35,873 bases of DNA from Methanobacteriota archaeon (GTDB taxonomy: Archaea; Thermoplasmatota; Poseidoniia; Poseidoniales; Thalassarchaeaceae): contig PBZE01000022.1 of assembly GCA_002730095.1 (NCBI GenBank), forward strand, positions 1 through 35,873. Reading direction: 5' to 3'. The stretch's first letter is position 1, and each line of letters begins with the position of its first letter. Position numbers and translations under genes: made by a program. This document shows positions 1 to 35,873 of the stretch, piece after piece. The notes beneath the pieces are model-generated. The model was given only the letters and a program-made list of their open reading frames with translations. It had not been told where the DNA came from and made no database searches.

Positions 1-1359
1 ATCGGAAGAGAGATCGAGTTTATTCTCAGTTCCCTCAATTCTGAACTGTATCCAACCAGATACCGGAACAACTCCTTCGGGAATTATCTCGAGTGGGATC
101 ACTGTATCCTCTCCGACTGTGTAAATCACTTCATTTGGCCACTGCGACATCTCCACTCCCTCATCCCACTCTGAGATACTGTATGACCCGTTTATCCCCG
201 GGAATGCTAGAATTAGAACCATGGCAATCACAGTAACAAATTGGTTGCGTGAGATGTCATCGAGACCGGATGACTCATCCACGACAAAGGGGTCCAATAT
301 TGGAGTTGGACTAAATCTTCTCCAGACCGCTATTGTCGCAATTACGAGCCAGGGGAACCATGGATCGGTGGCGAAAACCAGAATCATGAAAACTAGGGTG
401 GATGCGAAAATGACGGTTTGCTTATCATCAGATAGAAGGTTATCAGGACCTAGGATCGAGTGAAGAAGATGATCTCCGGGAAATCCGGGTATTGGAAGCA
501 TCATAATCCATGAAACCGTACATAGTCCAAGGCCAGCAATCGCTAATGGGTCCAGCCATTGTAATTTTATCTCGAGAGATTCAACGATTCCTAAGGATTC
601 CAGCACCCCGATAATTACATTTCCACTGAATGCCAGAGGGGGAGACTCAAGATTAGGAGGTTGGGTGGAGGTAGATGATAATCCTAAAATTGTGAGGAAT
701 ATTCCTGAGATTAGCATTACCAACGGAGAGGAAATCTCAATCATTCCTAGAGCCTTTCTATCCGGTATTGGAACTTGATCGGAACGTCTCTGTGAGATAA
801 ATCCGGCTAGTCCAAATGGCCAAATAGGCTCTGAGATGGGAAAGGCAAGGGGAGATAGATGACCTATGGAGACCCCATAGCTTCCAGCCACCCTCCTCCT
901 GACTTCACTTGCTAGGAGGACAGTGAGTATCAGAGGTATGGAGAATCGGGAGCAGGCTTCAGCTATCAGAGGTGTACTGAACTCCATACTGGGATCATTC
1001 CTAAGAATCAGACCAGATCCTGCTACGGTCATGAAAGAAAACATCGTTATCCAGATTATCGCCTGTTGCCACCTCGGCATAACGAATACATCATTCGGAA
1101 GGTTTGTGACGCTGAGGACGGGGGGATTTCCCTTATCCAGAAGTCCGATCATCCCGAGCTTCTCAAGATGTTCATTCATCTGAAGCAGACTTTCGCTTTC
1201 TGAGGCCCCCCCTATGCCGTTTACCCTCCAAGAAAACTCTCCTGGCTCGGAGTCACCAAGTATGAAATATCTCGATGATATTACCTGAATTAGGTCCCTC
1301 TTACTCCAAGTCTCGACATCGATTTCGAGCCTTTCACGCACCGGCTCAGGAGTAGTCAT
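1..1359 (-). CDS. M50 (site-2 protease)-like membrane protein, catalytic motif lost, 3' end outside window
   Basis: Reading the minus strand from the ATG at 1359 gives 453 codons without a stop to the window edge, so the C-terminus is missing. The order of elements follows archaeal/chloroplast site-2 proteases: a soluble N-terminal region (about 1-95), then hydrophobic helices, then a segment resembling the HExGHxxAAxxxGV...P..FGxFG...P...RKAL stretch of the family. Here it reads SEVRRRVAGSYGVSIGH at 151-167, then WPFGLAGF and PIPDRKALGMIEISSPL. The HExxH metal site is absent. The later LPxxxLDGG-like stretch reads LPIPGFPGDHLLHS (288-301), keeping one Asp. About 420 residues on, an extracytoplasmic-looking domain begins. 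It lies 53 nt after atpD, same strand, so it may be cotranscribed with the ATP synthase. The family call rests on the pattern around the lost motif; the loss of activity is inferred. Confidence 0.6.
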   Translation of the reverse strand, partial: MTTPEPVRERLEIDVETWSKRDLIQVISSRYFILGDSEPGEFSWRVNGIGGASESESLLQMNEHLEKLGMIGLLDKGNPPVLSVTNLPNDVFVMPRWQQAIIWITMFSFMTVAGSGLILRNDPSMEFSTPLIAEACSRFSIPLILTVLLASEVRRRVAGSYGVSIGHLSPLAFPISEPIWPFGLAGFISQRRSDQVPIPDRKALGMIEISSPLVMLISGIFLTILGLSSTSTQPPNLESPPLAFSGNVIIGVLESLGIVESLEIKLQWLDPLAIAGLGLCTVSWIMMLPIPGFPGDHLLHSILGPDNLLSDDKQTVIFASTLVFMILVFATDPWFPWLVIATIAVWRRFSPTPILDPFVVDESSGLDDISRNQFVTVIAMVLILAFPGINGSYSISEWDEGVEMSQWPNEVIYTVGEDTVIPLEIIPEGVVPVSGWIQFRIEGTENKLDLSSD

Positions 1360-1412
1360 ACACGGTGCAAGAGGAAGTCTGATTTTACCCCTCGCTTCGG
1401 ATGGGCATACTA

Positions 1413-2030
1413 CTACTTGTTCTTGAAGCGCTTGAGTCGGAAAGTTTCCTCCCTCTCCATCTCCTCGAGCCTTAGCTGGATGAAAGTCTGCGCTTCCTTC
1501 ATTTCAGGTATTACCTTGAACTCCAGAGCGTTGACTCTTCTTTTTGTGGCTTCAATCTCTTCCAGAAGCCTCTTGAGAGTGGCCTCCATTTCAGCTGCCT
1601 TGACAACTTTCTCAATTAGAAGGGAGTATGAATCAGCAGCCTCGTCTATGTATGGCGATCCTCCGATAAGTCCCAATCCCCTGTCTTCTGTTGATAGCTT
1701 GAGGTTCTGACCATCCACCTTGGGAACTACGACTCCCATTATATTCCTTCTAGAAACGTTCACTTCAGGCCTCTTTGAAGCTGCAATTGCTGCACTCTTG
1801 ACCGAGAGTCCTCCCTCAATTGAGGAAGCCAAGCTGATTGCCTGGAGTGCGTCCCTGTAAGTACCTACAAGCTCCTCCCTAGCTGATATCATCTCAGAAA
1901 GAAGAGTTCTGAACTCATGAAAAAGTCCGTCCCTCTTCATTTTTAGGAGGTTGTATCCACTACTGGTCTGCTTAATGCGGCGCTTTAGATTGATCAACTC
2001 GGACCTTGTTGGCTTGATGTCCAGAGCCAT
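1413..2030 (-). CDS. atpD: A-type ATP synthase subunit D (central stalk)
   Basis: Subunit D is part of the rotating central stalk linking the catalytic A3B3 head to the membrane ring. The 205-residue protein has the expected size and two long helical, coiled-coil-prone ends (about 10-60 and 140-200), with the family's N-terminal pattern PTRSELINLKRRI. ATG at 2030 follows a GAGGTAATAGC ribosome site and lies 15 nt after the atpB stop, so it is translated as part of the operon. It is the last ATP synthase gene here; no subunit G gene is seen. The call is secure from sequence and position. Confidence 0.95.
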   Translation of the reverse strand: MALDIKPTRSELINLKRRIKQTSSGYNLLKMKRDGLFHEFRTLLSEMISAREELVGTYRDALQAISLASSIEGGLSVKSAAIAASKRPEVNVSRRNIMGVVVPKVDGQNLKLSTEDRGLGLIGGSPYIDEAADSYSLLIEKVVKAAEMEATLKRLLEEIEATKRRVNALEFKVIPEMKEAQTFIQLRLEEMEREETFRLKRFKNK

Positions 2031-2045
2031 GCTATTACCTCAGAT

Positions 2046-3443
2046 TCACTCCTCTTCACTAGATGATCTCTCGGTGGGATGGTACTTGTCAATCCACTTC
2101 TGATCTAGTCTTACGAGATACTTCGTATCTATGTTCGAAAGGAGCTTCCAAGCCAAATCCAACGTACCTTCGCTAATCGACCTATCCTCGTCTCTACTCT
2201 GCCTTAGGAACTGATCCTCAAAGATATCTGCAAACTTGAGGAGCTGTAGGTCACGCTCATTTAGTGCATCCTCACCAACAATGGCCACTAGCCCTCTGAG
2301 CTCCCTTCCCTGGGCATAAGCTGCGTATAGCTGATCAGAGACTGATTTGTGGTCCTCTCTTGTCTTGCCGTCTCCGATTCCAGCATTCATGAGCCTGCTT
2401 AGAGATGGCAGTACATTGATTGGCGGATAAATTCCCTTTTGATGGAGTTCTCTGGAAATCACGATCTGTCCCTCTGTGATATACCCTGATAGGTCAGGGA
2501 TGGGGTGTGTTATGTCGTCCCCAGGCATAGTCAGGATAGGGAACTGTGTGATTGAACCCTTCTTACCCTTCACAAGACCTGCTCTCTCGTATAGCATTGC
2601 AAGATCGGTGTACATGTATCCGGGATATCCCCTCCTACCAGGGACTTCTTCTCTAGCGGCGCCGATTTGCCTTAGCGACTCGCAGTAGTTTGTCATGTCG
2701 GTGTAAATGACCAGTACGTGATAGTCGTGCTCGAAAGCAAGATACTCAGCTGCGGTAAGGGCTAGACGGGGAGTAATCAGGCGCTCGACTGCTGGGTCAT
2801 CTGCCAGATTAACGAATAGCGCGGAATTCTCCAACGCTCCTGTCCTCTCCAAATCGTGTACGAAGAAGTTGTACTCCTCTGCTGTAATTCCCATAGCACA
2901 GAAAACTACGACGAAGTCATCATCGCTGCCCACTAATTTGGCCTGTCGCGCGATTTGCAGTGCGATGTCATTGTGCGGAAGTCCACTGGCACTGAAAATC
3001 GGTAGCTTCTGGCCTCTCACCAGTGAGGTACAGGCATCGATTGCAGATATCCCGGTCTGAATGAAAGATTCAGGGCTCTGTCTTGAGTAGGGATTTATCG
3101 CTGCCCCAATGATGTCTGCCATTTCATCGGCGACAATATCTGGCCCCCCATCTCGAGGACGTCCGGCCCCATCTAGGATCCTGCCGATGAGTCCTTTGCT
3201 AACAGGGAGCTTGAAAACGTCCCCAAGGAACTTGACTCCAGTCTGCCTGTCGACAGATGCGGTACCCTCGAAGACCTGAACGATTACTTGCTCGTCAGAA
3301 GTGTCGAGAACTTGCCCATTCTTGATGGAACCATCGCTTAACATGAGCTGCACGATTTCTCCGTATGATACTGGCTCGGTCTTATTCAGGAAAACCAATG
3401 GTCCCTTAACGTCTGTAATGGTTCTATACTCTTTTCCACTCAT
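2046..3443 (-). CDS. atpB: A-type ATP synthase subunit B (non-catalytic)
   Basis: Subunit B alternates with subunit A in the hexameric head and contributes the non-catalytic nucleotide sites, lacking a true P-loop. The 465-residue protein shows the family's [17 protein letters not shown] and [11 protein letters not shown] stretches, with [13 protein letters not shown] after them, all typical of B. I place the start at the ATG at 3443, preceded at good spacing by AGAGGTGA. A longer reading from a TTG at 3458 overlaps the atpA stop and the ribosome site and is unlikely. The atpA-atpB gap is 11 nt, which fits tight translational coupling of the two head subunits. Confidence 0.97.
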
Positions 3444-3454
3444 AATATCACCTC

Positions 3455-5197
3455 TCAATTGGCCTCCATACTAGCATCGATCTGCTTATTCATCTCACTA
3501 ACTAAATCACTGATTCTGTCCTCATAGCCCTTCTCGAACCTTCCCCTCATCAGGTCTGTCCTTGCAGGGACGTTGACAACGTCCTCAAGCTGCGCACCGC
3601 CTGCAATTGCTTTCTTTGCCTCTTCTTGGAACGAAAGTATGGCCTTGGCCATGTGATACTGTAAGTCTAGATCGCTGAATGTGTCGACATCATGGAATGC
3701 ATTCTGCTGCAGGAAGAACTCCCTGATCATTCTAGCGACCTCGAGCGTGAGTTGCTGATCTACAGGAAGGGCGTCTGAACCCACCAGTTGTACAATTTCC
3801 TGAAGCTCCGACTCTATTTGCAGTAGTGTGCTGATTTCAGTCCTAACCTCTGGGAAGTCGGGAGCGATATTGTCCCTGTACCATTGATCTAGGGCTTGTG
3901 GGTATAGGCTGTACGAATTTAGCCAATTTATTGCTGGGAAATGCCTCTGCCTGGCAAGACCAGCATCGAGACCCCAGAATACCTTAACAATCCTGAGAGT
4001 TCCCTGACTTACCGGCTCTGAAATATCTCCACCGGGGGGAGAAACAGCTCCAATCACTGATACTGAACCATCGGATCCCGCCAGAGTCTGTACCCTGCCA
4101 GCTCTCTCGTAGAATTCAGCTAGCCTGCTAGATAGGTAAGCTGGATAGCCCTCTTCCCCTGGCATTTCCTCAAGCCTCGAGGAGATTTCCCTCATAGCCT
4201 CGGCCCACCTGCTGGTCGAGTCGGCCATTAGAGCTACGTTGTAACCCATGTCCCTGAAGTACTCAGCTATGGTGATTCCAGTGTACACTGACGCCTCTCT
4301 GGCAGCTACTGGCATGTTGGATGTATTCGCAATCATCACAGTTCTATTCATCAGAGGCTTGTTCGTGTTTGGATCAATAAGATGAGGGAACTCATCTAGA
4401 ACCTCCGTCATCTCATTGCCTCTTTCACCGCATCCAATGTAAACAACAATTTGTGCGTCGGACCATTTGGCTAGTTGCTGCTGTGTTACAGTCTTCCCTG
4501 ATCCGAATGGCCCGGGGATTCCTGCGGTGCCGCCCTTGGCCAATGGGAATAGGAAATCTAGTATCCTTTGACCTGTGATTAGGGGAACATCAGGAGCATA
4601 CTTCTGAACGAAAGGTCTTGGATGACGTACTGGCCACTCTTGCATCATTGCAATCTCAGTGCCATCGTCTAATTCGCATACGGTCTCTGTGATGTTGAAC
4701 GACCCGGACTTAATGCTCTTCACCTTACCACTCACATTTGGAGGTACCATGACTCGATGCTCGATGGTTTCAGTCTCCTGAACCTTTCCAATTACATGGC
4801 CAGAACTTATCTCATCCCCCTTCTTGACTACTGCGTTGAAATCCCACTTTCTTTCAAGATCCAAACCATCGGCATCAACACCACGGGTGATGAAAACCCC
4901 CATGGTCTCTTCTAACTTAGGTAGGGGACGCTGGATACCATCATAGATTTGTGTCAGCAATCCCGGCCCGAGTTGTACCGAAAGAGTCTGGCCAGTTCTG
5001 ATTACTGGCTCCCCGGGCTTAATTCCCGAGGTCTCCTCATACACCTGAATTACAGACTGGTCACCATGCAACTCGATCACTTCGCCCATTAGCCCCTCAT
5101 CGCCAACCCTGACGACTTCATACATTCTTGGCGATATTCCTACTGCTGTCACAACTGGTCCGGAAATCCGGTAGATTACTCCATTTTCTTTACTCAT
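3455..5197 (-). CDS. atpA: A-type ATP synthase subunit A (catalytic)
   Basis: This is the catalytic subunit that makes or hydrolyses ATP in the A3B3 head. The 580-residue length is normal for the family. The Walker A loop GPFGSGKT is at 229-236. The non-homologous insertion typical of A/V-type A subunits precedes it (about 115-190), and the catalytic-region stretch [15 protein letters not shown] follows it. [19 protein letters not shown] and [16 protein letters not shown] are also present. No intein interrupts the P-loop, a common insertion site in archaeal atpA. The ATG at 5197 is preceded by GGAAGTGA. It sits between atpF and atpB in the standard archaeal order. Confidence 0.98.
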
Positions 5198-5220
5198 ATT
5201 TTCACTTCCTGTTTAATTGC

Positions 5221-5520
5221 TTACTTCCAGAGGTCTACGCCTAGAGCAGACTTGATGGACTCACGAAGAGTATTATCTTCTTCTGTCCCTATCCCCAATA
5301 CCGTAGGGGTGACGCTTTCCGTTAGCTGTAAGCGGAGCCTATCGGAAAGCTTGTTGAGATCTTTATTGTCGACCACTACAACCCCGATCTCACTCTGATT
5401 GAGTAGTGATTTGAGCAGTTCTGATAGTTCTTCATCGCTGCTCGGATTATACAGGTTTTTCACACCTGCAAGTTGAAATCCTAATGTGAATTCAAGAGGT
5501 CCCACTACTGCTATCTCCAT
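5221..5520 (-). CDS. atpF: A-type ATP synthase subunit F (central stalk)
   Basis: A 99-residue protein of the size and Rossmann-like pattern of subunit F, which binds subunit D in the central stalk and influences catalysis. It begins MEIAVVGPLEFTLGFQLAGV, matching the family start in which a Gly-Phe-Leu-Ala-Gly-like stretch follows the first strand, and has the hydrophobic strand GVVVVDN at about 46-52. The ATG at 5520 is preceded by GAGGTGA, which overlaps the end of atpC. Position between atpC and atpA supports the call. Confidence 0.93.
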   Translation of the reverse strand: MEIAVVGPLEFTLGFQLAGVKNLYNPSSDEELSELLKSLLNQSEIGVVVVDNKDLNKLSDRLRLQLTESVTPTVLGIGTEEDNTLRESIKSALGVDLWK

Positions 5521-5529
5521 TTTTTCACC

Positions 5530-6582
5530 TCAATAGTCCATGTGGGCCTCAATAACGTCATCTGGCAGGCCTACCGCCTTTCCTCTAACGAGAAGCCTGA
5601 GATTGCGAACTTCGAGTGCTTTGCACTCGATATAATGAATAACTGGGAAAGGAGAAATCGGGCTCAAATGAGAGAATTTCTTCAGCAGAGAGTGCCTCTG
5701 ATGTGATAGAAGCTCAGCATACGGGTCCAAGGTTCCTTGACTGGAAGATTTGCTCATAGCCTCATCGAAACCAGAATCATCGAACGAGCTACTCCTGCCC
5801 AAGGCCTCGATTAAATCGGAGTCGTTCATAGCTAGACATGCCTGCTTCATCACACTAGAGTCTATCCTACCTCCGGGAATCACTATGGAGGAGCGTTTTT
5901 CCTGAGAGGTCTCGAGTCTGATTGCCCGAAGTTGATTGATTATATTCCTGTGATCTATTTCCATCCTTAGATATCTAAGTAGTCGTGGTTCACCTTTGCC
6001 TGATTTTACTGCCTTAATTGCATCCGAGAAATACTGCATATCCAGAGAGTTTTCCATTTCTTCCAAAGTGAGGTCGCCCTCTAACTTGGAGAGGGTCCTC
6101 CCCCAAGGAGTTCCCGACATTGCTTCGACGGCCTCCTGAAGTCCCTCGGTAGATCTAACGATTGCTAGCCATGGAGAATTTCTTGAGTTCTCCGGAGGTA
6201 GGATTTGGTCCTCTATCATCTCATCGGAGGCCCCGCCATTAATTGCCCTAAGTACGGTTTTGGCCTTCTCATAATCGAATCTCTCAACGTATATCGCGAC
6301 GAGAGAGCGAAGATGTCCGTGACAGAATCCCATTACTTGGTGTATGTCATTGTCCATATTGTGGAATAATGCAGCTTCAACAGCATCTGCCCCTGACATC
6401 CTTGATGCATACAAGTCCATTTCCGCCCTGTATCCTAATTCGCCGATACTTGCACCGATGGAATCTGGGCCCTGTTGGAGAAGCTGGCGCATTCTAGTTG
6501 AATCTATGAGCGATGCCTTTCGTGCCTTTGCTCTTGCTGAGGCATTATAGACATTCGAACGCCCATAGCTCACACTAGACAC
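5530..6582 (-). CDS. atpC: A-type ATP synthase subunit C
   Basis: Subunit C is the funnel-like adaptor that seats the central stalk on the membrane ring. The protein is almost all helical, with YGRSNVYNASARAKARK at the N-terminus and paired repeats of helices typical of the family. An ATG at 6642 would give 370 residues but would overlap atpE by about 50 nt. A GTG at 6582 lies just after AGAGGTGA and immediately downstream of the atpE stop, giving 350 residues, the usual length. I therefore use the GTG start. The gene ends 9 nt before the atpF start. Confidence 0.92.
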   Translation of the reverse strand: MSSVSYGRSNVYNASARAKARKASLIDSTRMRQLLQQGPDSIGASIGELGYRAEMDLYASRMSGADAVEAALFHNMDNDIHQVMGFCHGHLRSLVAIYVERFDYEKAKTVLRAINGGASDEMIEDQILPPENSRNSPWLAIVRSTEGLQEAVEAMSGTPWGRTLSKLEGDLTLEEMENSLDMQYFSDAIKAVKSGKGEPRLLRYLRMEIDHRNIINQLRAIRLETSQEKRSSIVIPGGRIDSSVMKQACLAMNDSDLIEALGRSSSFDDSGFDEAMSKSSSQGTLDPYAELLSHQRHSLLKKFSHLSPISPFPVIHYIECKALEVRNLRLLVRGKAVGLPDDVIEAHMDY

Positions 6583-6593
6583 ATAATCACCTC

Positions 6594-7151
6594 TTATTCT
6601 CCAAATAGCGCCTTGTTTACTGGACCTAGATTGGCCTTCCATGCATCTTCTAGGAGACTGTCGAACCTGTAGTCCAGGACTACCGAGCCATCTTTGGACT
6701 CAAGGACGAAACCGCCCAGTCCATCTATATCGTCTCCCATTGAGAAATCGGAAGAAGACAGTGATTTTCTATCAATGCTTACAGGCCTCATTATCATATC
6801 TGAATTGGAGGCGCTTGCTTCCTTGACTAATCCCTGCAGAATCTTGTTCCTTCCTTCTAAGTCAGGAGAGGATACCCTCTGCTTTACTGACTCCCAAGTA
6901 AGATCTAGTTCCTCTCGTCGAGCGACGAGGGCCCTCTTTTGATTGGCCTGCCTTGCTGCGGCGACGACCTCGATGGAAATCTGCTTGCTGTCCTTGGACG
7001 CACGTGCCACGACATCTGCAGCGGCATTTGCCGCCTGGCTCATGGCATCGTTCTGGATCCTCTCGGCCTCTGCCTTGGCATTATCGATAATCGATTTTGC
7101 TTCGGCTTCAGCTTGCATGCTGATCTCCTTGGATAGAGCTTCTAGTGACAT
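6594..7151 (-). CDS. atpE: A-type ATP synthase subunit E (peripheral stalk)
   Basis: A 185-residue protein with a long, Ala/Glu/Lys-rich helical N-terminal half (about 1-95) and a compact C-terminal domain, as in subunit E, which pairs with subunit H to make the peripheral stalk tethering the head. The N-terminal segment MSLEALSKEISMQAEAEAKS is characteristic. The ATG at 7151 follows GAGGTAATGAA. It sits between the ring subunit and subunit C as in other archaea. Confidence 0.93.
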   Translation of the reverse strand: MSLEALSKEISMQAEAEAKSIIDNAKAEAERIQNDAMSQAANAAADVVARASKDSKQISIEVVAAARQANQKRALVARREELDLTWESVKQRVSSPDLEGRNKILQGLVKEASASNSDMIMRPVSIDRKSLSSSDFSMGDDIDGLGGFVLESKDGSVVLDYRFDSLLEDAWKANLGPVNKALFGE

Positions 7152-7191
7152 TTCATTACCTCAAATTTACACTTCTGGTCCTTTGTTCCGC

Positions 7192-7506
7192 TTAGAGCAG
7201 GAACAGTGCTAGGAAACCGAAAAGTACGATTGTCTCTGGTAGAGCAGTAAAGATCAGTCCACTTACGAACTTGCTAGAGTCTTCGGATATCATCCCAACA
7301 GCTGCGGCTCCGATTGGCCCCTGGCTCATTCCAGTTCCGATACCACATAGACCTAGGGCTAGTCCTGCTCCTAGCTTCTGTGCATCCCAGTGTGCTGCGG
7401 CTGTTGCTGTGTCTCCCTCTTGCGCTGCTACCACGGATGCTATCATTGCAAACGAGGTCATCACCATAAGAGCGCTCATTCCTTTCATCATGTTTCTTCT
7501 GTTCAT
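7192..7506 (-). CDS. atpK: A-type ATP synthase subunit K (c-ring proteolipid) with N-terminal presequence
   Basis: This encodes the rotor-ring subunit that carries H+ or Na+ through the membrane. Two transmembrane helices are visible: GAGLALGLCGIGTG with the turn after SQGPIGAAAVGMI (about 47-75), and FVSGLIFTALPETIVLFGF (about 81-99). The ion-binding Glu lies in LPETIV. It is a single-hairpin (two-helix) type, not a fused four-helix type. Ahead of the hairpin is a signal-peptide-like stretch: basic MNRRNMMKG, a hydrophobic core and VVAAQE, suggesting cleavage to a mature protein of about 75 residues. GGAGG lies 8-9 nt before the ATG. A Gln in the first helix (SQG) might bear on ion specificity, but I cannot decide Na+ versus H+ from this. 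Confidence 0.95.
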   Translation of the reverse strand: MNRRNMMKGMSALMVMTSFAMIASVVAAQEGDTATAAAHWDAQKLGAGLALGLCGIGTGMSQGPIGAAAVGMISEDSSKFVSGLIFTALPETIVLFGFLALFLL

Positions 7507-7553
7507 TTTTTTTCCTCCTTATTTTCAAGCTAATGCTTGGAATCTGATGTGAT

Positions 7554-9719
7554 CTATTCTACCTCCACGTATCTAGACTTCAGGCCAAATGGCTTGAACT
7601 CCTCACCGCTAGAATCGTAATACTGCCTCATCCACTCTACAAAGTGTAGCCTTGCCGCATGGATGTTTGGACTGAAGACACCAAGTATCCACGCGAATGC
7701 TTGGACTGCAAGCCATCCGATGAGAAGAAGTGGGATTGAGACAAAGTCCATGGCCGATGCATTTGCGATATCCTCGATTATGTGTGCCAGGGGCTCGAAT
7801 AGCTTCTCATTGCCTGTCTCTGCAATCTTGACTCCCACTATTCCAACTGCGAACAGTCTGACGTATGAAATTACTGTAGGCATCATTCCAACTGCCTCGA
7901 TGGGAGCAAGCCCCACGTTAATGGGGAATGGGACTCCGTGATACTTGTAGAGTGTCCACATAAGCAAGACAATGGAGACCAGAACGATTGCTGCGCCTGG
8001 AATCATCAATGCTTCGGCCTCTTCGGCACCAAGCCACCCTTGGTTGTCGCCTAGGAATCCATATGCAAACATCCAACCGCCGACAAGTAGGGCCATCCAA
8101 GTCCCCTTCTCGAAGAAGGCACACACAAGTCCGACTCCACCATGCCCATTCCCATACAGGAGAATATCCCTGAATCCAATTGCCAATCCCATAAGGATGT
8201 GGAAGAATCCGACGTAGATTGTAAGTACGATAAGATCCTCTAGGTGAGTTCCTACTCTGTGGAATGGGAATGACAGTGTGATTCCGTAGCCCAATTCTGC
8301 TGCGGGGCCGTATCCGTGATCTAGATCAAAGGGGTATAGATTAGCTAGGAATGCCACCGGAGAAAGGTTTTCAGAATACATGTAATGTCCTGCTGAGTCC
8401 TTCATGTAGCTACCATCTGCATAAGTGAGCTTGTCGTAAAGGAAAATCTCCCAACCAGCAAACTCTGCGTAAATATAACCAAAAATTAGGGTGCCTAATC
8501 CTATGTAGACCAAGAACTTCCCACCTAGCTTTAGCATGTCATTAGTGGCAGAGTTCCTGATTACCATCCATCCGACTCCCATTGTAATCAGCCCGTATGC
8601 CATATCTCCCAGCATCATACCAAAGAACAGCGGATAAGTGAACATCATGAAAATTGTTGGATCGACTCTCCCATAAGCAGGCCTACCGACTGCATCGGTA
8701 AGTAGCTCCATTGGTTTACTCGTGCTTCTCTCTTGATAGGATATAGGAGGCATCTCTTGATGGTGATGATGATCTGAATGACCGTGCCCTCCCCCACCTG
8801 CAACGAGTTCGAACTTGTCTGACTCAGTGTAAAGGCAGAATGGCTCTAGAGCTTTAGTTACCTCTTCTGACCTCCTCATCTCTATCCATCCGTCAATGAC
8901 GAAGGCGTGATCCGAAACAGCTACCCTGGTTGGTGCCGTGAGTACGTCATGGTCCCTCTCCAAGACTTCCAAGCCACACGCTAGATCCTCCCCATTTTCG
9001 TCTATCCATTCCTCGATAAGGGCTGTGAGCTCGTCTCTCTCGGAAATCAGATCTTGCTTGTGCCCCTTTACCTGTGAGAGTCTTTCAACTGGGGAGCCGA
9101 CTCCATTGGGAAGTGGTATTGACTCGAATCCCGCAGATTCCAATGCCTCGGTAGCCTTGTGAGAATCATTATTCTCGACGAATACGGCCACCATGTTCTG
9201 CTTGCCATTCTTTGAATTGAATATCAATGATGAATCTCCTATGGAGGACGGGCTAATGGGGTCGGATACTGTTCCTACGAATGATGAGAGAGTGTTGTAC
9301 CCGCTTAGAAGCTCTATATCCAGTCCGAGTGAAGCCACCATCTCCAAAGATGACTCTTCTTCCTCGGTGGCTGAAATCTCTGTATCTAGTTCATCAATCC
9401 TAGACTGGGCTTGAAGAAGATTCTCTATCTTGCCGGGAAGTTCGTTGGAAAGACTGTCGCGGACCGATGCAGATGGAACTGCCCTCTCTGGTCCGTTGAA
9501 TTCTATAATTGAGGCCGCTGACCTAGCCTTGACCAAGGCCCTACCAACTTCCTCAGAGCTAGGATCTGGAGAGCCCAGTGAGAATCCGTCCTCTGAACCA
9601 TCGTAATCCAGAATATGTAGGGCATTCAAGTGAGCTAGAGCTTCAATTGCCCCACCTAAGTTATCCTTGGATCCCGCAGCGATGAACCTTCCCATTTGTT
9701 GGGTGTTAACCTGCGACAT
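7554..9719 (-). CDS. atpI: A-type ATP synthase subunit I (membrane stator, a-subunit)
   Basis: Subunit I forms the ion half-channels against the rotor ring and anchors the peripheral stalk. The 721-residue protein has a soluble N-terminal half with long helical arms (about 1-350) and a C-terminal membrane half with about seven or eight helices. The essential channel Arg is in SYVRLFAVGIVG near residue 620. FGMMLGDMAYG and LIVLTIYVGFFHILMG are family signatures. I use the ATG at 9719, preceded by GGAGGGTG; an in-frame upstream start at 9758 would overlap atpH. A striking His-rich run, GGGGHGHSDHHHHQ, lies around residues 308-322, just before the membrane domain. Confidence 0.96.
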   Translation of the reverse strand: MSQVNTQQMGRFIAAGSKDNLGGAIEALAHLNALHILDYDGSEDGFSLGSPDPSSEEVGRALVKARSAASIIEFNGPERAVPSASVRDSLSNELPGKIENLLQAQSRIDELDTEISATEEEESSLEMVASLGLDIELLSGYNTLSSFVGTVSDPISPSSIGDSSLIFNSKNGKQNMVAVFVENNDSHKATEALESAGFESIPLPNGVGSPVERLSQVKGHKQDLISERDELTALIEEWIDENGEDLACGLEVLERDHDVLTAPTRVAVSDHAFVIDGWIEMRRSEEVTKALEPFCLYTESDKFELVAGGGGHGHSDHHHHQEMPPISYQERSTSKPMELLTDAVGRPAYGRVDPTIFMMFTYPLFFGMMLGDMAYGLITMGVGWMVIRNSATNDMLKLGGKFLVYIGLGTLIFGYIYAEFAGWEIFLYDKLTYADGSYMKDSAGHYMYSENLSPVAFLANLYPFDLDHGYGPAAELGYGITLSFPFHRVGTHLEDLIVLTIYVGFFHILMGLAIGFRDILLYGNGHGGVGLVCAFFEKGTWMALLVGGWMFAYGFLGDNQGWLGAEEAEALMIPGAAIVLVSIVLLMWTLYKYHGVPFPINVGLAPIEAVGMMPTVISYVRLFAVGIVGVKIAETGNEKLFEPLAHIIEDIANASAMDFVSIPLLLIGWLAVQAFAWILGVFSPNIHAARLHFVEWMRQYYDSSGEEFKPFGLKSRYVEVE

Positions 9720-9738
9720 ACAAGACACCCTCCAGTGA

Positions 9739-10056
9739 TTAATTAGACCTAAAGGCATCCAGTACTATCTTCACAGCCTTCTCTCTGTTACCGTCGCTTC
9801 CCTTGTGAATGGACTCAATAGATGAGTCTCCATCCTTCGAGACCTTCTTGGCTTCTTTCTCTGCTACACCACGGGCCTCTGAAATCATGCCTTGGCTGCT
9901 GGACTCTGAATCGGACCTTCCCGACTGGATTATCTCCGTTGCCGATAGTCTAGCTTTGGTAATAATCTCTGCAGCTTTGGATTCCGCGTCGGATATGGTT
10001 TCCTTCGCTTTGTTCTCTGCATTCTTAATTGCCTTGAGGACTGTTTCTCGGCCCAT
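9739..10056 (-). CDS. atpH: A-type ATP synthase subunit H (peripheral stalk)
   Basis: A 105-residue, almost wholly helical, coiled-coil protein rich in Ala, Glu and Lys, the partner of subunit E in the peripheral stalk. It is the first gene of the nine-gene operon, as in other archaea. The ATG at 10056 is preceded by AGGTGCAAAAA; the upstream GTG at 10065 overlaps that ribosome site and is rejected. The gene ends 19 nt before atpI. The short sequence has little conservation, so the assignment rests on position and helical composition. Confidence 0.85.
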   Translation of the reverse strand: MGRETVLKAIKNAENKAKETISDAESKAAEIITKARLSATEIIQSGRSDSESSSQGMISEARGVAEKEAKKVSKDGDSSIESIHKGSDGNREKAVKIVLDAFRSN

Positions 10057-10129
10057 TTTTTGCACCTACGGCTTTGGCGAACGATATCGAGTTTATGATG
10101 ATAACCTTGTGAGTCTCAGTTCGCAGACA

Positions 10130-10152
10130 CCCCAGAGCAAAGAGGTCTGGGG
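10130..10152. promoter_or_regulatory. Inverted repeat between atpH and the divergent methyltransferase gene
   Basis: A perfect 7-bp inverted repeat, CCCCAGA at 10130-10136 and TCTGGGG at 10146-10152, with a 9-nt spacer. It lies in the only region that can drive both the ATP synthase operon (minus) and the methyltransferase (plus). It could be an operator for a dimeric regulator, or a hairpin in the methyltransferase leader. The AT-richer stretch at about 10087-10108 is the likely core promoter area. Function is inferred. Confidence 0.35.
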
Positions 10153-10170
10153 CGGGAACTATCCAAATAT

Positions 10171-10908
10171 GTGTCACTCGGCGGGGTGTTCGTGGACACT
10201 GAGACCATAGGCAAGGAAGACTGGGAAGAGCTTCAGAGAAATCTGGAAGCTACGATCCCTGTTTATGACAAAGTGAACAGAGTTGCAACTTTTGGACAAG
10301 TCTCAAAATGGAGGCGGATGGTAAGAGAAAGACTGCCATCTAATGGCAGGATTTTGGAAGTGGGATGTGGCCCTGGTAGCTTTGCAGAGGACGTAGAGGG
10401 ATACGATTTGGTATGCCTTGACCCGATTCCTGAAATGCTAAAGGTCGCTGAAGAAAGGGTGAATTCAGCAAGAAAAAAAAGGGGCGATGGGGCAGCAGAA
10501 TTCGTTCACGGGAAGGCCGAGGATTTGCCATTTGATGATGCGTCCTTTGATGCGGTCTGTACATTATTCTCTTTCAGAGACTGGTTTGACAAAAGGGCGG
10601 GAATATCAGAGGCACTCAGAGTTCTGAAGCCGGGTGGGACATTCATCATCGTAGATCCGGCAAAGATAAATCGTTTTCATGGATTCCTTGGATGGCTTTG
10701 GATGAGGACCTACGTCAGTTTGTACGCGAGGATCCTCTACGGCACTGGGGGGCACCCTTGGAAATGGCTGACTAAAACATATGTTAGCTTTGGCACAACG
10801 AAGGACTACGTCTCCATGCTGCAAGAAGAGGGTTTCATAGATGCTCGTGCGAAAGTAGTATTTCCAGGCATGGCCACTATCTGGCAGGGAGAAAAGCCAG
10901 TTAACTGA
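10171..10908 (+). CDS. Class I SAM-dependent methyltransferase (UbiE/Methyltransf_11-like)
   Basis: The 245-residue protein has the Rossmann methyltransferase core: motif I ILEVGCGPGSF (about 61-71), the acidic residue that binds the SAM ribose at the end of strand two (VCLDP), motif II-III around FDAVCTLFSFRDW, and a post-motif LRVLKPGGTFIIVD. This layout is that of UbiE-type quinone or small-molecule methylases, but the substrate cannot be told. The longest reading begins at GTG 10171; a second GTG at 10192 follows a GGGGTG that resembles a ribosome site and may be the true start. It is divergent from the ATP synthase operon and tail-to-tail with the lipid reductase, so quinone or isoprenoid modification would fit, as inference. 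Confidence 0.8.
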   Translation: MSLGGVFVDTETIGKEDWEELQRNLEATIPVYDKVNRVATFGQVSKWRRMVRERLPSNGRILEVGCGPGSFAEDVEGYDLVCLDPIPEMLKVAEERVNSARKKRGDGAAEFVHGKAEDLPFDDASFDAVCTLFSFRDWFDKRAGISEALRVLKPGGTFIIVDPAKINRFHGFLGWLWMRTYVSLYARILYGTGGHPWKWLTKTYVSFGTTKDYVSMLQEEGFIDARAKVVFPGMATIWQGEKPVN

Positions 10909-10921
10909 CAATATTGTCTAG

Positions 10922-12025
10922 TCAGAAAATGAAGAATGGCTTGCGGCAAGTGACGAATCTCCAAACAAATGGCTTGGTCATGGGGTTGAATGCCATATTT
11001 AGGATCCAATCGGGTAACCTCATTATCCAACTCCCGATCCTGAATGATAGCTTTGAGTTTCTCATTACTGAGCCCATTTGGCGTTTCCATTCAGTTTCGT
11101 AGTTATGCAGTGACGTGCCGTTGTCCAGATGTGAGACTATAGTTTGGCCAGCTATTCTCCCTCCAATCATTGCAATCGTAATTCCTGCCCCATTGGAGGG
11201 AAGTACCATTCCCGCGGAATCCCCAACAAGTAGGTGGCTTCCTTTGACGAAGCTGTTTATGGTCCCAGACATCGGAAGTGACCCTGCTCCTCTGAAAGTA
11301 ATCTCCCCCTGATAGTTGGATATGAATTTGTCAGCGAGAGTGTTTAGCGAGGTCCCTCTCGAGAGATCTTTCTGTATTCCCAAACCAATGTTTGCGCCGT
11401 TTTCTTTCGGGAAAACCCAAGCATAACCACCTGGGGCCATAGAGCCGAAATGTAGTTCCACTGCATCTCCGAATTTGCCGTCCATGAGTACGAACTTGAT
11501 GGGGATCTTGAGTGAGGATTCATTCCAATGACTTCTCCTGAGAGGATCGTTGTGCCCACCGGCTCCTACGATTACTTTCGCCATGAATTGCCTTCCATCT
11601 CTCAGAGTAACTGTCTCTCCATCAACTGCCTCTACTCTTGCTCCTGTCAGGTACTCCGCACCCTTAGAAGAAGCCAGATCAACCAACCACTCGTCATGGA
11701 GTACCCTATTGAGCATTAGGCCGTCAAATGGATATTTCAGAGGCCTTCCCGAGGGAGGGACGATATGCATCTCAGAAGTTCTTCGAGAAATCGCTTCCTC
11801 GGGAGTTCTCAGTAAATCATCGATGTCTGGGACATCTGGGCAGAGTCTTCTCATCTCGTCATTGGTCGGCACTAGCTCGCCGCACTGGAGAGGGGACCCT
11901 ATCGAATCTCTCCCATCTATGACTAGCACCTTCTTTCCTCCCTCGGCAACGTACCTTGCAGTAGTAGAGCCAGCTGGCCCACCCCCAATTACAATCACGT
12001 CCCAGATTTCAGGTTCTTCTGCCAT
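10922..12025 (-). CDS. Geranylgeranyl reductase family flavoprotein (archaeal lipid saturation)
   Basis: This FAD enzyme family reduces the double bonds of geranylgeranyl chains in archaeal membrane lipids. The 367-residue protein opens with the dinucleotide-binding motif VIGGGPAGSTTARYVAEGG (about 12-30) and has the family's substrate-side LQCGELVP, the mid-protein GGYAWVFPKENGANIGLG and the C-terminal FAD motif LLVGDSAGMVLPSNGAGI. The ATG at 12025 follows a CGAGGATAAT ribosome site. It lies 13 nt downstream of the prenyl diphosphate synthase gene on the same strand, so chain synthesis and chain reduction are in one operon. Which isoprenoid it reduces (lipid or quinone side chain) is not decided by sequence. 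Confidence 0.88.
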   Translation of the reverse strand: MAEEPEIWDVIVIGGGPAGSTTARYVAEGGKKVLVIDGRDSIGSPLQCGELVPTNDEMRRLCPDVPDIDDLLRTPEEAISRRTSEMHIVPPSGRPLKYPFDGLMLNRVLHDEWLVDLASSKGAEYLTGARVEAVDGETVTLRDGRQFMAKVIVGAGGHNDPLRRSHWNESSLKIPIKFVLMDGKFGDAVELHFGSMAPGGYAWVFPKENGANIGLGIQKDLSRGTSLNTLADKFISNYQGEITFRGAGSLPMSGTINSFVKGSHLLVGDSAGMVLPSNGAGITIAMIGGRIAGQTIVSHLDNGTSLHNYETEWKRQMGSVMRNSKLSFRIGSWIMRLPDWILNMAFNPMTKPFVWRFVTCRKPFFIF

Positions 12026-12038
12026 ATTATCCTCGAGA

Positions 12039-13019
12039 TTATACTCTCCTATTTCTGGAGATTACTGCTACCTCGGAAATGAGTTCCTTGGCATCCGAGG
12101 GAGGGAGCTTCGAGAGAATTTCGAGAGCACGGTCAACGTGATTCTGAATGAGTTGTCTGGTGTACGAGAATGATCCTGAAATCTCCAGTAGAGTCGTTAG
12201 CTCATTCCATCTATCATCACTGAAATTATTTAGGACGTCAGCTAAATGTTCTCTTTCAGTACCATGCAATATGGTCAGAGCATGAATAATTGGTAGTGTC
12301 ATCTTACCCTCGTGTACATCCGTACCCCTAGGCTTCCCCATTTCTGGGTCGCCAGTGAGATCTAGAAGATCATCGACCAGTTGGAATGCTCTCCCGAATT
12401 CGATCCCGAAATCATACATCATATCTGATACCTCTTTGGAAGCTCCGGCGACCAAAGCGGAACAGGCGGTGCAAGTGGCGAAGGGGCCCACCGTTTTCCC
12501 ATCGATGATTGAGTAGTAATCCTCGGGGGTTGTTGTGAGATCGCCTATGTGGTTGAACTGCTGTAGTTCTCCCCTAGCGATATTGGTACATGAGCTTGCA
12601 ATCATGTCCACAACGTCCATTTCATACCTCCCTCCCTTGGAAAATCCGAGAGCAAACAAGTAGTCGCCGGCAATAATTGCTTGCGCCAAGCCGTGAGAGG
12701 AGTGGATTGTAGGCCTGCCCCTTCTGAATCTAGATTGATCATAAATGTCGTCATGAATCAGGGTTGCAGTATGAATCAACTCTGCAGATAGAGCTAGGTC
12801 CATAACTTCCCCGACGTCAGTACCTCCTGCTGCTTCGTAAGTCAGAATGGCCAAAAGGGGCCTGAGTCTCTTTCCGCCTGAGAGCAGTACATCACGGGCT
12901 AGATCCATGGCAGGGGCACCGGAGGATGAAATCGCCTCCTGTACCAAATTCTCCAATTCCTCTTCAAAGAGATTCAATCGCTTCTCCAAGCCGCGCTTGA
13001 CAGACAGCTTGGATACCAT
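12039..13019 (-). CDS. idsA: Isoprenyl diphosphate synthase (geranylgeranyl/farnesyl type)
   Basis: This enzyme condenses isopentenyl diphosphate with allylic diphosphates to give the C15/C20 chains of archaeal lipids. The first Asp-rich motif is LIHDDIYDQ (about 86-94), the second is LVDDLLDLTGD; the substrate-binding GGKRLRP is near residue 48. I use the ATG at 13019, giving 326 residues. A TTG at 13055 would add 12 residues but falls inside a TATATA box at 13044-13052, which lies about 26 nt upstream of the ATG, so the message is probably leaderless. It is followed after 19 nt-scale spacing by the reductase gene. Product chain length cannot be set with confidence. Confidence 0.92.
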   Translation of the reverse strand: MVSKLSVKRGLEKRLNLFEEELENLVQEAISSSGAPAMDLARDVLLSGGKRLRPLLAILTYEAAGGTDVGEVMDLALSAELIHTATLIHDDIYDQSRFRRGRPTIHSSHGLAQAIIAGDYLFALGFSKGGRYEMDVVDMIASSCTNIARGELQQFNHIGDLTTTPEDYYSIIDGKTVGPFATCTACSALVAGASKEVSDMMYDFGIEFGRAFQLVDDLLDLTGDPEMGKPRGTDVHEGKMTLPIIHALTILHGTEREHLADVLNNFSDDRWNELTTLLEISGSFSYTRQLIQNHVDRALEILSKLPPSDAKELISEVAVISRNRRV

Positions 13020-13043
13020 GTTATCATTACGTTGGGCTAGGGT

Positions 13044-13052
13044 CGTATATAT
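13044..13052. promoter_or_regulatory. TATA box shared by divergent genes
   Basis: The near-palindromic GTATATATC sits between idsA (minus, ATG 13019) and the HemC-like gene (plus, ATG 13113). It is about 26 nt from the idsA ATG, the normal archaeal TATA-to-start distance for a leaderless message. On the plus strand it would place a start site near 13074, leaving a leader of about 39 nt with a ribosome site. A single symmetrical box could serve both directions. Confidence 0.5.
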
Positions 13053-13112
13053 CAACGAGTGTGCGTGCGCTTAGTCGGGCACAGTGAGTGCTCCCCCCCA
13101 GAGGTGGATGCG

Positions 13113-14183
13113 ATGAAAGAAGGACTTGCCCTTGCTACTCTCGACTCCCATAGCTGTCCCGTGGGCTCCAGAATGGCTTCATTCCTCTCCTCGGATGGAG
13201 CTCCGGAGATCGAAATAGAGCTGGCAGAATCCGATAGTCTGGATCATGGCCTAAAGAGGTTGGAATCAGGGGACATAGACGTACTAGCGATGCCTGCTGA
13301 AATGATACATGGAAACATGATGGCTGTCCTTCAGTCGGGCTGTAAGGTAGTTGGAGCCAGGACTCCCGTCAGGCCCTATCCGGTTCTCGTTTCCGAGAAC
13401 AAACTGCAGTATCAGCCGAAATCTGCAATTATATTATGTGGAAATAAGCTAATTCGAAGGCAGCTAAGGAGGGCACGTAGAGGCCTCAGAGTCCTCGATC
13501 CTGAGGCTTATGCCTCAATCGAAGATAAGGGGGCGGTTCCCTCCGACTTACTTGATTTGACAAAATGGATGGAGGAATTGAGGGAATCTGGCGATATAGA
13601 CGGATTCGTAGTGGCCAGAGGCCTTTATGACAATTGTAAACTTGTCAGTAGAAGGCATTCCCTACTACCTGACGGATTGGACGAGGGAGACCCTCAATTT
13701 ATTCCTCCTGCTTATTCGGACTTGATCATTTTTGTAGCTAGGGAACGGTTTCCAAAGAGCATCTCTGATGAGATATCTGAGAAGGAGGGGGAGACTAGTT
13801 GGTGGGTCCAGAATTCGATGCTGGGTTCCTTAGATCCAGAATCTCTTGAGAAGTTAGGGGTCTTAGTAAGGCATAGACAAGTGAGATCATTGATCAAACA
13901 GGCGGAAGCTACTCGTGATCTAACCTTGGAGCAGGTCTGTCTCGATCCTGACGGAGAGGTTATCGAGGAAGAGGTGCACGTAGAAATTAGGTTGGAGGTA
14001 GTATCCAAGGATGGGACTAGGACGGTTGGACTTCACAGAGTAATCAGATACTCGAATTTCGAAAGAGCCACTATAGCTTCTCTCAGAGACTGGGAGACAA
14101 TCATCAAGGAAGTATCGAGGGATGTTCCAAAGGATTTCCATACAGATCCTGAGAGTCCTCCGTTCATCCTTCTTGATGAATAG
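13113..14183 (+). CDS. Porphobilinogen deaminase (HemC)-like protein, catalytic signature missing
   Basis: The 356-residue protein follows the pattern of hydroxymethylbilane synthase. GLALATLDSHSCPVGSRMAS stands where the family has its first-strand TRGSxLA stretch. SGDIDVLAMPAEMIHG (52-67) stands where the family has G.IDxAVHSxKDxP; the catalytic Lys-Asp pair is gone. NKLIRRQLRRARRGLRV (111-127) resembles the SLRR...RP.L.. cofactor-binding stretch, keeping the double Arg. SGDIDGFVVARGLYDN (159-174) resembles the DAIVLAxAGLxR stretch, followed by LLPDGLD and FIPPAY. The C-terminal third does not look like a normal cofactor-attachment domain. I start at ATG 13113, preceded by GAGGTGG; the upstream GTG 13059 is less likely. 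The family resemblance is my reading; an enzymatic role is doubtful. Confidence 0.5.
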   Translation: MKEGLALATLDSHSCPVGSRMASFLSSDGAPEIEIELAESDSLDHGLKRLESGDIDVLAMPAEMIHGNMMAVLQSGCKVVGARTPVRPYPVLVSENKLQYQPKSAIILCGNKLIRRQLRRARRGLRVLDPEAYASIEDKGAVPSDLLDLTKWMEELRESGDIDGFVVARGLYDNCKLVSRRHSLLPDGLDEGDPQFIPPAYSDLIIFVARERFPKSISDEISEKEGETSWWVQNSMLGSLDPESLEKLGVLVRHRQVRSLIKQAEATRDLTLEQVCLDPDGEVIEEEVHVEIRLEVVSKDGTRTVGLHRVIRYSNFERATIASLRDWETIIKEVSRDVPKDFHTDPESPPFILLDE

Positions 14184-14275
14184 CCCGGACATGCCTGCCT
14201 CTGAAACCACATGATTTTGGGGAACTCGCACGCAATGAATATGACTACGATGTCATCCCGCGAACTGGTGCTCTG

Positions 14276-15244
14276 TTGATTTATGACGCGTCCTCTCTCG
14301 ATATCCTGTACAGGGGGAGACTTGTAGAGTTGAGAGAAATGGCTGAATCTATGAAGATCTCCAAGAGTGGCTCAGTGGAAGTTCTACGTGCACGTCTTAT
14401 TCACAGTATCGTTCTGAAAGACCTGGACCTGTCATGGGATGGAATTCAAGGCATGAGCCATAATGAGCTTGGAGGGATTCTCAAAATATTCGGCATCAAG
14501 TCTTCTGGATCCCACAGGGAGAGGCGCCAGCGTCTATGGTTGCACCTAAATTTTGACTCGCGTAGAATGACCATAGAGAGACTGGCAGAGATGGACAGGG
14601 ATGAGCTGCATGAGCTGTGTATGAGACTAGAAGCGCCACTAACTGGGAACCGGACTGTTCTGATGGGCAGAGTGGCGGGAGTCTTGACCAACCAGCTTAA
14701 CGGATGGGGGAGAATCAAAAGAAGCCTCAGAAGGAATGGCCTGAAACTATCAGTGTCTGACCCGGTTACCAAGGCCCAAGAGAATTCTGAGGATGATTTG
14801 GAGATAGCAAATATCGACTTTGACATGGATTCTCCGATTGCTGTTATTGAGGATGCTCATGACTCCTTGATCCTAGGGATAGACACCTTGGGACCTGACA
14901 TACAGCGAGACCTCAGGATAATTTCCTCCTATGCATCTGAGATAGACAGGATTGTAGGGACGATACTTAGGGGGTGTGGAGGCATCTGGGGAGAAGGACA
15001 GAGGGAGCTTATGCTAAGAATTTCCAAGAGAAGGGGTTGGCCAGTGAATGACGAGGCCGTAAGAACAAGGCTTGCCCGGGTTTCTACGGATATTGCAGAA
15101 ATAAGAGGGGCTAGAATTGGCGAGTTTGGTAGGATGAGCAGCAACTCACTACTCAGAGAGCAAGTAATTTCTGAATCATCGGCACAGAGAATAAGGCAGA
15201 AAATGGAATTCACTGATTCACTATTGCGTGAGATGGGAACTTAG
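14276..15244 (+). CDS. Protein with three SAP-like modules, 5' end apparently frameshifted
   Basis: I know no named family for the whole protein. Three SAP-like helix-extended loop-helix modules are visible: RGRLVELREMAESMKISKSG (residues 14-33), MSHNELGGILKIFGIKSSG (61-79) and AEMDRDELHELCMRLEAPL (104-122). SAP modules usually bind DNA. The C-terminal half (about 165-322) is helical, unrecognised and basic in part. The listed start is a TTG at 14276 with no good ribosome site. The frame is open upstream back to 14180 but has no ATG, GTG or TTG there, and it still looks coding. One extra base in the TTTTGGGG run at 14215-14222 would join it to the ATG at 14211 and give a normal N-terminus. 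It converges with the RPA operon, overlapping by four bases. Confidence 0.6.
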   Translation: MIYDASSLDILYRGRLVELREMAESMKISKSGSVEVLRARLIHSIVLKDLDLSWDGIQGMSHNELGGILKIFGIKSSGSHRERRQRLWLHLNFDSRRMTIERLAEMDRDELHELCMRLEAPLTGNRTVLMGRVAGVLTNQLNGWGRIKRSLRRNGLKLSVSDPVTKAQENSEDDLEIANIDFDMDSPIAVIEDAHDSLILGIDTLGPDIQRDLRIISSYASEIDRIVGTILRGCGGIWGEGQRELMLRISKRRGWPVNDEAVRTRLARVSTDIAEIRGARIGEFGRMSSNSLLREQVISESSAQRIRQKMEFTDSLLREMGT

Positions 15245-16182
15245 AGGACTTGGAAAAATCCAAACCTCGGCTCAATAATTGTTCCATCGACATCCCTCAT
15301 TCCTTCTATCGCGTCCTCCGCCTCTTCCCTAGAGAAGCCCGATTGAACGCATGTGAGAATTATTGTATCATACTCTGCCCCCTGACCCCCATCTGCCGAT
15401 TTTATTGCGTTAATTATTGTCATGGATATATCCCCAGTGGGCTCAATTGGGGACTTTGGCTCTGGGGCCCCTGGTTCCACTTTGTCGGACTCACTCTCTG
15501 AACGTGACATCTCCAATTCAGCCTCGGCCATACTGGACCTTCCAGATGCTATAGACAGGGCCTGTAAGACTCCAACTCTGTAGTTCTCTAGATCAAATTC
15601 TGGATAGTGTGATCTTGCCTGAGCCATTCCATTCGCTATGTCGGCAGGAATCCCGCCATTAATCAAAGCCTGGGAGTTTGCGTCCAATTCGACAGAATCT
15701 TCGTAGGCCTTCATTCTCCTCAATGTGGCTTCGGCCGCTTCAACCAACCACCTTGAATACCTCTCCTTGTCAATTATTGCTAACTGCTCGACCCTGAGGG
15801 ACGTAAATACGCCACCATCCTCGGTCTCAAACCATCTAGCCTTCCCAACTAGGGACATTAGGAATCGGTCTCCTGATTCAAATCTGGCAAGAAGCTCTTC
15901 GGCCTCGGGATGCATCTCCTCTTGGAATGGAGCTATGTTGAAAACATGGTTTCCAGTTGGATCCCTAATATGTCCAGAATAGCTTGGGCCGTTGTCCCCG
16001 TCTCTCCTCTCCAATCTATCTATCACCCCAGCTACCAATGCCCTATTGACTCTGGCCCCTAACTTGGTAATGACGAATGAGGGGTCGAACTCACCTGTTC
16101 CCATCTCAGTAAGGGATGCATCTGAATACTCCTGTGCAAGCATCCTAATAGCAGTCTGACGGGGCGATCTTCGAGACTCCAT
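15241..16182 (-). CDS. RPA-associated protein (COG3390-like), partner of archaeal RPA
   Basis: The 313-residue protein lies directly after the RPA gene, overlapping its stop (TGATG junction), as does the archaeal RPA-associated protein family that forms a complex with RPA. The N-terminal half (MESRRSPRQTAIRML... to about 165) has the look of an OB-fold with GPSYSGHIRDPTGNHVFNI, matching that family. The C-terminal part has an acidic, Ser-rich linker (about 225-250) and a winged-helix-like end (ISMTIINAIKSADGGQGAEY). The ATG at 16182 is set by GGAGGTGG upstream; the longer start at 16200 lies inside that site. It probably stabilises or modulates RPA on single-stranded DNA. Confidence 0.82.
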   Translation of the reverse strand: MESRRSPRQTAIRMLAQEYSDASLTEMGTGEFDPSFVITKLGARVNRALVAGVIDRLERRDGDNGPSYSGHIRDPTGNHVFNIAPFQEEMHPEAEELLARFESGDRFLMSLVGKARWFETEDGGVFTSLRVEQLAIIDKERYSRWLVEAAEATLRRMKAYEDSVELDANSQALINGGIPADIANGMAQARSHYPEFDLENYRVGVLQALSIASGRSSMAEAELEMSRSESESDKVEPGAPEPKSPIEPTGDISMTIINAIKSADGGQGAEYDTIILTCVQSGFSREEAEDAIEGMRDVDGTIIEPRFGFFQVL

Positions 16183-17906
16183 CACATTACCACCTCCCAT
16201 CTCTCAATGACGTTTTCTGCAGCCTTTGAAGCATTTATTCCGTCGTCCTGTACGCTGTCGGCAAGTAGCATTGCGCCTTGATCGTCTATGAGGGCCAAGC
16301 CATTTACTGAGACTCCCCTTCCGAGAGCTTTCTCCCTCACCGATGATAAGAATGAGTCTTGGCCATCTCTGGAAATCATCTCGGAAACTTCAGCCTGAGT
16401 CATCCCAAGGAAATTTTCTGCGGGCTCCTTGGATAACAACAGTGAGACATTGGAAATTCCATCGTCCAAGACCATCCTGATTCGCAAGTCCTCCTCCCCT
16501 CTTTGAGGACCACAATCAACACATACTCCATCCCTGAGTCTCTTTCTGCATTTCCTTTCCCTATCTTGCAGCTGTACAGTACACCTCTCAATTATTCCTG
16601 AGTCACCAGTAATCAGTACTATTGTTCCTTTAGTTCGTACGCCACGTCTCGTGCCTCCTGCTACCAGCTCTGTTAGGCCAACATCGACCCAATGATCCTC
16701 TGGGTCAATCTTCTCCCACGTAGGGCTTTCCAGACTTATCGCTTGCGCGATATCATCTATGACTAGATCGGGGGAGCCTTGCCATGATTGGACTCTGGCT
16801 TCCTTCAGGTGAATGAAGTCCCCGGGCTTTGGATCAAAGTCACACCATGCCGTGAGTCTGCATCTGCCAGTGGGATCCATCACATCACCGCTTCTGACAA
16901 CTCTCTCTGAACCGTCTTTTGCAGTGAACGACCTCTTGTACCATGATTCCACTTGGAGGGTTATTTCCACGTCCCTCATCCCATTTCTCAAGCCGGAAAT
17001 AGTACTCTTCTTAGTTGCGGCCAAATCGTCCATACTAGCGAATGAGTTGTCATGATACACCTCGACCCTAGTTGTGTCGCTGATATTTACTTCGGGAGTA
17101 TCTCTGAATCTTCTGATCGATGCCCCCTCAATCTTGAGAAGCGTCCCCGGTTCGTAATCAAAGTCTGACCAAGAAAGCATCCCGATACTACCAGTCTCAT
17201 CAGCCAATCTGCCTCTAACAACATTCAGTTGACCGGAACCATCCCTCTTCACGATGACGTCGCTCTTTGTCGAAAGAACCCTAGCTACGATATTTACAAA
17301 ACCGTCTGATTGTGAAGCTCTCTCGATAGAGATTGGCTCATCGGACCTCTCAAGATTCGCTTGACCTCCCTCCCTCAGGACTGAGATTCTAGAAGTTCTG
17401 TTGATATTGATGGATTTTTTATCGTTCCACTCATTGACGGATACTCCCTCGAGTCTGACTACTGAGCCAGGAGCTAGGTTCTGACTGTGCCCTCCCCAAT
17501 CCTTGTAATCCCATCTCTCTCTTTTGTCGCTCGGCTCCCATGGATTATCTTCGATCCATCCGAAGGCTATCTGTCGCTCCTCACCAGTCTTCATCTTCTG
17601 CATCCTAGGGGTGTAGGAGACCACAGCGACTTCGACGGTAACGTTTCGATCATCTGAACCAAGATCGGAGAACCTATCCACCTTCTTGACCGAAGGAGGT
17701 GCTGCCCTAGTTCCTGATGAGCCGGTTACCTCCATTCCAGCGGCGGCCTGAAACTTTCTAATCACTGATCTCAATGCGTCCTCTGGAGGTATCAGAAACT
17801 CTTCCTCGTATCTCCTGAACTCATCTGCAATTTCATCTTCGCTAGCATCTTTACATTCTTCCTTAACAGTGGCTACTAGATTTGCATATTTTGCATCAAC
17901 GGTCAT
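16182..17906 (-). CDS. rpa: Archaeal RPA, single-stranded DNA-binding protein with several OB-folds and a zinc finger
   Basis: The protein coats single-stranded DNA in replication, recombination and repair. Of its 574 residues, 1-60 form a helical N-terminal region. OB-fold-like segments follow at about 86-180, 203-285 and 312-390, each with the W-x-D-F/Y-x-PG turn (SWSDFDYEPG, AWCDFDPKPG). The C-terminal OB-like region carries four Cys at 442, 453, 462 and 465, a zinc-binding set as in archaeal and eukaryotic RPA1. The ATG at 17906 has the ribosome site TAGGAGGCAGATAA. It is cotranscribed with its partner gene. The leader contains an inverted repeat and a hairpin that can cover the ribosome site. 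Confidence 0.9.
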   Translation of the reverse strand: MTVDAKYANLVATVKEECKDASEDEIADEFRRYEEEFLIPPEDALRSVIRKFQAAAGMEVTGSSGTRAAPPSVKKVDRFSDLGSDDRNVTVEVAVVSYTPRMQKMKTGEERQIAFGWIEDNPWEPSDKRERWDYKDWGGHSQNLAPGSVVRLEGVSVNEWNDKKSININRTSRISVLREGGQANLERSDEPISIERASQSDGFVNIVARVLSTKSDVIVKRDGSGQLNVVRGRLADETGSIGMLSWSDFDYEPGTLLKIEGASIRRFRDTPEVNISDTTRVEVYHDNSFASMDDLAATKKSTISGLRNGMRDVEITLQVESWYKRSFTAKDGSERVVRSGDVMDPTGRCRLTAWCDFDPKPGDFIHLKEARVQSWQGSPDLVIDDIAQAISLESPTWEKIDPEDHWVDVGLTELVAGGTRRGVRTKGTIVLITGDSGIIERCTVQLQDRERKCRKRLRDGVCVDCGPQRGEEDLRIRMVLDDGISNVSLLLSKEPAENFLGMTQAEVSEMISRDGQDSFLSSVREKALGRGVSVNGLALIDDQGAMLLADSVQDDGINASKAAENVIERWEVVM

Positions 17907-17913
17907 TTATCTG

Positions 17914-17927
17914 CCTCCTAAAAGAGG
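17914..17927 (-). promoter_or_regulatory. Hairpin that can hide the RPA ribosome site
   Basis: On the minus strand CCTC (17927-17924) can pair with GAGG (17917-17914) across a TTTTAG loop. The GAGG is the Shine-Dalgarno of the RPA gene, whose ATG is at 17906. Pairing would reduce initiation. The stem is short and could occur by chance. Confidence 0.3.
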
Positions 17928-18031
17928 AAGGCTGAGTCTAATTGGCCCGAATTGGGGAATCCCGGTGCAGAGTGTTTTAGCTCTGAAACATGGATGATAT
18001 CGCATCGTGCGGTTTGGGGAAGACTCAGCAC
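17918..18031 (-). CDS. Possible 37-residue small ORF in the RPA leader
   Basis: On the minus strand a GTG at 18031 follows GAGGTGA at close spacing, opens a 37-codon frame and ends with TAG at 17918-17920, overlapping the RPA ribosome site. That arrangement is what a translationally coupled upstream gene would have. The predicted peptide (starting LSLPQTARCDIIHV after the initiator) has no motif I recognise, no membrane segment and no clear fold. An ATG four bases before the GTG would instead give a three-residue peptide. It may be a leader peptide, a real small protein or chance. Confidence 0.22.
   Translation of the reverse strand: MLSLPQTARCDIIHVSELKHSAPGFPNSGQLDSAFLF
17931..18029. repeat. 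Perfect 9-bp inverted repeat bracketing a 99-nt element in the RPA leader
   Basis: GCTGAGTCT at 17931-17939 and AGACTCAGC at 18021-18029 are perfect inverted copies. Between them lie further short self-complementary stretches: GGGAATCCC at about 17955-17963, CAGAG...CTCTG at 17968-17985, and ATCGCA-TCG-TGCGGT near 17999-18013. Together they could fold into a closed multi-branch RNA of about 99 nt on either strand. On the minus strand it would end 24 nt before the RPA ATG. It may be a regulatory leader, a small RNA or coincidence. Confidence 0.35.
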
Positions 18032-18137
18032 TTCATCACCTCAGGTTAAGGTCGTTTACATCGGCGGTAAATGAAGGTGTCCATTGTAAGCGTGCTATGA
18101 CCAACGCCATTATCAGGAATCGCCCCCTCACTACCTC

Positions 18138-18689
18138 GTGGTGGTTGGCGAATATTGCAGATTCGGGATTTTGACAGCATCTGACAGAGCGAGTTCTGGA
18201 GAATACAAGGACCTCAGTGGACCTTCAATAGAAGATTTTCTTCGGGAAACACTTACCTCTCCATGGGGAGTTGAGAGGATGGTCGTTCCAGATGAGAAAG
18301 ATACGATTTCGTCATCAATTATCGAACTTGCAGATGAAAGGGGTTGCTCGGTTGTAGTGACCACAGGAGGAACTGGACCATCACCTCGGGACGTTACTCC
18401 TGAGGCAACTGAGGAAGTTTGTGAGAAGATACTGCCGGGATTCGGAGAGAAGATGAGGGCGGTATCACTTAACTATGTGCCAACCGCAATCCTGTCAAGG
18501 CAGATAGCAGGAGTTAGAGGAAATTGTCTAATCATCAATTTACCAGGATCTCCAAGGTCAATTAGGCAGATTCTAGATGAGGTGTTTTCAGCAGTCCCCT
18601 ACTGTGTTGACTTGATAGGTGGCCCTTACATTACTACCGATCCTGAAGTCGTCGAATCTTTCCGTCCTTTGCATGCAAGACGCGAATGA
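18138..18689 (+). CDS. moaB: Molybdopterin adenylyltransferase (MoaB/MogA family)
   Basis: The enzyme adenylates molybdopterin before metal insertion in molybdenum- or tungsten-cofactor synthesis. The 183-residue protein has the family opening GILTASDRASSGEYKDLSGP, the central nucleotide-binding TTGGTGPSPRDVTPEAT (about 75-91), and the late NLPGSPRSIRQILDEV. It starts at GTG 18138 with no ribosome site, but an AT-rich CATTAT lies about 26 nt upstream, so a leaderless message is plausible. Its stop overlaps the RNase PH start by four bases (ATGA). No other cofactor gene is in the window. Confidence 0.9.
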   Translation: MVVGEYCRFGILTASDRASSGEYKDLSGPSIEDFLRETLTSPWGVERMVVPDEKDTISSSIIELADERGCSVVVTTGGTGPSPRDVTPEATEEVCEKILPGFGEKMRAVSLNYVPTAILSRQIAGVRGNCLIINLPGSPRSIRQILDEVFSAVPYCVDLIGGPYITTDPEVVESFRPLHARRE

Positions 18690-19543
18690 TTGAACATGTA
18701 GTGTCCACTCGGGACGTCATGGCGAAGATGAAGTCTGGCGAGATTAGTACGGATAGGAAGAAGGATGAATTACGTGATGTAGACGTAACATTGGATTTCA
18801 CCCCTAATGCACTTTCATCGCTTTTGTACAAGCAAGGGGACACGACTGTACTGGTGTGTGTAACCAAAGCGCCTTCGCTTCCGAGATGGTTCCCAAAAAA
18901 TTCGGACAGGGGCTGGGTCCATGCGGAGTATTCCCTCCTCCCCGGTTCGACCGATACTAGATTCAGGAGAGAGAGGAATGGTGCGAAGGGCCGGACCATG
19001 GAAATAGAGAGGCTAGTAGCGAGATCTCTCAGAGGCGCTGTTGATCTGGAGGCACTGGGCCCATTAGCACTGACCGTGGACTGCGATATCCTAAATGCCG
19101 ATGGGGGAACTAGGTGTGCGTCCATTACTGCTGCATGCATTGCCCTCAGACTAGCTATCAGGAGATTGATAGATTCAGGAGACTGCCTCCCCAAGGAATT
19201 GAGGCCTACTAGGGAGGATATATCCAATGGATGGACCGCTCCTGAGCTCACGAACGAGGAGAAGCAAGCGCACGAGCTGCGCGTTATGGCGAATGACGTC
19301 TCGGCGATTAGCGTGGGCCTGATCGATGGGGAGGTCTTCCTAGATCTGGACTACGTCCTAGATAGTAATGCTGACGTTGACATGAATGTGGTTGGAACGA
19401 GCGATGGGATGTTCGTGGAAGTGCAGGGCACAGGAGAGGAGGCCACATACTCACGAAAGCAGTTTGACGCCCTGATGGACATGGCCGAGATAGGCTTGAA
19501 GAAGCTTCAAGAAATTCAGTCTGAAGCCCTGCGAGAGATCTAA
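18686..19543 (+). CDS. rph: Bacterial-type RNase PH
   Basis: RNase PH is a phosphate-dependent 3'-5' exoribonuclease that trims tRNA 3' ends. The protein matches the bacterial enzyme along its length: RKKDELRDVDVTLDF at the start, GWVHAEYSLLPGST, GRTMEIERLVARSLRGAVDL, VDCDILNADGGTRCASITAA and, near the end, DLDYVLDSNADVDMNVVGTS with FVEVQGTGEEATYS. Archaea usually have the exosome proteins Rrp41/Rrp42 instead. It is 285 residues against about 240-260 in bacteria. The excess is an extension of about 20 residues at the start and a charged insertion of about 25 residues before AISVGLIDGE. It overlaps moaB and converges on a tRNA-Phe gene 22 nt away, an apt neighbour for a tRNA-processing enzyme. 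Confidence 0.92.
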   Translation: MIEHVVSTRDVMAKMKSGEISTDRKKDELRDVDVTLDFTPNALSSLLYKQGDTTVLVCVTKAPSLPRWFPKNSDRGWVHAEYSLLPGSTDTRFRRERNGAKGRTMEIERLVARSLRGAVDLEALGPLALTVDCDILNADGGTRCASITAACIALRLAIRRLIDSGDCLPKELRPTREDISNGWTAPELTNEEKQAHELRVMANDVSAISVGLIDGEVFLDLDYVLDSNADVDMNVVGTSDGMFVEVQGTGEEATYSRKQFDALMDMAEIGLKKLQEIQSEALREI

Positions 19544-19565
19544 TCTGAAGATTGGGGCGTTATTT

Positions 19566-19641
19566 TGGTGGGACTGGCCGGACTTGAACCAGCGGCCTCC
19601 GCATCTTCAGTGCGGCGCTCTCCCAGCTGAGCTACAGTCCC
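19566..19641 (-). tRNA. tRNA-Phe (GAA), CCA encoded
   Basis: On the minus strand 76 nt fold as a full cloverleaf. The acceptor stem is GGGACTG/CAGTCCC, the D stem GCTC/GAGC, and the anticodon stem CCGCA/TGCGG with loop CTGAAGA (anticodon GAA at 19606-19608). The T arm is GCTGG-TTCAAGT-CCGGC with one G-U pair. The discriminator is A and the CCA end is encoded at 19566-19568. No intron. Confidence 0.97.
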
Positions 19642-19757
19642 GTAGCAACCTCGCCACTATGGTCATGACTTCAAATGTTCCTGATGGAAAATTTCTCAAA
19701 TTCTGATGCATTGTAGATTAAACAACAGCTCAAAAGTAAGAATTTGGCGTTCGAATC

Positions 19758-21308
19758 ATGACTACTGCAGTTGTTTGGTTTCGTAAGTGCCTGAGGATAC
19801 ATGACAATGCGGTATTGAGCTGGGCCTGCGAATCTGATGAGGTCGATAGTGTGCTTCCGGTCTTCATCATGAATGAAGAAATAGGAGCAGAGGGCGACAA
19901 TAAGTTTGGATTCAACAGAACTAGATTCCTAGTTGAATCACTCCGAGATCTTAGCGACAGCCTTGAACGGGAGCTCGGACTCAAACTCATGATCCTAAAA
20001 GGGGCCTATCTGGAGACGATAGATACGCTAATAGATAGCCTGGAAGATGATGCATTCCTCGCTTACGAATACTGCTCGGAACCAGAGATCTTGTTGCTAT
20101 CGGTGGAGATAAACGACTTGGGATCATCAGGTCGGACGGCATTTCGATCAAGGGCCTTCCCTGCTAGTCATACTTTGCTTGATATCGAGAAGACAGTACG
20201 CTCTCCGACCTATTCGAATCCCAAGTCGATGAAGGATATGGAGAGGATTTTTCGAAATCAGTTTGGCACGAATGAAATTGGATTCTATGATATCAAAGAC
20301 CCCCTTCCCGTTCCAGAAATTGGTAAACCAATGGCGGAATTGAAATCTCTGCATAATGAAATTGAGATTTCATATTTGGAGGATTACTTGCTTAGTCAAT
20401 ATCCCGAAAGAATGGGGAAGGATCAATACTTTCACGGAGGAGAGGGAGAGGCTTTGGAAAGGCTGGCGAGAAAGGTCACAGCGAGACCTGCTTACGTTAA
20501 CAACTTCAGGAAGCCGAAGACTTACTCCACCAATTTGCAAGAAGACCCTCGGGAGCCAAGCACGACTGGGCTTTCGCCTTACCTAAGTACGGGATGTCTA
20601 TCGATCAGGAAGATTTGGAAGGAATGTGAGAAGTCATATCTCTCGGGCGAACACAGCCAGCCACCCGAGTCATTGCACGGGCAGATGATGTTCAGAGAGA
20701 TGTTCTACCTACTATCAAGGTCAGTAATTAACTGGGACAAGAGTACAGGAAATGAGAATTGCAAGGAGATCAACTGGGATGACTTCGATCGTTCAAAGAT
20801 GGAGTCTTGGGAGTCAGGGATGACTGGTTACCCATTCATAGATGCAATGATGAGGCAGCTTGATGAAACAGGCTGGATGCATCACCTTGGGCGGCATGCA
20901 GTTTCCTGCTTCCTAACCAGAGGGCAGCTGTGGCAGAGCTGGACAAGAGGCAGAGATGTGTTTGAGAGAAAGCTGGTAGATAGTGATTGGGCGATAAATA
21001 ATGGCAACTGGCTCTGGCTAGCTGGAGTGGCTCCATTTTCGATGCCATACTACAGAGTGTACAATCCATGTCCTGACTCAAAGTCTAGCCTGAATGTTGA
21101 GACCGAGCTTGCGGAGTTCGTCAGACATTGGGTTCCAGAGCTGAAGGACTTTCCATCAAGGTACATCTTTGAGCCCCATCTGGCTCCTTTGCCAATACAG
21201 ATATCATCTGGTTGCGTGATTGGAAAGGACTACCCCTTGCCAATTGTTGACAGGAAAGATAGTAGGAAGAAAAACCTTGCAAGATTCAAAATTAGTCTTC
21301 AAAACTAG
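19758..21308 (+). CDS. Photolyase/cryptochrome of the animal (6-4) photolyase type
   Basis: The 516-residue protein has an N-terminal antenna-binding Rossmann domain (VVWFRKCLRIHDNAVL, about 5-20) and a helical FAD domain. The FAD-side region is unlike CPD photolyases and like eukaryotic (6-4) photolyases and animal cryptochromes: GYPFIDAMMRQLDETGW, then HHLGRHAVSCFLTRGQLWQS, with His at 375, 376 and 380, then DSDWAINNGNWLWLAG, PYYRVYNPC and CVIGKDYPLPIVD. His 376 and 380, four apart, correspond to the pair used by (6-4) enzymes to repair UV photoproducts. ATG 19758 is the first good start; no ribosome site is visible. It is followed by a second photolyase with its own promoter. A pure light-sensing role cannot be excluded. 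Confidence 0.88.
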   Translation: MTTAVVWFRKCLRIHDNAVLSWACESDEVDSVLPVFIMNEEIGAEGDNKFGFNRTRFLVESLRDLSDSLERELGLKLMILKGAYLETIDTLIDSLEDDAFLAYEYCSEPEILLLSVEINDLGSSGRTAFRSRAFPASHTLLDIEKTVRSPTYSNPKSMKDMERIFRNQFGTNEIGFYDIKDPLPVPEIGKPMAELKSLHNEIEISYLEDYLLSQYPERMGKDQYFHGGEGEALERLARKVTARPAYVNNFRKPKTYSTNLQEDPREPSTTGLSPYLSTGCLSIRKIWKECEKSYLSGEHSQPPESLHGQMMFREMFYLLSRSVINWDKSTGNENCKEINWDDFDRSKMESWESGMTGYPFIDAMMRQLDETGWMHHLGRHAVSCFLTRGQLWQSWTRGRDVFERKLVDSDWAINNGNWLWLAGVAPFSMPYYRVYNPCPDSKSSLNVETELAEFVRHWVPELKDFPSRYIFEPHLAPLPIQISSGCVIGKDYPLPIVDRKDSRKKNLARFKISLQN

Positions 21309-21341
21309 ATTTGCATCAAAACAAATGACTGGAAACTGAGG

Positions 21342-21350
21342 TTTATACTA
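21342..21350 (+). promoter_or_regulatory. TATA box of the second photolyase gene
   Basis: TTTATACTA is centred about 26 nt before the ATG at 21371, the standard archaeal distance between TATA box and start site for a leaderless transcript. No ribosome site precedes the ATG. The gene can thus be transcribed independently of the photolyase gene ending at 21308. Confidence 0.6.
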
Positions 21351-21370
21351 CGGTCATTGATTCTTGGTAC

Positions 21371-22903
21371 ATGCCCGTAGACGTGGTCTGGTTCAAGAAG
21401 GACCTGCGTGCTAGAGACCATGCTCCCCTGGTTAGCGCCTCGCTATCGGGGAGTCCAGTAATTTGCTTGTTTATGCTAGAACCAGGAAGACTGGAGCTCG
21501 ATGACACTGATCCGATCCATATCCAATGGGAGTTAGACTGTGCTGTTGAACTCTCAGCCACCCTCAGAGACTCGGGAGCAGATCTTCACTTCGCGGTTGG
21601 AGACGCTGTGAGTATCTTGGAAGAACTAAATCAGTCATATGGGATAGAGAGATTGCTATCTCATGAGGAAACCGGCAACTCATGGTCCTTCGAAAGAGAC
21701 AGGCGAGTACTAAAGTGGAGCATCGACAAAGGCATAGAATGGCTTGAGTGGCCTCACAACGGAGTAGTTCGCAGACTGAAGAGCAGGGACGACTGGAAGA
21801 GACATAGGGACAAGAGGATGAGGGAGGCACTTAGTGACCCTCCGTTCTTCGCCAATAGCATACCATTTAACGGCCCTATCCCAAGCTTGGATGAATTAGG
21901 ATTCCATCCCCGGGATCTGTTAATGAGGCCCGAACCGGGCGAGTCTGCAGCAATTCGGAAGCTACGCTCATTTCTCAATCAAAGGGGCAGAGAGTACAGA
22001 TGGGCCATCTCCAGCCCTACCCTATCCGTAGATCATGGATCTGGACTCTCTCCCTATTTCTCCTCTGGGTCTCTGTCAATGAAGAGAGCAGTACAAGAAA
22101 CATCGTCCAGAATTGAATGGATACGTGAGAACAGATCAATGGTAAATGCACCGGGGGACTGGATCAAGAGCCTCTCCTCATTCAAGAAGAGGCTGGCATG
22201 GAGATGTCACTTCATCCAGAAAATGGAGATGGAGCCAAATCTTGACATGGTCGCCCAGAATCCGGCGATAGACAGGAATCTGGAGAGAGAGCTGGACAAC
22301 AATCGATTCGATAGATGGAGGATGGGCAATACCGGATGGCCGTTTCTTGATGCTTGTATGCGGCAATTAAGATCGACAGGATGGATAAATTTCAGGATGA
22401 GGGCCATGATTATGTCCGCGGCTTCATACAATCTCTGGCTACCCTGGAAAGATACCGGGACCTACCTTGCAAGGCAGTTCCTTGACTACGAGCCCGGGAT
22501 TCACTGGTCACAAATTGGAATGCAGTCTGGCACAACGGGGATTAACACCATCAGGGCCTATTCTATGACGAAGCAAGGAAGGGACCAAGACCCAGAGGGC
22601 GAATATATCAGGAAATGGGTCCCAGAACTCTCCATGGTACCAACCAAATTCATTCATGAGCCGTGGAAGATGCCTGAGGCCCTCCAAAGAGAGCTTTCGT
22701 GCATAATAGGGAAGTCGTACCCATACCCCATACTCGATGAGCTTGAGAGCAGAAAGTCTGGAGTCAGTAGGAGCTATGCGGCCAGGAGGGGAGAGGAAGC
22801 TAGGGCGATTAGCAAGAGGGTGTTACAGCTTCACGGCAGTCGGAGTAAACCTAGGAGAAGGGGCAGAGGAGATTCCAATGGAGTCCAAAAGAAGCTTTTC
22901 TAG
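21371..22903 (+). CDS. Divergent photolyase/cryptochrome-family flavoprotein with basic C-terminal tail
   Basis: The 510-residue protein has the antenna domain (VVWFKKDLRARDHAPLV, 5-21) and the FAD-binding helical domain with GNTGWPFLDACMRQLRSTGW. The active-site region differs from classical CPD photolyases: NFRMRAMIMSAASYNLW replaces the usual HNRLRM stretch, and DYEPGIHWSQIGMQSGTTG replaces the usual stretch rich in Asn and Trp that lines the flavin. This pattern marks a separate bacterial/archaeal subfamily whose activity I cannot name. The last 40 residues are rich in Arg and Lys (SRSKPRRRGRG) and the protein ends QKKLF, like the start of a PCNA-binding motif. It overlaps the convergent AP endonuclease gene by four bases at their stops. 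Confidence 0.82.
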   Translation: MPVDVVWFKKDLRARDHAPLVSASLSGSPVICLFMLEPGRLELDDTDPIHIQWELDCAVELSATLRDSGADLHFAVGDAVSILEELNQSYGIERLLSHEETGNSWSFERDRRVLKWSIDKGIEWLEWPHNGVVRRLKSRDDWKRHRDKRMREALSDPPFFANSIPFNGPIPSLDELGFHPRDLLMRPEPGESAAIRKLRSFLNQRGREYRWAISSPTLSVDHGSGLSPYFSSGSLSMKRAVQETSSRIEWIRENRSMVNAPGDWIKSLSSFKKRLAWRCHFIQKMEMEPNLDMVAQNPAIDRNLERELDNNRFDRWRMGNTGWPFLDACMRQLRSTGWINFRMRAMIMSAASYNLWLPWKDTGTYLARQFLDYEPGIHWSQIGMQSGTTGINTIRAYSMTKQGRDQDPEGEYIRKWVPELSMVPTKFIHEPWKMPEALQRELSCIIGKSYPYPILDELESRKSGVSRSYAARRGEEARAISKRVLQLHGSRSKPRRRGRGDSNGVQKKLF

Positions 22904-23994
22904 AATAGATCGTCATCATCTTCTGGTGTATCGAATGACATCATCTTGGAAGACGCCTTAGGCGCAGCAGCTGATGGCTTGGGATCCTCCTCCATCTTAT
23001 TCCTTGCTTCAGCAGCCTCTTGCTCAAGCTGCTCTAGCTCCTCGGGAGTGAGTCCGCTCTCCCTAGCAAGCTTGACTCTTCTTTCGTCTCGAGCCCTAAT
23101 CTCCATCAGCCTTTGTCTGGCCTTGTCGTAGTGCTGCATCATGTACATCGCATCATGCTCTAGAAGAGGGGAGTCTGAAATGATGGTAATATCCATCCAG
23201 TCACCCTCCTCAGCTAGGAATTCGGCAAATGGCTCGAACTTCAAATCGGACTTCTTGATTTGGGTATAGTGCAGGGCATTGCCCATCCTGTGTTCTATTC
23301 CAGCGAAGTGGCAGTAGAACTTGCTACCCCCATATGTCTCCCTAACCATGTCAAAGAGCTCGGCGTAATCCTCACTTGTTCTCATAGATCCATGACCCCT
23401 AGCATGTATGTGGCCAATATTGAGTACGGGAACGGTACCTTCCACGTGATTACAAACCTCTAGGACCTCTTCTACAGTACCCCAAAGCTCCTGCCTACCA
23501 GATGTCTCTATTCCCACCAGAGAGGGCTCTTGCTCGGATATCCATGGGAAAGCTGTGTATGCGTCCTCGTCCTGTTCCCCCCAGATACTCCTGACTCTGT
23601 CCACTATGCCCGAGAATATGTTGGCGACCTGCTCATTTGCCTTGGACCCTGGGTCATATTCGCCATATGGACCGACGTGATACACGAGATGCCTTGCGTT
23701 GATGATCTTCCCAGCCTGCATTGACGCCTCCATCTTGGCCAATGACCTGTTCCTTTCCCTTCGATTGCCCAGAAGCTCGGCGTAGTATGGCCCATGGAGA
23801 TTCATCTCTATGCCAGAATCCCATGACAGGATGCCCGCCTGCCAATACTGGTCGAAGTGCTTGGGCTGGACTGGTCTGACTGTTTGTATCTCCATGGCCT
23901 CCAAGCCCAATGCAGTGATGTCATCCATGCCCTCTACAATAGTACGTCCTTTGCAGGAGAGGGGGACGCCTGCCGGACCTAGTTTGAGTGGCAT
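22900..23994 (-). CDS. nfo: Endonuclease IV-like AP endonuclease (TIM barrel) with charged tail
   Basis: Enzymes of this family cut DNA at abasic sites in base-excision repair using a metal cluster. The 364-residue protein shows the TIM-barrel pattern: GMDDITALGLEAMEIQ, MNLHGPYYAELLG, HLVYHVGPYGEY, then VGIETSGRQELWGTVEEVLE with a metal-binding Glu, LNIGHIHARGHGS with His residues, and FYCHFAGIEH. I start at ATG 23994 because GCGAGGTAAC precedes it; a longer frame from 24036 has no such site. The last 70 residues are a helical, Glu/Ala-rich stretch and a very acidic end (PEDDDDLF). The neighbouring photolyases support a repair role. A sugar-isomerase-like function for this fold is the alternative. 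Confidence 0.78.
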   Translation of the reverse strand: MPLKLGPAGVPLSCKGRTIVEGMDDITALGLEAMEIQTVRPVQPKHFDQYWQAGILSWDSGIEMNLHGPYYAELLGNRRERNRSLAKMEASMQAGKIINARHLVYHVGPYGEYDPGSKANEQVANIFSGIVDRVRSIWGEQDEDAYTAFPWISEQEPSLVGIETSGRQELWGTVEEVLEVCNHVEGTVPVLNIGHIHARGHGSMRTSEDYAELFDMVRETYGGSKFYCHFAGIEHRMGNALHYTQIKKSDLKFEPFAEFLAEEGDWMDITIISDSPLLEHDAMYMMQHYDKARQRLMEIRARDERRVKLARESGLTPEELEQLEQEAAEARNKMEEDPKPSAAAPKASSKMMSFDTPEDDDDLF

Positions 23995-24080
23995 GCTTGT
24001 TACCTCGCGGGACCGACCGAAAGGACGCCCCTTCAAAAGGGGTTTCTGATAAAAGTACGAATTGTGCCCTCAGAGTCGAT

Positions 24081-24731
24081 TTACTGCCAAGAGGCAGCTT
24101 CTCTAATGCCGCCAATTCCAGTTCCTGAATATGGCAGTGATTTGAGGAAACCAGCAAGCCATACTAGGCCATCCCGATGAGATCGGATATCGACATCGAA
24201 GCCGCCCATGGCATGTGATACAGATGCTGCCCTCCCCTCTTCTGTGATGCCACAAACAATCGGGACCATTGTTTTCTCCCTAACCTCGGAGAGAAAATTC
24301 TCTTTATCCATCCGCTCAAGAGCGGTCACAAATTCAATTGCTTCATTGGTGAAGAAAAGAACGTGAATCTGTCTCATCTTTCCAATCACCAAGCCCCATG
24401 TCTTTGGCATCAGTTCCGGGGGGTCTACCATGTCAACCAACATAACATTCCTGCAGCCCTCGAGCTCGGCGAATGTCATCGAGGCGGACCATGCCATTGC
24501 AGGACTTTGTCCTAGATTGACCAAAGATGAGTCGTTGACCATCCAGTGTGCCGTTTCCATTAGTTCCTTCCAATCGATGACACCATGGTCGAATGACTCG
24601 AATGACTCACCGGGGGACGACGTCACGATAGTACTAGGTACATCCATTGCAATGGCTATGGAAGCGAGCGTGCTAGCAAGATCGCTTTCATTGGGCTCCC
24701 CGAGTGAGATCAACCGAGGAGGGGACTTCAT
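24081..24731 (-). CDS. Small PfkB/ribokinase-like protein, active-site motif missing
   Basis: A 216-residue protein that I place only tentatively. The run NVMLVDMVDPPELMPKTWGL, then HVLFFTNEAIEFVTALERM, then MVPIVCGITEEGRAASVS follows the order of the C-terminal half of PfkB sugar kinases (strand with N/D, 'NEEE' helix, 'vtlGeeGa' strand-turn). Where the family has DxxGAGD, with the catalytic Asp, this has DIRSHRDGLVWLAGFL. The glycine-rich N-terminal motif is also absent, and it is about 80 residues short of the family. If related, it is probably not a working kinase. The start ATG 24731 has a weak AGGT upstream. It sits in one transcription unit between pelA (30 nt away) and nfo. Confidence 0.45.
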   Translation of the reverse strand: MKSPPRLISLGEPNESDLASTLASIAIAMDVPSTIVTSSPGESFESFDHGVIDWKELMETAHWMVNDSSLVNLGQSPAMAWSASMTFAELEGCRNVMLVDMVDPPELMPKTWGLVIGKMRQIHVLFFTNEAIEFVTALERMDKENFLSEVREKTMVPIVCGITEEGRAASVSHAMGGFDVDIRSHRDGLVWLAGFLKSLPYSGTGIGGIREAASWQ

Positions 24732-24761
24732 GTGCGAACCTGAGGAGTGCCGGTCATAGGA

Positions 24762-25823
24762 TTAGTGGTCCAGCTTCCACCTTAGTAATGCAATAGCCCC
24801 ACCTAGGCCAAGCAGTTGCTGTCCAGCATCATGGTCGACTGAAGCTTGAATTACCTCTCCCCTAGATGATTTGATTTCCTTACATATCTTCTCCCATCTT
24901 CCTTTCGAGGTATCGTCCCCCTCCCTTATCATCGAGGCATCGATAATCAGTGACTCGACTGCCCCTTGTGAGGCCGCATCGGATATCAGAGATATTCCGT
25001 AAGTCACTGCGCCGTCTACTGAGACCCTCCTCAGTGCCTCTTCTATAGCTCTGATTTCCTTAACCAGTACGTGTTCACCTAGGACCGCGTCTGCGGCCCC
25101 CTCTGAGAGAACCTCGTTGGCTGCGGACCTTCCACCTATTGAGGTCGGGGCGTTCGTTATCGTATTCTTCGACCCAGAGTCTCTGAGGCTCTTCTCGAAC
25201 TTCTCTCTTGCCATCCCAGGACCGCATATTACCAGTGGCATCTCGTCATTGAAAACCATACCAACTTCCTTTGCCACATCCTGAAAGAATGCATTTCTGA
25301 CCGAGGATGGATCGTTAACCCTCTTGCCCCCTCCTCTCATGGAGAATTGGGAGACGTCCCTTATCCCCCTTGATGTGACCTCGAATACCAGAATCTCATC
25401 TGACTCAACGACTATGAGTCCGGCTTTGGCCTTGACTCCAGATGATATTGCCTCGGTGATAAGGTCCAGATCCGATCTTTCCAAACCCCCCTCACGGGAT
25501 ATCTCTACTTCGTCCCCCGGGGATACGATGTGAGTATGATGACTGCCGACATCTATCTTCGCCTCCTTGATGACCCCATGAACCCTCAGATTATCCGTAA
25601 ATGACTGAAATGCAGTCTCATGAGCATCTAGAACTATCCACATTGGCTTTCTCTCGGCGCTCTTTGCTCTGCCGTCCTCCTTGGTACCCGTGGTGGAGTC
25701 CCTCCTATGCGAGAGCATGCCCACCGAGGAGCCCTTTCTACAAATCTTGGAAAGCACCCAGAGATCGTCTTCATCCTCTACTCGAAGACGAACTCCCTCA
25801 TCGAGGCGCTTTACTCTGCGCAT
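24762..25823 (-). CDS. pelA: Pelota (aPelota/Dom34), ribosome rescue factor
   Basis: Pelota recognises ribosomes stalled at the end of, or within, messages and with ABCE1 splits them. The 353-residue protein has the three family domains: an Sm-like N-terminal domain (about 1-125, with DLWVLSKI and HGVIKEAKIDVGSHHTH), an eRF1 domain-2-like middle (about 128-250, with AGLIVVESDEILVFEV and LVICGPGMAREKF) and an eRF1 domain-3-like end (about 260-353, with AVTYGISLISDAASQGAVESL). It lacks the GGQ motif of true release factors, as expected. ATG 25823 follows AGGTGGG, 8 nt after the fhs stop. Confidence 0.93.
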   Translation of the reverse strand: MRRVKRLDEGVRLRVEDEDDLWVLSKICRKGSSVGMLSHRRDSTTGTKEDGRAKSAERKPMWIVLDAHETAFQSFTDNLRVHGVIKEAKIDVGSHHTHIVSPGDEVEISREGGLERSDLDLITEAISSGVKAKAGLIVVESDEILVFEVTSRGIRDVSQFSMRGGGKRVNDPSSVRNAFFQDVAKEVGMVFNDEMPLVICGPGMAREKFEKSLRDSGSKNTITNAPTSIGGRSAANEVLSEGAADAVLGEHVLVKEIRAIEEALRRVSVDGAVTYGISLISDAASQGAVESLIIDASMIREGDDTSKGRWEKICKEIKSSRGEVIQASVDHDAGQQLLGLGGAIALLRWKLDH

Positions 25824-25831
25824 ATTCCCAC

Positions 25832-27547
25832 CTATCCGAAGACTCCTTTGAGTCGGCCATCTTCATCCATGTCCATGTCCATTGCTGCAGGCCTGCTGGG
25901 AAGCCCTGGCATAGTCATCATAGATCCGCAAACAGCGACGATGAATCCTGCACCCGCATTCAGCCTCGCCTCCCTAACCTGCAAGGTAAAGCCAACAGGG
26001 GCGCCCAAGACTTTCTTGTCGTGGCTGAAAGAGTACTGAGTCTTGGCCATACAGACTGGCAGACTTCCGAAGCCCCATTTCTCAAACTTCTCGATGGATG
26101 AAGCGGCTGATGGGCTGAGATCGACATTATCCGCGCCATACACATTGGTACCGATTCTGAGTATCGCCTCCTTGGATGGCATTCCCGGATCAACAATTGG
26201 AGTGAATGGACTCCCTCCCTCCTCGTGTGATTTACAAGCGGATACTACTGAATCAGCTAGATCGGCAGCGCCCGCTCCGCCTTTTGAGAATCCATCAAAC
26301 ACGACTATGTCAATGGCCCCGGCCTTCGTTGCCTCACTCCTGATGGCTTCTATTTCTGCATCTGTATCTGTGTGGAATCTGTTTATTGAAACGACTACTG
26401 GTATGGAAGTTGTGGCTAGATTCTTGACGTGCCTCCTGAGGTTGGAGGCAGCTCCGGACCTCACTGCTTCGACATTCTCAGTTTCGATTTCTTCCTTGGT
26501 AGGTCTCGAGCCCCCTCCCCCTGCGACTCCGCCTCCATGTAGCTTCATCGATCTGACTGTGACATTGAGAACGATGCAACTAGGAGAAATGCCAGAGGCG
26601 AGGGATTTGATGTGCAAGGCCTTTTCAGCTCCCATCTCTGCTCCGAATCCCGCCTCTGTGACAACGTAATCGGATCTGGAGAGAGCTAGTTCGTCGGCGA
26701 TAATTGATGAGTTGCCGTGAGCGATGTTGGCGAATGGCCCACAATGGACGAATGCAGGATTGCCCTCCAATGTTTGAACCAGGTTTGGCAGCATGGCCTC
26801 TCTCAGAAGCAGTGCCATGGAACCAGCGGCTCCGAGATCCTCGGCTGTAACGGGACTTCCAGAATTCGATTCGGCCACAATTATCCTTCCGAGCCTCTCC
26901 CTGAGATCTGCATAGCTTTTGGAGAGCGATAGAATAGCCATTACTTCGCTCGCGGCAGTAATATCGAATCTCTCCGACCTTGTAACACCGGTAGCTGGCC
27001 CCCCTAGGCCTATGCTTACTTCCCTCAGGGTCCTGTCATTCATGTCGATGACTCTGGGCCAGAATATCCTATTGGTGTCAATATCGAGTTCGTTCCCCCT
27101 GTGCAGATGATTGTCCAGAATGGCTGAGCAGAGATTGTGAGCAGATGTTATCGCATGAAGGTCTCCAGTGAAGTGCAGGTTAATCTGCTCCATTGGCAAG
27201 ACCTGTGAGAAACCGCCTCCAGCTGCACCCCCCTTGATTCCAAAAACCGGCCCCAGTGAGGGCTCTCTGATTACACAGCAGGCATTGTGTCCGCGATGGT
27301 TCAGTCCTTGATTGAGCCCGATTGTGGTCACAGTCTTACCTTCCCCATATGGAGTTGGATTTACACTAGTAACGAGAATCAGCTTTCCCTTTTTGTTAGT
27401 CATGCCTGATGACAAAGCGTCCCATGAGACTTTGGCGATATGAGGGCCGTGAAGAATCAGGTCACTGCTAGCCAATCCCAACTGTTTTGCAACTTCCTCG
27501 ATTTTCATCGGCTCCGCTGCTCGGGCTATCTCAAGGTCGCTGTCCAT
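25832..27547 (-). CDS. fhs: Formate-tetrahydrofolate ligase
   Basis: The enzyme joins formate to tetrahydrofolate using ATP, feeding one-carbon units to purine and other synthesis. The 571-residue protein has the family's ATP-binding loop TPYGEGKTVTTIGL (about 71-84), GLNHRGHNACCVIREPSLGP, FGIKGGAAGGG, FTGDLHAITSAHNL and, later, TEAGFGAEMGAEK. Length is close to the usual 550-560. I use the ATG at 27547; an in-frame GTG at 27565 would add six residues, and neither has a clean ribosome site. An A/T-rich AAAATAA lies roughly 30 nt upstream, as for a leaderless promoter. This tetrahydrofolate enzyme is bacterial in origin and scarce among archaea. Confidence 0.95.
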   Translation of the reverse strand: MDSDLEIARAAEPMKIEEVAKQLGLASSDLILHGPHIAKVSWDALSSGMTNKKGKLILVTSVNPTPYGEGKTVTTIGLNQGLNHRGHNACCVIREPSLGPVFGIKGGAAGGGFSQVLPMEQINLHFTGDLHAITSAHNLCSAILDNHLHRGNELDIDTNRIFWPRVIDMNDRTLREVSIGLGGPATGVTRSERFDITAASEVMAILSLSKSYADLRERLGRIIVAESNSGSPVTAEDLGAAGSMALLLREAMLPNLVQTLEGNPAFVHCGPFANIAHGNSSIIADELALSRSDYVVTEAGFGAEMGAEKALHIKSLASGISPSCIVLNVTVRSMKLHGGGVAGGGGSRPTKEEIETENVEAVRSGAASNLRRHVKNLATTSIPVVVSINRFHTDTDAEIEAIRSEATKAGAIDIVVFDGFSKGGAGAADLADSVVSACKSHEEGGSPFTPIVDPGMPSKEAILRIGTNVYGADNVDLSPSAASSIEKFEKWGFGSLPVCMAKTQYSFSHDKKVLGAPVGFTLQVREARLNAGAGFIVAVCGSMMTMPGLPSRPAAMDMDMDEDGRLKGVFG

Positions 27548-27595
27548 GCCCCCCGGAGGGGCCACACATACCCGTTATTTTCGGTCAAGTCAGCC

Positions 27596-28891
27596 TCATC
27601 GCATTGGAGGTGCGTACTGAAGTCCACCCTCGCTAACCAGAGCGTTGTATGTCCCGGAACGAGATATCAGGCATCCAGTCATTGCATCAGAGCCACCGAA
27701 ACCATCGTATGAGCCATCACAGAATGACCTGTCGTAAGCCTCACCGTAGTTTCCAACTGAGTCTAGAACGTTCTGTACCCAAGTGGATGGCAATGGATTT
27801 GCATCAGTACCCAATCCAAGGTTGCTGTAGAGCAACCTGTCGACCGAGGGATCCGAGGTGTCGGCGCTTCCGTAGTTTGTCGAGGAAATGCCCATCTCCT
27901 CAGCGGTCACCATCGCATACCATACCCAGCTGACTATCTCGTTCCATTCGGTGTCGTAATCACGTGTGACAGCGGCCAGGGGCTCTTTGGACAGCAACTC
28001 CTGTCCAATCCAAATATCCACATCTCCCATTGAGCCATCGTTTTCCATTTGCCACTTTTTGGCCACTAGGAATGACATGTCTCCAGTAATGGCGTCACAG
28101 CCACCGTTGATGAATTCCTCATCTGCTTCCCATGAGCTTCCAACATTCACCGTAGTGAATGAAACCCCACTATGGGAAGACCAATCCTGCAGATTTCCCT
28201 CGGTGGTCGTTCCAGTGCCAACGCAGATGTTCGCCCCGTCCAGTCCGTACACAGAGTTGCTAGCGTCTGCGGCAGTAATGAAGTCCGAGCGGACCATGAT
28301 CCCCTGACCGTCATAGAAGTTTATCCCAGCGAAGTCAGCGTTCAGACCCGCGTCACGACTGGTAGTCCAGGTCGTGGTTCGAATCAGAACGTCGATTGTG
28401 CCATCAGCCAACGAGTAGAAGCGATTCGAGCCCGATGCCGGGATGTACTCTATATCATCGTCGGGGGATATACCAATAGCTGCAGCTATAGCACGGCAAT
28501 ACTCTATGTCAAGGCCAGAACGAGCCCCATTCGAATCTACGTAATTCATCCCGTACTGATCTGACTTAACCCCGCACCTCATAGAGCCGCGTTCCATAAT
28601 GGTGTCCAGAGTACTGACTGGGGCGCCTTCCGCATATCCCTGAAGGTATCCTGAATACCATTCTTCTTCCAAATCATCCGAAAAGTCGGCCATTAATTTC
28701 TGATATCTAGCCTCATCGGCCTCAGCCTCCGATTCTAATCCGGCAATTCTTTCTTGGTCGTTCTCGACTTGGGACTCCAACTCTGCAATTCGTTCGTTGG
28801 CAGTATTCAATTCGGTATCATCGCCAGTACATCCTGAGAGAGAGACGGCAGTCAGCATTAGGGCCATACAGAATACGATTGTCCTATTCAT
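27596..28891 (-). CDS. ABC transporter amino-acid-type substrate-binding lipoprotein
   Basis: The protein binds a solute outside the cell for an ABC importer. A signal peptide ends in the lipobox LSGC (Cys near residue 21). A coiled-coil spacer follows (about 30-75, with repeated RIAELES/RIAGLES heptads). The SBP family-3 domain comes next, in the style of the general L-amino-acid binding proteins: LDTIMERGSMRCGV, GLDIEYCRAIAAAIG, DVLIRTTTWTTSRD, CVGTGTTTEGNL and LVAKKW. About 431 residues from ATG 28891; a TTG two codons earlier has better spacing to GAGGGT and is possible. No permease or ATPase gene is beside it, so partners are elsewhere. Confidence 0.88.
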   Translation of the reverse strand: MNRTIVFCMALMLTAVSLSGCTGDDTELNTANERIAELESQVENDQERIAGLESEAEADEARYQKLMADFSDDLEEEWYSGYLQGYAEGAPVSTLDTIMERGSMRCGVKSDQYGMNYVDSNGARSGLDIEYCRAIAAAIGISPDDDIEYIPASGSNRFYSLADGTIDVLIRTTTWTTSRDAGLNADFAGINFYDGQGIMVRSDFITAADASNSVYGLDGANICVGTGTTTEGNLQDWSSHSGVSFTTVNVGSSWEADEEFINGGCDAITGDMSFLVAKKWQMENDGSMGDVDIWIGQELLSKEPLAAVTRDYDTEWNEIVSWVWYAMVTAEEMGISSTNYGSADTSDPSVDRLLYSNLGLGTDANPLPSTWVQNVLDSVGNYGEAYDRSFCDGSYDGFGGSDAMTGCLISRSGTYNALVSEGGLQYAPPMR

Positions 28892-29037
28892 GGTCAATGA
28901 AGACCCTCAGAGGACATGAATGTTGAGGCGAAAAATGAATTTGGAAGCCCCTATCCCCGGAAAGTTATGGTCATCGTTAACATCTAATCAGGACTACGGA
29001 CCGAATAATTCTCAATGACTTGCTAGTACGGTTGGAT

Positions 29038-29811
29038 ATGACGGATGATGCTGAGGAGGGAGGAGGGGGGAGAATTGCCCCCTCTTTCTGGGGAGTGGCT
29101 GGGAATCCGGTTTCTCACTCCATCACTCCTAAATTGTTCAGCATTGTTGGAGAAAGGCTTGGCATCAGGGGCGTTTCTTCCGTTTCCATCCATGCAGACG
29201 ACGTTGCCGAGTTCTTCCGGGAAACTGCTGAAATGGAGGGAGACCTGTGGATTTCATGCACCTCTCCTCTGAAGCATGCTCTTTCTGAGTATCTCGGGTA
29301 CCAAGAAGGAGACAGGCATGGAGGGATAAATCAGATAGTCAGATCGGAAGGAAGGTGGTCATTCGTCAATACTGATGGAGACGGTTTCATGGAAGCTTGC
29401 AGACATATCGGAATAGACCCTGTCTCATCCACTATCAGGATTAGGGGCGGTGGATCGACGGCTCGATCCATAGCCCATGCATGGTCCAAGGCAGGTGGTT
29501 CGATATGTACCGAATTGGGAAGACGGGCGCTTGGAGAAGGGCCATGGTCAGACTCAGTCATCGATAGCGAGGAAGCGGATATCGCGATAGATCTTGATGC
29601 CCTCCCCGGGGGGGGCAAAAGTGTCGATCTCAAAGCGGGAATCCAGTTATCCGCCTCCTACTCGGAGGATTCTAGCACTGAGGATTTTGCAGTTATGATG
29701 GTCGCAGCTCAGCATCTTGTGGCATGGAGGTCGCTATTCGCACCGGAGATGTCAGCGGATATTCCGACGCTCTCTGAGCTCCTTGCCATACTGCGTGACA
29801 CAATGAACTAG
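29038..29811 (+). CDS. aroE: Shikimate dehydrogenase
   Basis: The enzyme reduces 3-dehydroshikimate to shikimate with NADPH in aromatic amino-acid synthesis. The 257-residue protein has the substrate motif NPVSHSITPKL near the start, the catalytic Lys in SCTSPLKHALSEYL, the Asn in GGINQIV and the Asp in NTDGDGF, then the NADP-binding loop RGGGSTARSIAHAW. The usual nucleotide-side basic stretch after it is short and variable (ELGRRALGEGPW). ATG 29038 is preceded at about 36 nt by an AT-rich AATAATT; the upstream TTG 29020 is unlikely. It stands alone, divergent from the substrate-binding protein gene. Confidence 0.88.
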   Translation: MTDDAEEGGGGRIAPSFWGVAGNPVSHSITPKLFSIVGERLGIRGVSSVSIHADDVAEFFRETAEMEGDLWISCTSPLKHALSEYLGYQEGDRHGGINQIVRSEGRWSFVNTDGDGFMEACRHIGIDPVSSTIRIRGGGSTARSIAHAWSKAGGSICTELGRRALGEGPWSDSVIDSEEADIAIDLDALPGGGKSVDLKAGIQLSASYSEDSSTEDFAVMMVAAQHLVAWRSLFAPEMSADIPTLSELLAILRDTMN

Positions 29812-29840
29812 AGGGATGCGAAAAACAAGCTAACTCGTTT

Positions 29841-30698
29841 CTACTCCTCTTCCGTTACCATTTGCGATTGAGATGTCAGAGTAAGAAGAATCGGGATCAA
29901 GGTCATTATCCACCAGTGGAGAATCTCTCCCGGTCCCACCTCCATCTCTCCGTGGAACCTGATCAGTGACTCGTGACCTGGTTCTCCCTCGGAAGGTGGT
30001 GAATCAATGACTGATTGCCTTTCATCCTCCTCGAGAAGACCTAGGTCATACCCCACCGAGTCGAAGTGGAATGTTATTCCATTGAAACCAATACTGGCCC
30101 CGCTAGTCTCCCGATAGTGTGCGAACTGATCCTCCCCCACCGAGTTTTGCTGTGTGGCGCTGTCGAAACCGCCTGTTGATGAGGAGTCGTCACTCTCATC
30201 GGCCCCGGCAATTCCAAAGTCCACGGCGATAGCCAGGGGTACCGCAGTCAGGATAACGATCATGCCGATTAACCACATTGTTACAAGTCCGGACTTCATT
30301 CTCCTCGAGGGTCTTTTTGTGGCAAGGAAAATAGCAGCTATCAGTGCGAACATTGTCATCTGGACGATGCTCCGGGATAGGTCGAGGCAGGACCCCACGC
30401 ACTCGAAACCTCGTGATTCTCCAGAGTCCCCTGCCTCGGGGCCTTCACCCTGTTCATCGACGTTGGCTGTGACATCTTCCCTTTCCACCCAATACAGCAG
30501 AAGAGGAGTAGCGTTTTGGATGTTCATCTCAAAGGACTCTTGGTCACTGTCAATGACGTATTCGGATGAGATACTGGGATTTCTATCCAGGCCTTCAGTG
30601 TAAGTCCCAAGTGCTGAAATCTCAAACCATGCACCATTCCATCCCATTAACAGGAAGAATGCGGCAAACGCCAGCGATACCATTCCCTTGTTCTGCAT
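29841..30698 (-). CDS. Membrane protein of unknown function, four predicted helices
   Basis: I do not recognise this 285-residue protein. Hydrophobic segments are visible at about 7-25 (an N-terminal helix or signal anchor), 111-127, 137-158 and 258-277. The first loop (about 26-105) and the loop at about 160-255 are acidic and Ser/Gly-rich, as expected of domains outside the cell. Two Cys in CVGSCLD lie just before the second helix. It starts 15 nt after the large LDLa-like protein, on the same strand, so the two are probably cotranscribed and may work together at the cell surface. Confidence 0.75.
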   Translation of the reverse strand: MQNKGMVSLAFAAFFLLMGWNGAWFEISALGTYTEGLDRNPSISSEYVIDSDQESFEMNIQNATPLLLYWVEREDVTANVDEQGEGPEAGDSGESRGFECVGSCLDLSRSIVQMTMFALIAAIFLATKRPSRRMKSGLVTMWLIGMIVILTAVPLAIAVDFGIAGADESDDSSSTGGFDSATQQNSVGEDQFAHYRETSGASIGFNGITFHFDSVGYDLGLLEEDERQSVIDSPPSEGEPGHESLIRFHGEMEVGPGEILHWWIMTLIPILLTLTSQSQMVTEEE

Positions 30699-30713
30699 CG
30701 TACCACTGGGAGT

Positions 30714-33245
30714 CTAGTCCTCTCTCTTAGAGGATGAGATCGCTGCAATCAAGAGGATTACGGAAATTGCCATTGCACCTATCCCAGGAACTGTGTCATC
30801 TCCATCGTCGGTTGGTAATCCGAAAGGCCTGAGTGGATCATCATCCTCCCAATCGAACAACCCGTCTCCGTCATCGTCCTGATCGAAGACATCAGGCACC
30901 CCATCCAAATCCGTATCAGTCAAATCGATGTCTGGGATAAACTCGGGACCCAATATGTCATACAAATCCTCGACATCATGCTTTGACCTCGGCGCTATGT
31001 CCTCCGAATCAGTCAAGCCGAGGATTTCTGCTTTCACATCCCTAGCGTCATCGCCATCATTGTAATCGATATTCAATTGGATGTCATGGCCTCTGACTCC
31101 GAAGATACTCGGGCCTAGCAGTACCTCTGATGAGTTGTCGCCATCCTCGTCGTTCATGATTGCCATTCCTACTACACGTGACTCTTCCGTATTCCAGAAG
31201 AGCAAACCACAGGAGTCTTCGAGGGACATGACTGGCTCTGTTGGGACATTGTCCTCAACCAATTCTGCCAGCTTCTCCCCGAAGGCTTCCATGGTCTTGT
31301 TTAGATTTGATTCCATCAGTGCCTCAATCATTCCCTCGAGTCTGCTTGCCGCTTCTCCGGTACCGTCATTCTCGTCGGAACCGTCGGAGCAGTCTTCCTC
31401 TCCGTCATTCTCCCAGTCTGCTGGGATTTGCTCCCCGCTGTCGCATGTGAAGGTGTCCATTCCACCAGACTCATCAGAGCCATCTGAGCAGTCCTCGTAA
31501 CCGTCATTCTCCCAGTCTGCTGGGATTTCCTCGCCGTTATCACACAGGAATACGCCTGATCCGTCATCTCCAGATACTTCCTCCACCCATGACTCAACCT
31601 GTGACTGTATCACGTTCAGAAGCTCACTAACCCCATTATCGAATGCTGGCATAAGGGAGTGTCCCATCATGAATGCCATCCCAGGGGAAATAGGAGGGGT
31701 GACTCCGCACTGCACATCCACCATTGTGTCATCTATACTCAGTCTCTCAGTCCCTCCCACGGGCGGGCATTCCCAGTCCCATATCGAACCTGATGAGATC
31801 TGGATGTCGTCACTGAAGGTACCCTGGCCCGGAATGGAATCGGAAAGCTGGACATTGAATGCGTCTAAGTTGATTCCGAAATCCTCGGTCGGAAGGTCAC
31901 TCATCTCTACAGACAAGGAATATCCGGTGAGAGTGGAGAACTCGCCCTCAATAATACCGCCTCCGTACTCGCCACCGCTTGTTGGTGATTCTGGGATACC
32001 AATGAACAGATAATCTCCGCTCCATTGGTATCGATTCCATCCGGATTCCCCCCATGGGGTTTCCCAGTAGATCAGACTGGAGTCTATCTGGTCTTCCCCT
32101 GCTAGTGGAAATCCGCATAGTCCCAAGGAGGAGTCCCACTGCTCCCCCCCGTCATCCATGCAGTCTGATTCGGATTGGTAGTGTTCCCTGCTATCGTATG
32201 CCTTGGAATACCAAATGTGGTCAGCGGTTCTAGCCACTATCTGATCTTCTTGTTCGTCAAACCACAAGTAGTGGTCTTCAGCCGGGGGCAAGTCCGGCTG
32301 ACTGCCATCCAATGATAGATTCCGTGGAACTATGGTATTGCACCAGCTTGGCAGCGATATTCCTTCGATTGCTTCATTGTAGGATCCCTCATCCAGACTG
32401 GATAGAGAGGTGGCCTTGACATCGACTCTGCAATCCCATACCTCGTACTCATCAGAGCCATCTGAGCAGTCCTCATAACCATCATTCTCCCAGTCGGAGG
32501 GAATAACCTCCCCATTGTCACAGTAAAACGATTCATCCTCGTCGTTGTCCGATTGTTGGCTTAGATCGTGCAAGTAGTCCAATGGGCCATCTACCCTCCA
32601 CTCGGAAGCCATAGAGGGTATCTCCATGGAAATTGAGTAGCCCAAGTCTATCTCAGGATTCTCAACTTCTCCATCCGCTATGACTTGGAAATTCATAGAT
32701 AGGTCTGCGATGTCACTGATAGCTCCCGTCATCTCCAGATCGCCCCCATAAACCATCATTTCCGAATCAACGTACTCGGTATAACTTGCATCGACAACCA
32801 GTGTGATTTCTTGGGATGCACTGTACCAGATGTCTATGCTTTCGGAATCATCGTTCCAGGCCATGGTAAACCCGGCATTTGCGAGAAGCCCGTGCCTCAG
32901 TGTGAGCTCTGTCATCCTCTTAGTCACCTGGTGCGTATTTCCATATATGTCCTGTATCTCGATGATCTCGGGGTCATCCCATGATTCGATGTAGAAGTGG
33001 CTAGCTCCACTCAGGACCTGATCTGACTCCAAGATAAAACCAGCATAATCGGCGGCTTCTTCGAGATCCTCATTGGTTGCTTCCGTATCGACGCCTGTCA
33101 TGTTCTGGACGTCTCCTTCGAAATGTCCCCAGTCGTAAGAAAGCCCCCAGATGGCAGAGTCGCTCGGACCTACTGCAGCAGCAGATGGGGCCATTGCCGA
33201 TAGCAAAAATAGGCAGATGATGGCTGTCAGAGTCTTCTTTGTCAT
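30714..33245 (-). CDS. Large secreted, membrane-anchored protein with LDL-receptor class A-like repeats
   Basis: The 843-residue protein has a signal peptide (MTKKTLTAIICLFLLSAM, cleaved after AAA) and a C-terminal membrane helix (AMAISVILLIAAI) ending in basic SSSKRED. Three repeats at residues 240-266, 566-592 and 599-625 have the form F-C-x-x-G-x-x-I-P-x-x-W-x-N-D-G-x-x-D-C-S-D-G-S-D-E, the second half of the eukaryotic LDL receptor class A module. Near the end is an Asp-rich stretch (DTDLDGVPDVFDQDDDGDG) like calcium-binding type-3 repeats. The rest is beta-rich and not recognised. ATG 33245 is chosen over 33311 because it begins the signal peptide. It is probably a calcium-dependent surface protein; its binding partner is unknown. 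Confidence 0.8.
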   Translation of the reverse strand: MTKKTLTAIICLFLLSAMAPSAAAVGPSDSAIWGLSYDWGHFEGDVQNMTGVDTEATNEDLEEAADYAGFILESDQVLSGASHFYIESWDDPEIIEIQDIYGNTHQVTKRMTELTLRHGLLANAGFTMAWNDDSESIDIWYSASQEITLVVDASYTEYVDSEMMVYGGDLEMTGAISDIADLSMNFQVIADGEVENPEIDLGYSISMEIPSMASEWRVDGPLDYLHDLSQQSDNDEDESFYCDNGEVIPSDWENDGYEDCSDGSDEYEVWDCRVDVKATSLSSLDEGSYNEAIEGISLPSWCNTIVPRNLSLDGSQPDLPPAEDHYLWFDEQEDQIVARTADHIWYSKAYDSREHYQSESDCMDDGGEQWDSSLGLCGFPLAGEDQIDSSLIYWETPWGESGWNRYQWSGDYLFIGIPESPTSGGEYGGGIIEGEFSTLTGYSLSVEMSDLPTEDFGINLDAFNVQLSDSIPGQGTFSDDIQISSGSIWDWECPPVGGTERLSIDDTMVDVQCGVTPPISPGMAFMMGHSLMPAFDNGVSELLNVIQSQVESWVEEVSGDDGSGVFLCDNGEEIPADWENDGYEDCSDGSDESGGMDTFTCDSGEQIPADWENDGEEDCSDGSDENDGTGEAASRLEGMIEALMESNLNKTMEAFGEKLAELVEDNVPTEPVMSLEDSCGLLFWNTEESRVVGMAIMNDEDGDNSSEVLLGPSIFGVRGHDIQLNIDYNDGDDARDVKAEILGLTDSEDIAPRSKHDVEDLYDILGPEFIPDIDLTDTDLDGVPDVFDQDDDGDGLFDWEDDDPLRPFGLPTDDGDDTVPGIGAMAISVILLIAAISSSKRED
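31371..31451 (-). repeat. LDLa-like repeat 3
   Basis: Codes for residues 599-625 of the surface protein, with FTCDSGEQIPADWENDG then EEDCSDGSDE. It lies 18 nt from repeat 2 and is nearly the same at DNA level over the central part, which suggests recent duplication. Confidence 0.8.
31470..31550 (-). repeat. LDLa-like repeat 2
   Basis: Codes for residues 566-592, with FLCDNGEEIPADWENDG then YEDCSDGSDE. The acidic DCSDGSDE is the calcium-binding turn of LDL receptor class A modules; only two of the module's six Cys are present. Confidence 0.8.
32448..32528 (-). repeat. LDLa-like repeat 1
   Basis: Codes for residues 240-266, with FYCDNGEVIPSDWENDG then YEDCSDGSDE. It is separated from the other two by about 300 residues of unrecognised sequence. 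Confidence 0.8.
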
Positions 33246-33291
33246 GGCTAACACAGGGAGTCTTATGGCTTGAGTATTGCCCCGAAAACCA

Positions 33292-34842
33292 TCATAATGG
33301 GATGTTTCCATGCTTTTTCGGAGGTACCCATTCTCTCTTATTCAATAGGGGCTTTATGGCCCTGACGAGTAGTTTCCTGGTCTCTGAAGGCTCTATGACG
33401 TCATCGAGCCAGCCGTGCTTGGCAGCCACATATGGGTCGCCAAACTTGGACTTGTATTCGCCAATTAGGCCCTTCCTAACTTTGTCTACGTCATCAGCTT
33501 CAGATAGCTCCTTTCGATGTATGATGTTCACCGCACCATCTGCGCCCATTACTGCGAGCTCCCCCCCGGGCCAAGAGACATTGTAGTCGGATCCTAGATG
33601 CTTGCAGCTCATGGCCAGATATGCTCCACCGTAGGCCTTCCTAGTGACTACGGCGAGCTTTGGGACTGTGGCCTCCGCATACGAGTAGAGCAGCTTGGCG
33701 CCGTGTCTGATTATGCCTCCCCACTCCTGCACGGTCCCCGGGAGGAATCCAGGGACGTCTACGAACGTCACGATTGGGATATTGTAGCAGTCGCAGGTTC
33801 TGATGAATCTAGCAGCCTTCACTGAGGCATCAATATCGAGGCACCCTGCCAAAACACTAGGCTGGTTGCCCACTATTCCAACAGAATGCCCATCAAGACG
33901 GGCGAATCCTATGACGACGTTCTCTGCGTAGTACTCGGAAAGTTCGACAAACCTCCTCTCATCGACGATTTCCTTGATGACGTCTCTCATGTCATATGGC
34001 CGGTTTGGATCTTTGGGTACCAAGTCCTCCAAGCCCTCGCACGACCTATCTCCTGGATCGGGTCCCCTCGTCACCAATGGCTCTGCTAGAGTGTGATCTG
34101 GTAGGAATGAAAGTATCTCCGCAGTGATGTCAAACGCGTCTTGCTCGTCATCTGCTATCATGCATGCGACCCCGCTTCTGCTGGCATGCTGTTCAGCCCC
34201 CCCGAGACTGTCCTCATCCACGGATCCGTCAATAATCTCGGGAATCATGTATGGGCTTCTCATGAACATCCTGCCGTGCTCCGACCCCAGTATTACGAAA
34301 TCGGACAGCCCTGCTGCTAGAGCGCTGACTCCCGATACGGTTCCGAGTACCAAGGAGAACATGGGGATTCGTCCCGAGCATGCGACCAGAATATCCAACA
34401 GCTCTCCTGTCGCACCCAGAGATGTCACTCCCTCCTCTACCCGCTGTCCGTCCCCATCCCAGATACCGATTAGTGGAAGCTGCGACTTCTCTGCGAATTC
34501 AGCGACCTTTGCCACCTTCCTCGCATGCATCTCGCCCATTGTCCCTGAAAATACGGCGTAGTCTTGGGCGAAGCAGACGACTCGCCGGCCATCGATCATA
34601 CCGTGACCTGCGACCACCCCATCCCCCATGGGACGGTGGAGGTGCATGTTGTGATCGCCAGCTCTGTGCTGAACGAACGAGTCGACCTCGACGAATGACC
34701 CTTTATCGAGAAGATTCGATATTCTTTCCCTTGCAGTCTTCTTTCCCTCTGCCCTCAGTTCCCTGAGGCTCGATGAGTCTCCTGGAGAATGCGCCAATTG
34801 CCTCATCGCATCCAGGTCATCGCTCCGCGAGGCCTCCGGCAT
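33292..34842 (-). CDS. Acyl-CoA carboxylase carboxyltransferase (beta) subunit
   Basis: The subunit moves CO2 from carboxybiotin to acetyl- or propionyl-CoA. The protein (516 residues from ATG 34842) has the family opening GKKTARERISNLLD, the first crotonase-like half with FAQDYAVFSGTMGEMHARK, the second half with VPGFLPGTVQEWGGIIRHGA and RKAYGGAYLAMSCKH, and ends as the family does with KHGNIPL. No biotin carboxylase or biotin carrier gene is in the window. An ATG at 34869, 11 nt after the upstream stop, is another possible start; neither has a clear ribosome site. Substrate choice between acetyl- and propionyl-CoA is open. Confidence 0.92.
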   Translation of the reverse strand: MPEASRSDDLDAMRQLAHSPGDSSSLRELRAEGKKTARERISNLLDKGSFVEVDSFVQHRAGDHNMHLHRPMGDGVVAGHGMIDGRRVVCFAQDYAVFSGTMGEMHARKVAKVAEFAEKSQLPLIGIWDGDGQRVEEGVTSLGATGELLDILVACSGRIPMFSLVLGTVSGVSALAAGLSDFVILGSEHGRMFMRSPYMIPEIIDGSVDEDSLGGAEQHASRSGVACMIADDEQDAFDITAEILSFLPDHTLAEPLVTRGPDPGDRSCEGLEDLVPKDPNRPYDMRDVIKEIVDERRFVELSEYYAENVVIGFARLDGHSVGIVGNQPSVLAGCLDIDASVKAARFIRTCDCYNIPIVTFVDVPGFLPGTVQEWGGIIRHGAKLLYSYAEATVPKLAVVTRKAYGGAYLAMSCKHLGSDYNVSWPGGELAVMGADGAVNIIHRKELSEADDVDKVRKGLIGEYKSKFGDPYVAAKHGWLDDVIEPSETRKLLVRAIKPLLNKREWVPPKKHGNIPL

Positions 34843-34880
34843 GGCATGTTCTTGTGAAAGACGGTACATCAGCAAGACGG

Positions 34881-35873
34881 CTAGGCGACAAAGCCGTCCC
34901 ATCTTCTCATGTATTCGATAAACGTGTCACTGAGGCCTTGTTTTCTAAGATGTTCACTGGAAAACGGAGGCTTGAGTGGATCATACATCTCATCCGAAAT
35001 GTGTGATGCCCAATCCGCATGTCCGATAGCAGATCTAGCTACGGCCACCATGTCGGCACCATGGCCCATCACGGATCTTGCTTGGATAGTTGACCAAATG
35101 CCACCGGCGGAGATGATGGGAACTGCTTGCCCGAGCCTCTCTGAGAACCACTGGGTCAGAGTTCTTTCATCGTCCGTGAACTCGGATGATCCCCAAGAGC
35201 AGTCCCAGCAGGAAATGTGCAAGAAGTCCACATCAGCTTCAGCGAGTAGCTCCCCAAGAACTAGGCTATCATGTAGCTTCACCCCTACCTTCTTGTGTTC
35301 TGGGGATATCCTTACTCCTATGATGAAATCTTCAGGGACCTTCATCCTGACATCATCGATAATCCTCATCAGGAATCTGGACCTCTCTTGGATCCCCCCT
35401 CCCCACTCATCGGTCCGTCTGTTGGTCTTCTCACCTAGGAACTGACAGATTAGGTACCCATGGGCCCCATGTAGCTCTATTCCATCGAACCCCGCCTTGG
35501 CGCACCTGGAAGCGGCATCTCCGAATGCGGAGATTATCTCGTCGATCTCTGAGGAGGAGAGTTCCCTCGAAGTTTCTTCGGAATCCTTGGACAGGGGATT
35601 CTCGCTGGCCGAGACGGGCCTTTCTCCCGTGATCTCCTCTGGTGCGAACATCCCCCCATGGAATATCTGTGCTAGGCTCAATGCCCCCCTTTCTCGGATA
35701 CCGTCTGCTAGGACAGTGAGTCCCGGGATGTGGTGATCCCCCCACACTCCCATTTCCCCAACCCATCCTTGGCCCCCCTCAGTGACATGCGTTGCTGCAG
35801 TGGTGACTATGCCGAATCCTCCCTCGGCCCTCATGAGTAGCCAGTTTATCTCGTCTTCAGACAGTGTTCCATC
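34881..35873 (-). CDS. Old yellow enzyme family NADH:flavin oxidoreductase, 5' end outside window
   Basis: FMN enzymes of this family reduce activated double bonds, for example of 2,4-dienoyl-CoA or quinone-like substrates. The frame runs open to the window edge, so the N-terminus is missing. Visible family features are RAEGGFGIV, ALSLAQIFHGG, the substrate-side GFDGIELHGAHGYLICQFL with the His pair, NRRTDEWGGGIQERSRF and the flavin-phosphate region ISAGGIWSTIQA to GADMVAVARSAI. It ends after the TIM barrel, without the extra domains fused in bacterial 2,4-dienoyl-CoA reductase. The following gene is an acyl-CoA carboxyltransferase, so acyl-CoA metabolism is a fair guess. Confidence 0.88.
   Translation of the reverse strand, partial: DGTLSEDEINWLLMRAEGGFGIVTTAATHVTEGGQGWVGEMGVWGDHHIPGLTVLADGIRERGALSLAQIFHGGMFAPEEITGERPVSASENPLSKDSEETSRELSSSEIDEIISAFGDAASRCAKAGFDGIELHGAHGYLICQFLGEKTNRRTDEWGGGIQERSRFLMRIIDDVRMKVPEDFIIGVRISPEHKKVGVKLHDSLVLGELLAEADVDFLHISCWDCSWGSSEFTDDERTLTQWFSERLGQAVPIISAGGIWSTIQARSVMGHGADMVAVARSAIGHADWASHISDEMYDPLKPPFSSEHLRKQGLSDTFIEYMRRWDGFVA

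Follow-up and report, generated by a model that had tools for sequence, protein, structure and literature searches.

The surface protein P0001, encoded in the 35,873-nucleotide stretch of archaeal DNA analysed here (the window), carries three small modules that we read, with a probability of about 0.6, as a laterally acquired and reduced form of the LDL-receptor class A (LDLa) module, one that would retain the calcium cage and the C2-C5 disulfide and act as a surface-displayed, Ca2+-dependent binding or adhesion element. Within this reading, the identity of the modules as reduced LDLa is held with high confidence. LDLa is a small domain secured by three disulfides, natively paired 1-3, 2-5 and 4-6, and by one Ca2+. 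The calcium ligands, as known from LDLR LA5, are side chains of the Asp directly after C4, the Asp directly before C5 and the Asp-Glu pair closing the SDE motif, joined by the backbone carbonyls of two residues, the Trp and one in a loop.

The gene for P0001 lies on the minus strand, as do all of its parts described below, and its open reading frame occupies 30714..33311 (865 aa, with homologs across Poseidoniia). The original prediction began the gene at 33245, a plausible choice and the likely start (M23, for an 843 aa product), but the reading frame itself extends to 33311. A putative signal peptide, residues 23-47 (33171..33245), was read from the sequence MTKKTLTAIICLFLLSAMAPSAAAV and is helical in the structure model. 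It is followed by a conserved N-terminal domain of about residues 53-244 (32580..33155), with five very long beta strands, each of 25-29 residues, and two helices. This domain has no confident PDB match, just weak hits to long-strand proteins at a probability of about 0.02. An undescribed fold or one of a lipid-binding type is possible. The first LDLa-type module, R1 (residues 262-288, 32448..32528; FYCDNGEVIPSDWENDGYEDCSDGSDE), sits in the linker after this domain. Next come a variable insertion, about residues 289-448 (31968..32447), predicted to be disordered and absent from most orthologs, then a conserved middle beta region, about residues 451-536 (31704..31961), and a long helix, about residues 543-579 (31575..31685), directly before modules R2 (residues 588-614, 31470..31550; FLCDNGEEIPADWENDGYEDCSDGSDE) and R3 (residues 621-647, 31371..31451; FTCDSGEQIPADWENDGEEDCSDGSDE). 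The structure model places helices behind these modules, at about residues 650-688 (31248..31364). Toward the C-terminus, acidic DxDxDG repeats of the thrombospondin-3 type can be read at residues 796-826 (30834..30926), and the PF02412 TSP_3 model matches two of 18 members of the P0001 family. The protein ends in a probable anchor, a variant resembling PGF-CTERM (30717..30794; TVPGIGAMAISVILLIAAISSSKRED). Elsewhere in the window, positions 19758-22903 of the plus strand hold two photolyase-family genes in tandem.

Profile searches leave little doubt about what the modules are. P0001 scores 52.3 bits against PF00057 Ldl_recept_a (E 6.6e-14; cut-off 24.1), and R1, R2 and R3 each exceed the cut-off singly, with 27.0, 28.7 and 32.6 bits. 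A profile built from bacterial modules only gives the three copies 37-40 bits, whereas 2000 shuffles of P0001 peak at 13.7. The shared pattern of the copies, FxCxxGxxIPxxWENDGxEDCSDGSDE, aligns to solved LDLa modules with no gap across the roughly 28 residues that run from F-x-C to SDE, and the two cysteines that each copy keeps fall at C2 and C5; of the full set of six, paired 1-3, 2-5 and 4-6, each copy has two. The calcium-ligand positions, by reading, are all present in R1, R2 and R3. Most of the original prediction is borne out by the profile, the predicted fold and the survey described below: three LDLa-like repeats on an archaeal surface protein, a minimal form of the module, with two of six cysteines and the calcium-binding acidic residues kept. 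It was right that the C-terminal half of the module is conserved, but not in restricting the conservation to that half, as the N-terminal FxCxxGxxIPxxW is also present. Its statement that repeats 2 and 3 are almost identical in DNA was too strong: they agree at 64/81 positions, compared with 66/81 for R1/R2 (46 of the last 48) and 57/81 for R1/R3.

Could such modules have arisen by convergence on a calcium loop within acidic low-complexity sequence, unrelated to LDLa? The proteins are rich in Asp and Glu, and DxDxDG loops are common in them. Even so, the match includes the F, G, I-P and W positions, the C2-C5 spacing is almost always 18 or 19, the predicted fold is that of LDLa, and shuffled sequences stay below 14 bits. 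As a DNA pattern, the module was found three times against 0.00 expected by chance, and this result, the ungapped match and the shuffle scores led us to reject convergence on acidic low complexity. Because the ungapped, full-length similarity extends to positions that are neither cysteines nor calcium ligands, convergence is very improbable, and homology with LDLa is close to certain.

Structure prediction points the same way. An AlphaFold2 (AF2) model of R2-R3, built on a 31-row alignment, has a mean pLDDT of 83; in it, two hairpins each lead into a short helix and a loop. In a Foldseek search with this model, all 40 of the 40 matches at E<0.001 were LDLa-bearing chains, and in the model of the whole protein one module superposes on VLDLR LA1 with 0.7 Å over 29 residues (TMt 0.76). 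As AF2 models no Ca2+ and may recall LDLa from its training, and as Foldseek also uses residues, the predicted match to LDLa is consistent with the identification but is not proof of it. Neither of the two outcomes named beforehand as contrary to the original prediction, a lack of profile similarity and a predicted structure with no LDLa-like turn, did occur.

The distribution of cysteines across related modules provides a further line of evidence. Of the six cysteines, only C2 and C5 occur in 251 of the 273 distinct archaeal modules, and C3 and C4 are absent from all (0/273). Asn replaces C4 in 82% of the archaeal modules, and all four acidic calcium-ligand positions are found in 92% of 271. 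The bacterial modules have all six cysteines in 45 of 112 cases, and most of the others lack C3 but possess C4 and C6. Here C4 and C6 are tightly coupled: C6 is present in 104/104 modules with C4 and absent from 7/8 without it (Fisher p 2e-10, just indicative, as related sequences are not independent). Counts of C1 are to be read with the caveat that it is hard to distinguish from the final Cys of the preceding module. One bacterial module (L054; CSDGACLDSVLVNNGVSNCADGDDE) keeps C1 and C3, lacks C4 and C6 and has Asn at C4, an alternative two-bond form. Judged from sequence, then, the cysteines behave as the disulfide pairs of the LDLa arrangement. Since they go missing as pairs, homology with LDLa and a single C2-C5 bond in the archaeal form are favoured.

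The survey of related archaeal genomes called for by the original prediction showed the module to be widespread in Poseidoniia: a profile made from archaeal copies matches in 147/195 genomes of the class and in 22/24 genera. The more general PF00057 model matches in 92/390 genomes of the phylum, all 92 in class Poseidoniia, with no match in the remainder of this phylum sample and in 0/14 control genomes. These numbers come from a systematic survey confined to a sample of one phylum. Named records place carriers in Thalassarchaeaceae and Poseidoniaceae, and Marine Group III is likely among them. The DNA-pattern matches listed also include Myxococcota and other MAGs of deltaproteobacterial type, Endozoicomonas, Kistimonas, Salinisphaera, Nocardia, Bacteroidota and Neomarinimicrobiota. 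A single archaeal protein may have up to 23 copies; L078, L085 and L144, proteins of Poseidoniaceae type with up to 1597 residues, combine 18-23 two-cysteine LDLa modules with PGF-CTERM and are the archaeal counterpart, in layout, of the megalin array. The genome of the window encodes a second module protein (C46:1532-1741, L004), with EF-hand pairs, two LDLa modules and a PGF-type tail. A genome labelled Deltaproteobacteria (L136 and L138; JAOMAZ01, AH-558-G13) has two-cysteine modules of the Poseidoniia type and also encodes a 27-32% homolog of P0001 with a similar tail; this genome is mislabelled, contaminated or a case of transfer. We found no paper that connects LDLa with either Poseidoniales or Marine Group II, which is weak evidence given that subscription papers were mostly outside the coverage of the search.

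Perhaps the one-disulfide module stands near a primitive LDLa, from which the four- and six-cysteine forms grew by the addition of bonds. The four-cysteine bacterial modules would fit as an intermediate in such a series, and cysteines do come and go in pairs. Yet the series can equally be read as stepwise loss, the archaeal module is confined within the phylum to one class, and six-cysteine modules already exist in both bacteria and animals, so that we regard a primitive form as improbable. The direction of change, reduced or primitive, is not provable from a module of just 30 residues. In the preferred reading, the module probably entered Poseidoniia laterally, and the C1-C3 and C4-C6 bonds were lost or never present.

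The nearest relatives of the archaeal modules may not be those of animal receptors. When cysteine columns are left out, the similarity of archaeal modules to module 1 of human glucosidase II beta (0.527) equals that among themselves (0.524), compared with 0.46-0.47 to bacterial modules and 0.47 to LDLR/LRP2; this comparison uses one glucosidase II beta sequence, letter-checked against 8D43, and four receptor modules, LDLR LA5 among them. For one Poseidoniales module, the sole PDB match is glucosidase II beta (E 3.8e-9). The PRKCSH-like model PF12999 matches 10/18 members of the P0001 family and 30/119 genomes (11/119 pass the cut-off), reaching 61 bits in L078, and matches 0/10 bacterial module proteins. 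P0001 itself gives 14 bits, below the cut-off of 34.9, and its own copies are about equally near LRP2 and glucosidase II beta.

Archaeal modules share with the N-terminal LDLa pair of glucosidase II beta (PDB 5F0E, 7KBJ) the V-N-D around the C4 position, the lack of C3 and the DGSDEP motif, and some of them share its 19-residue C2-C5 spacing as well. Glucosidase II beta differs in having an extra Cys two residues before C5 and another behind the module, and it is an ER protein, unlike the anchored surface proteins considered here; the remainder of it, beyond the LDLa modules, was not found here. With the PF00057 modules of VLDLR LA1, LRP2 and LDLR, the archaeal ones share the register F-x-C-x-x-G-x-x-I-P-x-x-W-x-x-DG-x-x-DC-x-DGSDE, the calcium-ligand positions, the predicted fold and the arrangement in tandem arrays, but they are without C1, C3, C4 and C6 and reside in anchored prokaryotic proteins. 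The arrays of Myxococcota and other bacteria (L047, L066, L086, L122) likewise share tandem modules, register and calcium positions, but keep their own C4 and C6, and often all six cysteines, and have no PF12999 match.

By profile, the archaeal modules lean toward the glucosidase II beta type rather than the animal receptors. This likeness could reflect shared descent or the repeated use of Asn in modules that lack C4, and it makes animal receptors something other than the natural comparison. We set aside the link to animal receptors as such on the strength of the PDB match and the PF12999 results. The suggestion of the original prediction that the repeats are like the ancestor of an animal receptor module is likewise unsupported: in the phylum sample the module is restricted to Poseidoniia, bacteria have six- and four-cysteine versions, and the archaeal modules fit the profile and structures of glucosidase II beta more closely than bacterial ones do and, in part, more closely than they fit animal receptors. 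A more specific proposal is that the modules of Poseidoniia and the eukaryotic glucosidase II beta pair form one sub-type, with Asn at C4 and no C3, apart from the animal-receptor type, moved by an exchange of genes that linked marine archaea with eukaryotes, early or later, the one-disulfide form marking the lineage; we consider this doubtful. A viral origin was rejected, with the archaeal type in 0/96 matching viral contigs; a first profile scan for a viral source had confirmed nothing. These 96 IMG/VR contigs (L182-L277, for example L216 and L260) encode a very uniform secreted protein of 160-270 aa. Its YCGDDPANWTQYSPNGCVPNG..YLNDGWEDCVDGSDE is a further LDLa-like module, likewise with Asn at C4, and its C-terminus resembles a Bacteroidota secretion tail. 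The same type of module is found in a Crocinitomicaceae protein (L045) with PKD, Kazal and Por_Secre_tail domains, and the contigs are probably phages of marine Bacteroidota.

How might the modules be held at the cell surface? A Pro-TM-Arg/Lys ending is present in 60 of the 91 complete archaeal module proteins; about a third have no anchor by this simple rule. The PGF-CTERM model PF18204 passes in three of eight tested module proteins (L078, L144, L019), and TIGR04126 passes in L079. P0001 shares with surface proteins of the PGF-CTERM/archaeosortase A system the Pro-TM-Arg/Lys tail and an archaeosortase A in the genome (TIGR04125, 105 bits against a cut-off of 75), but its tail reads PGI and escapes the models, with no match to TIGR04126 or PF18204. 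From these sequence features, most LDLa-module proteins of Poseidoniia look archaeosortase-anchored, presumably at the cell surface.

The P0001 family occurs in both Poseidoniales families, and 28/99 genomes of the taxonomic family, many of them incomplete, have a clear full-length homolog. Downstream of the P0001 gene, after a gap of 15 bases, lies a conserved gene on the same strand (29841..30698, minus) for a 285 aa protein in which four hydrophobic stretches were read by eye. In both families this four-TM gene adjoins the P0001-family gene, with 23/24 sufficiently long loci showing the pair; the upstream carboxyltransferase is conserved just in nearer relatives. Members of the family have one to seven modules, nearly always at the same site between helices, and extra copies occur in the linker where R1 sits.

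The modules would be displayed in two linkers of P0001, chiefly between long helices. Seawater contains about 10 mM Ca2+, in which they would most likely be calcium-loaded, each folding around Ca2+ into a rigid, acidic knob that a single disulfide closes. Such knobs would mediate Ca2+-dependent binding or adhesion as part of a surface complex that includes the four-TM neighbour. In LDL receptors, the Trp beside the cage and the acidic residues grip a lysine of the ligand; because the Trp is kept in all three copies of P0001, these could bind basic peptides or other macromolecules in a calcium-dependent way.

The main rival to a binding function is that the modules act only as spacers. Stabilised by calcium, these stiff, acidic linkers would set how far apart the domains of long surface proteins lie and would have no ligand of their own, with the same module identity as in our reading. 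Their position in linkers and their variable number, one to seven in the P0001 family and 23 elsewhere, would suit a spacer, as would their partner domains, EF-hand and TSP3, which likewise bind calcium and are stiffened by it; moreover, the ligand-binding Trp is retained in just 39% of aligned archaeal modules. The retention of Trp in every P0001 copy and the adjoining four-TM gene, which suggests a specific complex, argue in the other direction. On balance we lean toward binding, and consider a spacer role unlikely though well ahead of a primitive or convergent origin.

The LDLa modules of Poseidoniia are a variant of a known module, already recognised by Pfam, and no animal receptor, which corrects the view that LDLa modules point to animals. 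The archaeal one-bond modules, together with the two- and three-bond versions of bacteria, form a natural series that bears on how much the calcium cage can hold by itself and on which of the LDLa disulfides are dispensable. Poseidoniia are uncultured and among the commonest archaea of the ocean, and they gain a recognisable surface-protein system, an anchored protein with a four-TM partner, that could be tested for the binding of particles and macromolecules.
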